A DNA stretch of 64,000 nt, taken from NCBI GenBank assembly GCA_019359615.1, contig JAHHHA010000030.1, positions 1 to 64,000 on the forward strand, given 5' to 3'. This stretch comes from Cyanosarcina radialis HA8281-LM2. GTDB lineage: Bacteria; Cyanobacteriota; Cyanobacteriia; Cyanobacteriales; CCAP-1448. This document shows, in pieces, positions 1-64,000 of this stretch. Within the stretch, counting starts at the first letter, position 1. Each line of letters begins with the position of its first letter. A program made the position numbers and the translations under genes. The notes under the pieces are model-generated. The model was not told where the DNA came from. It saw only the letters and a list, made by a program, of their open reading frames with translations, and made no database searches.

Positions 1-128
1 TGGTCGCGATTGGGTTTTCGGCGGCTCATAAAGATACCTAAAAGCTGAAATATTCTCCTAGTCTGAGTTTCGCCTGTTTTGTTTACCTCCTTGACAAATC
101 CTAGTTTTTCTTAACTTGTCACGAATGA

Positions 129-393
129 TTGCGGAGAGACATTATGCAAGAATCTACAGTTTATCGCTCGATCTGGAGAGAAGCAGAGGAAGAGAAAACA
201 AGGGCGATCGCACTCAACTTTCTCCGCGATGGTTTATCAGTCGAAGCCGTTGCACATGGAACAGGATTATCGATCGAGGAAGTCCAACAGCTTCAGCAGC
301 AACTGAATCAGTCTCCGCCAAATTAAGCTCGATCGGTGACGCAATTTATCGTCTATTGCGGAGAGACATTATGCAAGAATCGACTGTTTATCG
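129..393 (+). repeat. 38-bp direct repeat from the start of the Rpn-tail gene
   Basis: The bases at 129-166 recur at 356-393, 227 bp apart, with only a few mismatches in the second half. Both copies contain the start MQES(T)VYR. The second copy reads on for about 20 codons into unrelated sequence and stops near 448, so it is a second, shorter relic. Its complement also supplies the stop codon of the aquaporin-type gene on the other strand. Confidence 0.75.
144..326 (+). CDS. C-terminal tail of an Rpn-type nuclease, stand-alone fragment
   Basis: This short protein (60 residues) matches the tail of the cyanobacterial Rpn family of recombination-promoting nucleases. It has the opening MQESTVYRSIW, a charged helix, then an HTH-like segment (GLSVEAVAHGTGLSIEEVQQ). 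The PD-(D/E)XK catalytic part that normally precedes it is not seen upstream. The ATG at 144 is preceded by GGAG at a good distance; a TTG 15 bases earlier is possible. It is probably a relic of a once longer gene and unlikely to be a nuclease by itself. The family assignment is from memory of the motif; function of the fragment is unknown. Confidence 0.55.
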   Translation: MQESTVYRSIWREAEEEKTRAIALNFLRDGLSVEAVAHGTGLSIEEVQQLQQQLNQSPPN

Positions 394-1218
394 TTTGTTT
401 TGGGGCAGGCGATCGCTCAACGAAATCAGTTCCTTCCCCCGTTGCTGATAACCACAGCGAAAAATACAGCGTTTATGGTTGTCGTGGTGCAGTTTGGCGC
501 AACGCACAGACCTACGACCTCGCGATCGCACGTAGACCTCTGATGCCAGCAACATTCCCGCCAAAGGTGCAGTAAAGTAAACCCACAGCGCCGTCCAGTG
601 TTGTGCTGGGATAGCTGATGCCAAACTCCGAGCCGGATTCATGCTCATACCAGAAAGCGGCGCTTCTACGGTGATGTAGGTGGCAATTAACAACCCGGCA
701 AACAACCCGGTATATCGTCCTCGACTGGGGCTATTGGAGACAAACAAAACCATCAGCATCAGACCGAAGGAAATGACCGACTCAGCGAGGAAGGCAATTC
801 CGGCACCGCCCGCTCCGGGAGTAGTAACGACGTAATTTACCGATCGATCGGCGATCCCTTCTCGCAAAATCCCCGCTGCTACCAACAGTCCTACCAAACC
901 GCCGATAAACTGAGCCGCGATATAACCACCAGCATCCCCAGGTTCGATCTTACCCAACCGCAAAAAGGTCAAGGTGACGACAGGATTGAGGTGAGCGCCG
1001 GATTGCTGGCCCCAAGGGGAGTAAATCAGCGCGATCGCTGTCAACCCCATCGCCACTCCAATGAGGAATCGTCGCAGGAATGGAGAAGCGATCGTTTGAT
1101 AAATTGGCGAAGCCGGATGTTCTAACAGCGCCGTAAATACAGCCGCAGAAATCATAAACAGGCCCAAACCCGCAGCTTCCATCAAATATTCGGGATAGTG
1201 ACGGCGGAGAGTATTCAT
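388..1218 (-). CDS. Aquaporin/MIP-family channel protein
   Basis: A polytopic membrane protein of the major intrinsic protein family, which forms pores for water or small neutral solutes in the inner membrane. Both half-repeat signatures are visible: HLNPVVT, an NPV variant of the first NPA box, and MNPARS, a standard second box. About six hydrophobic segments lie between the PEYLMEAAGLG opening and the LWVYFTAPLAGM segment. The end keeps a conserved cysteine/histidine tail (CAKLHHDN, CIFRCGY). I prefer the Met at 1218 because relatives start about ten residues before YLMEA; an upstream start at 1278 is open. The last ~19 residues run into the duplicated Rpn relic and are probably not native. 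Substrate cannot be told. Confidence 0.85.
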   Translation of the reverse strand: MNTLRRHYPEYLMEAAGLGLFMISAAVFTALLEHPASPIYQTIASPFLRRFLIGVAMGLTAIALIYSPWGQQSGAHLNPVVTLTFLRLGKIEPGDAGGYIAAQFIGGLVGLLVAAGILREGIADRSVNYVVTTPGAGGAGIAFLAESVISFGLMLMVLFVSNSPSRGRYTGLFAGLLIATYITVEAPLSGMSMNPARSLASAIPAQHWTALWVYFTAPLAGMLLASEVYVRSRGRRSVRCAKLHHDNHKRCIFRCGYQQRGKELISLSDRLPQNKR

Positions 1219-1306
1219 ACCGATTTTCAACTCACTGAAAGAAGATTCAAAGCCTCTCTCCTTGTAGGGTGTATACATAAGTTGTCGGTCTGAAGTTCGG
1301 CCTTTT

Positions 1307-1383
1307 AGATCCCCCTAAATCCCCCTTAAAAAGGGGGACTTTGAGTATTTTCCCCCCTTTTTAAGGGGGGCTAGGGGGGATCT
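1307..1383. repeat. GATCCCCC-type long inverted repeat
   Basis: Two arms of about 31 bases (1307-1338 and 1352-1383) made of AGATCCCCCTAAATCCCCC and its near complement face each other around a short spacer. Inside each arm is a smaller CCCCCTT/AAGGGGG hairpin. This type of element is scattered in filamentous cyanobacterial genomes. Here it lies between two minus-strand genes and could end transcription from the debranching-enzyme gene. Confidence 0.8.
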
Positions 1384-1479
1384 GGGAGGGTTTCAGCATC
1401 AAAACCAGAAGGGCACGGTGAGGTGGAGAGAGGTTTGGAGAGAGGTCAAAACCGTAGTCCGATCGATCGCAAACTGGTA

Positions 1480-3606
1480 TCAAAGCAACTTGCCAACCTC
1501 CAATGCGCCTACTTGCTGACTTAGGGCCCATCGAGTTTGTCCCCCTTCGCGCCAGAACCGCAGATCGACCTTGGCTTTCCCCACTTCCAAATTTCTTAGC
1601 GTCAGATCCGGCAACCAATCGGGCAATATCGGACGGAGTTGCAACCGTCTGTTGGGTGCATCTGCTTCCAATCCCAGCATCGTCCGAATCAAAAAGAAAA
1701 TCGATCCCGCTGCCCACGCTTGGGGAATATTGGCATCCGGGTAGGGAACCGGAAAGCTTTCAGATTGGCGATCGATCCCGGCAAAGAGTTCTGGCATCCG
1801 TCCGCCCTCGAAGTAACTGGCAGCGGCAAAGGTGGCTTCGGCAATGCGATCGGCTGCTTCGTCGAAACCGTAACGCTTCAACCCAGCGGCAATAAACGAG
1901 TTGTCGTGAGGCCAAACGCTACCCAATTGATAGCTGATGGGGTTATAGGCAGGATTCTTAGACGAGAGGGTTCGCACTCCCCAACCGCACCACAGATCCG
2001 GTTGAAATAGCCTTTCGGCAACGCGCTCGGCTCGCTCTGGCGGCACGATGCCCGCCCAAAGTAAGTGTCCTGGATTGGAGGTAATCGATCGAATTTGCTG
2101 CTTGTCTTTGTCCAAGCCCAAACAGTAAAATCCTTCCTCTTCCATCCAGAAGCGATCGTTAAACCATCGATACAGATCTTCAGCTTTTTGACGCAGTTCC
2201 TCGGCACGCTCTAGTTTTCCCCAAATTTTGTAGATCTCGGCGGCTCGTTTCCAAGCCTCGTAGACGTAGCCCTGGACTTCGCAAAGAGCGATCGGCGGCT
2301 CGACTTGACTCCCATCTGGATATACCATGGAATCGCCGGAATCCTTCCAGCCTTGATTTCGCAACCCATCTTTAGAACGGGTCAGATATTCGACAAAGCC
2401 ATCACCGTCAAAGTCACCGTAGCGATCGATCCAGTTCAAAGCGCGATCGAGTGCGACCTCGCAATCTTGCAGCATAGTTGCATCTGCATTCCAACGGTAG
2501 GCTTCCGCTAAGGTGATAATCCAAAGAATTGTTGCTTCGACAGTGCCGTAGTAAGGGGTGTGGGGGACTTCGTGGAGTTGAGCCAGTTCCCCCCGCCGAA
2601 TTTCATGCAAGATTTTCCCCGGTTGGGCATCGCGCCAATCGTCTACTTCTGTGGCTTGCAACTGTGCCAGTCGCACTAACGTTCCTCTGGCAAATTCAGG
2701 ATTGACAGCCATAGTTTGCAACCCAGCAATAATCGAGTCCCGACCGAACACCGCTACAAACCACGGCAACCCCGCCGCTGGCATCCAGTAAGATTTGCCG
2801 TTGTCTTCAAAGGCAATCCGCAGCGCCCCCATGTCGATGAGGGCTTGCCGATAGGTACTTGCCACTTCGCTGTTAGAAGCTTGCAGTTGGGTGGAAATAT
2901 CCAGGAAGTTAGCTAACACCTTCCCGGCCTCGGTGACATCGATATCGGCGCTGGTGTGACGGGGTTGTAAGACATCATCATCGGCTAGGGCAATATGGTC
3001 GATACACCCACCCCAGGTTTGTCCGGGTTCGATCGCCACATCAAAAATTAAGCGACCGTTGGCGTAATAGGGTGGCGAATCAGAATGCTCCATCGTCGTA
3101 ATCAGCCCTCGATGGAAGGGGCCGTTCTCATACTTGGTTATCAGTTTGCCCTCATCCCAAACCGTTTGCATTTGCCCCCGCGCTAGCAGTTGCTTTGCTT
3201 TGACTTGAAAGATATCGGCGAAGTCAGAACGTAGGGACAGCATGAGTTGCAATTCCACCCGCTCCATGTGGTGATTGGTGATGTGGATATCTTCGTGGAG
3301 TCCGCCCACCACATCCCGTCGTAAGGTGATGATTAAGCGCCCTTCGGGGAAAGTTCCACATACGGTTCGCAGTTCTGGATTGGTAAATTGATACAGAGCT
3401 ACTCGATGGGTTAGGGTGCTTGAGGCCAGAAGTTTTAATGGAGTGCGGTTGAGGGAAATTTCGTAGTAGGAAATCAACCGGGTATCGCGGACAAAGAACC
3501 CTTGCGGCAAGCGATCGTCGATCGAGCCATCGCGAGCCGTCACTAAGAAGGAGGAACCATCGCTGATGGCAATTTGTTCGGTGTTGACAGCAACTTTAGC
3601 AGGCAT
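1480..3606 (-). CDS. Amylo-alpha-1,6-glucosidase (glycogen debranching-like)
   Basis: A 708-residue protein of the bacterial amylo-alpha-1,6-glucosidase type. Residues ~15-210 form the beta-rich N-terminal domain (SDGSSFLVTARDGSI, FVRDTRLIS). Residues ~250-690 form the (alpha/alpha)6-barrel catalytic half, with GRDSIIAGLQT, a DGDGFVEY stretch, NQGWKDSGDSM, and SVWPHDNSF, all hallmarks of the family. It probably removes alpha-1,6-linked glucose from glycogen-like polymers or a related oligosaccharide. The start at 3606 is supported by AGGAG upstream. Length is normal. It appears to be transcribed alone. The family is clear; the exact substrate is inferred. Confidence 0.88.
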   Translation of the reverse strand: MPAKVAVNTEQIAISDGSSFLVTARDGSIDDRLPQGFFVRDTRLISYYEISLNRTPLKLLASSTLTHRVALYQFTNPELRTVCGTFPEGRLIITLRRDVVGGLHEDIHITNHHMERVELQLMLSLRSDFADIFQVKAKQLLARGQMQTVWDEGKLITKYENGPFHRGLITTMEHSDSPPYYANGRLIFDVAIEPGQTWGGCIDHIALADDDVLQPRHTSADIDVTEAGKVLANFLDISTQLQASNSEVASTYRQALIDMGALRIAFEDNGKSYWMPAAGLPWFVAVFGRDSIIAGLQTMAVNPEFARGTLVRLAQLQATEVDDWRDAQPGKILHEIRRGELAQLHEVPHTPYYGTVEATILWIITLAEAYRWNADATMLQDCEVALDRALNWIDRYGDFDGDGFVEYLTRSKDGLRNQGWKDSGDSMVYPDGSQVEPPIALCEVQGYVYEAWKRAAEIYKIWGKLERAEELRQKAEDLYRWFNDRFWMEEEGFYCLGLDKDKQQIRSITSNPGHLLWAGIVPPERAERVAERLFQPDLWCGWGVRTLSSKNPAYNPISYQLGSVWPHDNSFIAAGLKRYGFDEAADRIAEATFAAASYFEGGRMPELFAGIDRQSESFPVPYPDANIPQAWAAGSIFFLIRTMLGLEADAPNRRLQLRPILPDWLPDLTLRNLEVGKAKVDLRFWREGGQTRWALSQQVGALEVGKLL

Positions 3607-3737
3607 AATCTGATTTCTCCTGAATGAAGAGACTTATGGCGTAAATCAGAGATTTAATAAAAACCACAGATGAAGACAGATAAACACAGATGAAATTGAT
3701 GAGTTATCGACTTTTGCTAGATGTCTATTTGAGGCGA

Positions 3738-4535
3738 TTATTGCTCTTGATAGTTCCAAAGCAGACCGCCATCGACAAAGAAGGTGCTGCCAGTGATATA
3801 ACCTGCCTCTTCTGATGCTAGAAACGCTACGAGGGATGCTACATCTTGAGGTTGACCGAGCCGCCCCAAGGGAATATTTTTGAGCAGTGCGCCTAACTTT
3901 TCTGGATCGTTTAAGAGTTTGGTATTAATCGGCGTTTCGATCGCTCCCGGTGCGACATTGTTAATGGTGATGCCCAGCGGACCCAACTCAACTGCAAGAT
4001 TGCGAGTCAGCATCTTCATGCCGCCCTTACTGGCACAGTAAGCCGTAAAGTTGGGAAAAGGTAGCTCTTCATGCACCGAGCTAATGTTGATAATTTTTCC
4101 AGGGCGTTTGGTTTCAATTAGATGCCGAACGAAAGCTTGGGTGGCAAAGAAAACGCCCTTCAAGTTAACGTTCATCACCGCATCGTAATCGGCTTCTGCC
4201 ACTTCCCAGAAGGGAGAATGTTTTTCAATCCCAGCATTGTTTACTAAAATATCTAACTTGCCAAAATGCCCAATGCTGTCAGCAATCAGTTGCTGCACCT
4301 CTGCGACGCTGCCCAAGTCTGCCGGGATGGTATACCCCATGGAATGAGGACATAGGGCCGTGTAACAACTGCCACCAGCAGCCTGAACCTTTGCTAGCGT
4401 TTCTTCTGCCCCTTCTGGATGAGAGCGATAATTAATGACCACATCTGCTCCAGCTTCAGCCAGACGCAGAACGATTCCCTGGCCGATGCCTTGACTGCTA
4501 CCTGTAACCAGCGCGACTTTACCTTTAAGTGTCAC
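3738..4535 (-). CDS. Short-chain dehydrogenase, glucose 1-dehydrogenase-like
   Basis: Classical SDR of 265 residues: NAD(P)-binding TGSSQGIGQG near the start, NNAG, catalytic Ser in INISSVHE, the YCASK catalytic Tyr/Lys pair, and the C-terminal GSTFFVDGG. It resembles glucose 1-dehydrogenases of cyanobacteria. I place the start at a GTG (4535) because AAGGAGG lies eight bases upstream; a longer reading to 4562 has no such site. Unlike its family it carries about ten extra residues (CYTALCPHSM) between the third beta strand and the usual ADL motif, at 4338-4367. Probably last gene of a cluster with the ABM and alcohol dehydrogenase genes. The oxidised sugar or alcohol is unknown. Confidence 0.85.
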   Translation of the reverse strand: MTLKGKVALVTGSSQGIGQGIVLRLAEAGADVVINYRSHPEGAEETLAKVQAAGGSCYTALCPHSMGYTIPADLGSVAEVQQLIADSIGHFGKLDILVNNAGIEKHSPFWEVAEADYDAVMNVNLKGVFFATQAFVRHLIETKRPGKIINISSVHEELPFPNFTAYCASKGGMKMLTRNLAVELGPLGITINNVAPGAIETPINTKLLNDPEKLGALLKNIPLGRLGQPQDVASLVAFLASEEAGYITGSTFFVDGGLLWNYQEQ

Positions 4536-4720
4536 GAGCCTCCTCCTTCGATCGATCTTCAACCGTGCCTGTTTTATCTGGCATTACGTCAATCTTGACC
4601 GAGACGGGCGATCGAAAAATTATGGCAGCCTAAAATGTCAAGTCCAAAAAGCTGATTTTTTAATTTGGAGAGTCTTAGGAGTTTCTCAGCCAAATTTCAG
4701 GACTTAAAAGTGCGATCGAT

Positions 4721-5026
4721 CTAAAATCTAGAGTTAGATAAAACGCTTTCGTAATGCTCCACAGTGGGAAATGGCTCGTAGAAGTGATGGAGCAGGAAGC
4801 GCCATTCTTGATATTGTGGCGATCGTCGAAATCCCACGGTATGGTCTTCTAATTGCTGCCAACGCACGAGCAAAATATAACGATTTGGATTTTCCAGGCA
4901 TCGTTGAAGTTCGTGAGAAATATATCCGGGCATAGAAGCAATAATATTTGAAGCTGTTTTGAATGCAGCTTCAAACTCTTCAGCCAAGCCAGATTTAACG
5001 TCAAGAATTGCTACTTCCAATATCAT
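4721..5026 (-). CDS. Antibiotic biosynthesis monooxygenase (ABM) domain protein
   Basis: A 101-residue single-domain protein of the ferredoxin-like ABM fold. It shows the usual pattern: beta strand EVAILDVKSG, a helix with FEAAFKTAS, the PGYISHELQRC strand, YILLVRWQ, and an H-x-FR-S-P-Y-x-W segment (residues ~64-77). Such proteins act as small cofactor-poor monooxygenases, haem-degrading enzymes or simple dimeric binders. It lies 11 bases downstream of the alcohol dehydrogenase gene and is almost surely cotranscribed with it. Substrate not predictable. Confidence 0.8.
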   Translation of the reverse strand: MILEVAILDVKSGLAEEFEAAFKTASNIIASMPGYISHELQRCLENPNRYILLVRWQQLEDHTVGFRRSPQYQEWRFLLHHFYEPFPTVEHYESVLSNSRF

Positions 5027-5037
5027 GGGATGAAATA

Positions 5038-6111
5038 CTAAGCCCAGCCACCGATCGCCACTTTGATAACTTTACGCGCTTTCATGTCTTGAAAGACTTG
5101 CTCTAAATCTTTTAAAGGTCGATGTTCGCTGATGAGTAATTCCCAAGGGATAGTCCGACTAGCCAACAGAGAAAGAGCTTCTCGGACGTATTTCGGCGTG
5201 TTGTGAAAAACCCCTTTCAGCGTCAGTTCGCTGTAATGTAGCCGATCGGTATTGACGGTAATCGTCGTATCTCGCGGGCAGCCGCCAAATAAATTAATCG
5301 TCGCCCCAGGTCTGCCGCAAGCGATCGCAGTTTCCCAAACGCTGGGCACGCCAGTCGCTTCGATGACCACATCTGCCCCCCAACCATCGGTTAATTCTTT
5401 AACTACAGTTGGTAAATCGGCGATCTGACGGTGATTGAAAGTCCTAGCTGCTCCTAATTTATCTCCGATTTGCAGTCGGCGATCGCTGCCACCAAAGAGG
5501 AATACTTCGGCCACTCGCTGTACCAACACTCCCACAAACATTAAACCGATCGCCCCGTCGCCAATTACCGCTACCCGCGAATCGGGTTGAATCCCAGAAC
5601 GCGCTACCCCATGCAGAACGCAAGCTAAAGGTTCGGTCATGGCCGCTAAAGCATCTGGTAATCGATCGGGAATCGGCAACATATTGTGTCGGACGATCGC
5701 CGCTGGAATTTTGAGATATTCAGCAAACGTGCCATTATTCCAGGTCAAATGGGGACAAAGGGAATACTCCTGACGCTGGCAGAAAAAGCAATTCATGCAG
5801 GGGGCGGAATTGTTGGCTACTATGCGATCGCCTACTTTCCAACCTTCAACCCCAGCCCCCAAAGCGACAATCTCGCCTGCGGCTTCATGGCCGAAGAGGG
5901 TAGGAAGCGTCAGCATTTTGGCATGACCGCCGCGCCGCCAAACTTTTAAGTCTGTGCCGCAAGTAGTGGCTGCCCCAACTTTAATTACTACTTCCCCGAC
6001 CTCTGGAGTTGGATCGGCAACTGTTTCTAAGCGTAAGTCTTCTCGACCGTAGAGTAATGCTGCTAGCACTTGACGATGGTGGTTTAGATTAAACGATCTT
6101 AATAATCTCAC
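5038..6111 (-). CDS. Zinc-dependent alcohol dehydrogenase (MDR family)
   Basis: Medium-chain dehydrogenase/reductase. The catalytic zinc ligands are visible (TTCGTDLK and GHEAAGEIV), as is the structural-zinc cluster PCMNCFFCQRQEYSLC. The Rossmann part begins near VAVIGDGAIGLM. It resembles sorbitol/threonine/galactitol dehydrogenases, so it probably oxidises a polyol or secondary alcohol with NAD(P). The first codon is uncertain: GTG at 6111 gives 357 residues, but the family usually starts close to VLAALLYGRED, which also has a GTG at 6069. It heads a likely operon with the ABM and SDR genes. Confidence 0.83.
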   Translation of the reverse strand: MRLLRSFNLNHHRQVLAALLYGREDLRLETVADPTPEVGEVVIKVGAATTCGTDLKVWRRGGHAKMLTLPTLFGHEAAGEIVALGAGVEGWKVGDRIVANNSAPCMNCFFCQRQEYSLCPHLTWNNGTFAEYLKIPAAIVRHNMLPIPDRLPDALAAMTEPLACVLHGVARSGIQPDSRVAVIGDGAIGLMFVGVLVQRVAEVFLFGGSDRRLQIGDKLGAARTFNHRQIADLPTVVKELTDGWGADVVIEATGVPSVWETAIACGRPGATINLFGGCPRDTTITVNTDRLHYSELTLKGVFHNTPKYVREALSLLASRTIPWELLISEHRPLKDLEQVFQDMKARKVIKVAIGGWA

Positions 6112-6230
6112 GACTTATGCAGCAAGCTCTGCTAACAAGCTACTACGCGATCGACACAGCTAAAACTGTCTTCACTTTATGAGCTTTCATCATTGACTCC
6201 TGAATTGAGCCGCTTGTTAGTTCCTCAAGT

Positions 6231-7073
6231 TTAACGATTAGCGAGCGCTTTCCAGGTTCGATCGCTCGTTTCGTCGGCGGGAAAAAAAGATTCGATCCGC
6301 AATTCTTGAAGGGTGATGTCGTAGGGAGTGCCTAACGTCGCCAGCGTCGAGAAAAACTGCAACTCCAGACGATCGCGCCGGAAATGAGTCGTCAGCAGTA
6401 GGGCATTTTGAGGCGATCGATCTGAGGTGCGCCAAATCTCAGCTACCCCCGGATAGCCCAACAACTGATGAAGCAACTGGTTGGATTGTTCGTTTTCTCC
6501 TTCTGCCATGGCTTCGCGATGCACCCGTTGCAGCAAATGTGCTGCCAGTTTTTCCCAGCCGACAATAAACGGGCGCAGCCCTTGAGGATCGAAGACGACG
6601 CGCATCAAGTTGATTTTGCCATTTTGAGAGAAACGGGTTTCGAGTTCGGTGAGTGTAATAAATGTCGCCAGGAGCCGATTGGCAGCGTTGTTGGCTAAGA
6701 GAAGATTCCAGTAGCGATCGACTACAATTCCTGGGTAGGGTTCCTGCTGCTGCAACATAAAATCGATCGCTCGGCGAATTGCAGCCATTTCTGGGGCCGA
6801 CAAGTCAGTCTCGGCATGGATCGGGGCAAACCCGGCGGCGCTCAACATCAAATTTTGCTGTCTGAGGGGAATTTCTAAAACATCTGCTAGTTGCAGTACC
6901 ATATCTCGGCTGGGTTGGGCGCGTCCCGATTCGAGAAAACTGATGTGCCGTTGGGAAACTTGACTGGTTACGGCTAGATCTAGCTGACTGAACCCCCGCT
7001 GGTGTCGCCATTGCTTGAGCAGAGCGCTGAAGGAATCGGGGTGGTGTTGGGTGGCGATCGAACTTTGCTGCAC
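6231..7073 (-). CDS. XRE-family regulator with MmyB-like ligand domain
   Basis: An N-terminal helix-turn-helix (LKQWRHQRGFSQ, VSQRHISFLESGRAQPS) is followed by the MmyB-like ligand-binding domain (PGIVVDRYWNLLLANNAA, then the RVVFDPQGLRPF region). Members of this family are transcriptional regulators of dehydrogenase or reductase genes and can bind hydrophobic ligands. The frame is open to an ATG at 7154, but the residues before ~28 are not typical, so a GTG at 7073 is my choice; this is uncertain. It sits upstream of the dehydrogenase cluster on the same strand and is divergent from the DUF2834 gene, so it may control one or both. Confidence 0.82.
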   Translation of the reverse strand: MQQSSIATQHHPDSFSALLKQWRHQRGFSQLDLAVTSQVSQRHISFLESGRAQPSRDMVLQLADVLEIPLRQQNLMLSAAGFAPIHAETDLSAPEMAAIRRAIDFMLQQQEPYPGIVVDRYWNLLLANNAANRLLATFITLTELETRFSQNGKINLMRVVFDPQGLRPFIVGWEKLAAHLLQRVHREAMAEGENEQSNQLLHQLLGYPGVAEIWRTSDRSPQNALLLTTHFRRDRLELQFFSTLATLGTPYDITLQELRIESFFPADETSDRTWKALANR

Positions 7074-7100
7074 GGTCAGAGAAATAGAGAGGATAGTTTT

Positions 7101-7119
7101 AATTACTTGTGAGGTAATT
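7101..7119. promoter_or_regulatory. Candidate operator for the XRE regulator
   Basis: A perfect inverted repeat AATTAC-N7-GTAATT sits between the regulator and the divergent DUF2834 gene, 28 bases upstream of the preferred GTG. Position and symmetry fit an autoregulatory operator. If translation starts at 7154 it would lie inside the gene. No binding evidence. Confidence 0.35.
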
Positions 7120-7175
7120 GATTTTATTATCTCCCTCTGACACGATCGAAGCATACCAACTTGAGGTTAAAAACC

Positions 7176-7541
7176 ATGCTGAACTCAACTCCTATTCATG
7201 CCAAAAGTTCCTTCAACTCCATTAAAACTCTGTATTTGCTGCTAGCGATCGCGGGTTCGATCGCTCCGTGGTTTTGGCTGCTGCAAGATCCAAGCGCTCT
7301 ATTGTCTCCGAGTTTATTTTTTCAACGCGCTTTTGCCAATAACGTTACTTTGGCCTTAAGCGACGATTTGGTCATTTCTGCGATCGCTTTTTGGTGCTGG
7401 GCGTGGGTGGAATTGAAACGTTTGCGAGTTTCTCAACTATGGATACTCCTCTATGTCGGACTGACCTTCGGAATCGGCCTTTCTTGTGCGCTGCCGTTCT
7501 TTTTGTACCGTCGAGAGCAGATTATCGAACAAACTGAATAA
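7176..7541 (+). CDS. DUF2834 membrane protein
   Basis: A 121-residue membrane protein with three hydrophobic segments (YLLLAIAGSIAPWFWLL, LVISAIAFWCWAWVE, LWILLYVGLTFGIGLS) and the typical SLPFFLY-like ending (CALPFFLYRRE), which fits DUF2834. Function is unknown. The ATG at 7176 has TGAGG about ten bases upstream; a TTG at 7161 is less likely. It is divergent from the XRE/MmyB regulator, an arrangement that suggests shared control. Confidence 0.75.
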   Translation: MLNSTPIHAKSSFNSIKTLYLLLAIAGSIAPWFWLLQDPSALLSPSLFFQRAFANNVTLALSDDLVISAIAFWCWAWVELKRLRVSQLWILLYVGLTFGIGLSCALPFFLYRREQIIEQTE

Positions 7542-7581
7542 CACCATTTGGCAAAAATAGCGATCGACAAGCATCGATTGT

Positions 7582-7620
7582 CCTCACCCCCAACCCCTCT
7601 CCTCGCAGGAGAGGGGAGAA
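7582..7620. repeat. CTCTCC-type short interspersed palindrome
   Basis: CCTCACCCCCAACCCCTCTC followed by a GCAGGAGAGGGGAG arm. This is a partial member of the same family found complete at 13413-13617 and 25159-25303. It lies 40 bases after the DUF2834 gene and can form a hairpin. The rest of the gap to the antitoxin gene shows nothing else recognisable. Confidence 0.6.
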
Positions 7621-7821
7621 AAATTAAATTCAGTTTTAAAAAACCGCTTATTCTTTAGTCCGCGCAGGCGGACTTTGTTTGTATAGCCGTGAATTCATTC
7701 GCCAGGCGAAATTCGACGATCGCCATCTTGACTATCAGCCCTAGCGTCTGGCTCATTATAATTAGGATATATCGAGCGATTCTCCTTCAAAGACGCGATG
7801 CGATCGCAAGGAAACAGCACC

Positions 7822-8034
7822 ATGGCACAAACCACCTTTGCAGACATTCTAGAAGCAGCCGATCGACTACCGCTTGAAGAGCAAGAAAGCTTAATCGATG
7901 TCTTACAGAATCGCCTTCGAGAGCGAAAAAGAAAGGCTCTGGTGAGAGATGTTTATGAAGCTCAACAAGAATTTGCCCAAGGGAAATGCCAAATTATGAC
8001 TCCCGAACAATTGATGGAGGAAATTCTGGCGTGA
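7822..8034 (+). CDS. Antitoxin of a type II toxin-antitoxin pair
   Basis: A 70-residue, strongly charged protein (ADILEAADRLPLEEQESLID, LRERKRKALV) typical of small cyanobacterial antitoxins paired with RelE/ParE-type toxins. AGGAAA precedes the ATG at 7822. Its stop overlaps the GTG start of the toxin reading frame by four bases, the usual translational coupling. The toxin is interrupted, so this gene is now an antitoxin without an active partner. Confidence 0.7.
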   Translation: MAQTTFADILEAADRLPLEEQESLIDVLQNRLRERKRKALVRDVYEAQQEFAQGKCQIMTPEQLMEEILA

Positions 8035-8312
8035 AGTTTGCCTTGTTGCGATCGAGCGCGTTCGTTCGAGCCGCCAGAAAATTTGTCAAAAAGCAGCCAG
8101 AAGTAGCTCAAGATATCCAAGACACCTTAGAACTGTTAAGCGAAGATCCATTTTAACCCAGTTTAAAAAGCCACAAATTGAAAGGAGATCTTCAAGGTTC
8201 GTGGGCTTGTAGTGCTGGATACGATCTAAGAATTATTTTTAAGTTTGTTGAATACGAACAGGCACAAGCAATTCTTTTAGAGTCAATTGGAACTCATGAC
8301 GAAGTTTATTAG
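8031..8312 (+). pseudogene. RelE/ParE-type toxin broken by an in-frame stop
   Basis: Reading from GTG at 8031 gives 41 residues ending LLSEDPF, then TAA at 8154-8156. The same frame continues without another stop to TAG at 8310-8312, giving PSLKSHKLKGDLQGSWACSA, then YDLRIIFKF and SIGTHDEVY. Together these 93 codons make a normal-length RelE/YafQ-like mRNA interferase with the typical KSHKLKG...YDLRIIF core. One nonsense change therefore separates it from an intact toxin. Confidence 0.75.
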
Positions 8313-9165
8313 TCGATCGCTTGTTCGAGGTTATTTTTGGCAGGCGATCGTCGATCGCGCTCTCTATACCATTTTGCTCGCTTATATCGAATCCGCTCGA
8401 TCGGCGATCGGTGAACGGTGGGGCAGGGCGGGTTTTGCTGAGGTCTAAATCCTTGTGCGGCAAACGTTTTCGGCTAAACCCGCCCCTACAGGTTTTATGG
8501 TTGTTTAATCGGATCTAATATTACTTCCTATATATTTTCCAGAGGCGATCGCGCAGTTTTTTCATCTTTCTAACCAGTTATTCTAATTCGGTTAAATACC
8601 CATAATTAAGATCGATCGTAGGCCCTAGTTGAACGGAGTGAAACCCAACGGCCCAGTCCCAGGAATGTTGGGTTTTTCTCGATCGCCAATTGAGTCGATC
8701 GCTCTGCCTCGATAAGCGTGGCGTTGTTTGTCATACCATTTTGCTTTTTTGTTGCAACATATCCTGGTAGGCGCACAAAGCATTCATTGGTGTCAAGTTA
8801 ACGGTCAAAACCTTCATCCGTCAGGGGTTAAAGATCTAGGAGCGATGGCCCGAATACTCCGCCAACTAACCGATCGCTCGCTGCAATTCCGAATTAATAA
8901 AAGGGAACTAATTTTACTATTTTAATTTTTCTTCTTCTTAATGTTTAAAAAATTTAGGGAACTATCGCGTATATACCCTCTCATTTAGCGTCATTAATTC
9001 CTCAAAAGTAGTTTTCTCATTTTTCTAGAGTCTATCCGCAAATTTACGGATATGATAGGCCGTTATTTACGTATTTTCATCATTTCATCAACCTAGAGGA
9101 TAAAGCTAAATTAGGAATTGTAAATAGATTAGGCCAGATTCAACACCCAGCAATGAAGTAGTTCT
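8313..9165. other. 853-bp gene-poor stretch before the pilin cluster
   Basis: No convincing gene. An inverted repeat with GGGCGGGTTTTGC (near 8426) and GCTAAACCCGCCCC (near 8473) belongs to a common cyanobacterial intergenic type. A hairpin is listed separately at 8641. A-T rich sequence with CAAATTTACGGATATG and TTATTTACGTATT (9049-9078) lies about 100 bases before the first pilin gene and may include its promoter. Confidence 0.4.
8641..8676 (+). terminator. AAACCCAAC hairpin with T-run
   Basis: AAACCCAAC and GTTGGGTTTTT form a nine-base stem around an 18-base loop and end in five T. The same GTTGGGTTGAA...GAAACCCAAC family appears at 62089-62121, so it is an interspersed repeat that could also act as a terminator. 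Confidence 0.45.
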
Positions 9166-10650
9166 ATGAATAGCAAGTTAAAAATCACTTTAATGCGTCT
9201 TGCCTTGATGCGTAACTCTAATGAAAAGGGTTTTGCCCTGCCAATAGCCATGGGTGTAGGGTTAGTCATCGTGCTACTCGGTGCTGTGATGATGGCCAGA
9301 TCTCAAACCGATCGCGTCACCTCCTCCACTCAAAAAGCCACTACTCAGGGCTTGAGCGCGGCTGAAACCGGAGTGGCTCGATATCAGGATTTAGTTAATA
9401 AATATCGGGCGATCTCTACTTACAACAATACTGGTACTGTCAGTTGGACTAATCCCTCTAGCATTCCCAATATCTCATCCTGCGGCAGCACCACTGAAGC
9501 TACGGCAGTATCTGCTCAAGCAACTACCAACTGGCAAAACGTAGATAGCACCGATTCAACTAAGGGACAATACAGACTTATTTCTTATGCCTACACGCCT
9601 AACTCAGGTGTCGCAGCTAATACCGCTCCAGGAACTGGCACGTTAATAGTTGAAGGTCGAGTTAATCAAACTGGTTCTGGTAGTACAGCTACTCAAGATG
9701 TCAGAACGGCTACCACTAGACTGCAAGTAACTATTCCGATAAATCAATCTACAAGTTCGTTCTCTGATACTGGATTGTGGGCAGCCGATTTTAGTTTTGT
9801 TGGCAGCAACCCCAGGGCAAATGCAAATGTTTTAGATTCTAGCTGTAGTGGTACAGGAACGGCATTTAATACTAACCCTTATTTAGGAAACCTTCCTACT
9901 CCTACTTATCCAGCTAACACTAAAGGCGCATATACCAAAGAGGTAGTAGCATTTCCGTCACTTCCTGGCGGTAATACTTATAGCGCCCCTACTGGAACTA
10001 ATATTAACACCATAAGTTGTAGCCCCAATCCGATGAATTTGTCAGGAAGTAATTCTCTTACACTTCCTAGAAATAACGATTATGATTCGACTGGTAAACG
10101 TTACAATCAGACACCAGCACCAGCCTCAAATGCAACCTATACATACGTTATCCCTAGTGGTTGCGGTACCAACTCTATTAGCCTGACGGGTAATGCCAGA
10201 ATAACGTTAGGCCGAACCGGGCAGGAAACCATAAAAGTTTACTCCAGTGGTAACGTTGAAGCGGCTGGTAATGGGGGTATAGGTCCTCATGTAAATGGCA
10301 CAGCGGTCACAAAAGCAATTTTCTACGTGAACGGTAGCATCAACTTGGCAGGCAATGGCTCTGCATTCAGTCCCACTTACTTCCAATTTTATAAGTATGG
10401 AACGACTGGTGACGTAAAACTCAATGGTAACGGCTCATCTTCTGCTTTTATCTTTGCACCTTTTGTAGAGACACAGCTTGTAGGTAACGGAACCGTTAGC
10501 GGTGTGGTTTGGACTAAAAAAATCTCAGCTAATGGTAACGCCAGCATCAACCAAGGAAAGCTCGATACGTCGGCTTTAGAAGTTACCCCTACGTCTAATA
10601 GTAATACTTTGGGTGCTATTAGCAACTGGCAGCGTAACCAGGCTAATTAA
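9166..10650 (+). CDS. Type IV pilin-like protein (PilX-like N-terminus), copy 1
   Basis: 494 residues. A prepilin-like leader ends at EKG with the mature start FALPIAMGVGLVIVLLGA, a single hydrophobic helix followed by SQTDRVTSSTQKATTQGLSA and AETGVARYQ, as in PilX-type minor pilins. The position-5 Glu of classical pilins is absent. The rest is a Ser/Thr/Gly/Asn-rich beta-type domain with paired cysteines, expected outside the cell. It opens a cluster of six pilin-like genes and has a close paralogue at 13777. A role in a type IV pilus or in a pilus-like secretion machine is inferred. Confidence 0.75.
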   Translation: MNSKLKITLMRLALMRNSNEKGFALPIAMGVGLVIVLLGAVMMARSQTDRVTSSTQKATTQGLSAAETGVARYQDLVNKYRAISTYNNTGTVSWTNPSSIPNISSCGSTTEATAVSAQATTNWQNVDSTDSTKGQYRLISYAYTPNSGVAANTAPGTGTLIVEGRVNQTGSGSTATQDVRTATTRLQVTIPINQSTSSFSDTGLWAADFSFVGSNPRANANVLDSSCSGTGTAFNTNPYLGNLPTPTYPANTKGAYTKEVVAFPSLPGGNTYSAPTGTNINTISCSPNPMNLSGSNSLTLPRNNDYDSTGKRYNQTPAPASNATYTYVIPSGCGTNSISLTGNARITLGRTGQETIKVYSSGNVEAAGNGGIGPHVNGTAVTKAIFYVNGSINLAGNGSAFSPTYFQFYKYGTTGDVKLNGNGSSSAFIFAPFVETQLVGNGTVSGVVWTKKISANGNASINQGKLDTSALEVTPTSNSNTLGAISNWQRNQAN

Positions 10651-10714
10651 ACGCGACCTGCTAAATTAAGTTTGCTCTATATAATTTATTTACATTACTT
10701 GGAAAGATCGATTA

Positions 10715-11425
10715 ATGGCAATGTTTAAACCAAAAGCGTTACGGAAAGACGACGGATTTACCATGGTTGAGGTGCTGGTAGCAATTTTGCTGACAACATT
10801 GTTTGTTGGCATTGCTATGCAAGCTGTAGTGATTGCTGCTCTATTTAAAGCTAAAGCTCAAGAAAATACCGAAGCAACTAACTGGATTCAGCAAGATCTA
10901 GAACAAGTAAAGTATGAGGCATCTACCTTGCAATTTCCCCAGGTTACGCTCAACGCTGCTGCCGCATCAGGAGCATCTTCGCTGGTGATTAATACCACAG
11001 TCACTGGAGGCACTATTAGTGATTTTTCGGCTAATGCCATAGTAAAGTTTTCTGGAGATAGCACTAATTATAAAATTACTAACGTCACTGGAACAGGTGC
11101 GACCAGAACGCTGACAATTTCACCATCTTTGAACTCAGCTAAAGCGGCAAATGCTACGGTTAGTTCGACTAAAATGTGTGATGCTACTGCGGCGGCTGAT
11201 GGGTTATCTACCAAACTACAATCTGGAATAAGTGCTGTTTCGCCGACAACCAAAACCATTAAAGGTAAAAGCTTTACCTTGACTAGAACTACTACTGTTA
11301 CTAATAGTTCTCCTTTTACCGTGTTGCAAGTCAATTATGACGTTTCTGTAACTTCTGTTTCTAATTCATCTATCGCTAAATTTTATGTGGAGGTTATCCC
11401 AGATGTCGCGTTTGATTGTCCGTAA
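10715..11425 (+). CDS. Type IV pseudopilin, HpsB-like
   Basis: 236 residues with a clean prepilin peptidase site: DDG then FTMVEVLVAILLT, including the Glu at position 5. The helix continues into ALFKAKAQENTEATNWIQQD and LEQVKYEAS, which resembles HpsB, a hormogonium polysaccharide secretion pseudopilin. The C-terminal domain is Ser/Thr rich. Its 3' end overlaps the next pilin gene by 23 bases, so the two are translationally linked. The HpsB likeness is from memory of the motif and should be read as tentative. Confidence 0.75.
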   Translation: MAMFKPKALRKDDGFTMVEVLVAILLTTLFVGIAMQAVVIAALFKAKAQENTEATNWIQQDLEQVKYEASTLQFPQVTLNAAAASGASSLVINTTVTGGTISDFSANAIVKFSGDSTNYKITNVTGTGATRTLTISPSLNSAKAANATVSSTKMCDATAAADGLSTKLQSGISAVSPTTKTIKGKSFTLTRTTTVTNSSPFTVLQVNYDVSVTSVSNSSIAKFYVEVIPDVAFDCP

Positions 11426-11912
11426 CGATAGCGGTTTCACCTTGATTGAAACCGTTGTGGTAGTGATTTTTATCGGTATTATAAGTGCGATCGCTGCTCC
11501 TAGCTTCTTGAGTTCTTATAACCGCACCAAATTAGACGATACTCTCAACGATTTGCAAGGAGCATTGCAAGAATCTCAAAGAGAGTCGATGCGCAGAAGT
11601 AGATCGTGCGATGTAACGATAAATACCTCAACTCGAAAAATTACTGGTACTTGCTTAACTACAGGCGATCGCTCTTGGGATAGTAGCATTGCGATCGCAT
11701 CTAGTATTACTTCTCCTGCTACAATTACGTTTTCTTTTAAAGGAAACACGGCTAGTAGCGCGACATTTGTTATCTATAACGTCGGTAACACTACCAACCC
11801 AGACAAAAGATGTTTAACCATATCTGAGGGGTTAGGAATCGTGAGAACTGGTGTTTATAGTGATTCTAATGTTTCTTCTCTGGATGAGTCTAAATGTACC
11901 GCTAAGTTATAA
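11403..11912 (+). CDS. GspH/FimT-type pseudopilin
   Basis: 169 residues. Leader MSRLIVRNDSG, then FTLIETVVVVIFIGIISAIA and APSFLSSYNRTKLDDTLN, a standard prepilin helix followed by the LQGALQESQRESMRRSRS segment typical of GspH/FimT minor pilins. The ATG at 11403 has GGAGG nine bases upstream, inside the previous gene; a longer reading from 11385 lacks this. Probably part of the initiating tip complex of the pilus together with its neighbours. Confidence 0.8.
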   Translation: MSRLIVRNDSGFTLIETVVVVIFIGIISAIAAPSFLSSYNRTKLDDTLNDLQGALQESQRESMRRSRSCDVTINTSTRKITGTCLTTGDRSWDSSIAIASSITSPATITFSFKGNTASSATFVIYNVGNTTNPDKRCLTISEGLGIVRTGVYSDSNVSSLDESKCTAKL

Positions 11913-12103
11913 AACCATCAGATCCAAGGATTGAATACCAGAAATCAAAAAAGAGAATATAAAATTGGCAATTCTTACCATGAAATCTGACTAACCGTTT
12001 AAGATCTTTATTGAATTCAAATATCTGCTGAATCGAACTCACACTTATTTGAAATTGTATCTACCTACGCCGATAAACTTACAATTGAAAACAGGAGAAA
12101 CGC

Positions 12104-13405
12104 ATGAATAAACTTGCTTTTAAAATTCTTGCCAGCCAAAAAAACAAAAAGATTTCTGGCGGTTTCACCCTTGTAGAATTAATAGTGGCAGCCGCAATTA
12201 GCAGTATAGTTCTTCTTATTGGCGGCGGGGCGTTAGCTTATATCAACCAAAACAACAAAGTAGCCAAATCTGAAACCGACAGGCGAGCCGAACTCAACCG
12301 CGCTCTCGATTTTATGGCTGATGAAATTCGTCAAGCTCAGCCTACTAGCTCGGTTACAGCTATTGCTACCAATGCCTCAACCAACTTAACTACAGTAGCA
12401 CCAGCTTTTGGCAGCACTACCGGAAAAACCCCCGTTCTCAGACTGCAAATACCTGGCGCTACTCAGCCAGTCGTTTACTATGTGGCGGCTAAACCAACTG
12501 GTTCGGCTTGGTTCGGACCTAACATAGTTTATCGCTGGGGACCGACGATGAATAGCAGCGGTGCATACACCGATCTTTCCACTCCTGCTAACTGGCAACA
12601 CAAGCCGTTGGTTGATTCGATCGTTAGTACCAGTGCAACTGTCTCTTGCCCTAGCGGTTGGACTGCCAATCCTTCGAGCGGTGCTACAGGTTTTTATGCC
12701 TGTATAGATTCAACTGGCAAGATTGCTAGTCTGAATTTGCGCGGCACGCAGACTGATGCTTACAGTAGTTCTCTAACGCCTTATGAAGTCAGTTCTAAAG
12801 CTTTTGCTAGACCCGAACTTACTGCTGTGGCTAGCCCTAGCCCTTCTACTCCTTCGTTTACTGTTAACAACGGTACAGTAACCGTCAATCAGGGATCGAG
12901 TGCCACATTCCAAGTTTTAGGCGGCGATATTCGCTGTTCGGGAGGACAAGCAATTCCTACGAGAGCCACCATCAAAGTAAGCGGCCAAACCGATACGGTA
13001 ATTAACAATACTAATCCTGCTTCGCCACCGGCCGCTGTTAGCTTACCACCCCTAACCGCAGGAACTACCGTAACAGTTGAAGCCCAAATAATTCCTGGTT
13101 CTTCTCAAAATAGCTGTAGTCTTTCTACTGCTACTCGCAGTTCTGCAAACTCTCAAAATACCCTTGGATCTTGGGTTTACGCTTTAAAAAATGGGCAGGA
13201 TGCACCCAATCGCACTGCTTTCGGTGGTGGAACGTCGATGGATGCTATTTTAGGTCCGTATATCGATACCACTAACAGAAAAATCAAGGGGCTGGCTGAC
13301 AATCAAGTAATTTACTTGTTTGAGCTTTATACCAATAACACTTCAAGCTCTGCTTATGACTTACAAGACGTGGTAGTGTTAGCGACGATTTCACCTACCA
13401 ATTAG
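12104..13405 (+). CDS. PilW-type pseudopilin, copy 1
   Basis: 433 residues. The processing site is SGG / FTLVELIVAAAISSIVLLIG, followed by NKVAKSETDRRAELNRALDF and MADEIRQAQ, which fits PilW/HpsC-like large minor pilins. The C-terminal ~300 residues are Ser/Thr/Pro/Asn rich with several cysteines. GGAG lies eight bases before the ATG. A paralogue with the same order of motifs is found at 16621. It closes the first module of the pilin cluster. Confidence 0.77.
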   Translation: MNKLAFKILASQKNKKISGGFTLVELIVAAAISSIVLLIGGGALAYINQNNKVAKSETDRRAELNRALDFMADEIRQAQPTSSVTAIATNASTNLTTVAPAFGSTTGKTPVLRLQIPGATQPVVYYVAAKPTGSAWFGPNIVYRWGPTMNSSGAYTDLSTPANWQHKPLVDSIVSTSATVSCPSGWTANPSSGATGFYACIDSTGKIASLNLRGTQTDAYSSSLTPYEVSSKAFARPELTAVASPSPSTPSFTVNNGTVTVNQGSSATFQVLGGDIRCSGGQAIPTRATIKVSGQTDTVINNTNPASPPAAVSLPPLTAGTTVTVEAQIIPGSSQNSCSLSTATRSSANSQNTLGSWVYALKNGQDAPNRTAFGGGTSMDAILGPYIDTTNRKIKGLADNQVIYLFELYTNNTSSSAYDLQDVVVLATISPTN

Positions 13406-13412
13406 CTTGGTG

Positions 13413-13617
13413 TTGCCCTCACCCCAGCCCTCTCCCGCGGGAGAGGGAGCAAGAGGGAGAAGAAGAATTCAATTGAAATCTAGAGCTTACCTCTCCTCAC
13501 CCAGAATAAGGAGAGGAGGAAGGGGAGCCGGAGTCATTAACAAGTCAAAAATTAGCTTTTGACTTGGATATGGTAGTTAAAGTCCCTCTCCTGTGGGAGA
13601 GGAATTTAGGGTGAGGG
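13413..13617. repeat. CTCTCC-type inverted-repeat element, complete copy
   Basis: The element begins CCCTCACCCCAGCCCTCTCC with a CGCGGGAGAGGGAG arm and ends with GTCCCTCTCCTGTGGGAGAG followed by TTTAGGGTGAGGG, so its ends are inverted repeats with hairpins at each end. The centre holds purine-rich sequence and GGGGAGCCGGAGTC. A second copy of the same design is at 25159-25303. It has no coding capacity and looks like a MITE-like or structural repeat. The remaining bases before the next pilin gene show no other feature. Confidence 0.7.
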
Positions 13618-13776
13618 CGATTCGCTCGATCGCCTGCGAGCGAAACTATAGAGTTTTTCTCTAGAGAAATGGGTATACTCCATTAGAGATCTCCAAAGAT
13701 AAAACTTAAAGTCAAGCAGGATGACGACCTTAAAAAAATTTATGGAGAATTCTAATCAATCAACTCTAAAAATAAT

Positions 13777-15165
13777 ATGAATAAAAAGTTAGCGATCGCC
13801 CTAATCAACCGCTCCGATAACAAAGGTTTTGCCCTGCCAATTGCTATGGGAATTGGGTTAATAATCGTCCTGCTGGGGGCGGTAATGATGGTCAGATCTC
13901 AAGGCGATAGGGTCACGGCCTCGACCCAAAAAGCTACTACTCAAGGTTTGAGCGCGACTGAAACTGGGGTGACTCGCTATCAGGCTTTGGTAAATAATAA
14001 TCGAGCGATCGCTACCTACCCCGACTGCGCTGGCACTCGCGACGCTAGCGGTACTTGCCCCGATTCTGGCACTACTAATAGTTGGTCGAATGCCACCTCG
14101 ATTTCAGGACTTAGCTCTTGCAGCGGTGGTAATCCTACTAATGTTAGTAATAACGCCACTACCCAGTGGCAAGACATCGATTCTAGCGATTCCAATCGCG
14201 GACAATATCGACTAATAAGTTACACCTATTTATCTGATGCTGGTAGTGGAACCTCTGCCCCAGGTATGGGAACTTTGATCGTTGAAGGTCGAGTCAATCA
14301 AACCAGTTCTGGCACTTCAGCTACTAAAGATGTGGGTACTTCTACCACCAGATTGCAAGTAAAGATTCCAGTTCAATCGGGAGACATCAACAACATTCCC
14401 ATTCCGGGTTTATGGTTGACGGAGGGCGACACGGGAAACAATACGATCGATGCCGATGTTTTGCTCAATGATTGTACTGTCAATCTCAGCAACATCACCG
14501 TGACCTCTGGTAGGACTAAAAATTATACTACCCTTGGTTTCCCATCTTTACCTACCAAACCAACTTTTATTACTAGCCCCAACAATCAAGTTTTAGGTAC
14601 GATTAATTCCAGCAGCATGACTTCTTTGGGAGCCACAGATATTGGCGGTAGCCATAAAAGACTCACCTTACCTAGAAGTGGAGATACAGCCAATTCATCT
14701 GGGATTTATGAGTATTCAGTGACCAGCATTGATATTCCCAATAACTCCGAGTTATTAATTACTCCTGGGCAAAAAGTCAAACTTTATTTAGACAACGGCA
14801 TTACTAGCGGTGGGAACATCATTCATAACTGCGATGGCGTATCTGGCTGCAAACCGACTGACTTTCAAATTTATGGTTACGGCGCTTCAGGCACGCAAAT
14901 TTGCATGAACGGCAATAATTACGTCGAAGCCTTTATTTTTGCTCCTAACTACACCGTAGGAGTTGCTGGTTCTGGTGGTAGTGTGGGCGGCGTTAAAGGC
15001 TCTTTGTGGGCTAAAGATTGGAGTAACGGCGGTAGCTGTGGCTCTAATACTTCTAATACCGTAGTCAAGCAACTCGCCACTTGGAGCGAGATTGGTTTGA
15101 CACCCAATAATTTACCCCCAAAAATAGCAAATATCAACGATTGGCAACGACAAGAAGCGCCTTAA
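13777..15165 (+). CDS. Type IV pilin-like protein (PilX-like N-terminus), copy 2
   Basis: 462 residues and clearly paralogous to the gene at 9166: NKG then FALPIAMGIGLIIVLLGA, then the SQGDRVTASTQKATTQGLSA match and ETGVTRYQ. The C-terminal half has drifted but keeps the ordering of Ser/Thr/Gly-rich repeats and the ending INDWQRQ versus ISNWQRN in copy 1. It starts the second, incomplete pilin module. Two pilin types may assemble under different conditions; that is inference. Confidence 0.75.
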   Translation: MNKKLAIALINRSDNKGFALPIAMGIGLIIVLLGAVMMVRSQGDRVTASTQKATTQGLSATETGVTRYQALVNNNRAIATYPDCAGTRDASGTCPDSGTTNSWSNATSISGLSSCSGGNPTNVSNNATTQWQDIDSSDSNRGQYRLISYTYLSDAGSGTSAPGMGTLIVEGRVNQTSSGTSATKDVGTSTTRLQVKIPVQSGDINNIPIPGLWLTEGDTGNNTIDADVLLNDCTVNLSNITVTSGRTKNYTTLGFPSLPTKPTFITSPNNQVLGTINSSSMTSLGATDIGGSHKRLTLPRSGDTANSSGIYEYSVTSIDIPNNSELLITPGQKVKLYLDNGITSGGNIIHNCDGVSGCKPTDFQIYGYGASGTQICMNGNNYVEAFIFAPNYTVGVAGSGGSVGGVKGSLWAKDWSNGGSCGSNTSNTVVKQLATWSEIGLTPNNLPPKIANINDWQRQEAP

Positions 15166-15249
15166 GTTGAGTGAGGCGATCGCTATGTTTTCTTTGAGAG
15201 ATAGCGATCGCTCGTTCGGCTAGCAAGACCACGAAAATCAAAGAAAGTG

Positions 15250-15291
15250 CGATCGCTCCGATCTTTTTTGGAAGAGAGCGATCGCTTTTTC
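15250..15291 (+). terminator. HIP1-based hairpin terminator
   Basis: GCGATCGCTC and GAGCGATCGC form a ten-base perfect stem and are followed by five T, 85 bases after the second PilX-like gene. A similar weaker hairpin made of GCGATCGC copies lies at 15178-15212. Confidence 0.55.
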
Positions 15292-15380
15292 AGCTAGCAG
15301 GCAACTAAAATGCCAGAAAGCGCGATCGCCATTTATAATTACCTTGGTAGTTAACCTAATATTTTGATAAAGATGGTAGC

Positions 15381-15722
15381 ATGAAAATACCAAGGCAACT
15401 TCAAAGCGATCTATTTGAGCTTCAGAGCAGGTTGTTGCTAATTATCGATGAAGCTGCAACGACTGAGAGATTGCTTTTTAATGCTTTTGGAGAGACTGAA
15501 GAATCTCTAACCGATTTAACTGCCTTAGCATCTGTTATAGAAGATGCACAAGATACCTACCGTCGCCTTTCTACCCTAATGAGTGTAATTAGTCGCTCCG
15601 ATCCAGATGATGCCGATGATAGTATGAAGTTGTTGATGCAAACTTATGCGCGGGGTACAGAACGAATCGAACCGATGACTCGCAGTATTCAAGAAGTTAA
15701 AATTGAGTGGGGTTTGCTATGA
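15381..15722 (+). CDS. Unrecognised helical protein, first gene of a coupled pair
   Basis: 113 residues, mostly alpha-helical by composition (LQSDLFELQSRLLLIIDEAA, ASVIEDAQDTYRRLSTLMSV), acidic in the middle (DPDDADD). No signal peptide or membrane segment. I do not recognise it. Its stop overlaps the ATG of the following gene in ATGA, so the two are cotranslated. The pair sits where the second pilin module lacks its two middle pilins, and could be a small antitoxin/toxin-like or accessory pair. Confidence 0.55.
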   Translation: MKIPRQLQSDLFELQSRLLLIIDEAATTERLLFNAFGETEESLTDLTALASVIEDAQDTYRRLSTLMSVISRSDPDDADDSMKLLMQTYARGTERIEPMTRSIQEVKIEWGLL

Positions 15723-15904
15723 ACCAAAAACTGACACCTAAAATTCCTAATGCCCAAACTCGCCAGGAATTAAGAGAATCTTTGGAGGATGCTAGTGCTG
15801 GAATTAAAGAATTCAGTGCCGAAATCCAAGCTATTACAGATGAATTAGAGCGCAAATACGCTCAAAGCCCTATCGGTCAATTTCATGCCCGCCGACAGGC
15901 TTAA
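15719..15904 (+). CDS. Unrecognised small helical protein, second gene of the pair
   Basis: 61 residues with a predicted long helix (RQELRESLEDASAGIKEFSA through ITDELERKYAQ). The ATG at 15719 overlaps the upstream stop by four bases; an in-frame GTG at 15707 is less likely. The partner is also helical, which would fit a hetero-oligomeric helical bundle. No function assigned. Confidence 0.5.
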   Translation: MNQKLTPKIPNAQTRQELRESLEDASAGIKEFSAEIQAITDELERKYAQSPIGQFHARRQA

Positions 15905-15959
15905 AGTCGATCGATCGAGCTTTTCGATTTTTAGTTTTCACCACTAGTCCTAACAGCGA

Positions 15960-15989
15960 AGCGATCGTTAACCAAAGCGATCGCTTTTT
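15960..15989 (+). terminator. HIP1-based hairpin terminator
   Basis: AGCGATCG pairs with CGATCGCT across a short loop and is followed by TTTTT, 56 bases after the small two-gene unit. Confidence 0.5.
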
Positions 15990-16170
15990 GATTTGACATC
16001 GAATTAGAGCGAGAAGATAGCATTTGTTCTGGTTATTGTTTTGAATCTTTTGTTATCTAGCCTGGGGCATTAATTTATTTAAAAAACTTTAACGGGAGTA
16101 ATACAAGAGCATTATTTTTCCTAGTACATCTGGCTGAATATTAGATATAAATGCCCAAAAAATAAAAACG

Positions 16171-16238
16171 ATGCTATATTAGTAAATATACGGAGAAACC
16201 AAGAAATAAAACTTATGCTGTATTAGTAAATATACGGA
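16171..16238 (+). repeat. Two 24-bp direct repeats upstream of the second PilW gene
   Basis: Copies at 16171-16194 and 16215-16238 differ at one base and share TATTAGTAAATATACGGA. They are spaced 44 bp apart, about four helical turns. They lie in a 716-bp gap (15905-16620) with no other gene. They could be paired protein-binding sites. Confidence 0.5.
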
Positions 16239-16620
16239 CAAATTGATAGATGAGTTATTAAAGTCTCAAGGGATAGTCGATCGAAAAAAATAGAGTAGCA
16301 ATCTGCACTCATTGTCAAAAAAAGCAGGGTACGCGATCGTTTGGTTTTACCCAAAAAGAATAAGGAAGAAAAATTAAGTAACGAGCAAAGAAGCTAATCG
16401 TCAGTTGCTACAGAGACGCATAGCAGTATAACACCTTCCCGATCTTCTCAAAACTTTTTATATGCTTTCATCTCGATATAGAAGTCGCAGATGGCAGTTT
16501 GACTTGGGGTTTAATTGCTTGTATGTCAGTTGTAGCGATCGCATCTGTTTTTACTTGTAAATCTAAGTTGTAAAAATTCGATCGAAGACAGTCCTATCTA
16601 TTTATTTCTAAGTGGAGTAG

Positions 16621-17919
16621 ATGATGAATAAACTTGCTTTAAAAATGCCGATCGTCTCAAAAAATCGAAATAATTCTAGTGGTTTCACCCTCATAGAACT
16701 AGTAGTCGCAGCAGCGCTTAGCACGATCGTTCTCGTGGCTACTGGGAGTGGGTTAGTTTTTATGAATCAAAATAATAAAATAGCCAAATCTGAAAGCGAG
16801 AGGCGAGCCGAACTTAACCGCGCTCTCGATTTTATGGCTGATGAAATCAGGCAAGCTCAACCAACTAATTCGGTTACAGCTATTGCTACCGATGCCTCAA
16901 GCAATTTATCTACAGCCGCACCGAACTTTACACCAACAGGAAAAACACCCGTTCTCAGACTGCAATTACCTGGTGCTTCTGAGCCAGTAATTTACTACCT
17001 AGCAGCCAAACCAACTGGTTCGCCTTGGTTTGGACCTAACATAGTTTATCGTTGGGGACCGACGATGAATAATAGCGGTCAATACACCGATCTGACTACT
17101 CCTGCTAGTTGGCAAGACAAGCCCTTAGTTGATTCAATAGTTAACACTGTGCCCAGCACTACCCCCTCTTGTCCCAGCGGTTGGACGCTCAATCCTCCTA
17201 GCGGTAGCGTTACGGGTTTTTATGCTTGCGTAGACTCCACTGGTAAAATTGCCAGTCTTGATTTGCGCGGTACGCAGAGCGATACTTACGGCACTTCTCT
17301 ATCACCTTACGAAGTCAGTTCCAAAGCTTTTGCCAGACCGGAACTCCTCGTCGTCGCTAACTCCTCGAATCCTCCATTCACTACCGACACTGGTACGACA
17401 ACGATCGATAAGCCATCGACTGCCTACTTTGAAATTTTAGGTGGGGATATCACCTGTGGTGCAGGAGGACCGACAATTGAGACGACAACCACCATTAACA
17501 TCACTCCTCCAGGAGGAAGTAGCACGACTATGACAATGCCTACTTCTCCTCAATCTTTAACCATGCCATCTCTGGCAGCAGGAACCAAAGTAACAGTTAC
17601 AGGAGTTTCATTGCCTAACGGTGGTTCTAGTAATAGCTGTTCTGGCTTTTCTGGTTACACTTTTAACTCTCAAACCAACGACGGCGGACAAGTATTAACG
17701 CTTCGCAATGGCGATACGGTACCCTTGTTTACGCCCTTTGGCGGTCAGCGCCCGATCGATGCTTTTCTGACTCAATATATAGATTCAACTGGCAAAGTTA
17801 AAATAGCTGATAACCAGGTAATCTATCTTTTTGAAGTCGGGGTAACAGATACCAGCGAAAAGGCCTACGATATGCAAGACATCGTGGTGCTAGCTACTAT
17901 TTCACCAACTGGTAATTGA
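16621..17919 (+). CDS. PilW-type pseudopilin, copy 2
   Basis: 432 residues, paralogue of the gene at 12104. The site is SSG / FTLIELVVAAALSTIVLVAT, followed by NKIAKSESERRAELNRALDF, MADEIRQAQPT and long near-identical stretches such as YRWGPTMN and SSKAFARPELL. The C-terminal third diverges (Thr/Gly/Pro-rich). GGAG lies just before the ATG. It closes the second module. It probably forms a minor pilin with its PilX-like partner. Confidence 0.77.
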   Translation: MMNKLALKMPIVSKNRNNSSGFTLIELVVAAALSTIVLVATGSGLVFMNQNNKIAKSESERRAELNRALDFMADEIRQAQPTNSVTAIATDASSNLSTAAPNFTPTGKTPVLRLQLPGASEPVIYYLAAKPTGSPWFGPNIVYRWGPTMNNSGQYTDLTTPASWQDKPLVDSIVNTVPSTTPSCPSGWTLNPPSGSVTGFYACVDSTGKIASLDLRGTQSDTYGTSLSPYEVSSKAFARPELLVVANSSNPPFTTDTGTTTIDKPSTAYFEILGGDITCGAGGPTIETTTTINITPPGGSSTTMTMPTSPQSLTMPSLAAGTKVTVTGVSLPNGGSSNSCSGFSGYTFNSQTNDGGQVLTLRNGDTVPLFTPFGGQRPIDAFLTQYIDSTGKVKIADNQVIYLFEVGVTDTSEKAYDMQDIVVLATISPTGN

Positions 17920-18040
17920 AGCCATAACTGCTAGGGGGTCAAAACTCCTGCTAATAATAGCAAAAGGCGATCGCTCTCTATCTATCTTTGTCGGGTAGAA
18001 TAGATGGCGATCGCTCATAACAGCAACAACGAAAGACAAA

Positions 18041-18238
18041 ATGAACGTACAAGAGCAAGCGATCGCTAAAATTCGTCAACTGCCAGAACCACTCTTGCAG
18101 GAGGTGGATGATTTTATCGATTTCCTGTTGATGAAGAACTATCTAGAAGGGAGAGAAATTGTTGAGTCAGATTTTTCTGATTATCTGAAAAACTTGGAGG
18201 ATTATGAGGAAAGTTTAGCGCGGGGAGAAATCAAGTAG
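18041..18238 (+). CDS. DUF2281-type antitoxin, without a same-strand toxin
   Basis: 65 residues of the DUF2281/VapB-like kind: AIAKIRQLPEPLLQEVDDFI and DFLLMKN, then an acidic tail (ESDFSDYL, EESLARGEIK). In this family a PIN or RelE toxin normally follows on the same strand; here the next reading frame is a decayed PIN toxin on the opposite strand. The gene therefore looks like a lone antitoxin. Confidence 0.65.
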   Translation: MNVQEQAIAKIRQLPEPLLQEVDDFIDFLLMKNYLEGREIVESDFSDYLKNLEDYEESLARGEIK

Positions 18239-18250
18239 TAACGATCGCCT

Positions 18251-18661
18251 TTACCATTTTTGGATAGATAGACCGACAATATCATCAAAGGATTTATCTC
18301 GTGTTACCAATATCAAGTTATGTTGCATAGCTGTTGCTGCTATCCAAATGTCATTTTCAGGAATGCGGATTTTTCTTGCCTGCAAATATCTTTTGATATC
18401 AAGATAGTAAAAAGCTGTTTCTCGATCGCAATCCAATACAGATATAAAGTCTGGCGTTATAAATTACTGAATAACTGCTCTATTATCTTCAATATTATTG
18501 GTATCAGAAATACCATAATAAAGTTCTCCCACGACAATAGCTGATGTAAAAAGGAAGAAATCTTCATTATTTAGGGTATTGTTTATTCTTCCAAAATCCA
18601 TTCCTTTTAAAAGACCAATCAAGATTATAGGTTCTAGTAGATAGCAGTTATTAATTATCAA
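18251..18661 (-). pseudogene. VapC-like PIN-domain toxin, decayed
   Basis: The frame from 18661 reads INNCYLLEPIILIGLLKGM to NIEDNRAVIQ, stops at TAA, and then continues in the same frame with FITPDFISVLDCDRETAFYY and ends ILVTRDKSFDDIVGLSIQKW at 18251. This is the order of a complete PIN toxin (acidic residue near start, ExxYG, DRETA, ILVTRD...F). Two defects are seen: the in-frame stop near 18463, and loss of the first catalytic DTN motif (now EPI) with no ATG. It overlaps the antitoxin gene at 18651. Confidence 0.7.
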
Positions 18662-18860
18662 TCTGCCTGCATTCTTCTACTGCACGCTCCATCTTTTCTA
18701 AATCATCTTCTTTAATTCTGCCGACAAACTGCTGCAATTTTTCACGTAATTTTTCCGGAGATACACCTACGGGTTTTTTAAGCAACTTCAATACTTCTTG
18801 CTTTTGCTCAGGAGTCAAGTTTTCAAGCTGTTCTTTTAAAAGTGGGGAGATACTAGACAT
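18651..18860 (-). CDS. Antitoxin of the decayed PIN toxin
   Basis: 69 residues: SPLLKEQLENLTPEQKQEVL, then LLKKPVGVSPEKL and a charged C-terminus (DDLEKMERAVEEC). The composition and size match antitoxins that precede PIN toxins in cyanobacteria. The stop at 18651 overlaps the toxin remnant, as in an intact pair. The antitoxin itself looks undamaged. Confidence 0.65.
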   Translation of the reverse strand: MSSISPLLKEQLENLTPEQKQEVLKLLKKPVGVSPEKLREKLQQFVGRIKEDDLEKMERAVEECRQIDN

Positions 18861-18968
18861 AGGATTTTACGACCGTAAAGTACCATACGTCTAATTCTAT
18901 ATCAAAAACAGTAAGTCAGTAGGAGAGTATTTATAAAGACAATCTCTTCGGTTATAAGCAATAGGTGG

Positions 18969-20027
18969 CTAATATTGATTTATCTGTCTTCGCAATTCTT
19001 CTAGTTCGGCATCTACAGGTGTAACCGATTGAAAACTAGTGGTTGGGTTAACTGCTGGTATTGGTGTAAGACCAAGCATTTGTGCTTTCATGGCGGCTAA
19101 CTCATCATCAATACCGCTGCCAGATTCCAGCATCTTAAATTGACTCTCTAAGTCTGCTCCTGCTAATTCTGCGGCTGACTGAGACTTTGCTTCCATCATC
19201 CGCACTTTTTCTTCCATCCGTTCAAAGGCTCCCATGGCACTACTGGTACCTAAGTTGCCAATAGTATTTTGCAAGTGGCTATTAGCTTTAATACTAGCTA
19301 TTAATCTTTTGAGGCGAGCCTTGAATGCTTTGGCTTCAGAAATTTTGCTATCAAAAGCTACTAGATTTTGCTTGAAGGTATCTAATTTAGTTTTTTGCTG
19401 CTCGATGTGAGCTTTAAGCAATTCAGCATTTTTTTGATGTTTTTCCTTCTGTAAAAGTGCTTCGCGAGCAAGGTAATCATCGCCTTTTTTCACGGCTAAT
19501 TGAGTGCGATTATGCCATTTGTTGACATCAGTTTCAGCTTGTTCGTACTGTTGCTGGAAGCGTTTTTGAGTAGCCATGACTGGAATTACAGCCTGACGGG
19601 ATTTTACTAAGTCTTCTTGCATATCCTCAATAGCAAGATCTAGGAGCTTTTCTGGATCGATTCCTTGTTCCAAAAGTCGGTTTAAGCCAGCGATCCCTAA
19701 TCCAGCTACTGCTCCAGCCGCCGCCATAGGAGCCATACCCATACCAAATGCAGTTCCCCCTACAGCTATTCCCACACCGCCAACAGCAGCAGAAACACCT
19801 GCACCAGCAGCAGCCCCAGCTACTGCGATACCGACAGAAGAAGAATCTCCTTCTACCAGAATTTTGATAGCCTCGTATAGTGCAGCACCAGTTAAAGCGC
19901 CAATAGCTGCTACAGGAACAGCGCCAAGCCCAAAACCTGTACCTCCTGCAAGAATTCCGGCCTTGCCAACTGAGACACCAGCAGCAGTACCAATACCTAC
20001 TAAAGCAGCCCCTTCTTCTAGTCCCAT
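18969..20027 (-). CDS. PspA/IM30-family protein with N-terminal Gly/Ala-rich membrane domain
   Basis: 352 residues. From ~123 to ~320 the sequence follows PspA/Vipp1 proteins: GIDPEKLLDLAIEDMQEDLV, KSRQAVIPVMATQKR, a long coiled coil, then FERMEEKVRMMEAKSQSAAE and DDELAAMKAQMLG. PspA-type ESCRT-III proteins remodel and protect membranes. Here the usual short amphipathic first helix is replaced by ~120 residues with two similar Gly/Ala-rich hydrophobic units (AVPVAAIGALTGAALYEAIK and APMAAAGAVAGLGIAGL), both including a GGTGFGLG / GGTAFGMG motif. This looks like a membrane-inserted glycine-zipper domain. Function is inferred. Confidence 0.75.
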   Translation of the reverse strand: MGLEEGAALVGIGTAAGVSVGKAGILAGGTGFGLGAVPVAAIGALTGAALYEAIKILVEGDSSSVGIAVAGAAAGAGVSAAVGGVGIAVGGTAFGMGMAPMAAAGAVAGLGIAGLNRLLEQGIDPEKLLDLAIEDMQEDLVKSRQAVIPVMATQKRFQQQYEQAETDVNKWHNRTQLAVKKGDDYLAREALLQKEKHQKNAELLKAHIEQQKTKLDTFKQNLVAFDSKISEAKAFKARLKRLIASIKANSHLQNTIGNLGTSSAMGAFERMEEKVRMMEAKSQSAAELAGADLESQFKMLESGSGIDDELAAMKAQMLGLTPIPAVNPTTSFQSVTPVDAELEELRRQINQY

Positions 20028-20248
20028 TTTTGCTTGTTAACTATAACTACAGGAATATGCACAGCTATCAGCATAAAACTTAGTTCAACGTCGTGGCTTC
20101 GTGATAATTACGGAATTTTGTTACCAAATACCACCAGATCTTCTAGTCTTGCCCTGTTCGGATCGATCGACTTTTTAAATTGACAAAAGCTGGGCTGCGA
20201 TCGCCAGCCCAAAATTATGAAAGAGGTTGATAATTTCTTCTGACGAAT

Positions 20249-20292
20249 TCAAAGCCTCTCCCCTCGCAGGGGAGAGGTTTGGAGAGGAATTT
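20249..20292. repeat. CTCTCC-type palindrome fragment
   Basis: CCTCTCCCCTCGCAGGGGAGAGG followed by TTTGGAGAGGAATTTT, a partial member of the family found at 13413-13617, directly after the 3' end of ribBA. It could form a hairpin there. Confidence 0.55.
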
Positions 20293-20294
20293 TC

Positions 20295-22112
20295 CTAAAC
20301 CGACTTGCTGAAACGGTAGATTTTTTGAGTTTCCAGCCGATCGCATACCGAGGAAGGTAGCGTCTCTAAAGAGAAGGTTTCTCGATCGAGCTTCATCTGC
20401 AACCCAGAAAACGGATCGCAACCAGGAGAAATCAAAAATTCCAAGTGTTTGAGTTGGGGCAATTGGGCTGTAGCATCGAGAATTTTAGCGATCGCTTGCA
20501 GGTAAGGATGATCTTGGTGCTGATACCAATCAGGTGTCGCTACGTGCGGTTGATCGAAGCCCAAATGAACTGTGAGAGTGGGAGTATTAAATAAAGCGAT
20601 CGCTAACGGTCTAGCTTCTTCTTGCAACAATAGATGGTTGCTAGCAGCTATGTGCCTGAGTTTCTCTAGATGTTCGTAGCGTTGCTGAACCGAACTCGGT
20701 TCGTTATCCCATTGCACCGCCAGGGTAATGAGATATGTTTGCAGCAACATATGACCCAGCTTTTGCGCCTTAGTCGCCAGGTAGGTAGAGTTATAGTCAG
20801 TGGCTTCAATAATTAGCGGTACTCGATCGACCACCTCTAAGTTATAACCTTTCAACCCAGCGATTTTGCGGGGATTGTTGGTAATCAAACGAATTTGTCT
20901 CACGCCCAAATCGCTCAGAATTTGCGCCCCCACGCCATAATTGCGCAAGTCGGCCGGAAACCCCAGGCGCTCGTTAGCCTCGACCGTATCCAAGCCCATA
21001 TCTTGCAACGAGTAAGCTTTTAACTTGTTGATCAAACCAATACCTCGACCCTCTTGCCGCAAGTAAACTACTACTCCCTCTCCGGCATTGTCGATCGTTT
21101 TGAGGGCAGCTTGCAGTTGCATCCGACAGTCGCACCGCAACGAGCCGAGAGCGTCCCCGGTCAAACATTCCGAGTGCATCCGCACCAACACGGGTCGATT
21201 GGGAAAGTTAGCCGGATCTCCTTTAACAATGGCGACGTGATCGGATTTATCTAAAGTGTTGTGGTAGGCGTAAATTTGAAATTCACCAAACTGAGTCGGC
21301 AAACTAGCGATCGTCTCCCGGCGCACGAACCGTTCGTTTTGCAAGCGGTAACTAATCAAGTCGGCAATGCTGATAATTTTCAGGTTGTGAGTTTGGGAAT
21401 ACTCGATCAACTCTGGCAACCTAGCCATCGAGCCATCGGAATTTTGGATTTCGCAGACGACTCCTGCTGGATAAAGTCCTGCTAGTTCTGCCAAATCTAC
21501 CGCCGCTTCTGTATGACCCGCTCTTTTCAACACTCCCCCCTCTCTGGCTCTCAAGGGAAAGATGTGTCCCGGTCGTCTGAGGTCGTGAGGCTTGGTAGTG
21601 GGGTTGATAGCTACTTGAATCGTCCGCGCTCGATCTTCCGCCGAAATTCCAGTCCCGACACCCAGATGGGTTCCCGCATCGATGCTGACAGTAAAGGCAG
21701 TTTGGTTGTTGTCGGTGTTATTAGTCACCATTAGAGGCAAGTCTAGCTCGTCGAGGCGATCGCCTGTCATCGCCAAACAGATCAACCCACGGGCGTAGAC
21801 CGCCATGAAATTAATCAAATCTGGCGTGGCAAATTGGGCCGCACAAATCAAGTCGCCTTCGTTTTCTCGGTTCTCGTCATCGACCACGACGATCGTGCGA
21901 CCAGCTTTTAGATCGGCTAGAGCCTCATCAATTGAGTCAAATTTAAATGAGGGCGTTAAAGTGTATGAATTTGATTCCACAGGCTGAGTTGAGAGTGGCG
22001 AACGATGATGTACAACAATATAGGAGTTCAGGTCTAGAGACGTTGCAGGCAACGTCTCATGCAGGAGTTCAGGACTATCTACTCCTCGCAAGGTGCGCCC
22101 GTAGAAGTTCAA
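20295..22112 (-). CDS. ribBA: Bifunctional DHBP synthase / GTP cyclohydrolase II
   Basis: 605 residues. Residues ~57-260 are 3,4-dihydroxy-2-butanone 4-phosphate synthase ([38 protein letters not shown]), which makes the four-carbon unit of riboflavin. Residues ~265-435 are GTP cyclohydrolase II, with the zinc Cys set [14 protein letters not shown] and [11 protein letters not shown], then [10 protein letters not shown]. The last ~160 residues are a C-terminal extension without a recognised domain. The first ~55 residues are also not typical, so the true start may be further in. The gene is divergent from the esterase gene 40 bases away. Confidence 0.92.
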
Positions 22113-22152
22113 AATCGCGATCGAACTCTTTCTTCAATAATATCTCGCGCTC

Positions 22153-22806
22153 ATGCCCGATTGTATTTACCTCCATGGGTTCGCTTCTAGCCCCCACTCA
22201 GCTAAGGCTCAGTATCTACGCGATCGCTTTGCCAGCCTGGAAGTTCCTTTAAAAATTCCCGATCTCAATCGGGGCGATTTCACCCATCTGACAATAACGC
22301 GGCAAATCGAGCAAGTAGCCGCCCAATTCCCTCCAGATAACGCGCCTGTAATTCTCATTGGCTCTAGTTTAGGGGGTCTAACAGCCGCCTTACTAGCAGA
22401 ACAATACCCCCAAGTGCAGCAGTTAATCTTGTTAGCTCCCGCCTTTGACTTTCTCTCTCATTGGTTGCCTAAATTAGGGGAAGCCCAACTGCAACGCTGG
22501 CAAACCGAAAAATACTTATCGGTGTATCACTATGGAGAAAAGCGATCGCTCCCTTTAAGTTACGATTTTGTTCTTGATGCTGCCCAGTATCGAGCGGTTC
22601 CTTTCCAGCGGCAAGTCCCCACCCCGATTTTCCACGGACGCAACGATGAAGTCATCCCGATTGCCAGCAGCCGAGATTTTTCCCGTCAGCGCCCTTGGGT
22701 AAAGCTTATTGAATTCGATAGCGACCACGCGCTGGGCAACGTCATGGATGAAATTTGGACAGCGATACAACGTTCGATCTCAAATTCGATCGAACAATCC
22801 GAATAA
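22153..22806 (+). CDS. YqiA/YcfP-family alpha/beta hydrolase
   Basis: 217 residues with the esterase fold of the YqiA type: YLHGFASSPHSAKAQ near the start, nucleophile elbow GSSLGG, acid in HGRNDEVIP and histidine in DSDHALG. These are the expected catalytic Ser-Asp-His. Small serine esterases of this type hydrolyse short-chain or CoA esters; the true substrate is unknown. Confidence 0.83.
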   Translation: MPDCIYLHGFASSPHSAKAQYLRDRFASLEVPLKIPDLNRGDFTHLTITRQIEQVAAQFPPDNAPVILIGSSLGGLTAALLAEQYPQVQQLILLAPAFDFLSHWLPKLGEAQLQRWQTEKYLSVYHYGEKRSLPLSYDFVLDAAQYRAVPFQRQVPTPIFHGRNDEVIPIASSRDFSRQRPWVKLIEFDSDHALGNVMDEIWTAIQRSISNSIEQSE

Positions 22807-22898
22807 CCAGTAGTGCGTAAGTTTTGCGAACGACCTGACAGTAAGCGGAGCGTCCTCGTTAGCGCTAAGTCGATCGCCACATTATTGCGTTTCTACAT

Positions 22899-23417
22899 TT
22901 AACGCAAATACCGGCCAGCCATCTGCATGGCATCAGCCACATCGACATCGCCATCGTTGTCAGCATCTAAGAAGGTATTGAGGACAGGATTACCTCCTCG
23001 ATCCCCTTGAACTGAATTGCCACCTTGCAACATATTCAAGACTAAGGGTACTAACGTTGGCAGCATTCCTTGAACCATATTGGGGTCTAAACCCGTCCGT
23101 TGAGCAATAGCTTGGACGATTCCTTGAACTTGATTAGAAGAAAACAGGGCATTGACCGCTTGAGGATTGCTACCCATGCCAGCAAACTGATTCACTAAAG
23201 ATTGCACCTGGTCGCCACCACCATTGTCGCGTTGGTTTTGCAACGAAGAACGCACTTGGTTGCCCACGATCGATAAAGCCGAGTTTACCATCGCTGGATC
23301 GATGCCATTGTTACCGCTTAGCTGTTGCACGGTATTGAGCAAACCAGATAGTTGGTCTGGGTTGGCTTGCTGTCCTGGATCGTTAACTGCATTTAAAAGT
23401 TGGTCGAAAAGTCCCAT
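22899..23417 (-). CDS. DUF937 protein with a Ca-binding-like end
   Basis: 172 residues. A Gln/Asn-rich helical DUF937 region (GLFDQLLNAVNDPGQQANPD, LNTVQQLSGNNGIDPA, GMLPTLVPLVLNMLQGG) ends in DADNDGDVDVADAMQMAGR, which matches the DxDxDGxxxxxD loop of EF-hand/dockerin motifs. AAGGAGGG precedes the ATG. Function of DUF937 is not known. Confidence 0.8.
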   Translation of the reverse strand: MGLFDQLLNAVNDPGQQANPDQLSGLLNTVQQLSGNNGIDPAMVNSALSIVGNQVRSSLQNQRDNGGGDQVQSLVNQFAGMGSNPQAVNALFSSNQVQGIVQAIAQRTGLDPNMVQGMLPTLVPLVLNMLQGGNSVQGDRGGNPVLNTFLDADNDGDVDVADAMQMAGRYLR

Positions 23418-23432
23418 AAATTTTCCCTCCTT

Positions 23433-23651
23433 GTCGAGCTAGAAACTGCCGAGCGACTTGGGATTGAAGTCAAGCAAGTTACCCGTCAGCGACTGGCGGT
23501 TGCCATTAAAACTACAGGTAAGAATGAAGCCTTAACCGACCGCCCAGTACAATTAAAAGCTCCTGTAGATGGCACTTTAGTAAAATTATTAGTTCAACCA
23601 GGAGAAAAAGTCAAACTCGGTCAACCTCTTCTCATCTTCGCGATTCGGTAA
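23433..23651 (+). pseudogene. Remnant of an RND efflux periplasmic adaptor
   Basis: About 70 residues (ETAERLGIEVKQVTRQRLAV, KTTGKNEALTDRPVQLKAPV and GTLVKLLVQPGEKVKLGQPL) match the N-terminal biotin-lipoyl region of CusB-like adaptors, then the frame ends after LLIFAIR. The remaining ~300 residues of an adaptor are absent. It starts inside the promoter region of the DUF937 gene. It is a fragment, not a functional adaptor. Confidence 0.65.
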
Positions 23652-23814
23652 GTTAGAATTTACTCGGTTAAAAAGCGATCGCTCATTAGATCTCTCCAAA
23701 AATTAAACTCAAGGGCAGGCAAGATCGGTACTTCACGACAATTGTTGGAGATGTCTATTGCGAATTGCGAATCGACAATTGACAATTGTTGTAGTGGTGG
23801 AGAAGAGGAAAATC

Positions 23815-25143
23815 GTGAGTCAAACTTGGACGGCAGAACAAATCTTAGCACTCGCTCCCGATGCCTCTTCCGCCAAAAATGGCAAAGGCTTGGCCGCCAA
23901 ACAGAAATGGAACAACATCGGTCGAAGAGAGCGGATATTGTGGGGAGAATGCCAGGGGAGCGGCGCAAATCCCTACCGCACCCAAATCGATCTGGGCGAA
24001 CCCGCTTTCAAGTGTTCTTGTCCCAGTCGCAAGTTTCCCTGCAAGCACGGACTGGGGCTATTTTTGCTGTTTGCTAACGAAATCGGATTGTTTGTAGAAG
24101 TAGACGCACCCGATTGGGTACAAGCTTGGCTGAATTCTCGCCAACAGCGGCAGGAGAAAAAACAGCAGAAGGCACAAACGCCAGTCGATCTGGCCGCCCA
24201 AGCCAAACGCCGAGCCGCACGAGAAACGAAAGTGACGGCAGGGGTAGAGGAATTGCAAAGATGGTTGGGAGATTTAGTCCGTCAAGGGTTAGCGATCGCC
24301 CAAGATCGAGATTACAGTTTTTGGGAACAGCCAGCAGCGCGGATGGTAGACGCTCAAGCGCCGGGATTGGCCAGGTATCTGCGAGAGATGGCTGGCATTG
24401 CCCATTCCGGCCCCGGTTGGACGGAGCGATTGCTTCAGAAGTCATCGCAACTACATTTGTTGCTATCGGCATATCAGCAGATCGATCGATTGCCCAAACC
24501 CTTACAAGCAGATATTCACACCCAAATCGGTTGGAGCGTCAGCGAGGAAGAACTCCTAGCTCAGGCAGCGACACAAGAGGTAAAAGCGATCGCGGATGAT
24601 TGGGCGGTACTGGGACAGCGAGATGAAGTCGAGGACAAGCTGCGGATTCGGCGAGTTTGGTTGCGGGGAGAGCGATCGCACCAAAGATCTTTGATGCTGT
24701 TGTTCGCTCATGGAACCCAGCCATTTACAACTGTGGTGTTACCTGGAACCGTGATGACTGCCACGCTGGTATTTTACGAAAGCGCCCATCCCTTACGGGC
24801 AATAATTCGGGAACGGACAGCAGAAACTAGAGTAATTGCCCAAACCGATGGCTTTGAGTCAATTCTAGCCAACCTCGTTATTTATACGACCGCACTCAGC
24901 CAAATGCCTTGGATAGAAAGGTATCCGATGGGGTTACAAGCAGTTATACCCCAACAGCAGGAAGATAGATGGATATTGCGAGAGTCCGACGGGCAATATC
25001 TTCCCGTGGCGCGATCGTTCGATCGAATGTGGGAGGTGTGCGCCTGGGCTGGAGGAGGTGCGATCGGAGTATTTGGCGAATGGAACGGCAGAGAACTTTA
25101 TCCCTGTAGCATCTGGGTCGAAGAGCGATTAATAGTTTTGTGA
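23815..25143 (+). CDS. SWIM zinc-finger protein
   Basis: 442 residues. The SWIM signature is seen near residue 70-85: FKCSCPSRKFPCKHGLGL (CxC...CxH). The N-terminus (WTAEQILALAPDA, then AAKQKW) is typical. The protein resembles E. coli YehQ, which belongs to the yehLMPQ cluster with a MoxR ATPase and a VWA protein. The GTG at 23815 follows AGAGG; an upstream frame exists but covers repeat sequence. It heads the operon with DUF5691 and the ATPase. Molecular role unknown. Confidence 0.82.
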   Translation: MSQTWTAEQILALAPDASSAKNGKGLAAKQKWNNIGRRERILWGECQGSGANPYRTQIDLGEPAFKCSCPSRKFPCKHGLGLFLLFANEIGLFVEVDAPDWVQAWLNSRQQRQEKKQQKAQTPVDLAAQAKRRAARETKVTAGVEELQRWLGDLVRQGLAIAQDRDYSFWEQPAARMVDAQAPGLARYLREMAGIAHSGPGWTERLLQKSSQLHLLLSAYQQIDRLPKPLQADIHTQIGWSVSEEELLAQAATQEVKAIADDWAVLGQRDEVEDKLRIRRVWLRGERSHQRSLMLLFAHGTQPFTTVVLPGTVMTATLVFYESAHPLRAIIRERTAETRVIAQTDGFESILANLVIYTTALSQMPWIERYPMGLQAVIPQQQEDRWILRESDGQYLPVARSFDRMWEVCAWAGGGAIGVFGEWNGRELYPCSIWVEERLIVL

Positions 25144-25158
25144 ATCCGACTGCACCAT

Positions 25159-25303
25159 GGTTGCCCTCACCCCAGCCCTCTCCCACGGGAGAGGGAGTAA
25201 GAGGGACTAAAAGGGGGCAAGAAAAAGTAAGCGGGAGTAAGAGGAATAAAGGGAGCCGGAATCAAAGTCCCTCTCCTGCGGGAGAGGGATTTAGGGTGAG
25301 GGT
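25159..25303. repeat. CTCTCC-type inverted-repeat element, second complete copy
   Basis: Starts CCCTCACCCCAGCCCTCTCC with the ACGGGAGAGGGAG arm and ends GTCCCTCTCCTGCGGGAGAG with TTTAGGGTGAGGG. The inner GGGAGCCGGAATC matches the copy at 13413-13617. It sits between the SWIM and DUF5691 genes and may divide the operon. Confidence 0.7.
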
Positions 25304-25347
25304 ATACTCGGACTATGCTAACCAGATTTAGGATCGGGGGACTTCAG

Positions 25348-26862
25348 ATGGTCGCAGAACTTTGGCAAAATTTGTTGGGAACGGCGCTAGTAGGTACAGA
25401 ACGGCAACCCTTCACCGTTCCGGCGATGGCATCGCCTTTAGATCGCCTCGGCCAAGGTTTGACCGATCGCGCCGATGCTTTTTTGAGTTTGGCCGCAGCG
25501 GTGAATCTCTACCAACAGGCAGGCCACTTACCCAACAGAACCGCCGAACCTCTGCCCGTTGCTTGCGAATCCGACACCCTACCTTGCTGCTCTGCCCGCG
25601 CCGCCCAAGACTTAGATCTAATGCTGCGGGGAGAGCATACCAGCATCTTACCGGAATGGCTGACTGTAGCCGCACGAGTTGGGGTTCGCGTCCCCGAACG
25701 ATCGCTACCTGCTTTGCTCGGTGTCGGTGTCACTCAGTCGAGATTGCGATCGCTTATCCTTCCAGTTTTAGGGCAGCGGGGACAATGGCTGGCTAGGCAA
25801 AACTCAGAATGGTCGTATGCGATTCCCAGCGATAACGAGGAAATTTGGCAAACGGGGACAAAAACACAGCGATCGGATTGGCTGAAACGGCAACGCCAAC
25901 AGAACCCGCAATTAGCCCGCGAGAAACTCCAAGAAACTTGGAAACAGGAAAGCGCCGATCTCCGAGCAGTTTTTCTCCGGATCTGCCAAACCAACTTGAT
26001 GTTAGATGACGAAGCCTTTTTGGAAACTTGTCTCGACGATCGCAGCAAAGAAGTTCGCCAAATCGCCTTCGATCTCCTGGCACGATTGCCCGCGTCTCAG
26101 TTTTGCCAGCGGATGGCAGCATATTTAAAGCCGTCGATTCGAGTAAAAGCAGCACAGATAACCATAGAACCGCCCTCAGAATTAGATGCAGCCATGACCC
26201 GCGACGGACTATCCCTCTGGGATTCCTCTCAAAAAGATACGGGCAAACGAGCGAATTGGTTGCAACAACTTATAGGGTCGATTCCCTGCGATTGGTGGCA
26301 AAAGGAATTTTCCCTTTCGCCCGCGATGCTATTAACAACCGTCACCGATAAATGGCAACAATCTTGCTTTGGCGGTTGGGCGGCCGCTGCCCTCCGACAG
26401 CAGGATAGCGATTGGTTAGAAGCCCTGTTGACCGGGGGAGTAGGGATATTGGCTCCTCCCATGTTAGGAAGCATACTCGACGCACTGCCCGCAGATCGGC
26501 ACAGTAGAGCGATCGATCGCCTCCATCCAACCCGTCAAACTGACGATTTATTCCCGATTCTCTATGCCGCCAAACGCCCCTGGAGTGCTGCTACTGCTAG
26601 CTTGTTTTTGCAGATCGTGCGGCAGCAAATCGGCAGCGAAAAGACTAACTGGAATTTCTACTATTCCATGTCCCACGTCGCCCCGCTAATTCCTATTAGC
26701 TCGATTCCTGAATTTCTCAACCTGCGATCGCAACTTCCCACTGAGAGATACGGTGCTGAGGCGATCGAGAAATTGCTCGACGTGCTGCAATTTCGCCAAA
26801 ATGCGATCGGTGCGTTGGCGCAGCCTGTTGCGGAGCAACGTATCGCCCCTGAACCTGGATGA
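25348..26862 (+). CDS. DUF5691 protein
   Basis: 504 residues, family DUF5691 (AELWQNLLGTALVGTERQPF; HEAT-like helices; the RSWLLPVLGQ-like RSLILPVLGQRGQWLA). The ATG at 25348 follows GGGGA at a good distance; an upstream reading from 25315 has no site. It is the second member of the SWIM / DUF5691 / MoxR set, whose products are thought to work together with a VWA protein. No catalytic motif is apparent. Confidence 0.8.
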   Translation: MVAELWQNLLGTALVGTERQPFTVPAMASPLDRLGQGLTDRADAFLSLAAAVNLYQQAGHLPNRTAEPLPVACESDTLPCCSARAAQDLDLMLRGEHTSILPEWLTVAARVGVRVPERSLPALLGVGVTQSRLRSLILPVLGQRGQWLARQNSEWSYAIPSDNEEIWQTGTKTQRSDWLKRQRQQNPQLAREKLQETWKQESADLRAVFLRICQTNLMLDDEAFLETCLDDRSKEVRQIAFDLLARLPASQFCQRMAAYLKPSIRVKAAQITIEPPSELDAAMTRDGLSLWDSSQKDTGKRANWLQQLIGSIPCDWWQKEFSLSPAMLLTTVTDKWQQSCFGGWAAAALRQQDSDWLEALLTGGVGILAPPMLGSILDALPADRHSRAIDRLHPTRQTDDLFPILYAAKRPWSAATASLFLQIVRQQIGSEKTNWNFYYSMSHVAPLIPISSIPEFLNLRSQLPTERYGAEAIEKLLDVLQFRQNAIGALAQPVAEQRIAPEPG

Positions 26863-26913
26863 CCAAAAAATTCTTGCTTTTCATAATTCATCATTCATAA
26901 TTCATCATTCATC

Positions 26914-28041
26914 ATGCCAACCACTAAATCTAAAACAGCCAAATCGATCGCCAATGAAACTGCAACTACCCTACTGCGCCAACACGCCGAACAGCAGTTC
27001 GCACACGAGTTAGAAGAACTGGCCAAAGCAGACGATCGCCAACGTCCTCCGAAGTGGAAACTCTCGCCGTGGGCAGTGGCAACTTACCTCCTGGGTGGCA
27101 AATTAGATAACGGGTTTGAAATTACGCCGAAATACATCGGCAACCGTCGGATTATCGAAATCGCGATCGCTACCTTAACGACCGATCGTGCCCTCTTGCT
27201 TTACGGCGTGCCGGGAACAGCAAAATCTTGGGTGTCAGAACACCTGTCTGCGGCCATTTCTGGCGACTCAACTCTATTAATTCAAGGCACTGCTGGCACC
27301 AGCGAAGAAGCGATTCGCTACGGTTGGAACTATGCCAAATTATTGGCTGAAGGCCCTTCTATGGCAGCATTGGTGGATAGTCCGATGATGCGGGCGATGG
27401 CAGAGGGACAGATCGCTCGCGTGGAAGAACTAACCCGCATTCCTTCAGACGTGCAAGATACCCTGATTACCATCCTGTCAGAAAAAACCTTACCGATTCC
27501 AGAATTGAATTCCGAAGTTCAAGGTCAGAAAGGATTTAACGTCATTGCTACGGCAAATAACCGCGATCGCGGTGTCAACGAACTTTCCAGCGCCCTAAAA
27601 CGGCGTTTTAATACAGTTATCTTGCCAGTCCCTAGCAGTCAAAACGAAGAGGTAGAAATCGTGCAGCGCCGGGTAGAAAGTCTGGGACGCGCTTTAGAAT
27701 TGCCAGCCGAACCTCCAGCCTTAGAAGAAATTCGGCGCGTGGTGACGATTTTCCGCGAGTTGCGCAACGGGGTGACAGAAGATGGCAAAACCAAGCTGAA
27801 ATCTCCTACAGGCACTCTCAGCACTGCTGAAGCCATCTCGGTGGTTAGCAGCGGCATGGCATTGGCAGCCCACTTTGGAGATGGGGCGCTCAAAGCTAGC
27901 GATCTGATGTCGGGTTTAGTGGGGGCAGTTATCAAAGATCCCGTGCAAGATCGGGCGGTGTGGAAAGAATATTTAGAAACGGTAGTCAAAGAACGCGATC
28001 GCTGGAACGATCTCTATCGGGCTAGTCGAGAAATTATGTAG
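26914..28041 (+). CDS. MoxR-type AAA ATPase
   Basis: 375 residues. Walker A GVPGTAKSW, Walker B-like PSMAALVDS, sensor ANNRDRGVNELSSALKRRFN, and a C-terminal lid of the MoxR kind. Such ATPases act as chaperones, usually with a VWA-domain partner, to mature or insert metal centres. It resembles E. coli YehL. The ATG abuts a run of CATTCATAATTCAT-type repeats. The VWA and DUF5682 genes expected downstream are not in this locus; after 28041 there is only sequence with a toxin remnant. Confidence 0.87.
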   Translation: MPTTKSKTAKSIANETATTLLRQHAEQQFAHELEELAKADDRQRPPKWKLSPWAVATYLLGGKLDNGFEITPKYIGNRRIIEIAIATLTTDRALLLYGVPGTAKSWVSEHLSAAISGDSTLLIQGTAGTSEEAIRYGWNYAKLLAEGPSMAALVDSPMMRAMAEGQIARVEELTRIPSDVQDTLITILSEKTLPIPELNSEVQGQKGFNVIATANNRDRGVNELSSALKRRFNTVILPVPSSQNEEVEIVQRRVESLGRALELPAEPPALEEIRRVVTIFRELRNGVTEDGKTKLKSPTGTLSTAEAISVVSSGMALAAHFGDGALKASDLMSGLVGAVIKDPVQDRAVWKEYLETVVKERDRWNDLYRASREIM

Positions 28042-28160
28042 AGCCTTATAACAATTGTCAATTCGCAATTCACAGTTCGCAATTAAAATGCCAGAAATCT
28101 CCGATCGATTAAATTTGGCTTGGGTTGAGCTAAGCGATCGAACAACTACAAATAGGAAAT

Positions 28161-28209
28161 TTGTTAGGCGATCGCCTAGCGGGTTTTGGTTCAGATGTTT
28201 ACATTTATA
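28161..28209 (+). pseudogene. Fragment of a RelE/ParE toxin gene
   Basis: 49 bases match 33647-33695 in the intact toxin gene at 33515 with about two mismatches, and upstream bases still resemble that gene in meaning (LQIGNLLGDRLAGFGSDVY versus LQEGILLDDRLAGFGSDVY). The frame is not open beyond it. It is a leftover of a second copy or of a translocation. Confidence 0.6.
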
Positions 28210-28236
28210 GCGATCCCAAATCATTTTCGATCTGTC

Positions 28237-28312
28237 TGGCTCCCCTCTCCCAAGCTTGGGAGAGGGGCTGGGCGCTGCCCTGAAGCTCTGCCGAAGGGGG
28301 TGAGGTAAAAAC
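28237..28312. repeat. CTCTCC / CTGGGCGC repeat
   Basis: GCTCCCCTCTCCCAAGCTTG with its complement GGGAGAGGGG, then CTGGGCGCTGCCCTGAAGC and GGGGGTGAGG. It is a variant of the CTCTCC family and lies between the MoxR gene and the convergent siderophore-binding gene, where a hairpin would separate transcripts. Confidence 0.5.
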
Positions 28313-28323
28313 CGGATTTGATA

Positions 28324-29307
28324 TTAAGGTGTGTTGACGAGATATTTGTAGAGATCGTCAATTACAAGATCGGCAGCAATTAGGTTTGAGCCAACCCAGG
28401 TTTCTCTGTCTACAAGATAAACTCTACCGTTTTGAACCGCCCTAAGTTTTTGCCAAAGAGACTTTTGTTGCAGTTCTTCAAAAGCTTCTCTAGATTCATT
28501 AGTCCGATCGCTAAAAATCAAAACAAATATGAGATCGCCATCAACTTCTTCTAGCTTTTCTTCAGATAGAGGCCCGGTCGAGAGTTCTTTATTGCTTTGG
28601 GTCTTTATTTGTAGCCCAACATCCTCAAGAATGGAAGCAGCAAATGAGCTTTTATCGTCCGGATATATTCTCATGCCGCCATAAATCTCAAAGATTGATA
28701 TCTTTTTGTTTTTGTATCGGTTACTTAGATCTGTTTTTAGTTTTTCAGTTCTTTGATAATAGTGTTTCAGTGCTTCCCGTGCAGCTTCCTGTTTTCCTAA
28801 TATTTTAGCTACAAAGTTGAAGTGTTCCTGCCAGGAGGATGTGCCATCCCATTTAAATAATACTGTGGGGCTAATTTGAGAAAGAATCGGGTAGATTGAA
28901 CGCGAAGTTTCCCAACCTAAAATTAGGTCGGGTTTCAGCAGCATTATTTTCTCTAGATTAGGCTCATACATCTCACCTATTTGGTCTATCCCTGTGATTC
29001 GATTCTTTAAGTACAGAGGATATTGGTAATCTAGGGTACTTCCTATAGGTTTAACTCCAAGCACAAGTGTATGAGCTAACGCAAAGCGCGATATGGCGAT
29101 GAGACGCTGAGGGTTTTTGGGAACGCAGGTTTCCCCCATTATATGTTGCACGACTCGACACTCGGCAATTTTTTCTGCCTGCTCTGCTGAAATGTTACTC
29201 TTTTTAATCTCAGAACTGTTGCAAGCTGTAACTAAAAGAAAGGATAAAGCCATAAGTAGAAATGGCTTTATTACTCCATAGAGCGTCAGGTGTTTCGTCG
29301 CCTTCAT
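28324..29307 (-). CDS. Siderophore ABC transporter substrate-binding lipoprotein (FecB/FhuD)
   Basis: 327 residues. A signal peptide with lipobox VTAC (LLMALSFLLVTAC) precedes a helical-backbone binding protein of the FhuD/FecB type (NPQRLIAISRFALAHTLVLG, LLKPDLILGWE). It would capture an Fe-siderophore in the periplasm or at the membrane surface and pass it to an ABC permease, which is not encoded in this locus. It lies 55 bases after the TonB receptor gene and is likely cotranscribed with it. Confidence 0.85.
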   Translation of the reverse strand: MKATKHLTLYGVIKPFLLMALSFLLVTACNSSEIKKSNISAEQAEKIAECRVVQHIMGETCVPKNPQRLIAISRFALAHTLVLGVKPIGSTLDYQYPLYLKNRITGIDQIGEMYEPNLEKIMLLKPDLILGWETSRSIYPILSQISPTVLFKWDGTSSWQEHFNFVAKILGKQEAAREALKHYYQRTEKLKTDLSNRYKNKKISIFEIYGGMRIYPDDKSSFAASILEDVGLQIKTQSNKELSTGPLSEEKLEEVDGDLIFVLIFSDRTNESREAFEELQQKSLWQKLRAVQNGRVYLVDRETWVGSNLIAADLVIDDLYKYLVNTP

Positions 29308-29362
29308 GATGCTAATTGTCTACAACTTTAAAACTCAACCAATAACTAACACCAAGCACGAG

Positions 29363-31912
29363 TTAAAACTCCCAACTGACTGAGCCAATGATGGAAAAAG
29401 GTTCTCCCCTTAAAACATAAAGTGAATCAAATTTTCTGGTAAGATAGTCTGTATTAAAAAGGTTACGAACATTAATTGCTGCATTGAACCCATTTCGACG
29501 GTAATAAATCGCTGCATCAGTACGAAAGTAATCGTCCATTAGGGCTGAGTTTGCTAGATTACCTTGCCGCTCGCCAACATAAAACAGTCCTAATCCAAAT
29601 CCCAACCCTTGTAAGTTTCCCGTCTGAATTTCATAGGTTGTCCAGAGACTCGCTTGATTTTCTGGCACGCCTATAAGGCGATTGCCGACGACGCTGGGTA
29701 TGGAATTATCGGCAGTGACTTCCGCATCAGTAAAAGCATAGGATGCAACAACATTCCAACCGGGTAAAATTTCACCTGCAACATCTAACTCAATACCGCG
29801 ACTCCGCTGTTCCCCAACCTGTACTTGAAAACCCTGCTGCGCCAAGATCGGATCGGGATCGGCAGTCAGCACATTTGTTTTTGTAAGATGGTAGGCTGCC
29901 AAAGTAGCTGAAAGTCTACCGTCGAGAAAGTCAGTTTTAACACCAATTTCGTATTGCGTTCCTCTGGTTGGTTCAAACGCCCTATTATCTGGGTTTTGCC
30001 CGACTGACTGGCGAAACGATTGGCTGTAGCTAGTATAAAGTGAAACATTTTTGCTAGGCTGATACACCAAACCGATTCGGGGACTGAAAGCTCCGTCATT
30101 TTGAGATGGGAGATCGCTATCAATAGGTACATATCCGCTGGCGGATACCCAGTCGTAGCGACCCCCTATTAACAGCTTCAGATTATCGCTAAAAGCAATC
30201 TGGTCTTGAAGATAAACTCCATAGGTTTGGTCGATTGTTTGGTCTGTAAAGGGCGTAGCTGGGAATTCGGGTTTGGGAATATTATAATTGGGGTTGGAAA
30301 TATCTAAATCGGGTAAATTGCCTGGATGATCAGACAATCCACGATACCCTTCTCGGCGGTTGAAATCAAAGCCAGCTACAAGCTGATGAGAAATTGAGCC
30401 AGTTTTGAACTTTCCCACCACGTCGATTTGTCCATTGTAGTCACTCTCGGTAGTATTAACCGCATAAATTCTATACCCTGTTATCAAGCGATCGTCTACG
30501 AAATCTGAATAATACGTCTCTCGCAGAGTATAGTCTTTGAAACTGATTGCCAGATTATTACGAATTTGCCAGTTGTCATTCAATTCGTGATTTAGGGTAT
30601 AACCCAATCTCTGAGTCTCAAGATTAACTGACGGAGAATAGTTAGGATAAAAACTTGCAGGTGGCAGACGACCATCACTCAGAAGCGGAACAAAGTAGGT
30701 ATAAGGATTTGCGTAGTAGCGACTATACTCATAATAAAGATTGAGTTTTGTCCGATCTCCCAGTTTGAATGCAAACGACGGTGCAATAGTCGTGGTCTGA
30801 GAGTTAGCACGATCTTGAAAGCTGCCTGCACCTCGATAGGCAGCGATGAAACGATAAAGTACGTTTTTATCTGCGGTTAATGGCCCCGATAAATCTATAC
30901 TGGGTTGATACAGTCCAAAGCTACCTGCTTCAAACCCCAGCTTGTAGTAAGGTTCATCTAAAGGTTGTCGAGTCGTTATATTAATTACCCCACCCGGTTC
31001 AACTGCTCCGAATAAAACTGAGGCGGGGCCTTTGAGAACTTCTATTTGCTCGACTGTTCCAATTGGTTCAAAACGAAAATTACCATCACGCAAACCATTT
31101 CGCAGACTGGCTTCTTCTTCAAATCCTCGAATAGTCCTCAGAACACCAACGGGTGAATTAGAAAGTGCAGCAGTTTCAACCACACCGCTAACAGTTTCTA
31201 CTGCCTCACTCACGGTTCTCACATTACGGTCTTCTAGCACCTGTCGCGGCACAACTTGAATTGACTGGGGAATATCTCGAATCGGCGTATCTGTTCTCGT
31301 CGCCGTACTTGCATTGGGCACGCGATACTTATCTGGCTCTCCCGTCACCACCACCTCAATTTCTTCCTCTGCCCCAGCTTCCGCATCTCCCGACGTGACT
31401 GCCAACACCAATCCCTGAGCTTCCAATCGCACCTCAGCCACAGGCGGCACGTCTGTTCCCGTAATCGCTACTCGTACTCGGTCATTTGGTAAGCTCGTGA
31501 CACTCACCAGCGCAATCCCCTCGATCGGGTTGGCCTGGGAAAACTCTTCGGCGATAGTAGCGTTAGGAATTTCAGCAATCAGTACCTTACCGCTCGATCG
31601 GGTTTCAGGCACTTCCAGGGAACCATCTGCCGTTTCCAGCACCACTTGCAAGCCTGTCTTGGTTGCCTCAACGCGCACTCCAGTGATTTGCACTAATGAT
31701 GCTTCGATTTGGGCGATCCAATCTGCAACAGTTGTAGCAGGTTGATGTGCCAAACCATCTACCCCCGCCTCATTGCTTCCTCTCTCAGTCTGTTGTTCAG
31801 TCCCGATCGCCGCCTCCTGTGCCCCAACAGGTGATGATACCAAACCATTCGCCACACAACCCGACAGACCGACTAATAACCAAGACCACACCACCAAACG
31901 TCGATCGCTCAT
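29363..31912 (-). CDS. TonB-dependent siderophore receptor with AMIN domain
   Basis: 849 residues. After a signal peptide, an AMIN-like region (VADWIAQIEASLVQITGVRV, GIALVSVTSL) precedes the plug domain (DIPQSIQVVPRQVLEDRNVR, GFEEEASLRNGLRDGNFRF, EVLKGPASVLFGAVEPGGVI) and a ~22-strand barrel ending RGEPFSIIGSVSWEF, with C-terminal Phe. AMIN-plug fusions are typical of cyanobacterial outer-membrane ferric-siderophore receptors. The ATG at 31912 is preferred; a GTG six bases earlier is possible. Expression is probably iron-regulated through the AraC gene beside it. The imported chelate cannot be told. Confidence 0.9.
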   Translation of the reverse strand: MSDRRLVVWSWLLVGLSGCVANGLVSSPVGAQEAAIGTEQQTERGSNEAGVDGLAHQPATTVADWIAQIEASLVQITGVRVEATKTGLQVVLETADGSLEVPETRSSGKVLIAEIPNATIAEEFSQANPIEGIALVSVTSLPNDRVRVAITGTDVPPVAEVRLEAQGLVLAVTSGDAEAGAEEEIEVVVTGEPDKYRVPNASTATRTDTPIRDIPQSIQVVPRQVLEDRNVRTVSEAVETVSGVVETAALSNSPVGVLRTIRGFEEEASLRNGLRDGNFRFEPIGTVEQIEVLKGPASVLFGAVEPGGVINITTRQPLDEPYYKLGFEAGSFGLYQPSIDLSGPLTADKNVLYRFIAAYRGAGSFQDRANSQTTTIAPSFAFKLGDRTKLNLYYEYSRYYANPYTYFVPLLSDGRLPPASFYPNYSPSVNLETQRLGYTLNHELNDNWQIRNNLAISFKDYTLRETYYSDFVDDRLITGYRIYAVNTTESDYNGQIDVVGKFKTGSISHQLVAGFDFNRREGYRGLSDHPGNLPDLDISNPNYNIPKPEFPATPFTDQTIDQTYGVYLQDQIAFSDNLKLLIGGRYDWVSASGYVPIDSDLPSQNDGAFSPRIGLVYQPSKNVSLYTSYSQSFRQSVGQNPDNRAFEPTRGTQYEIGVKTDFLDGRLSATLAAYHLTKTNVLTADPDPILAQQGFQVQVGEQRSRGIELDVAGEILPGWNVVASYAFTDAEVTADNSIPSVVGNRLIGVPENQASLWTTYEIQTGNLQGLGFGLGLFYVGERQGNLANSALMDDYFRTDAAIYYRRNGFNAAINVRNLFNTDYLTRKFDSLYVLRGEPFSIIGSVSWEF

Positions 31913-32027
31913 GCCCACCTCACACCCTATTTAATGAGAACTATCCTCTTTTGAGAATGGTTCCTGACAACCTCAACGTTAGTCTAGAGTTGTGTTGCGG
32001 GGGAGTCTACCCCAAAACCAGCATGGA

Positions 32028-33020
32028 TCATCGCGAAACAATCAATTTGCCCAAGATGCACTCACTGGGTGTGATGCCAAACTTACGCTTAAACGCCGCC
32101 GCAAAATGCGCCGGATTAGAGTACCCCACCATGGTGGCAGTCTCGACCACAGTGCAATTTCCTTGCCGGAGTAACTGTTTGGCTAAATCCATCCGTCGCT
32201 CGGTCAAGTAGTCAAACACTGTTTTACCAAACAACTCACGAAACTTGCGCTGAAGGGTACTAGCACTCACCCCTACCTGCTGCGCTAACTCCAACACTGA
32301 AGGCGGATGCTCTAAGTTTGCTAACACGATATCTCTAGCCTGGTAGATGCGATCGATCGTCGATGGTTTTAATTGCCCGTCTGACGGTTGGCTTTGCTCT
32401 CCCTCAAGCCAATCAAGCTGCATTGCCAATAGCTCAAATACTTTTGCCTGAAGATATAGACGTTTCGCCGCACCTCGATAGGGTGCATTCCACAATTGTT
32501 GAGCCAGCGATCGCAGTTTTGGAGTTACCGTTGGATAAAATGAAGCCTTCCAGTCATCCCCTTTGAATAATAGTTTGAGGATATGAGAGCGCTGTTCGTC
32601 CGCAACCAAAGAATCCAGCAGTGCTGGCTCAATCTCCACGTTCACTGCCATCAAACGCTGTCCTGCTAGTTGCTGTTCGACATAAGCTGGTGAAACTCCG
32701 CTACCAGATAAATAGCTACGAGTCTCACTTAAGTTAGGATGAACCCCATCACAACAGATCGATCCAGATAGAAAGACTGAAATCTGGACTAAATGATCGT
32801 GGACAGGCACTTTAACGATCGAGTCTTGGTTGAATTCACAAGCCCAAAAATTTAGCCATACTCCAGGCAATAACTCCATCAGGCGACAATATCCCTGACC
32901 TAGGTGTTCTGGCACTCCCGAAAGTTCCTCAAAATCATCAAGCACCAGATTGTGAAGTTGGGGTTTGGGGGCCTGTTGGTAGAGTTCCTCCCAAGCAGTT
33001 TCGTTAAGGATGAGCGTCAT
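32028..33020 (-). CDS. AraC-family regulator, PchR-like
   Basis: 330 residues with a C-terminal double helix-turn-helix (SVLELAQQVGVSASTLQRKF, ERRMDLAKQLL, ATMVGYSNPAHFAAAFKRKF and GITPSECI). The N-terminal ~200 residues form the PchR-type sensing domain that in related systems senses a siderophore. It lies next to the TonB receptor and would activate it when its siderophore and low iron are present. The start is preceded by a candidate Fur box. Confidence 0.87.
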   Translation of the reverse strand: MTLILNETAWEELYQQAPKPQLHNLVLDDFEELSGVPEHLGQGYCRLMELLPGVWLNFWACEFNQDSIVKVPVHDHLVQISVFLSGSICCDGVHPNLSETRSYLSGSGVSPAYVEQQLAGQRLMAVNVEIEPALLDSLVADEQRSHILKLLFKGDDWKASFYPTVTPKLRSLAQQLWNAPYRGAAKRLYLQAKVFELLAMQLDWLEGEQSQPSDGQLKPSTIDRIYQARDIVLANLEHPPSVLELAQQVGVSASTLQRKFRELFGKTVFDYLTERRMDLAKQLLRQGNCTVVETATMVGYSNPAHFAAAFKRKFGITPSECILGKLIVSR

Positions 33021-33049
33021 GGCAGGGCTAAATCAAGCTTGAAGCTAAT

Positions 33050-33166
33050 TTAATGAAAATTATTTGCAATAATTTTATCACCAAAAAGCGATCGGCTTTC
33101 AGCTTTTAGAAAGGCACGGGCGATCGCCAACTGTTGTCGCTGTCCCTCTGAAAGTTTTTGTCCTCT
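33050..33166 (-). pseudogene. Relic of an ABC transporter ATPase
   Basis: A 26-residue stretch reads RGQKLSEGQRQQLAIARAFL plus KAE, the ABC signature region (LSGGQ-like), then drifts into other sequence and ends in a stop. The Walker motifs are absent. It is a fragment of an exporter or importer ATPase, lying upstream of the siderophore regulator. Confidence 0.6.
33056..33076. promoter_or_regulatory. Candidate Fur box
   Basis: A perfect 9-3-9 inverted repeat, AAAATTATTTGCAATAATTTT, is centred ~46 bases upstream of the AraC start. It partly resembles the Fur consensus and lies where an iron repressor would act on a siderophore regulator gene. AT-rich palindromes also arise by chance, so this is a candidate only. 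Confidence 0.4.
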
Positions 33167-33279
33167 TTATCCTACAATCTCCGCGATCGCGCCCTCAACT
33201 CTTCTACGTCAGACAGAGCGATCGCTAGATGTTTATCGGTCTTGCTATGATGATATTGACAATAATTTGAGGTCGAGCA

Positions 33280-33522
33280 ATGAAAGCTTTTGAAGTCATG
33301 GGTAAAGTTAATGAAAAAGGTGAATTGTTATTAGATGAGCCGTTAGAAATTAATACGCCTAGTCGAGTTAAAGTTATTCTTCTGGTATCAGATGAAAATG
33401 AATTCGATCCTGATGACACTCCTGTAGTAGAAATAAAAGCTAGTCTAAGACGGGCATTGGAAGAAGTCAAAGAGGGAAAAACTAGACCAATTTCAGAGTT
33501 ATGGAAGAGAATTGATGACTGA
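33280..33522 (+). CDS. Antitoxin of an intact RelE/ParE-type pair
   Basis: 80 residues. An AbrB/DUF-type beta start (FEVMGKVNEKGELLLDEPLE) followed by a helical C-terminus (ASLRRALEEVKEGKTRPISE) that would wrap the toxin. The ATG follows GAGG. It overlaps the toxin start by eight bases. This is the only toxin-antitoxin pair of the window in which both genes are open. Confidence 0.72.
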   Translation: MKAFEVMGKVNEKGELLLDEPLEINTPSRVKVILLVSDENEFDPDDTPVVEIKASLRRALEEVKEGKTRPISELWKRIDD

Positions 33523-33874
33523 TGATTTTTTAATTTCAGTGAGATTTGCGGATGAGTTTGAAAAAGAATTATATCAGCTATCTAAAAAGTATCAGAATAT
33601 TAGAACCGATGTTGAGCCTATTATCGAACGCCTACAGGAAGGAATATTGTTAGACGATCGCCTAGCGGGTTTTGGTTCAGATGTTTACATCTATAAGGCT
33701 AGAGTTAAAAATAGTAATATAAAAAAAGGCAAGAGTGCAGGTTATAGATTAATCTATTCAGTTGAATCTGAAACTAGCATTTTACTGTTAACAATTTATA
33801 GTAAATTAGAACGAGAAGATATTACAGTTAATGAAATCGAATCTATTATAGATGAGTTCGATCGAGATGAATAA
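33515..33874 (+). CDS. RelE/ParE-family toxin
   Basis: 119 residues with the RelE-like beginning (VRFADEFEKELYQLSKKYQN), LLDDRLAGFGSDVYIYKARV, then SAGYRLIYSVESETSILLLT and IYSKLEREDI. Such toxins cut mRNA on the ribosome or poison gyrase. The ATG at 33515 is within the antitoxin gene; a TTG three bases earlier is also possible. Intact and of full length. Confidence 0.78.
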   Translation: MTDDFLISVRFADEFEKELYQLSKKYQNIRTDVEPIIERLQEGILLDDRLAGFGSDVYIYKARVKNSNIKKGKSAGYRLIYSVESETSILLLTIYSKLEREDITVNEIESIIDEFDRDE

Positions 33875-33999
33875 TTTAGCTCGTTTATTTGAGAAATGGT
33901 ATAGCACTTCTTTTGCAAGAGACGAGCATGAACGGAGTTCACAACCAAGGATGAAAATAGCAGATTTTTAAGACAGGTCTATTCTTGTGGGATAGGCTT

Positions 34000-34170
34000 C
34001 CAGCCTGTCCCATGGGGCAGGCTGGAGAGCAACGACTCTATAGTAAAATGAGGACAAGCTACAATTTCTCCCCATAGAGCGATCGAATGAGGAGTAATTA
34101 ATGTATTAAGGCTTAATGACGATCGATGCCGATGACCACAAGCGAAAAAATCCCTCGATCGTGAGGGATT
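34000..34170. repeat. Two hairpins between the toxin and ppk1 genes
   Basis: CCAGCCTGTCCC-ATG-GGGCAGGCTGG at 34000-34025 and AATCCCTC-N6-GAGGGATT at 34149-34170 are near-perfect inverted repeats in the 339-bp gap where the two genes converge. They likely separate the two transcripts. Nothing else is recognised in the gap. Confidence 0.5.
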
Positions 34171-34213
34171 ATATCGAACTGGAGGAGCGCGATATAATCC
34201 GACCCGATCGATC

Positions 34214-36379
<2,166 letters not shown>

Positions 36380-36422
36380 GGCTCGATACCTGGGGTGGAA
36401 AGAGGGTGGCTGTATCCGATCT

Positions 36423-36455
36423 TACAAGTAATAAGTAATAAGTAATAAGTAATAA
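36423..36455. repeat. TAATAAG(T) tandem repeat
   Basis: Four copies of an eight-base unit AAGTAATA in a row, in the gap between ppk1 and the secreted-protein gene. No gene is seen in the 281-bp gap. Confidence 0.7.
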
Positions 36456-36660
36456 GCGATCGGGTAATTTTTTTCCTTGCGCCCACTCCTATGCCCCAAG
36501 TGGCTCCGCCACTTTCCCGATTGTTTGCTCTGACCATAAGATTTCCCGCTGCTTTCGATGAAACCTTTGCTGCCAAAGGAATTTCCCTGGGTTTAGCCGT
36601 TCGATCGCCAATTTCAGAGAGTTATAACTGAATTATGCAGTTAAAAGTCGGGATTTTTTG

Positions 36661-37719
36661 ATGAGGTTTTCGTCTTTAGCTTTTTTGGCTTTCTTGCTGT
36701 CATCGCTGGAAACTTGCAGTAGCGGTGAAGTTGCTGCTATGGGTCTAGTTCGCAGCCATCGGCACTCTAATTTATTCGGAGCGATCGCTACCTCAACCCC
36801 TATTTTCAGCCTCTCCCCATCGCGCCCGATATTCAACCTAGCTCAGCAAGGCTATAGTGCGGTTCGAGGCACTAAAGTCAGCCTGATTCAACCAGCAGGT
36901 TTTACCCCAGCAGATTCTTTTTCTGGATTTCAGCAATTAGATACTGGGGCATCAATTTTGGTCGCAGAATTCCCCGCTCCTTATCCGATCGTATCTAATA
37001 GTTTTACTACTGATACTCTAAAATCGCGAGGCATGACTTTAATTTCTAAGGAAAACGTTAAAGTCGATGGATATTCCGGTCTACTAATGCAAGTCGAGCA
37101 AGTTGCTAACCAGCAAGATTTTGCTAAATTTATTTTGGTCTTTGGGGATGAAGCTGAAACAGTTTTGCTCACTGCTTCCATGCCCAAAGATTTACAAACC
37201 AGGCTTGCTCCTACTTTAAAGAAATCTTTACTAACTGCGAAATGGCAGAAAGATAAAGCTGTCGATCCGTTTGCCGATTTGCCATTTGCTATTACTAGCA
37301 CCCCAGCTTTAAAATTTAGCGATCGCTTAATTAATTGTTTGGCTTATACTCAAGATGGGACGATGCCCGTAAAATCGGCTGCCGCTCCGATGCTGGTAGC
37401 GTGTCAGTCAATTGGCTCTGCCAGAGTAAGCGATCGAGAGCAATTTGCTAAAGAACGACTGGAAAAGACGGCTCTAATTGAGAAGATCTCGATCGAATCT
37501 GGTAAAGCGATCGAGATTAATGGCATCGACGGTTACGAAATTATTGCTACTGCCAGCGACTCGGAAACTAAGGAATCAATTATTGTTTATCAAGTGTTGT
37601 TGTTCGAGCCGAATAGTTATTACATCATTCAGGGTAGAGTTGGCAGTAAATTGCGCTCGGAATATTTAGATGATTTCCAAATTATGGCAATGAGCTTTAA
37701 GAAAAAATCGAATAACTAG
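36661..37719 (+). CDS. Secreted protein of unknown function
   Basis: 352 residues with an N-terminal hydrophobic segment (FSSLAFLAFLLSSLETC) suggesting export or anchoring, then a two-part alpha/beta body (GYSAVRGTKVSLIQPAGF, LVAEFPAPYPIVS, GYSGLLMQVEQ; later NGIDGYEIIATASDSETKES, FEPNSYYIIQGRVG). The repeated pattern of a short beta strand followed by a helical region is like other cyanobacterial periplasmic or extracellular proteins of unknown role. The ATG at 36661 is chosen over a TTG next to it. It precedes the kinase-Ppx gene by 49 bases and may be cotranscribed. Confidence 0.65.
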   Translation: MRFSSLAFLAFLLSSLETCSSGEVAAMGLVRSHRHSNLFGAIATSTPIFSLSPSRPIFNLAQQGYSAVRGTKVSLIQPAGFTPADSFSGFQQLDTGASILVAEFPAPYPIVSNSFTTDTLKSRGMTLISKENVKVDGYSGLLMQVEQVANQQDFAKFILVFGDEAETVLLTASMPKDLQTRLAPTLKKSLLTAKWQKDKAVDPFADLPFAITSTPALKFSDRLINCLAYTQDGTMPVKSAAAPMLVACQSIGSARVSDREQFAKERLEKTALIEKISIESGKAIEINGIDGYEIIATASDSETKESIIVYQVLLFEPNSYYIIQGRVGSKLRSEYLDDFQIMAMSFKKKSNN

Positions 37720-37768
37720 ACAAACATTTCATTTTTCATAATTCATCCTTCATAATTCATCATTCTAT

Positions 37769-39934
37769 ATGAGTCTGTGTATCAATCCAAACTGTAAATC
37801 TCCCAATCCTGACGACACATTATTTTGCTATAAATGTGGTTCTGAATTACTCCTAGCAGGACGATATAAAGTTGTTAAACTATTGAGCGACAAGGGCGGC
37901 TTTGCTAATACTTATGAAGTGATGCACCAAGGCGTTCCTAAAGTGATGAAGATGCTCAAGCAGCAGAGTCAAAAAGCTATGGAGCTATTTGAACGAGAGT
38001 TTGAGGTGTTAAAGCAGTCAAATCATCCCGGAATTCCTAAAGCCGAAGATTACTTTAATTTCGTTCCCAAGCACAGTCAGACCCAGACACCATTGTATTG
38101 TTTGGTGATGGAAAAGATTTTCGGCACCGACTTGGAAGAGTATATCAAGCAAACAGGCAGGCCGATCGACCAAAGATGCGCTTTAGAATGGTTATTTCAG
38201 CTAGCTCATATCCTCGAAGAAATTCATCACAAACAACTCCTGCATCGAGATATCAAACCATCAAACATTATTTTGCAACCAGACGGACAACTGGTATTAA
38301 TTGACTTTGGAGCCGTCAAACAAATTGCTAGCATTCAAGCCGGAGGACAGAATACTTGGATCTTCACCCCTGGTTATGCCGCCCCCGAGCAAGAATATGG
38401 CAGCCCAGTGGTGCAGTCTGATTTCTTTGCTCTAGGGCGCACGTTTACCTATTTACTAACGGGTAAAGAACCAAAAACGTTGGTCAATCCTAATACTAAC
38501 GAGGTCAATTGGCATCCTCATATTTCTAACGTTTCACCCATGTTAGTAGAATTTATCGATCGACTGATGGAGCATCCAGTAGAGAAACGCCCCCCCAACG
38601 CTCAGGCGATTTTAAGTCAACTGACAACTATTCAAAATACGCTCTATCCCCCCGTTCCGATTAGCGATCCGACCGCTAGCAAGTCTGCAAATCCACCTCC
38701 TTCTGGATCGAGAAACTCGTGGAAATTCATCATTCCCTTGGCACTACTCCTGCTGGGAGGGGCAGTTTGGGGCATCATGTGGTTCAGAAATCCAGCTTCG
38801 CAGTCGGCTAATAATTCTGGAACTCAGGGGGCTAATCTACCGCCGACCAATTCCGAATCTAAATGCAGCACCAGTAACTTAGTCAAGAAGTCAGGGAATC
38901 TATATGGCGTAATTGAAATCGGTAGTAAAGGAATTAAATCAGAAGTCATTCAAGAGTTAGCAACTCCCAACGAAGATGGACTGACATTAATTGCTAGAAA
39001 TGAAGAGATCGAAGATCGCAATACTGCTCCGAGGGAACCGAAAGCTCAAACCGAAACCGTCAGCGCCGTTAAGGATGTTTTCGGTGAAATTCAACAGCGA
39101 TTTCAAATTCCCTGCGAACAAATTGTTATCTACGGTAGCAGCGGTTTGGCCAAGGCTCCCCATAAAGATGCTCTAGCTAAAGATATTCAAGAGCAAACGG
39201 GAAGATCGGTTAACTTTATCTCTGATGAGGAAGAAGCAACCTTAGTTTTTGATGGCATCGTCCCTCAGTGGAGACGAAATGAAGTCGTCACGATCGATAT
39301 TGGTTCGGGTAATATTAAAGGGGCATATGTAGAAGATATTCAAACCGACAAACACGGCACATTTGCTATCGATCTAGGGACGACAGCCTTTACTGAAAAA
39401 ATCAATGCTAAACGAGGAGAAGGCAGTTTCGTCACCGCCGCTGCCAATGCCAAACGCGATCTATTAGTTCCAGAAATTCGCGAGTTTATCCAGCGCAAAC
39501 CAGCATTCCAAACCTTACCGAGAGTGTATTTAGGTGGTGGGATTTCTTGGGCGCTATTCACTCTAGTTCGCCCCTGTCAGGCAGAACAGGCAATTAAGAC
39601 TAAAGAAGAACGAGTCGCTCTTTACGGCCGAATTTATCCAGAGGATATTAACACCTTTTATAACAATGCCACGCGCGATCGCAACGCTCTGTTTCAACCC
39701 GATTTAAGTCAATGTAAAACTCCAGAGCAGCGACAGCAAGCAGAGAAAGATATAAATACGCTCAAAAGCGGAAAGGTTTTTTCTATAGATAATTTGATTG
39801 CCGGGGCTGAAATTCTCAGGGCTTTTTCCGACGAGCTAAATTTCTCTCAAAGAGAGCGAATTTTCTTCTCGCGCTACGCCAAAGATGCCCTACCCATCGG
39901 TTATCTCAAGCAACAACTCAAGAATGCTAATTGA
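37769..39934 (+). CDS. Ser/Thr kinase fused to an exopolyphosphatase-like (Ppx/GppA) domain
   Basis: 721 residues with four parts. Residues 4-23: a zinc ribbon of CX4CX10CX2C. Residues ~31-285: a protein kinase (LLSDKGGFANTYEV, VMKML, HRDIKPSN, LIDFGAVKQI, GYAAPEQ). Residues ~320-342: one membrane helix (FIIPLALLLLGGAVWGIMWF). Residues ~375-715: a Ppx/GppA-type ASKHA domain with VIEIGSKGIKSEV (phosphate 1), SDEEEATLVFDG (catalytic Glu motif), TIDIGSGNIKGAY (phosphate 2) and VYLGGGISWA (adenosine motif). The kinase faces the cytoplasm, so the second domain should face the periplasm. The pairing with ppk1 next door suggests a link to polyphosphate or phosphate state. This is inference. The ATG follows a tandem repeat. 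Confidence 0.78.
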   Translation: MSLCINPNCKSPNPDDTLFCYKCGSELLLAGRYKVVKLLSDKGGFANTYEVMHQGVPKVMKMLKQQSQKAMELFEREFEVLKQSNHPGIPKAEDYFNFVPKHSQTQTPLYCLVMEKIFGTDLEEYIKQTGRPIDQRCALEWLFQLAHILEEIHHKQLLHRDIKPSNIILQPDGQLVLIDFGAVKQIASIQAGGQNTWIFTPGYAAPEQEYGSPVVQSDFFALGRTFTYLLTGKEPKTLVNPNTNEVNWHPHISNVSPMLVEFIDRLMEHPVEKRPPNAQAILSQLTTIQNTLYPPVPISDPTASKSANPPPSGSRNSWKFIIPLALLLLGGAVWGIMWFRNPASQSANNSGTQGANLPPTNSESKCSTSNLVKKSGNLYGVIEIGSKGIKSEVIQELATPNEDGLTLIARNEEIEDRNTAPREPKAQTETVSAVKDVFGEIQQRFQIPCEQIVIYGSSGLAKAPHKDALAKDIQEQTGRSVNFISDEEEATLVFDGIVPQWRRNEVVTIDIGSGNIKGAYVEDIQTDKHGTFAIDLGTTAFTEKINAKRGEGSFVTAAANAKRDLLVPEIREFIQRKPAFQTLPRVYLGGGISWALFTLVRPCQAEQAIKTKEERVALYGRIYPEDINTFYNNATRDRNALFQPDLSQCKTPEQRQQAEKDINTLKSGKVFSIDNLIAGAEILRAFSDELNFSQRERIFFSRYAKDALPIGYLKQQLKNAN

Positions 39935-39956
39935 GCAGGATTAATAATTAATAATA

Positions 39957-39988
39957 AAGAGCGAGCCGTTGGTTAGCTCGCTCTTTTG
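39957..39988 (+). terminator. Strong hairpin terminator
   Basis: AAAGAGCGAGC and GCTCGCTCTTTT form an eleven-base stem around GGTT-type loop bases with a T tail, 23 bases after the kinase-Ppx stop. Confidence 0.75.
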
Positions 39989-40100
39989 GGGAAGGATTTT
40001 TAGGAAAAACTTTTTGGGTATATCTTCTGGGGGTTCGGTTAACACCATAGATATCGAACTTTTGACCATAGTTTTGCTTTCCTAGCAGATGGGTTGAGGT

Positions 40101-40295
40101 TTATGCAGCTTTTTCCAGCCAGTCGTAAATTCGCTCTAGCTGTTCTAGCGTTACCAAACCATACTTCCACAAAATCATGGGCAAAGGACCGGGATCTTGT
40201 TCTACGTGACGCAGCGCCATCGCAATTGAAGATGAAGAGAGCGCCAAATCTTCTTGGAGAAAGCGCAATAACTGAGCAGAACTTGGGTGTAACAT
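40101..40295 (-). CDS. DUF2949 protein
   Basis: 64 residues of the cyanobacterial DUF2949 family: SSAQLLRFLQEDLALSSSSI, LRHVEQDPGPLPMILWKYGL and TLEQLERIYDWLE. Function unknown. AAAGGAGGTGA lies just before the ATG, a near-perfect ribosome site, so it is expected to be well translated. It stands alone and runs toward the terminator of the kinase gene. Confidence 0.85.
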   Translation of the reverse strand: MLHPSSAQLLRFLQEDLALSSSSIAMALRHVEQDPGPLPMILWKYGLVTLEQLERIYDWLEKAA

Positions 40296-40810
40296 AATTT
40301 TTCACCTCCTTTAATTAAATATGCAGTCGATCGTTTCGAGCTTACCGCCCTTGGCGATCGATAGATGGGATTTTATCTTTACTTTTCTTGATTTTCTCGA
40401 TCCGAAAGCCGAATAACAGTGCTTGAAATCACAAGGTAACACAAAGTTACTCAACTAGTAGATCGATCTAATAAAGTAGTTATATTTTCCTATTAGAAAT
40501 ATCCGACGATAGCAGACATACTGCTGTAGTTACTGCCTGAAGGCAGTCTATACTCTAGTAAGCGAAATTAATAGCCACTAAAGGGATTCGAGCAGTCGAA
40601 ATCAAGTTTCTTTTGTCAAACGTCGGTCTGCTAGATAGGTTATCTCATTTTAGTTACATATGATGCAAAATTTAGGAAAATTCTAGGTGTAATTATAAAT
40701 AAATTATTAAATTTTTAACTCTATGGGCGAAAGCCCTCACTTGCCGAAGCATATTCAACGGCAAACTGAGAATTCTTACCTCACCCAGAACGACAAATAT
40801 TTACGTGCGA
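40296..40810. other. 515-bp gap without a recognised gene
   Basis: Low-complexity AT-rich sequence between two minus-strand genes. I see no open frame of note and no strong hairpin. It holds the promoter of the DUF2949 gene, whose exact place I cannot mark. Confidence 0.3.
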
Positions 40811-41356
40811 CTACTCATTCAGGAATTCAATAGTCACGTTATCGCCTGGTTTCAATCCTAGTTCGGCAGCGCGTCCTCCCCGCAGTTCGATTACTCGATC
40901 GATCGCCACATTCGGTCCGTAGGTAGGACAAGGATCGCTCTTACAAGGAGGAACGTTGGGAGAAATCGCTTTTACTTTCCCTCCCTCTAAAAACACTATA
41001 TCTAGAGGGATGAGGGTATTCTTCATCCAAAAGCTGACTGGCTGCGGTGGATCGAAAATAAACATCATGCCGCGATTGTCAGCCAAACTGCGCCGATACA
41101 TTAACCCCATAGCCTGCTGCTCTGGGCTGCTAGCTACTTCTAGCTCGATTAGTTTCCCAGAAACGATCGCTTTGGCTGAAATTGGTAAAGTTTGACCTAA
41201 ATTGCGATCGCTTGGCGATGCTGATGAGGGAGCTACTACCTGTTCTGGTGGTTTAACGGTTCTAGTGTCATTGGAGGCTTGGGCCGATCCACTTGGTGCT
41301 GGGGGATTGCAGCCTAACAAGAAAACACTCAATATTAGCAAACAAAAACGACTCAT
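40811..41356 (-). CDS. DUF192 lipoprotein
   Basis: 181 residues. The lipobox LLGC (LLILSVFLLGC) marks a lipoprotein; the mature part includes DUF192 (EVASSPEQQAMGLMYRRSLA, MMFIFDPPQPVSFWMKNTLI, PLDIVFLEGGKVKAISPN, ELRGGRAAELGLKPGD). DUF192 proteins are small extracytoplasmic beta-barrels whose role is poorly known. The first ATG at 41356 is chosen; the preceding bases are tandem repeat sequence that would give a TTG start. It is separated from the response regulator gene by repeats. Confidence 0.85.
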   Translation of the reverse strand: MSRFCLLILSVFLLGCNPPAPSGSAQASNDTRTVKPPEQVVAPSSASPSDRNLGQTLPISAKAIVSGKLIELEVASSPEQQAMGLMYRRSLADNRGMMFIFDPPQPVSFWMKNTLIPLDIVFLEGGKVKAISPNVPPCKSDPCPTYGPNVAIDRVIELRGGRAAELGLKPGDNVTIEFLNE

Positions 41357-41358
41357 AT

Positions 41359-41393
41359 CAATTCGCAATTCGCAATTCGCAATTCACAATTAC
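41359..41393. repeat. AATTCGC tandem repeat before the DUF192 gene
   Basis: Three to four copies of a seven-base unit (ATTCGCA) end directly at the start codon, taking the place of a ribosome site. Confidence 0.7.
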
Positions 41394-41514
41394 AGGAAAG
41401 CCAGCCATCTTGCCAGTCCCACAATAATTACCCAATTATTTTTTTACTTCGATCGAGGAGATAGGCTTTACTGCTACCTACTCAACACTCAACACTTCAC
41501 ACTCCACACTTTAT

Positions 41515-42210
41515 TTAAGCTTCGCGGAGAACGTAGCCTACACCTCGCACGGTTTGAATTAAGCGTTTCTCCCCTTCATATTCTATTTTGAGGCGTAAAT
41601 AACGGATATAAACTTCAATCACGTTTGACTCTCCCATAAAGTCGTAACCCCAAACATTTTCGAGAATTTTTTCTCGACTCAATGGTTCGCGAGGATGAGA
41701 CATTAAATACCGCAGGAGTTCAAATTCTTTCATTGTCAAATCGATCGTCCGTCCGTTACGCATCGCTTGGCGGGTACTCAAGTCTAAAATCAAGTCGCTA
41801 AATAGTAACTCTTCGGCACTAACTGCTTCTGGCTGCAAATACAGGCGTACCTGTTGTAAAAATGTCTCCGATCGATAAGGCTTGAGGAAATAGTCATCCG
41901 CCCCAGCGTCCAAACAGGCAACTCGATCTTGTACGGTATCGCCAGACACGAGCAAGAGCATTGGTACTCGACTGCCCGAACTTCTAATGCGATCGCACAA
42001 TTGCAATCCCGATTCTCCTGCTAACAATCGATCTACAACCACTAAAGCTGGCTGGAGTTCGCAAGCTTGGCGGAAGCCAATAGCGGTATCAGGGGCAACT
42101 ACAGGGGTATAACCTGCTTCTTTTAAGTCGCAACTTAACTTATTGGCTAAATCTGGATCGGTTTCTACTAACAGTACGCAAGGGCTATGGTCGAGAATAA
42201 TAGGACTCAT
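41515..42210 (-). CDS. OmpR-type response regulator, NblR-like
   Basis: 231 residues: receiver domain with acidic residues near the start (LLVETDPDLA), phosphoacceptor Asp in ALVVVDRLLAGESG, and LKPYRSE (Lys); then a winged-helix DNA-binding domain (DLTMKEFELLRYLMSHPREP, VYIRYLRLKIEYEG, IQTVRGVGYVL). The wording VVVDRLLAGESGLQLCDR and VPMLLLVSGDTVQDR resembles NblR, the regulator of phycobilisome breakdown in stress, but I rely on memory for this. It faces a ~700-bp gap with repeats. Confidence 0.82.
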   Translation of the reverse strand: MSPIILDHSPCVLLVETDPDLANKLSCDLKEAGYTPVVAPDTAIGFRQACELQPALVVVDRLLAGESGLQLCDRIRSSGSRVPMLLLVSGDTVQDRVACLDAGADDYFLKPYRSETFLQQVRLYLQPEAVSAEELLFSDLILDLSTRQAMRNGRTIDLTMKEFELLRYLMSHPREPLSREKILENVWGYDFMGESNVIEVYIRYLRLKIEYEGEKRLIQTVRGVGYVLREA

Positions 42211-42911
42211 AGGATGGATTTACCTCTATGGGGGCGATCGCGCAGCGTCTCCAAAGGAGAATCATTATGCTGACACTCTATATAACTTAGCTATGACTTT
42301 AGTGTACACAGCTAAGTTCCATTTTGAGTACAATTGCTTACACAATTAAGGGAAAAATAGGAAGAATAATGGCTTCCTGGGGAGCCAGTTGTGGCGCTAT
42401 CGACTTCAGCCATCTCCACCAGGGGTTCAAAACCCCTGGCTAATAGCTCAAGTCCATTGAAATGGACTAAAGAACTAATTACCCAGAGATCTTCCAGTCC
42501 TCTTATGAAGGTTAAGAATTAAATTCGGTAATTGTGGGGTGGGACTCTTGTGGGACAGCCCAGAGGGCTATCCCACAAGAATTACCCAATTATTTTTTTA
42601 ACTTCCATTAGAGGACTTTAACTTTGAGACAGGGGTTTTGAACCCCTGTCGGATGAAGTTTTTGACCATTAAGCTGACGCATATGCAAAGGATTGCGCCC
42701 CTAATAATATATGGCCGATCGAGGTTTTTTGACCGCATAGTCCGATCGCAGACTTTAATAACTTTTTTTTCTATCTTTTGATGGAGATTGCTCTCTGTCT
42801 AGGGAAAGAACTTAGAATCTCGCCAAATACAGAATAATGAGTAACAGAAACTAGCCTAGCTTATTGCTAGAGAAATGCGACTATTGGCTAATTCACTCTC
42901 AAGGACGGTTT
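42211..42911. other. 700-bp gap rich in inverted repeats
   Basis: No gene. Hairpins: CCAGGGGTTCAAAACCCCTGG at 42419-42439, CTTGTGGGACAGCCC with GGGCTATCCCACAAG at 42547-42579, and GACAGGGGTTTTGAACCCCTGTC at 42628-42650. ATTACCCAATTATTTTTTT at about 42581 also occurs near 41427, so a ~25-bp fragment is duplicated around the response regulator gene. The promoter for the large kinase is likely in the last 100 bases. Confidence 0.5.
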
Positions 42912-45900
42912 ATGTCAACTGATCCACTCGCCATTGCTTCGGGTACTGCGGACGATACATTAGATGCCAAACAACTCCTTCAAACCCTGACGGCAGTTAA
43001 AAAGGGCGATTTCTCGGTACGGATGCCGATCGATCGCATCGGACTGGCGGGAAAAATCTCGGATACGCTCAACGATATTATCGAGACGAACGAGCGGATG
43101 GCATTGGAACTCGAACGAGTTAGTGCTGTGGTGGGCAAAGAAGGCAGAATCGACGAGCGGGCATCTGTCGGTCAGGCTGAAGGTGCTTGGAAAGCCTCGA
43201 TCGATTCAGTTAATACTCTGATTACCGATTTGGTGCAACCGACGGCGGAAACTGCGCGGGTCATTCGAGCAGTGGCTAATGGCGATTTGTCGCAAGCGAT
43301 CGCGACCGAAATTGATGGTAGACCGCTGCAAGGAGAGTTTTTGCAGATGGCGGCGATCGTCAATACGATGGTCGGTCAGCTTAATTCCTTTGCTTCCGAA
43401 GTTACCAGGGTAGCGCGGGAAGTGGGAACTGAGGGCAAATTAGGCGTGCAGGCCGACGTGAAAGAAGTGGCTGGCACTTGGAAAGATCTGACCGACTCGG
43501 TGAACTCCATGGCGGGCAATCTGACGGGGCAGGTGCGGGATATTGCCGAAGTCACCACGGCGGTAGCCAACGGGGATTTGTCGAAGAAAATTACCGTTGA
43601 TGTCAAGGGCGAGATTCTCGAACTGAAGAATACCATCAATACCATGGTCGATCGACTCAACTCCTTTGCTTCCGAAGTTACCAGGGTAGCGCGGGAAGTG
43701 GGCACTGAGGGCAAATTAGGCGTGCAGGCCGACGTGAAAGGGGTGGCTGGCACTTGGAAAGATCTGACCGACTCGGTGAACTCCATGGCAGGCAATCTGA
43801 CGGCGCAGGTGCGGAATATCGCTGAAGTGACCACGGCAGTAGCGAATGGGGATTTGTCGAAGAAGATTACCGTCGATGTCAAGGGCGAAATTCTGGAACT
43901 GAAAAATACCGTCAACACGATGGTGGATCAACTCAATTCCTTTGCCTCTGAGGTAACGCGGGTGGCGCGGGAAGTCGGCGCGGATGGCAAGTTAGGCGGT
44001 CAAGCAGAAGTTAAGGGCGTAGCCGGAACCTGGAAAGACTTGACGAACAGCGTCAATTTTATGGCGGGCAATCTGACCGCGCAGGTACGGAATATCGCCG
44101 AAGTGACCACCGCTGTAGCCAACGGAGACTTGTCGAAAAAGATCGCCGTCGATGTCAAAGGTGAGATTTTAGAACTGAAGAATACCATCAATACGATGGT
44201 CGATCGACTCAGTTCGTTTGCTTCGGAAGTCACCAGAGTTGCCCGCGAAGTGGGAACTGAAGGCAAACTGGGGGTGCAAGCTGAAGTCCGGGGAGTAGCC
44301 GGGACTTGGAAAGATTTAACCGATAACGTCAATTCGATGGCGGGGAATTTAACCGCTCAAGTGCGGAATATTGCTGAAGTTTCCACCGCGATCGCTAATG
44401 GCGATTTGTCAAAGAAAATTACGGTACAGGTGAAAGGCGAAATTTTAGAGCTAAAAAATACCATCAATATTATGGTGGATCAGCTTAGCTCCTTTGCCTC
44501 TGAGGTGACGCGGGTAGCGCGAGATGTGGGTGCAGAAGGCAAGTTGGGAGTGCAAGCGGATGTTAAAGGCGTGGCTGGAACCTGGAAAGACTTGACCGAT
44601 AGCGTCAACTTCATGGCGGGCAACCTGACGGCGCAGGTGCGGAATATCGCCGAAGTGACGACAGCAGTGGCGAATGGCAATCTCTCGAAGAAAATCACTG
44701 TGGATGTGAAGGGAGAGATTCTGGAACTGAAGAATACGATTAACACCATGGTGGATCAGCTTAACTCCTTTGCTTCCGAGGTGACGCGGGTGGCGCGAGA
44801 AGTGGGTACCGAAGGCAAACTGGGCGTGCAAGCCCAAGTTCAGGGAGGAGCAGGCACTTGGAAAGATTTAACCGATAGCGTGAACTTCATGGCAGGGAGC
44901 TTGACGGCTCAGGTGCGAAATATTGCTGACGTGACCACGGCAGTAGCCAACGGGGATTTGTCGAAGAAGATTACGGTGGATGTCAAGGGTGAGATCCAGG
45001 AACTGAAGAATACGATCAATACGATGGTGGATCAGCTTAACTCCTTTGCCTCGGAGGTAACGCGGGTGGCGCGAGAAGTTGGTACCGAAGGCAAACTGGG
45101 AGTACAAGCTTACGTCAGTGGCGTTGGCGGAACCTGGAAAGACCTGACCGACAACGTAAATTCCATGGCGGACAATCTAACGGCACAGGTGCGGGGAATT
45201 GCCGAAGTCACCAAAGCAGTTGCTACTGGCGATTTGTCGAAGAAGATTACCGTCGATGTGAAGGGCGAAATTCTCGATCTAAAAAACACCATTAACACGA
45301 TGGTCGATCGGCTTAGCTCCTTTGCTTCTGAGGTGACGCGGGTAGCGCGAGAAGTCGGCACTGAAGGGAAACTGGGAGGACAGGCCCAAGTGGTGGGGGT
45401 AGCAGGAACCTGGAAGGACTTGACCGATAGCGTCAATTCGATGGCGGGGAACCTAACAGTCCAGGTGCGGGGCATTGCTAAAGTCGTGACTGCCGTTGCC
45501 AATGGCGATTTGAAACGCAAACTGACGTTGGAAGCCAAGGGTGAAATTGAAACCCTGGCAGACACGATTAACTCAACGATCGACACGCTAGCTACCTTTG
45601 CCGATCAGGTGAGTACCGTGGCGCGGGAAGTGGGCATCGAAGGGAAACTGGGCGGACAAGCGAAGGTGCCGGGGGCGGCGGGAACCTGGAGAGATTTGAC
45701 CGATAACGTCAACGAACTGGCAGCTACCCTCACCACCCAACTGCGGGCGATCGCAGAAGTGGCGATCGCAGTCACCAAGGGCGATCTGACCAGATCGATC
45801 GCTGTAGAAGCCGAGGGCGAAGTGGCCATCTTGAAAGACAACATCAACCAGATGATTGCCAACCTGCGGGAAACCACCCAGAAAAACACCGAGCAAGACT

Positions 45901-48809
45901 GGCTCAAGACCAACCTGGCGAAATTTACTCGGATGTTGCAGGGACAGCGGGCGCTGGAAACCGTCTCTAAATTAATCCTCTCGGAACTCGCGCCACTGGT
46001 GTTTGCCCAGCATGGAGCCTTTTACCTGATCGAGGGTACAGACACGCCTAACCCCTACCTGAAGCTGCTCAGTACCTATGCCTACCGAGAGCGGAAACAC
46101 CTAGCCAACCGCTTCTATTTGGGTGAAGGATTGGTCGGCCAGTGCGCCTTGGAAAAAGAGCGGATTCTGCTGTCGGAAGTTCCGCCCGACTACATCAAGA
46201 TTAGTTCGGGCTTGGGCGAAGCCTCACCGCTGAATGTGGTCGTACTGCCAGTGCTGTTTGAAGGACAGGTAACGGCAGCGATCGAACTGGCATCCTTCCA
46301 GCGGTTTAACGATATTCACCTGATGTTTTTAGATCAATTAACCGAAAGTATCGCGATCGTCCTCAATACTATCGCTGCTAGCACGCGGACGGAAGAGTTG
46401 CTGGCGCAATCCCAATCGCTAGCAGAAGAATTGCAAAGCCAGCAAACGGAACTGACAGAAACCAACAAACGCCTAGAGCAACAAGCCCAATCGCTCAAAG
46501 CTTCGGAAGAACTGCTGAAAAACCAGCAGGAACAGTTGCAACGCACCAACGCCGAACTACAAGAAAAAGCCGAATTACTCGCCTTGCAAAATCAGGAAGT
46601 CGAACAGAAAAATCACGAGATCGAGCAAGCGCGGCGATCGGTGGAAGATAAAGCGGCCCAACTGGCCCTAACTTCCCGGTATAAATCGCAATTTTTGGCG
46701 AATATGTCCCACGAGTTGCGGACTCCCCTCAACAGCCTGCTGATTCTCGCCCGGATGCTCACCGACAATCCGGCGGGAAATTTAACGCCTCAACAAATTG
46801 AATACTGCCGCACGATTCATACGGCGGGTACGGATTTGCTGGGACTGATTAACGATATTTTAGACTTAGCCAAAATTGAATCTGGCACCCTCTCGGTTGA
46901 GGTCGAGCAGGTACTATTTACCGAATTGCGGGACCAACTCGATCGCACCTTCCGACAAATTGCCCAAGATAAGGGGCTGCGGTTTAGAATTACGCTCGAT
47001 CGACAGTTGCCCCGCGCGATGGTGACGGATGGCAAGCGTTTGCAACAAATCCTCAAAAATCTGCTCTCTAATGCCTTCAAATTTACCGAACAAGGGCAGG
47101 TAAGCCTCGAAATCGCTGCCCTGATTTGGCAAGGCAACCCTGGCGAAAATTGGCTCGGTCGCGACGGGATGCTGATTAGCTTTGCCGTCACCGATACTGG
47201 CATCGGCATTACCCCAGAGAAGCAGCAGATCGTGTTTGAAGCCTTCCAACAAGCAGACGGCACCACCAGTCGTCGATATGGCGGCACGGGCTTAGGCTTA
47301 TCCATCAGTCGAGAAATCGCCCATCTCTTAGGCGGTGAAATTCGCTTGGTCAGTCAGGTGGGAGCAGGCAGCACGTTTACGCTCTATTTGCCGCTCACTT
47401 ATCAGCCACCCGTAAGTGAAGACGATCGGCCCAACAGTCATCCAGCCGATAACGCTCCGATGCCTGAAATGCCCTCACTTCAGTCATGGCTCCGATCGAC
47501 CGATAGCGATCCACCTGAGTTGTCTGAGGCTTTGCGGCTCCGTTCGTCCACCTTACTAGAGGCGGAAGAAATCGAAGACGATCGAGCGGCAATTCAACCA
47601 GGCGATCGAGTGATGTTGATTATTGAAGACGATCGCCACTTCGCCCGCATCCTACTAGATTTGGTCCGCCAGCGAAACTTCAAAGGTCTGGTGGCTCAAC
47701 AAGGCGATCTGGGCTTGACTTTGGCTCAAGAATTTCAACCGACGGCAATTTTGCTCGATATTCGCCTGCCCGTGCTGAACGGCTGGCAGGTACTCGATCG
47801 ACTCAAACACGATGCCAGAACCAGGCATATTCCCGTCCATATCTTCACCGTGGAGTCAGGCCGACAGCGGAGTTTCCAAACCGGGGCGTTCTCCTATCAG
47901 CAAAAACCGATTAGTAACGAAGCCTTGGAAACAGATCTCAACGAGTTGGAAGGCTTTATCGATCGCCCCCTCAAACAGCTTCTGCTCGTCACCGCCAGCG
48001 AAGCCAAAAGCAGTAGCCTTCTAGAGTTGCTCGATGGCGATGATGTTGGCTGTACGAGGGTTAACACTGGGGCAGATGCTTTGCAAGCTTTGCAAGAGAA
48101 TCGCTTTGACTGCGTAATTATGGATATGCGTCTCCCCGACCTGACAGGATTGGAACTGATCCAGCAAATTCGCCAACAAATAGAATCGCGCCGCTTGCCG
48201 ATTATTATCGATGGCGATTCGGATTTGACACCAGATGAAAGACGACAGATCCATCAATTTTCGGAAACATTACTGTTCAAGGATGTATCCTCGATCGAAC
48301 GGTTGTTGGATGAAACTACTCTTTATTTGCATCGGGCCGAAGCGCGGTTGCCCGCCCGCCAGCAGCAGATTTTAGAGCGATTGCGGAAATCCGATCCCGT
48401 GCTAGCCCACAAGCGGGTGTTAATCGTTGACGATGACATTCGCAATATCTTCGCTCTCACCAGTTTGCTGGAACAGCACCAGATGCAGGTCATCTATGCC
48501 GAAAACGGCAGAGATGCGATTACCATGTTGCACGAGCATCCAGATACAAATATCGTCTTGATGGACGTAATGATGCCCGAAATGGACGGCTACGAAACCA
48601 TCCGCGCCATTCGCCAACATCCGCAGTGGCAATCTTTGCCGATTATCGCCCTCACCGCCAAAGCCATGAAAGGCGATCGCGAAAAATGTCTGGCAGCAGG
48701 AGCCTCCGACTACATTTCTAAGCCCGTCGATATCGAACAGTTGCTCTCTCTGCTGCGGGTTTGGCTTTATCCCAGTCCCCAAGCTCTCATTTCGGGAGGT
48801 GAAAGTTAA
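42912..48809 (+). CDS. Poly-HAMP hybrid histidine kinase
   Basis: 1965 residues with no membrane segment. Residues ~20-1000 are stacked HAMP units: a first divergent pair and nine copies of a 92-residue repeat, each with [31 protein letters not shown] and [15 protein letters not shown]. Then a GAF domain (~1013-1155), a coiled coil, HisKA ([14 protein letters not shown]), HATPase ([27 protein letters not shown]) and three receiver domains. The second receiver lacks the acidic start pair. This resembles fungal Nik1-type osmotic kinases. The ATG at 42912 has AGGA upstream. A two-component cytoplasmic sensor, probably of a physical or redox cue; signal unknown. Confidence 0.88.
43370..45860 (+). 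repeat. 276-bp coding repeat array (HAMP units)
   Basis: The DNA of the HAMP stack repeats every 276 bp, in nine recognisable copies, with near-identical blocks such as CTCCTTTGCTTCCGA. The copies are more alike in the middle than at the ends. This can cause recombination and copy number changes in the gene. Confidence 0.85.
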
Positions 48810-48859
48810 CTTGCGAGGGCGAGAGGGCGAGAGAGGGAGCAATTCTAAATTCTTGAACT

Positions 48860-48894
48860 CAACACTCAACACTCAACACTCAACACTTAACACT
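48860..48894 (+). repeat. Heptamer tandem repeat (CAACACT)n
   Basis: Four perfect CAACACT units and one TAACACT end five bases before the start codon of the second hybrid kinase. Confidence 0.85.
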
Positions 48895-48898
48895 TCCT

Positions 48899-51004
48899 AT
48901 GCCCCCCCATCCAAACATTTCGATTCTGCTCGTTGACGATAAATCTGAGAATTTGCTGGCTCTAGAAGCAATTCTCAACCCTTTAGGGCAAACGCTGGTT
49001 AAAGCTAGTTCGGGGCAAGAAGCCCTGCGCCATCTGCTGCACCAGGATTTTGCTCTGATTTTGTTAGACGTGCAGATGCCGGGAATGGATGGATTTGAAA
49101 CCGCCACCTTAATCAGACAGCGATCGCGATCGCGCAGCACCCCGATTATTTTCCTGACGGCCTTTGATACCGATAAAGTGCAAATTTTTCGAGGCTACTC
49201 TCTTGGAGCGGTAGACTACCTGATCAAGCCCTTCGATCCAGATATCTTGAAGTCTAAGGTGTCTGTGTTCGTCGAACTCCATCAAAAAAACATCGCCATT
49301 CAACAACAAGCCGCGCAACTGGCCGCTTTGAACGCTCAGCTAACCGCCAGCGAAGAACGCTTTCGCTTGTTGAGTGCTTGCTCCCCAATTGGGATTTTTT
49401 TGACGGATACAACTGGCTGCTTGACCTACACGAACCCCCGCTGCCAGGAATTGTGGAATTGGTCCCTCGATTGCGAAAGCCGATCTACAGGATGGCTGCA
49501 CCGAGTTTATCCAGACGATCGCAGTTGGACCTCGATCGAGTGGACGACGGCCCTTCACACTCGCCAGCCCTTTGAGGGCGAGTTTCGGTTCCTTTTAGAG
49601 GATAACCGCGAAGCTTGGGTGCATCTGCGGGCCGCCCCCCTAATTTCAGAACAGCGGGCCTTCCTGGGCTATGTCGGCACGATTGAAGACATCACCGGAC
49701 GCAAACAGGCAGAAATCCAGCAGGCCCAACTCTTGCAAGAGCAAATTGCCCGTCAAGAGGCGGAAGCCGCTAATCGCCTCAAGGACGAATTCTTGATGGT
49801 ACTCTCCCACGAACTCCGCACCCCTTTGAGTCCAATTCTCACCTGGTCGCAGATCTTGCAAACTCGTAACCCCAGTGCCGACAAAATGCGTCAAGGGCTA
49901 ACGACCATCGAGCGCAACGCTAAGCTCCAACTGCGCTTAATCGAAGATATTCTCGATGTCTCGCGCATCATCCAGGGCAAGCTGAAATTAACTCGCCGTC
50001 CTATCGGATTGATTGCCGTCGTCAAGGAGGCATTAGCAACCGTGCGGTTCGTGGCTGAGTCTAAAGGAATCGATTTGCAATTGACGATCCCTAAGCCGGA
50101 CCTGAACTTTCAAGTTGATGGCGATCCGGCTCGCTTGCAGCAAGTAATTAGCAACCTCCTCAACAATGCCATTAAATTCACCCCCGAGGGCGGACGGGTG
50201 GAGGTGCAGATCGACACGGTAGAAGAGGAAAGCCAGATGGACGAAGGCACTAATTCCACGTCTGGCAGGGAAAAAATTTCTCTGGGAACTGCCCTAGCTA
50301 GAGTTACCGTCACCGACACCGGAAAAGGCATCAGCCCGACGTTCCTGCCGTATATTTTCGATCGCTTTCGGCAAGCAGATAGTTCCTCCACTCGACCGGA
50401 CCCAGGGCTGGGACTAGGGCTAGCGATCGCTCGCCATTTGGTGGAACTACACGATGGCACCATTCATGCCGCCAGTCCTGGAGAAGATCGGGGAGCAACG
50501 TTTACCGTCAGGCTACCGCTGCTGCCAGAACTGCAGCGCGACGACCCCCAAGAGCAGCAAGTTTCTGTCTCAGTTGAGTCTTTTCCCACTTCGACTGCGA
50601 ACCTCGATGGAGTTAGCGTCCTGGTAGTGGACGATGCGGATGATACTAGAGAGGTGTTAGAGATGGCTTTAAAAGATTTGGGAGCAACGGTTACTGTTGC
50701 GGCCTCCGCAGACGAGGCTCTAGCAGCTTTTAAACGCCAGCCGCCCCATATTTTGATTAGCGATATTGGAATGCCCGATCGCGATGGCTACGACTTAATC
50801 GGGCAAATCAGAGCCTTAGATGCTCTTAGCGGCGGTAGCATCCCCGCGATCGCGCTGACGGGTTATGCTGGCGACAAAGATCGGCAACGGGCGATCGCAG
50901 CGGGTTTTCAGAAACACCTTTCTAAACCGATCGATCCCCAAATCCTGGCTGAGGTTGTCACCTCGCTGATTGAGAAGTGTGAAGTGTTGAGTGTTGAGTG
51001 TTGA
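48899..51004 (+). CDS. Second hybrid histidine kinase (REC-PAS-HisKA-HATPase-REC)
   Basis: 701 residues. Receiver ~5-120 (ILLVDDKSENLL, LILLDVQMPGMDG, LIKPFD), coiled coil, PAS ~150-265 (FRLLSACSPIGIFLTDTTG, then GTIEDITGRKQAE), HisKA ~300-365 ([14 protein letters not shown]), HATPase ~400-540 (NLLNNAIKFTPEG, DTGKGISPTFLP, LGLGLAIA), receiver ~575-695 (VLVVDDADDTREVLE, LISDIGMPDRDG, LSKPID). It lies 89 bases after the poly-HAMP kinase and is probably in one operon with it. The last codons are formed by the tandem heptamer AGTGTTG, giving EVLSVEC. So the native end may be slightly different. Confidence 0.88.
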   Translation: MPPHPNISILLVDDKSENLLALEAILNPLGQTLVKASSGQEALRHLLHQDFALILLDVQMPGMDGFETATLIRQRSRSRSTPIIFLTAFDTDKVQIFRGYSLGAVDYLIKPFDPDILKSKVSVFVELHQKNIAIQQQAAQLAALNAQLTASEERFRLLSACSPIGIFLTDTTGCLTYTNPRCQELWNWSLDCESRSTGWLHRVYPDDRSWTSIEWTTALHTRQPFEGEFRFLLEDNREAWVHLRAAPLISEQRAFLGYVGTIEDITGRKQAEIQQAQLLQEQIARQEAEAANRLKDEFLMVLSHELRTPLSPILTWSQILQTRNPSADKMRQGLTTIERNAKLQLRLIEDILDVSRIIQGKLKLTRRPIGLIAVVKEALATVRFVAESKGIDLQLTIPKPDLNFQVDGDPARLQQVISNLLNNAIKFTPEGGRVEVQIDTVEEESQMDEGTNSTSGREKISLGTALARVTVTDTGKGISPTFLPYIFDRFRQADSSSTRPDPGLGLGLAIARHLVELHDGTIHAASPGEDRGATFTVRLPLLPELQRDDPQEQQVSVSVESFPTSTANLDGVSVLVVDDADDTREVLEMALKDLGATVTVAASADEALAAFKRQPPHILISDIGMPDRDGYDLIGQIRALDALSGGSIPAIALTGYAGDKDRQRAIAAGFQKHLSKPIDPQILAEVVTSLIEKCEVLSVEC
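50983..51003 (+). repeat. Heptamer tandem repeat (AGTGTTG)3
   Basis: Three perfect AGTGTTG units, the reverse complement of the CAACACT repeat at 48860-48894, end in the stop codon of the kinase gene, so the gene is bracketed by inverted heptamer arrays. A related CAACACT pair is at 41483-41497. Confidence 0.8.
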
Positions 51005-51055
51005 GTTAGGAATTCTCCCCTCACTCCCCTGCCTCCCCTGCCTCCCCTGCCTTCT

Positions 51056-51973
51056 TCAAGGCAACTCGACAGAAGTAGGTTTGGCGATGTGAGGCAAACC
51101 CCAGCCTAACTTTTCGCGCAAAATTTTGAAGAATTCTGGGGGTTGCAAGCGGATGAAACGAGCAGAATAGGGCGATCGCTCTAAATGTACTCGATCGTCT
51201 GGCAACACGTAACATCCAGCATTGCCATCTACTACCATCACCAAACGGTGAGGATTAACTGAGTAAACCGTTACTGGCTCGGTATCGGCAAACACCAAAG
51301 CCCTAGATGCCAGAGAATGGGGGCAAATCGGCACTAATTGTAAAGCCGCCACTCCAGGAGTAACCACCGGCCCTCCGGCGCTCAACGAGTAAGCAGTCGA
51401 ACCAGTCGGAGTTGAGATAATCAAACCGTCAGCCGCGATATCGACCGGAGCGTGATATCCGATCTCAACTTCAAAATGGCACATACTAGTTAACGGCTCT
51501 CGATGAATCACCATTTCGTTGAGACAAAGGGCTTCCCACAACAGATATTCTTCTCGCCACAGCCGCACCGACAGCATGGCCCGCTCTTCGATTTGATAAT
51601 CCCCATCCAGGAGATTTTTCATCGCTAGAGCTAGTTGGTTGCTGTAGACTTCCGTTAAGAACCCCATGTGGCCGGTATTTACCGTCAGTAGCGGAATTCC
51701 ACAGGGCGCTACTTGGCGAAAAGCTGCTAGAACCGTGCCATCTCCTCCTAAGACGATCGCAAATGCCATCGACTCATCAAAACCAGGCGGAACTAAAGAG
51801 TCTATCGGAGTATGACAAACGGGGCTGTTAGGGCGAGAATAACCTAAAATTCCGCCTTCACCTATAGCCGTGCATACTTCCCAACCGGAAGCTGTCAACT
51901 CGTCTTTTAGCTGCATAGCTATCCGACAAGCCGCTGGTTTAATTTCGTTATAAATAATGCCAGCTTTGGGCAC
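51056..51973 (-). CDS. nadK: NAD kinase
   Basis: 305 residues; the GGDGT motif ([12 protein letters not shown]), [10 protein letters not shown], and [20 protein letters not shown] mark ATP-dependent NAD kinase, which makes NADP for photosynthetic metabolism. The start is a GTG. Length and order are normal for cyanobacteria, many of which have two such genes. It stands alone, convergent with the second kinase gene. Confidence 0.93.
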
Positions 51974-52171
51974 GCGAGCGATGGGGTGTTGAAGGTTGAG
52001 TAAATAAAGGCAGTTTGACGACGGGCAGGTTTAGCCCAAAATCGTAGCTAGATAACTAGCTTACTTTGAATCAAACTCGCTTTCCAAAACTTGGGCATCG
52101 AACGGCGTAATACTCGATCGAAACCTGCCCTGAAAATTTGGCTAAATAAATTATCGCTTGAGAATCCCGAT

Positions 52172-53143
52172 TTAAAAAGTCAGTTTTTTGCGAGTTTTCT
52201 CCTTGCCCGTGACTTTTTCGTAATCTAATTCTTTTAACTTTTTCAGAATTCGGCTGAAATACTCTTGCAGATAGCCCTCTAGAGTAGTAATTTCTTTGGG
52301 TTCGATGCCAAATACTTCATAGACTTCATCCATCGGAGCATCTAGAGGTTGACCTGTAGCCCGCACTTCGCTAAAAGCAAGTCTGTCAGCAATATTCCAA
52401 GTCCACTCAAAGAAGCGAAATACTTGGCGTGCCGCTCCCAATAAATTTGAAGAACGGCGCGTTACTTTGGCTGTTTGACCGGAAAGGCGCTCGCAGGTGC
52501 GGATAATTTCATCATCGCTCCAAGCACGAGTTCCCACTACCGGAAAAGTTCGATTTTCAGTTGCAGGTACTGAGAGGGCGCGAACGGCAAACCTAGCAAT
52601 ATCCTGGGTATCCATATACGCCACGGGAGAGGCATTTTTCGCAATCCAAACGGCATTACCTTCCAGAATCGGAATCGCATATGCCGCGATTAGGTTCTGC
52701 ATGAACCCAGCAGGGCGGAGGATAGTGTAGTTCAATCCCGATTCGGCCAGAAATAGTTCCGTACACCGCTTGATTTCCATCTGGGGGACGTGGGGATATT
52801 TTTCGGCATCTAAGATCGAGAAGAAAACGAATCGCTCGACTTTAGCTAGAGCCGCTGCTTGAATCAGCGCCACTTTACCGTCCCAATCTATTTGCCTGAT
52901 GCTTAAAGAGTCGGTCGGTCTGGCCGTGGCCGCATCGATTACGGCTGTAACGCCCTCAAATGCAGGTGGCAAGGTTTCTGGCAGGCAGATGTCTCCTGGG
53001 ACTAATTCTGCACCCCATTCTTTTAAAAAAGCGGCTTTTTTCAAGCTTCGCACCAAACAGCGAACTTGATAGCCTTCATCCAGTGCGCGACGAGCTACCT
53101 GTCTTCCCAAGGTGCCCGTAGCACCGACAATTAATAAAGTCAT
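52172..53143 (-). CDS. ycf39: Ycf39-type NAD(P)-binding protein, photosystem II assembly
   Basis: 323 residues of the atypical SDR type found in Ycf39/HCF244: GATGTLGRQVARRALDEGY, VRSLKKAAFLKEWGAELV, FVFFSILDAEKYPHVP, LNYTILRPAGFMQNLI. Ycf39 binds high-light-inducible proteins and helps load chlorophyll on early photosystem II. It lies just after petM and in the same direction, an arrangement I recall from other cyanobacteria. Not an active dehydrogenase in the cases studied. Confidence 0.87.
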   Translation of the reverse strand: MTLLIVGATGTLGRQVARRALDEGYQVRCLVRSLKKAAFLKEWGAELVPGDICLPETLPPAFEGVTAVIDAATARPTDSLSIRQIDWDGKVALIQAAALAKVERFVFFSILDAEKYPHVPQMEIKRCTELFLAESGLNYTILRPAGFMQNLIAAYAIPILEGNAVWIAKNASPVAYMDTQDIARFAVRALSVPATENRTFPVVGTRAWSDDEIIRTCERLSGQTAKVTRRSSNLLGAARQVFRFFEWTWNIADRLAFSEVRATGQPLDAPMDEVYEVFGIEPKEITTLEGYLQEYFSRILKKLKELDYEKVTGKEKTRKKLTF

Positions 53144-53332
53144 TTACTAAATTAAGTAACTAATCTTAACGTTTCTTATAATATTTTATCATAAATTCTC
53201 AGAATGTATAGAAAACTTAACAAAAGAATTTAGAAGTTTAGGAGTTTAGGAGGTTAGGAGTTCAAGCTTCGACTACGCTCAGCTTGAAGGAGTTCAGGAG
53301 TTCAGAATGTCAGTGGTTAATTTTCCCTTCCG

Positions 53333-53410
53333 CTCCCCATCTCCCCATTTCCCATCTCCCCATCTCCCCATCTCCCCATCTCCCCATCTCCCCATCTCCC
53401 CATCTCCCTC
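53333..53410. repeat. Nine-base tandem repeat (CATCTCCCC)n
   Basis: About seven CATCTCCCC units in a row end five bases before the petM stop codon's outer edge. A short run of CCCTGCCTC is found at 51028-51048 as well. On the transcript strand it is a long run of GGGGAGATG downstream of petM. Confidence 0.8.
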
Positions 53411-53414
53411 TCCC

Positions 53415-53519
53415 CTACTCCTCGCCGCCTTGGATTTTGAGCAGCAAAAAGCCTAAGCCTAAGCCGACGAAAATTAAGGTGATGGAAAAAAACATGGCAT
53501 TAAACATTTCGCTGCTCAT
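53415..53519 (-). CDS. petM: Cytochrome b6f complex subunit 7 (PetM)
   Basis: A 34-residue protein: MSSEMFNAMFFSITLIFVGL then GLGFLLLKIQGGEE. This is the single-helix PetM subunit of the cytochrome b6f complex in the thylakoid membrane, which links the two photosystems. AGGAG lies just before the ATG at 53519, and the TAG ends at 53415. Length agrees with the family. It heads a transcript leading to ycf39. It is too short for most gene calls. Confidence 0.93.
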   Translation of the reverse strand: MSSEMFNAMFFSITLIFVGLGLGFLLLKIQGGEE

Positions 53520-53619
53520 AATTTCGGTACTCCTGATGTAAACAACTGTTTCGCAATAGGCTAAAGCTAATCATAGAGCGTTGGGTGCTAACTGTTATAG
53601 TCCTTAGAAGATAAAAGAT

Positions 53620-54678
53620 ATGACTAGAGCTTTACTTGCTTGGGAAATTGGTGGGGGACAAGGACATATCCAAAGGCTAGTAGCGCTCGCGCGACAGCTA
53701 GAAGTCTACAAAATCGAGCCGATTTTTGCCTTGCGAAGTTTCCAACCTAAAGGGCTAGATTTTCCTTGGAAAGTTTTACAGGCCCCGTTGCCAGCAATGA
53801 AGGCATTGGATGAACCCGATAACAAATCTTATTTGTTTACTGACATCCTCTATGTATTTGGCTTCAGCGAAGCCGTAACGCTGCACTTCCACATCAAAGC
53901 TTGGAAAAACCTAATTGACATGGTGAAACCAGCTTTCATTATTGCTGAATTTGCTCCAGCCCTAGTGCTAGCGTGTCGCGGGGAAGTTCCTATAATTGTC
54001 ATCGGCAACGGTTTCACAGTGCCTCCACCCGTTGCTGATTTTCCACCAATTCGCGAATCTGTACCTCCAACTTCAATTCAGAGGACAGTAGAAGTTGCCC
54101 AGGCAGTTCGTCAAGTAATTGGTGAAGGCGATGTCCTGGGCCATTTGCTGAATGGCGATCGCGCTTTTATATTCTCGATTCCAGAACTCGACCCTTATCG
54201 CCACGTTCGTAATGGATTTGGGGAATACGTGGGAATTCATAATTCACCGCTTCCCGAAGATCTGGGCAATGCTGTTGGCGATCGCTGGGGCTATCTTTCT
54301 CCAGAATGGCCTCACTACTCGTTAGTAGTAAATGCCCTCAACCTTCAGTGTGACTTCGGCAATTTAGAAAAAGTTTTACAGGGAAAGTCTTTAGCAATTC
54401 ATCATGGTGGAGCTACCACATCACTCGCTTGTCTGTTAGCTGGCATTCCTCAAATCGTTTTGCCCACGCATTTAGAGCAAGGATTGAACGGTTTAAAGTT
54501 AGAGCGTTTAGGAGTGGCTAGAACGATTAAGCAACCAACTACTGAGTTATTAGAAGCAGCAGCCAGCGAGCAACCCACTTTATTCCAAAATGCCAGAAAC
54601 CAAGCTCGCAATTTTTCAAAATGGAACCACAATTATCTAGATAAAGTAATTGAAGCTTGTTTAACCACAAGGAGATAA
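53620..54678 (+). CDS. Glycosyltransferase-like protein (GT-B fold)
   Basis: 352 residues of the UGT/MurG-like fold: an N-terminal GGGQGHIQRLVALARQL and a C-terminal nucleotide-sugar region HHGGATTSLACLLAGIPQIV with PTHLEQGLNG. It probably moves a sugar from a nucleotide donor to a lipid or small acceptor. The acceptor and linkage are not predictable. It is followed after three bases by the pentapeptide-repeat gene and divergent from petM. Confidence 0.78.
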   Translation: MTRALLAWEIGGGQGHIQRLVALARQLEVYKIEPIFALRSFQPKGLDFPWKVLQAPLPAMKALDEPDNKSYLFTDILYVFGFSEAVTLHFHIKAWKNLIDMVKPAFIIAEFAPALVLACRGEVPIIVIGNGFTVPPPVADFPPIRESVPPTSIQRTVEVAQAVRQVIGEGDVLGHLLNGDRAFIFSIPELDPYRHVRNGFGEYVGIHNSPLPEDLGNAVGDRWGYLSPEWPHYSLVVNALNLQCDFGNLEKVLQGKSLAIHHGGATTSLACLLAGIPQIVLPTHLEQGLNGLKLERLGVARTIKQPTTELLEAAASEQPTLFQNARNQARNFSKWNHNYLDKVIEACLTTRR

Positions 54679-54681
54679 ATT

Positions 54682-55527
54682 ATGAATGCTGATGAATTTC
54701 TGAGGCGTTATGCCAAAGGAGAAAGAGATTTCAAGGGTGTTAACTTGCATAAAATTGACATTCAACGAGCTAAGGCTAATCTCAGCCAGATCGATCTGAG
54801 TGGAGCGATTCTTACCAGTGCCATGCTATGCAACACCAACTTTACAAGAGCCAATCTCCATGGAGCTAATTTGAGCAAAGCCTCTTTACGTAAGTCCATA
54901 TTACAGGAAGCTAATCTGAGTCGATCGAATTTGCGTGAAGCTAGCTTTGCTGGAGCCAATCTACATCGAGCAAATCTCAGTGGAGCCGATCTATATAGAG
55001 CTAATTTGACTGGTAGTAGTGGAGGAATGATAAATATTGGCCTACCTTCGTTCGATGATGAAAATGTAGCAAAGGCTAAATTGCTGCTCTTAGAGATACA
55101 ACAGCAGGAGGAACGCGGTGTCGATCTCTCTGAGTCCAACCTCAGCAAAGCTATTCTGAGGGAAGCTTCACTATATAGAGCTAACTTAAGCGGTTCAAAT
55201 CTCAGTTTAGCTGATTTAACTAAAGCCCGGTTAGATAAAGCTAACCTGAGAGGGGCAACATTAAATGGTGCCTGTTTGCATCAAGCCAACTTAGAGGAAG
55301 CTAACTTGCAAAATAGCATTCTCGATTCTGCTGACTTGAGTTATGCAGACTTGAGCAACGCTATCTTAGCTGGAGCCAAGTTGAGAGGAGCCAATTTAAT
55401 CCAAGCCGATCTCAGAGGTGTCAATTTCATTCAAGTCGATCTGTCGCAAGCCGTGTATAACCAAGCAACAAGGTTTCCCAAAGAGTTCGACCCAGTTAGA
55501 GCAGGAGCTTTCTTTATCGCCAAGTAA
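54682..55527 (+). CDS. Pentapeptide-repeat protein
   Basis: 281 residues with many A(N/D)LxX repeats in two blocks split by a helical linker (residues ~122-150), e.g. ANLHGANLSKASL and ANLRGATLNGACLHQANLEE. These form a right-handed quadrilateral beta helix. The role of such proteins in cyanobacteria is mostly unknown; some affect gyrase or membrane proteins. AAGGAG precedes the ATG. It is cotranscribed with the glycosyltransferase gene. Confidence 0.9.
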   Translation: MNADEFLRRYAKGERDFKGVNLHKIDIQRAKANLSQIDLSGAILTSAMLCNTNFTRANLHGANLSKASLRKSILQEANLSRSNLREASFAGANLHRANLSGADLYRANLTGSSGGMINIGLPSFDDENVAKAKLLLLEIQQQEERGVDLSESNLSKAILREASLYRANLSGSNLSLADLTKARLDKANLRGATLNGACLHQANLEEANLQNSILDSADLSYADLSNAILAGAKLRGANLIQADLRGVNFIQVDLSQAVYNQATRFPKEFDPVRAGAFFIAK

Positions 55528-55535
55528 CAATTTCC

Positions 55536-55799
55536 TCACTCGGAGTCGTTTTGGTAAAACTCGGTTACTTGATGAACTATCTTAACTTTCTCTAATTCTC
55601 CCCTTTGTTGATAAATATTTGCAGCTTGTTGAAGATCCTTAATTGCACCCTGATTGTCTCCTGTCCCACCTCTGGCATGAGCGCGGGCGATGTACGCTTC
55701 GGCAAAATCAGGCTTCAAAGTAAAATCAGCAACAGCTTCTTTGTAAAGTCCTTTTCTGCCATGAATAAATCCTTGTTGATGGAAATGTTGAGCGTTCAT
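55536..55799 (-). CDS. Truncated TPR protein
   Basis: 87 residues, paralogue of the gene at 55906 (AQHFHQQGFIHGRKGLYKEA, KDLQQAANIYQQRGELEKVK). It lacks the signal peptide and first ~60 residues and has four residues missing inside the first TPR (ADFTLKPDF against ADFTQAINLKPDF). It is thus a shortened copy, likely not exported and perhaps inactive. Confidence 0.6.
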   Translation of the reverse strand: MNAQHFHQQGFIHGRKGLYKEAVADFTLKPDFAEAYIARAHARGGTGDNQGAIKDLQQAANIYQQRGELEKVKIVHQVTEFYQNDSE

Positions 55800-55905
55800 G
55801 TTATGGAGTTATTAGACGGAGAGACGTAGCACTACATCTCTCCGTTGGGAGCTATTTCGTCACTTTTGATAAATGGTATTACTTGGTTGTCAAGTAACCA
55901 ATTTT

Positions 55906-56361
55906 TTACTCTGAATCGTTTTGGTAAGACTCAATTACTCTATAAACTAGCTTGGCCCTTTCTAACTGTCCTTTTTGCTTACAAATATTTGCAGCTTGCT
56001 GAAGATCTTCAATTGCTTGCTTAGTATCTTCTTCTCCATAGTGTCGAACAGCAGCACGCATAACGTAAGCTTCGATAAAATCGGGCTTCAAATTAATGGC
56101 CTGAGTAAAATCAGCAATAGCTTCTTTGTAAAGCTCCTTTTTGCCGTTAATGCGTCCTTGTTGATAGAAGTGTTGAGCGTTCATTTGTAATTTTTGGTTT
56201 TGATTAGCTCCGCAGATATGGTTCAGGTTTACAATCCTATTAGTAGGTGTAACCATAACACAGAGAGGATTTTCCTTAGCAAATATGGGACTACCTAAAA
56301 TAATGACAGTAGGCACAAAGATAGCAGATAGAGTAACAGTTAAACGTAATAATTTTGTCAT
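55906..56361 (-). CDS. Secreted TPR protein
   Basis: 151 residues. Signal peptide ending near SPIFA, then a short Cys-containing region (CVMVTPTNRIVNLNHICG) and two to three TPR units (QHFYQQGRINGKKELYKEAI, NLKPDFIEAYVMRAAVRHYG, AIEDLQQAANICKQKGQLER). It is expected outside the cytoplasm and may be a protein-binding adaptor. The shorter copy lies next to it, downstream. Confidence 0.72.
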   Translation of the reverse strand: MTKLLRLTVTLSAIFVPTVIILGSPIFAKENPLCVMVTPTNRIVNLNHICGANQNQKLQMNAQHFYQQGRINGKKELYKEAIADFTQAINLKPDFIEAYVMRAAVRHYGEEDTKQAIEDLQQAANICKQKGQLERAKLVYRVIESYQNDSE

Positions 56362-56566
56362 TGTCTTTCCTTGGACTACAGGAATGTGATTAGTTTGGCA
56401 CTTGAATGAGTCATTTTTACAATTGCAAGCAGTTTGCCTAGACTTAAACTAGACTATCTAGGTTTACTTCTATGAAGGAGAAAGCCAGGATTTAAGTTTA
56501 GAAATGTGCCTTTCTCGTTTGTCTTAAAAAAGAAGGCTTTAGTAAGTCAACGATCTCTTTAAGTTT

Positions 56567-57403
56567 TTAAGGGGGGCCTCCATAACAGACCTGAGCATTG
56601 GGTAATGGGTAATAGCATTGTGACGAGAGTTCGGGAAGTTTACCGGGTTTTCCAGGTCCTATTGGCGCAGGAATTGTGAGATCTAATACGTAAACTTCAG
56701 GATTGTTAAGGTCAGCTCGACCCAATTGGAGATAGTTGTCAGGTGCATTACCTCCAAAAGTAGGGATTTCACAAGCTATACCGTGCCAAAGGGCTACATA
56801 ATCGAGAGTGGCTTGTATTCTCAATTTTGGACTAATCTTTACATCTGAGGTAGTAAGAAAGATAAGTGCTGGTACTCCATTTCCCCACATCTTAGCAGCA
56901 TCCGAGTCCGATAAAACTTGAACCTCGCCTCCAATTTGCCATTCGTCACTTCTAGGGGTAATGCTAACCTTGGTGGCAGCACCAAGAGCTTTGACTTCAT
57001 AAAAGACACCTTCAGGATATTCTTTTTCTTGTCCAGTCAGAATATCTTTATATATAAGTGGAACTACCGCATCTGGTGCTACGTTCTTCTTCTTACCATT
57101 GGTGTTTTCGTCTCTTAGTTTTGAATAGTAACGTATTGTATTCTCTGGAATTACTCTATTTGGATCTATAGTACCCAAAGCAAAATCCTGAAAAGCCTTT
57201 CCCACCTTTTTATTAAATTCGGTAGGAATGAGATTAGGATCGACTGCATTTTTCTGGACTGCAAGAACGTCAAGACGAGCTTTGCTTAATGGTATTTGAT
57301 TGCTGGCAGCGCACTGAGGAGCAGCATAAGCGGAAGGTGATTTAATGAATGGGAGCAAAGTAGTTACTCCCAGAATCAAGGTTAGTTTTTGAGTGAAGTT
57401 CAT
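56567..57403 (-). CDS. Secreted protein with a restriction-fold-like motif, unknown function
   Basis: 278 residues from ATG 57403. Signal peptide (LTLILGVTTLLPFIKSPSAYA) then a mature chain. A region AVVPLIYKDI...GVFYEVKAL (residues ~110-140) carries a D...EVK-type spacing like the PD-(D/E)XK fold, and contains PDAVVP upstream. Cys residues are paired at the ends. I do not recognise the family. It could be a periplasmic nuclease-like or toxin-like domain, but this is only a pattern. A strong terminator lies upstream of its start, on the far side. Confidence 0.55.
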   Translation of the reverse strand: MNFTQKLTLILGVTTLLPFIKSPSAYAAPQCAASNQIPLSKARLDVLAVQKNAVDPNLIPTEFNKKVGKAFQDFALGTIDPNRVIPENTIRYYSKLRDENTNGKKKNVAPDAVVPLIYKDILTGQEKEYPEGVFYEVKALGAATKVSITPRSDEWQIGGEVQVLSDSDAAKMWGNGVPALIFLTTSDVKISPKLRIQATLDYVALWHGIACEIPTFGGNAPDNYLQLGRADLNNPEVYVLDLTIPAPIGPGKPGKLPELSSQCYYPLPNAQVCYGGPP

Positions 57404-57495
57404 GATGGTATTTGCAAATCTCCAATTTCGATAGTGTGGCAATTTTCAATTTGTACCCATCTTTAGCAAATAGATAGATACAGTTAATTTCAACT

Positions 57496-57542
57496 AAAAA
57501 AGACCGGAGGTTGCCCCTCTGGGGCAACCTCCGGTCTTTTTT
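57496..57542. terminator. Bidirectional hairpin terminator
   Basis: AGACCGGAGGTTGCCCC and GGGGCAACCTCCGGTCT form a perfect 17-base stem around TCT and are flanked by A and T runs. It would end transcripts from both sides. It lies in the region between the start of the secreted-protein gene and pdxA. Confidence 0.8.
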
Positions 57543-57772
57543 ATGTAAGCTATATTTAAAATATAATGGGACTTCTATTTTGTTATAATCGTAGTCTCAC
57601 CGATCTTTTTACATCCTTGCTAGTTAAAAAATACTGAAGTTAAGTAAATATACGAACTGCAATATTACAATACAAATTATTAAACTATCAAACACTTAAA
57701 ATAGTTATTTTATCGGATCGATAAAATCGCTTTTTTTATCTCCCAGCTTTAAGGTATCAACATTACCGTAAG

Positions 57773-58858
57773 ATGAATGTTCAGCCCCAAACCTCTAATT
57801 CTCGATCGCCCCATCCCCCACGTTTAGCTGTCACATTAGGAGATCCAGCCGGGATCGGCTCGGAAGTAGTGTTGAAAGCGCTAGCAGATCCAGAAATTGT
57901 CAAAGACTGCGAGATTACAGTCATCGGTAACGAATCTGTGCTGTCAGCTACTTACGATCGCCTTCTAACCCAAATATCGGCAAGTGCGTTGGCTAATCCA
58001 GCCGAGTTGTCAATTCTCGACGTACCGCTAGAAAAGTCGATATTGAGTCAAATTCAAATAGGGATAGGCAATGCTGCTAGTGGTGCTGCTAGTTTTGCCT
58101 ATTTAGAAACCGCGATCGCTCGTACTATAGAGCGTGAGTTTGATGGCATCGTCACCGGGCCGATTGCGAAATCGGCTTGGAAAGCCGCCGGACATGAATA
58201 TCCGGGACAAACCGAACTCCTTGCCGAGCGAGCGGGGGTAGAGAAATTTGGGATGTTATTTGTGGCGCGATCGCCCTATACTGACTGGACGCTGCGCACT
58301 TTGTTGGCTACTACCCATATCCCCTTGCGCCAAGTCGCTGAGGCGCTGACACCAGAATTGATGAGCCGCAAATTAGATTTGTTAATCGAGTGCTTGCGGC
58401 AAGACTTTGGCTTAGAAACGCCGACAATTGCGATCGCGGGTTTAAACCCTCACAGTGGGGAACGAGGACAATTAGGGCGCGAAGAACAAGATTGGCTGAT
58501 TCCCTGGTTAGAAGCAGAACGCCATCAGCGGCCAGAACTTAAATTGGTCGGTCCCATTCCGCCAGATACGATGTGGGTTAATCCGGGTCAAGCTTGGTTC
58601 AAAGGAGGGGGAGGAGTCACTAATCTGGCTGATGCTTATTTGGCGCTGTATCACGACCAGGGGTTAATTCCAGTCAAGCTGATGGCTTTTGAGGAAGCAA
58701 TCAATACTTCTATTGGCTTGCCTTTTATCAGAACTTCTCCCGATCACGGGACGGCGTTCGATATTGCTGGGCTGGGGATTGCTAATGCTAATAGCATGAA
58801 AGCAGCAATTAAATTAGCCGATCGAATAGCTCGGCAAAGATTTTTTCAATCAAAATAA
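57773..58858 (+). CDS. pdxA: 4-hydroxythreonine-4-phosphate dehydrogenase
   Basis: 361 residues. The opening [20 protein letters not shown], the ligand motifs [40 protein letters not shown], and [20 protein letters not shown] mark PdxA, the metal-dependent enzyme of pyridoxal 5'-phosphate synthesis. Histidines in [18 protein letters not shown] and YHDQG bind the divalent metal. Length is normal. Cyanobacteria often use the PdxS/PdxT route, so PdxA may serve another 4-hydroxythreonine-like substrate. The gene is alone. Confidence 0.92.
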
Positions 58859-58877
58859 GAGCGATCGAACTCTTCAA

Positions 58878-59312
58878 TTAGTTTGGCTTTTGGGTAATCG
58901 ATAAGGTGTATTGATTGCGACCACCAGCGCGATCGCCAATATAGACCGAGTAAGGCCCTTTCTTCCAAAAACCAGATGATTGGATCGTGCCTTGCGAATA
59001 GCTGTCTGACAAAACGCAGGTGCGGCGGCCGCCTGGTTCGACGATCAATAAAGTTGGCGATCCGGTACTTTGGAGGCTAAACCGCAGGTAAGGAAAGTCA
59101 TTCTGCATTTGAATGACGTGGTTCGGCGCGGCAGCGATTTTACCGCAGTCTGGAGTCTGCTTTGCTCCTCCCGATGTGCCTCTGACAACAATAGGGGAAG
59201 AGAACCCAGATGCTAAAGCGATCGCCGATCCTTGGCTTCTAGCACCGCTGTTATCAGCAATTACCAAAGCACAAGCGGTGGTAACAACTATCCAGGGTAA
59301 ACGTGTTTTCAT
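58878..59312 (-). CDS. Small secreted protein
   Basis: 144 residues. A signal peptide (LPWIVVTTACALVIADNSGA), then a beta-rich chain (GSAIALASGFSSPIVVRGTS, FPYLRFSLQSTGSPTLLIVE and CVLSDSYSQGTIQSSGFWKK) with a single Cys pair. The end GRNQYTLSITQ looks like a small extracellular or PPC-type domain. ATG at 59312 has AAAGGGA in position; TTG six bases earlier is not favoured. Likely an extracytoplasmic protein of unknown role. Confidence 0.68.
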   Translation of the reverse strand: MKTRLPWIVVTTACALVIADNSGARSQGSAIALASGFSSPIVVRGTSGGAKQTPDCGKIAAAPNHVIQMQNDFPYLRFSLQSTGSPTLLIVEPGGRRTCVLSDSYSQGTIQSSGFWKKGPYSVYIGDRAGGRNQYTLSITQKPN

Positions 59313-59318
59313 CTTCAA

Positions 59319-59878
59319 TCCCTTTGTCAGTTTTCAAGAACCTCTATATATAAGATTCCCAGATTTACAGACTTTCGATCGTTCGGTTTTGTTCCGGTTT
59401 CCCGATCGCCACATTGACGCTTCAGAAAGAGGCGGAGACATTCAGAGATGAATCATTCCGAGCTAGTTAAGATAATTTTACCCTATTTACTTAAAAATGT
59501 TCCAAAAGTTTTAATCTTTATATACCCCCCCTGATGGGATTGTTTCGATCGCGATCGCCAGCTTAGACTTTAATTTATGCACTATAGAATGCTTCCCTTT
59601 CTGTAGTGCATATGCACATGAGATACGGAAATGCCAAGTCTAGTTTTTGCAAGCTTTTGAATTTGAACAAAGCAGGTTCACGAAGTCCTAACAGTTTAAG
59701 TCATTGATGGAGCCTGCATTGCCGAGCCGGAATATTTGGTTGCGATTAGTAAGCGATAAAAAGCGATCGCTCTCTCATCTAACAAAAGAAGGAAAGCGAT
59801 CGCTAATTTTCAACCAATTTTAGCAGGCGATCGAACGGGACTTAATTCCATGGCGATCGGAAGAAGATACTAGCTTTC
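59319..59878. other. 560-bp gap without a recognised gene
   Basis: Contains AGCGATCGCTCTCTCATCTA and AAGAAGGAAAGCGATCGCT at 59763-59801, which is repeated in slightly changed form at 60523-60560, after the next gene's start. These HIP1 hairpins may mark the ends of the two secreted-protein genes. TGCACTA with TAGTGCA (59577-59610) forms another small inverted repeat. Confidence 0.35.
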
Positions 59879-60361
59879 TTATTTAAAGAAGGAGTAGTAG
59901 CCAGTAATCGAGCTTTTAGGCGGTATAGAGCAAAAGATGGCGTAGATATTCCTTTTCTCAACTTTGGGGATAGAGATGTATGTAACTCCCTGAGCGGTGG
60001 TAGTCCCCTGCTTATAGCTAAATCCACCTCCAGCGGGCCAATCGCCTATCAAACCGCATAACATGGATTGACTATTTCCCTTGTTTACATAAACCAGAGA
60101 AGAAGGCCCGGTGGTAGTACCATCATCATCTCCAGGTGCGCCTCGGACTATGGGACAAATTACATAGGCATATTGAGATGAGTCATTATTGTAGATATAA
60201 AGATATCCACGAGATAGTCTTGATTCAGAAGTAGAATCTGTACCGTGGCACATACTTCCTGGAAATGACTTATAGTTGTCAGCCAAAGCTGGAGCAGCAG
60301 CAGTCGCTATAGTGGATACTAAAGTAACCACAGCAGCGATAAAAGTTTTGGTAGTTTTCAT
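59879..60361 (-). CDS. Small secreted protein, paralogue A
   Basis: 160 residues. A signal peptide (FIAAVVTLVSTIATAAAPALA) then a mature chain with four or so Cys (SMCHGTD, VICPIVRG, MLCGLIGD, IFCSIPP). The Cys spacing and the YIYNNDSSQYAYVICPI segment match the neighbour at 60612 (YIYNTNTSKYAYVVCPI). I choose the Met at 60361 because it starts the signal peptide. No known domain. Probably a disulphide-bonded extracytoplasmic protein. Confidence 0.72.
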   Translation of the reverse strand: MKTTKTFIAAVVTLVSTIATAAAPALADNYKSFPGSMCHGTDSTSESRLSRGYLYIYNNDSSQYAYVICPIVRGAPGDDDGTTTGPSSLVYVNKGNSQSMLCGLIGDWPAGGGFSYKQGTTTAQGVTYISIPKVEKRNIYAIFCSIPPKSSITGYYSFFK

Positions 60362-60457
60362 GAGTAGTAAATTTTCTGTTGTTGGTAGTTGTTGTGTTAG
60401 AAATGTACTCGATTGAAGCAATTTCATAATTCTGTTTTAACTGCCAACTCAACAGAG

Positions 60458-60482
60458 GTGTCCTACACAAAAGGGTAGTTTT
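60458..60482 (-). promoter_or_regulatory. Conserved upstream box, gene A
   Basis: GTGTCCTACACAAAAGGGTAGTTTT is nearly identical to 61203-61227. Both lie about 100 bases upstream of a secreted paralogue, on the minus strand. Confidence 0.5.
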
Positions 60483-60611
60483 CGATCGTCATATATTTCT
60501 CTAAAGAAATCGACAAAGGAAAAGCGATCGCTCTCCCATCTAATAAAAGAAAGAAGGCGATCGCCGCTCTCAACCAATTCAAACAATTAACCAGGTGAAG
60601 GCATAAACCTT

Positions 60612-61106
60612 CTAATTGAACCAGGTGTACAAACTGTAAATCCCACTGCTAGGTGGTAATTCACAAAATACTCCGTAAACAATAGCCGACTTAACTGTTG
60701 GAGTATTGAATGATGCTCTGCCGTTGGCGCTGGTACTCGCACTCTTGGAATCTACAAATGTTCCGTCTCCGTAATAGCTGCTAATTCTGCAAGTCAGCTT
60801 TTGAGTGTTGTATTTAAGTACGCTAACAGTGGTATAAACACCATTGGTAATTTTATCGTCAGGGACTCCTACATCAATCGGGCAAACTACATAAGCATAC
60901 TTGGAAGTATTAGTGTTATAGATGTAATTTTCTCCTCGAACTAGAGTCGAATCAGAAGTTGGGTCTGAAGACAAACACTTACTTCCTGGAGAAAATCTAT
61001 AACTATCAGCTAAGGCTGGATCAGCAGCCGTTGCAAGAGCCGATGCTAAAGAGACAGCAGAAACCAAAAATTTGGTCGGAATTTTGAACTGTTTGGTAGT
61101 TTCCAT
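60612..61106 (-). CDS. Small secreted protein, paralogue B
   Basis: 164 residues. Signal peptide (FLVSAVSLASALATAADPAL) and a Cys-patterned chain like paralogue A (KCLSSDP, VVCPIDVG, LTCRISSY, VFCELPP). The longer upstream reading to 61172 has no support. The pair is tandem, with a repeated upstream box and similar leader sequences, so it arose by duplication. Function unknown. Confidence 0.72.
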   Translation of the reverse strand: METTKQFKIPTKFLVSAVSLASALATAADPALADSYRFSPGSKCLSSDPTSDSTLVRGENYIYNTNTSKYAYVVCPIDVGVPDDKITNGVYTTVSVLKYNTQKLTCRISSYYGDGTFVDSKSASTSANGRASFNTPTVKSAIVYGVFCELPPSSGIYSLYTWFN

Positions 61107-61202
61107 GATTAATAAATCTAGTATTGTTGTTAGATGTTGTGTGAGAAATACGTTCGTTAGAACTAATTCCATAATTCTGTTTTAACCAATAGCTAAAAGG
61201 AT

Positions 61203-61227
61203 GTGTCCTACACAAAAGGGTAGTTTT
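61203..61227 (-). promoter_or_regulatory. Conserved upstream box, gene B
   Basis: Same sequence as 60458-60482, and directly beyond the stop of the LuxR-type regulator gene. It could be the binding site of that regulator or a shared promoter. Confidence 0.5.
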
Positions 61228-61236
61228 ATTATTTGT

Positions 61237-61827
61237 TTAGACAGCAAGATAGCTATCTTCGGTTTCTAAACAGCGTTTTTTGCCATTGATGTTCTTGACG
61301 TGAAACTTGACCGTATTGAGACTGATTTGCAGCTTTTGAGCGATGTCTTGATAGCTATAGGCTTGCGATAGTAGTTTCAAGATTTCAGTTTCGCGATCGC
61401 TCAGACCGTATTTTTTCTGTTCCAGCCGCAGTTCTTCTTGTAAAATCGCTGCTCGATCTTCAAGGAAAAGCAACAACAACGGGCGATCGTCTAGAGTAGA
61501 GGCTACAGGAACGTCAAGTTCGGCAGTTAGATAGCTAGCTCGAATCCGAATAATTTGTTGGCCGGAAATTTGATAATCCATGACAAACTCTTTATCTTCC
61601 AAGCTGAAGCTACTGCACAACCGATGATAGATATCGGACATGACTGAAGATAAATTGTCGGCGCGATCTCCAGGCCAAAGCTGTTGGCAGATTTCTCTAG
61701 CTTTAAGGTTGAGATAGACTGGTTGTAAATTATGAGAGACGATCATCACTCCTTCTTTAATCAACTCGATTAAAGCGCTAGGGAGGATGTTGAGATTAGG
61801 GGCTAAGCTGATGTAGTTATATGTCAT
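61237..61827 (-). CDS. LuxR-type transcription regulator
   Basis: 196 residues. The N-terminal two-thirds form a PAS-like domain (LIELIKEGVMIVSHNLQPVY, FSLEDKEFVMDYQISGQQII), and the end is a LuxR helix-turn-helix (LSDRETEILKLLSQAYSYQD, IAQKLQISLNTVKFHVKNI). The ATG at 61827 is preferred over a TTG at 61854. It lies right upstream of the two secreted paralogues on the same strand, with a box in between, so it is the likely regulator of them. Confidence 0.8.
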   Translation of the reverse strand: MTYNYISLAPNLNILPSALIELIKEGVMIVSHNLQPVYLNLKAREICQQLWPGDRADNLSSVMSDIYHRLCSSFSLEDKEFVMDYQISGQQIIRIRASYLTAELDVPVASTLDDRPLLLLFLEDRAAILQEELRLEQKKYGLSDRETEILKLLSQAYSYQDIAQKLQISLNTVKFHVKNINGKKRCLETEDSYLAV

Positions 61828-61854
61828 TGGTTGATTACCACTCTGAGAAACCAA

Positions 61855-62219
61855 AGATTACTTACGCAAGACGAGGCTCACCCAACACTCATCCAGCATA
61901 AAAAACCCGCTGGTTGCCGTCAGCCATAAAAAGTCAGAAAAAGTAATATAGAAGATCGGAAAAGATCGGGAAATAGTTCGTAGAGGCATCCCAGGAGACA
62001 GCTAAAGAGAGCTATTTCACTCTCCAGGGGACAGCCCAGAGGGCTATCCTACAAGAATCTTCTTCATATCAAATCTGCTTAGCAATAGTCGTAGGTTGGG
62101 TTGAACGCAGTGAAACCCAACGAACCCAATCGTAATGCCTCATTCTAGCTGTGTCGATCCAGTAAGGTGTGTGAGCGCAGCCGTTAGCACCGCGATCGCT
62201 CTGAGATCGAATCGGGTTC
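61855..62219. other. 365-bp gap with interspersed repeats
   Basis: GGACAGCCCAGAGGGCTATCC and TACAAGAAT at 62020-62056 match part of the element at 42547-42579. CGTAGGTTGGGTTGAACGC and GTGAAACCCAACG at 62089-62121 match the family seen near 8630. No gene recognised. Confidence 0.45.
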
Positions 62220-63269
62220 TTAAATCCCTGGATCGATGCCCTCATGAAGCTTTAGCTCTTCATCCAGATTCTCTTGGCTCAAGATTTCGTTGCTCATCGC
62301 TGCTTGCCGCACTAAATGCCCTCGTCGTTTTGCATCTTCGGCTTTTTGCAACAGTAGGTCTGCCACCTCATGCTCGTCGATCTCGCGCAGATGCTTCGCC
62401 ATATGGGTCATCAAAATCTCGCTCGCTTCAACAGTCCGAATGCTATCCCAAAGGGACTCTTCGACCCGCTGTGTCACCTCGGCGAGCAAGGTATTGAGCG
62501 AATAGGCGTGCCCCGTATAGCAGCGAAAGCGAAGTTGGTTGCCTTCCTTCAACTGCAACAATACGCCATGACACTCAGGACAGGTAAACGGAGAAAGTTC
62601 GCCAAGCTTCATAATTCCGAGTTCTAAGGCTTTATCTTGGCGGGCAATCCCAACTTCAATATCCATTTTCTCAGACACTGGCTTTTCCTCCTGTGGGGGA
62701 AGGACTTGGTTCGCTAACCGCACTAACAGATCTCCCATTTCGCCTAGCGGCACGCAATAATCGACCGCCACTGCTTCGAGCGCCGCTCTAGGCATTGAGT
62801 CGTACAGCGCCTCCAAGGGGTCTTGAACCACAGCGATACCGCCTCGCTCTTTAATGGCGTATAGCCCAGCCACTCCGTCGTCGAGGCAGCCAGTCAACAC
62901 CACCCCAATCGTCTGCGCTCCGTAGGATCGAGCAGCAGAGCGAAACAAGACATCGATCGCCGGACGAAATCGGTTTTCTTTGGGCCCCTGCGAGAGACGA
63001 ACAACCTCCGGTTCTACTAACAGATGGCGATTGGGAGGAGCCACGTAAATGCAACCCGATCGAATTGGCTCCCCATCGACGGCGTGGGTAACAGTCAGGG
63101 GAGTGACCCGTGCCAAAATTTGGGGTAACAGGCTGGGGTAATCTGGAGAGAGATGCCAAACAATAAACACCGCCGCCGGGAAGTCATGGGGCAGTTGAGA
63201 AACAAGTGTTTTAAAGGCTTTGAGTCCCCCGGCTGATGCTCCGATGACGATGGTGTTTGGCTTTAACAC
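62220..63269 (-). CDS. CheB-type methylesterase without receiver, Zn ribbon tail
   Basis: 349 residues. The CheB catalytic domain fills ~1-190: IGASAGGLKAFKTLVSQL (Ser), HLSPDYPSLL (His), and GVVLTGCLDDGVAGLYAIKE (Asp). No receiver domain precedes it. The end contains CPECHGVLL and RFRCYTGHAYS, a zinc-ribbon pair, with a coiled coil. Such proteins usually go with CheR and hybrid kinases, and demethylate or deamidate sensors. GAGGAG precedes the GTG start. No CheR is near. Confidence 0.88.
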   Translation of the reverse strand: MLKPNTIVIGASAGGLKAFKTLVSQLPHDFPAAVFIVWHLSPDYPSLLPQILARVTPLTVTHAVDGEPIRSGCIYVAPPNRHLLVEPEVVRLSQGPKENRFRPAIDVLFRSAARSYGAQTIGVVLTGCLDDGVAGLYAIKERGGIAVVQDPLEALYDSMPRAALEAVAVDYCVPLGEMGDLLVRLANQVLPPQEEKPVSEKMDIEVGIARQDKALELGIMKLGELSPFTCPECHGVLLQLKEGNQLRFRCYTGHAYSLNTLLAEVTQRVEESLWDSIRTVEASEILMTHMAKHLREIDEHEVADLLLQKAEDAKRRGHLVRQAAMSNEILSQENLDEELKLHEGIDPGI

Positions 63270-63363
63270 GGGATGCTCCTCATCGCTGCGGGATACAAGC
63301 TAATCTAGTTCGATACCCTAACACGCTGGTTCGGCAGATAACACTTCCTTAAGGCTAATCTTC

Positions 63364-64000
63364 ATGACCCGATCGACTAAAAAAACAGTTGCTACTGCGA
63401 TCGATCTTCTCAATGCCCGCGTTTTAGGCGAAGCAGAGTTACAGCAGATTAGGATTCGTCAAGGTCGGGTCGATCGAATTCTGGCGATGTCTGCTGAAAG
63501 CCGATCTCCAGAGGTGGAAGTTTTGGACGTGGCAGGCGATTGGATATCTCTCGGTGGGGTCGATCTGCAAATTAATGGGGCGTTAGGCTGGGCTTTTACT
63601 GAGACATTCGATGAAATTTCTTTGCAAAAGATCTGTCAATTCCTTTGGGAACAAGGAGTTGATGGGTTTTTGCCGACTTTGGTGACGACAGCAGTTGAGA
63701 ATGTAGAGCGATCGCTCTGTGTCATCGCCAATTTTTCTCCTCCAGATCTGCCTGCTGCCCAGATTTTAGGGGTGCATCTGGAAGGACCGTTTTTAAATCC
63801 CGCCAAGCGGGGGGCGCATCCGGCTGAATATCTGCTACCCCTAACAATTGAGAACGTCAAGCGAGTCTTGGGAGATTACGCCCATATCGTTAAGGTGATG
63901 ACTCTCGCACCAGAGTTAGATCCTACTGGTGAGGTAATTCCCTACTTGTGTTCCCTTGGCATTACCGTTAGTCTGGGACACTCTCAAGCCACCGTTGCCC
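63364..64000 (+). CDS. nagA: N-acetylglucosamine-6-phosphate deacetylase, 5' part
   Basis: 212 residues to the window end, still open. Amidohydrolase pattern: VDLQINGALGWAFTE near the start, GVHLEGPFLNPAKRGAHP (conserved acid), LAPELDPTG, and GITVSLGHSQAT (metal-binding His). It removes acetate from N-acetylglucosamine 6-phosphate in amino-sugar recycling. It is complete at the start; the rest lies beyond 64000. Confidence 0.88.
   Translation, partial: MTRSTKKTVATAIDLLNARVLGEAELQQIRIRQGRVDRILAMSAESRSPEVEVLDVAGDWISLGGVDLQINGALGWAFTETFDEISLQKICQFLWEQGVDGFLPTLVTTAVENVERSLCVIANFSPPDLPAAQILGVHLEGPFLNPAKRGAHPAEYLLPLTIENVKRVLGDYAHIVKVMTLAPELDPTGEVIPYLCSLGITVSLGHSQATVA

Follow-up and report, generated by a model that had tools for sequence, protein, structure and literature searches.

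A membrane-bound Ser/Thr kinase fused to a Ppx/GppA-derived, probably extracytoplasmic domain in a few cyanobacteria

The fusion gene and its surroundings

In the window (the whole 64,000-nucleotide stretch of the Cyanosarcina radialis HA8281-LM2 genome that was analysed), one gene encodes an N-terminal zinc ribbon, a Hanks-type Ser/Thr kinase, one membrane helix and an ASKHA domain of the Ppx/GppA type (Table 1), and, judged by its sequence matches, this architecture is real. The earlier note had read the same arrangement of a zinc ribbon, a full kinase with HRDIKPSN and DFG, one helix and an ASKHA domain, which Pfam, NCBIfam and the key residues confirmed. The Pkinase profile (PF00069) matched residues 42–280 (E 9.7e-31) and the profile of the cyanobacterial 4-Cys kinase prefix (NF045510) scored 30.2 bits against a cut-off of 24; the four prefix cysteines (C4, C9, C20 and C23) are invariant across the six fusion orthologues. 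With the kinase fold, the VAIK Lys (K61), the alphaC Glu (E77), HRD and DFG all intact and the prefix present, the protein belongs among the Hanks-type 4-Cys-prefix kinases. The hydrophobic helix is the sole candidate membrane segment of the protein, and each fusion orthologue likewise has one.

Table 1. Features of the fusion gene, two genes upstream of it in the window and two orthologues with an altered kinase motif
Feature	Position	Strand	Evidence or remark
ppk1 (polyphosphate kinase 1)	34214..36379	-	Pfam, NCBIfam; two genes from the fusion, divergent
353-aa gene, secreted-looking, weak PsbP_2 similarity	36658..37719	+	49 bp upstream of the fusion
Complete fusion gene, 721 aa, single ORF	37769..39934	+	ORF list; Pfam, NCBIfam
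Zinc ribbon / 4-Cys kinase prefix, residues 3-27 (C4, C9, C20, C23)	37775..37849	+	NF045510
Ser/Thr kinase domain, residues 30-290 (K61, E77, HRDIKPSN 159-166, DFG 179-181)	37856..38638	+	PF00069, key residues
Single membrane helix, about residues 321-339	38729..38785	+	Hydropathy 2.13
Ppx/GppA-like ASKHA lobe 1, residues 366-521	38864..39331	+	PF02541, hhalign, PDB sequence matches
Phosphate-1 loop EIGSKGIK, E383-K390	38915..38938	+	Asp7 of Deinococcus PPX (DrPPX) is Glu here, His14 is Lys
SDEEEA, residues 485-490	39221..39238	+	E489 corresponds to catalytic Glu114 of DrPPX
Phosphate-2 loop DIGSGNIK, residues 510-517	39296..39319	+	D136 corresponds to D510; E143 replaced by K517
C-terminal half of the domain, residues 522-721	39332..39931	+	Presumed ASKHA lobe 2, undetectable by sequence
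Fusion orthologue, kinase GFG (G338)	L005 / L034:9406-11565		Ppx-like domain well conserved
Fusion orthologue, kinase GFG (G655)	L038 / L042:9801-11966		Ppx-like domain well conserved

The gene directly upstream is possibly co-transcribed with the fusion, although no counterpart was found beside the homologue in genome G390 and it is not a conserved neighbour. The nearby ppk1 suggested a polyphosphate operon, an idea that was rejected because ppk1 was not adjacent to the homologue in any of the five neighbourhoods read (G390, G101, G338, G655 and G817); a ppk2 gene about 7 kb from the fusion gene of G338 was taken as coincidence. A Pho-box search returned three matches in the window, fewer than the 5.8 that chance would give, and none near the fusion gene. 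Polyphosphate is therefore a possible ligand but not a supported one. A defence-system reading was also set aside, as the PADLOC match (PD-T4-6) arose through the kinase domain only and is uninformative on function. Further downstream (42864-48809, + strand) lies a gene for a hybrid histidine kinase of 1981 residues, which combines ten serial HAMP matches with GAF, HisKA and HATPase domains and three receivers.

Origin and active-site residues of the C-terminal domain

A Ppx-GppA profile (PF02541) matched residues 421–551 of the protein (E 7.6e-10; 39.1 bits against a curated cut-off of 27), and a cyanobacterial Ppx profile matched the domain at E 4.9e-9, whereas no value better than E 0.5 came from 1000 shuffled versions of the domain. 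When a profile of the C-terminal domain was compared with PDB sequences, solely Ppx/GppA proteins were matched beyond chance (best E 5.6e-8). PF02541 also matched six of the seven aligned homologues at E values up to 1, with the Azospirillum protein described below scoring 20.1 bits, under the cut-off. These results bear out the Ppx/GppA origin proposed in the earlier note and indicate that lobe 1 is homologous to the Ppx/GppA branch of the ASKHA fold. The alignment with cyanobacterial Ppx by hhalign (probability 96.8%, ~145 columns) was confined to lobe 1 (about residues 376–525). For lobe 2 against Ppx lobe 2, the hhalign probability was 0.2%, no better than with shuffled profiles, the profiles here being thin; the C-terminal half (residues 522–721) is nevertheless kept together with lobe 1 in all full-length homologues. 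The claim that all four Ppx/GppA signature regions are present was thus overstated: lobe 1 aligns and the catalytic Glu is in place, but no similarity was detected for lobe 2, and residues that solved Ppx proteins need for hydrolysis are replaced. Structure models of the window protein and of a Chamaesiphon fragment were poor (mean pLDDT 43 and 51), and two further comparisons were left out as evidence: the ten best Foldseek matches were all Ppx/GppA proteins, but at E 0.04 or worse, and VIA-align gave unspecific matches only. The same genome (G000) also encodes an ordinary cytoplasmic-type Ppx of 583 residues.

Residues were mapped onto Deinococcus PPX (DrPPX), for which they have been tested by mutation (PMC11234463). 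Both E114 and D136 of DrPPX are retained, as E489 and D510, and are invariant across nine homologues. D7, R86 and E143 are replaced by E383, A461 and K517 in all six fusions, and the counterparts of E383 and K517 are shared by two stand-alone relatives as well; H14 is replaced by Lys in the window domain, which keeps the charge. In DrPPX, the E143A substitution lowers kcat/Km from 2.28 to 0.04, and D7A and E143A each leave about 2% of kcat/Km (PMC11234463), and work on mycobacterial PPX implicates an Arg at the R86 position in hydrolysis (PMC3411833). Given the replacements at these three catalytic positions, efficient hydrolysis by the usual Ppx mechanism would be unlikely for the window domain, and because D7, R86 and E143 are not kept, we describe it as Ppx/GppA-derived rather than as a Ppx/GppA phosphatase. 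Invariance among the nine homologues is concentrated in the loops E-x-G-x-x-G-x-K and DIGSGNxK (E383, G388, K390, E489, D510 and K517 are the same in all nine), and since the invariant residues lie mainly in two phosphate loops, a phosphorylated compound appears the likeliest input of the domain.

Relatives, side of the membrane and kinase divergence

A search for the same fusion across some 870 cyanobacterial genomes, as the earlier note had proposed, found it complete in five genomes besides that of the window (G390, G101, G338, G655 and G817). In addition, the copy in G839 is membrane-anchored but lacks the kinase and is broken at its 3' end, and Chamaesiphon polymorphus has a fragment on a short contig. 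The domain is consequently rare and patchy in cyanobacteria (about 8 of ~870 genomes), even inside one genus, and searches of viral contigs and phages found no relative of it. Outside the fusions, plasmid p4 of Azospirillum lipoferum 4B encodes a separate 377-aa protein with a signal-peptide-like start (35% identity over 97% of the query), whose gene is separated by 59 bp from the preceding gene, which encodes a transmembrane Ser/Thr kinase. The two genes belong to a same-strand run that also comprises two FHA genes, two PP2C genes, a trypsin-FHA gene and an FHA-kinase-DUF805 gene; the surrounding region (L048:1-9020), with OmpA-like and DUF4384 genes upstream, has the look of a putative envelope signalling cluster. 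The second stand-alone relative, on a Bacteroidota-like contig in bin G619, consists of a signal peptide, TPR repeats and the Ppx-like domain. That contig (L044, contig C175) carries Bacteroidota-type genes within a cyanobacterial bin and is probably contamination. In a tree of lobe 1, a branch with support 100/99 separated all nine homologues from cyanobacterial Ppx, although the Azospirillum and Bacteroidota-like sequences form very long branches whose placement is unsure. Taken together, the relatives suggest a rare extracytoplasmic branch of the Ppx/GppA family, partly tied to protein kinases.

Charges flanking the helix gave a weak signal of sidedness, the positive charge after it being no higher than that before it. 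Together with the signal-peptide-like N-termini of both stand-alone relatives, the single helix and the four cysteines of the anchored forms, it argues that the Ppx-like domain is most probably on the outer side of the membrane, as the earlier note had placed it, since the kinase requires cytoplasmic ATP and only one helix crosses between the two. Exactly four cysteines follow the helix at fixed positions in all six fusions, the same four positions are Cys in G839, and none of them is Cys in the two stand-alone forms. Strands 1 and 4 of an ASKHA lobe are adjacent. As C366 precedes strand 1 and C449 precedes strand 4, C366 and C449 could pair, and C603 with C649 would be the second putative disulfide.

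The kinase appears to be an ordinary member of a series with swapped C-terminal domains. Queried with this kinase domain, the G000 genome gave 62 matches (E 1e-10 or better), and its set of Ser/Thr kinases is unusually large; in the nearest paralogue (52% identical), WD40 repeats take the place of the Ppx-like domain; membership of such a series makes the C-terminal domain best read as a sensor. In the G338 and G655 orthologues, the Asp of DFG is replaced by Gly (GFG), and these two are likely pseudokinases. Within their clade, dN/dS was 0.40–0.49 for the kinase versus 0.14–0.21 for the Ppx-like domain, which across the fusions ranged from 0.09 to 0.21. With the DFG Asp lost and the domain still constrained, the role of the domain in these two genomes would be independent of kinase catalysis, and it perhaps acts through a pseudokinase scaffold or by itself. 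Directly downstream of the fusion in both genomes is a conserved gene whose 223-aa product has a hydrophobic segment at its N-terminus (L034:8485-9156 and L042:8849-9520).

Interpretation and comparison with known systems

The domains, the homology of lobe 1, the replaced residues and the recurrence of the fusion are read from sequence, and from them we infer the following arrangement. The protein would be a single-pass receptor kinase, its zinc ribbon and Hanks-type kinase in the cytoplasm and its Ppx/GppA-derived domain in the periplasm (or thylakoid lumen), where two disulfides probably stabilise it. A phosphorylated ligand would be bound in the cleft between the two phosphate loops, most or all of the hydrolytic power having probably been lost, and closure of the lobes on the ligand may alter the membrane helix or the dimer state and, through it, the state of the kinase. 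We regard this reading, in which a Ppx-derived module binds a phosphorylated ligand with probably little or no hydrolysis, as about evenly balanced between right and wrong. What counts against it is that G338 and G655 lack the DFG Asp, so that sensing there cannot run solely through kinase catalysis, along with the poor structure models, the unassigned lobe 2 and the weakness of the charge signal. The earlier proposal that the domain senses extracytoplasmic polyphosphate or another phosphoanhydride and controls the kinase keeps its extracytoplasmic siting, whereas the substitutions disfavour hydrolysis and ppk1 is not a conserved neighbour. A broader form of the idea is put forward tentatively and seems doubtful: transmembrane kinases would have an extracytoplasmic Ppx/GppA branch as their ligand-binding half, fused in cyanobacteria and secreted as its own protein in Azospirillum, and this half would sense polyphosphate or another phosphoanhydride beyond the cell membrane.

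A dead kinase beside a constrained domain is the best argument for readings that give the domain a function of its own, as an enzyme or as a binding module. It is conceivable, if unlikely, that the domain would be an active extracytoplasmic exopolyphosphatase or nucleotide phosphohydrolase of altered chemistry, whose activity the tethered kinase reports or controls: E489 and D510 are kept, Glu in place of the Mg-binding Asp retains an acid, purifying selection on the domain persists where the kinase is dead, and secreted forms exist that have no kinase in the same protein. Against this enzyme stand Lys for E143 and Ala for R86 in every fusion, the small residual activity of DrPPX D7A and E143A noted above and the absence here of the further C-terminal domain that long Ppx proteins have beyond their ASKHA part. 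The lost catalytic residues would suit instead a protein- or envelope-binding module (for the cell wall, a secreted partner or another membrane protein) in which the ASKHA loops are merely structural, as would the many envelope and phospho-binding proteins encoded around the Azospirillum gene (OmpA-like, DUF4384, FHA and trypsin-FHA), the TPR repeats joined to the domain in the Bacteroidota-like relative and the retention of the domain in dead-kinase orthologues. However, invariance is centred on the phosphate loops, as a retained ligand site predicts, and we consider such a module distinctly unlikely.

It would be more surprising still if the Ppx-like domain were cytoplasmic, because the segment does not cross the membrane or because the topology is reversed, with the kinase coupled to cytoplasmic polyphosphate or pppGpp. 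The weak asymmetry of the flanking positive charges, the cytoplasmic work of known Ppx/GppA proteins and the ppk1 gene in the window would fit this placement, but the signal-peptide-like starts of the stand-alone relatives, the need of the kinase for cytoplasmic ATP with a single helix before the domain, the conservation of the four cysteines in anchored forms only and the unconserved adjacency of ppk1 make it improbable. That the fusion is decaying or accidental and has no function is the reading to which we give least credence: six complete fusions with a constrained Ppx-like domain and the independent linkage to a kinase gene in Azospirillum outweigh the patchy occurrence, the kinase decay in two orthologues and the apparently broken copies in Chamaesiphon and G839. 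The receptor reading is the preferred explanation of the locus.

A 2007 survey of cyanobacterial Ser/Thr kinases listed 14 additional domain types, with Ppx/GppA not among them (PMC2176072), and the open-access papers searched described neither the fusion nor secreted Ppx/GppA proteins, which is a weak negative. As both Pfam domains score above cut-off, domain databases probably already show the architecture itself, whereas its meaning, its extracytoplasmic setting and its link to a separate secreted form appear to be undescribed. If the receptor reading is correct, a fold known for cleaving intracellular polyphosphate and pppGpp would have crossed to the other side of the membrane to serve as a kinase sensor; bacteria would then have a receptor for extracellular phosphorylated compounds, and there would be a first clue to the input of such a kinase. 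Even the cautious reading adds an undescribed type of sensor for Hanks-type kinases and an extracytoplasmic branch of Ppx/GppA.

Among known systems, the GDA1/CD39 ecto-apyrases have the ASKHA fold and hydrolyse phosphoanhydrides outside the cytoplasm, but they form a separate ASKHA family to which the window domain had no match in any search. With Ppx/GppA proteins (PF02541; E. coli Ppx and GppA, Aquifex Ppx/GppA and Deinococcus PPX), the window family shares lobe 1, the catalytic Glu, the phosphate-2 Asp and the order of the loops, whereas it differs in its membrane anchor or signal peptide, in the replacement of E143, R86 and D7, in a lobe 2 that is unrecognisable in the window domain and in having no C-terminal HD-like domain. 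The predicted layout of a cytoplasmic kinase, one membrane helix and an extracytoplasmic C-terminal sensor resembles that of the PknB/PASTA receptor kinases, although the sensor here would be a Ppx/GppA-derived ASKHA domain and Pfam gave no PASTA match. The cyanobacterial 4-Cys-prefix Hanks-type kinases, with WD40, pentapeptide, TPR, DUF323, CHASE2 and other domains, have in common with the window protein the N-terminal zinc ribbon and kinase followed by a swapped C-terminal domain, and the window protein is set apart from them by the Ppx/GppA-like nature of the domain that has been added.
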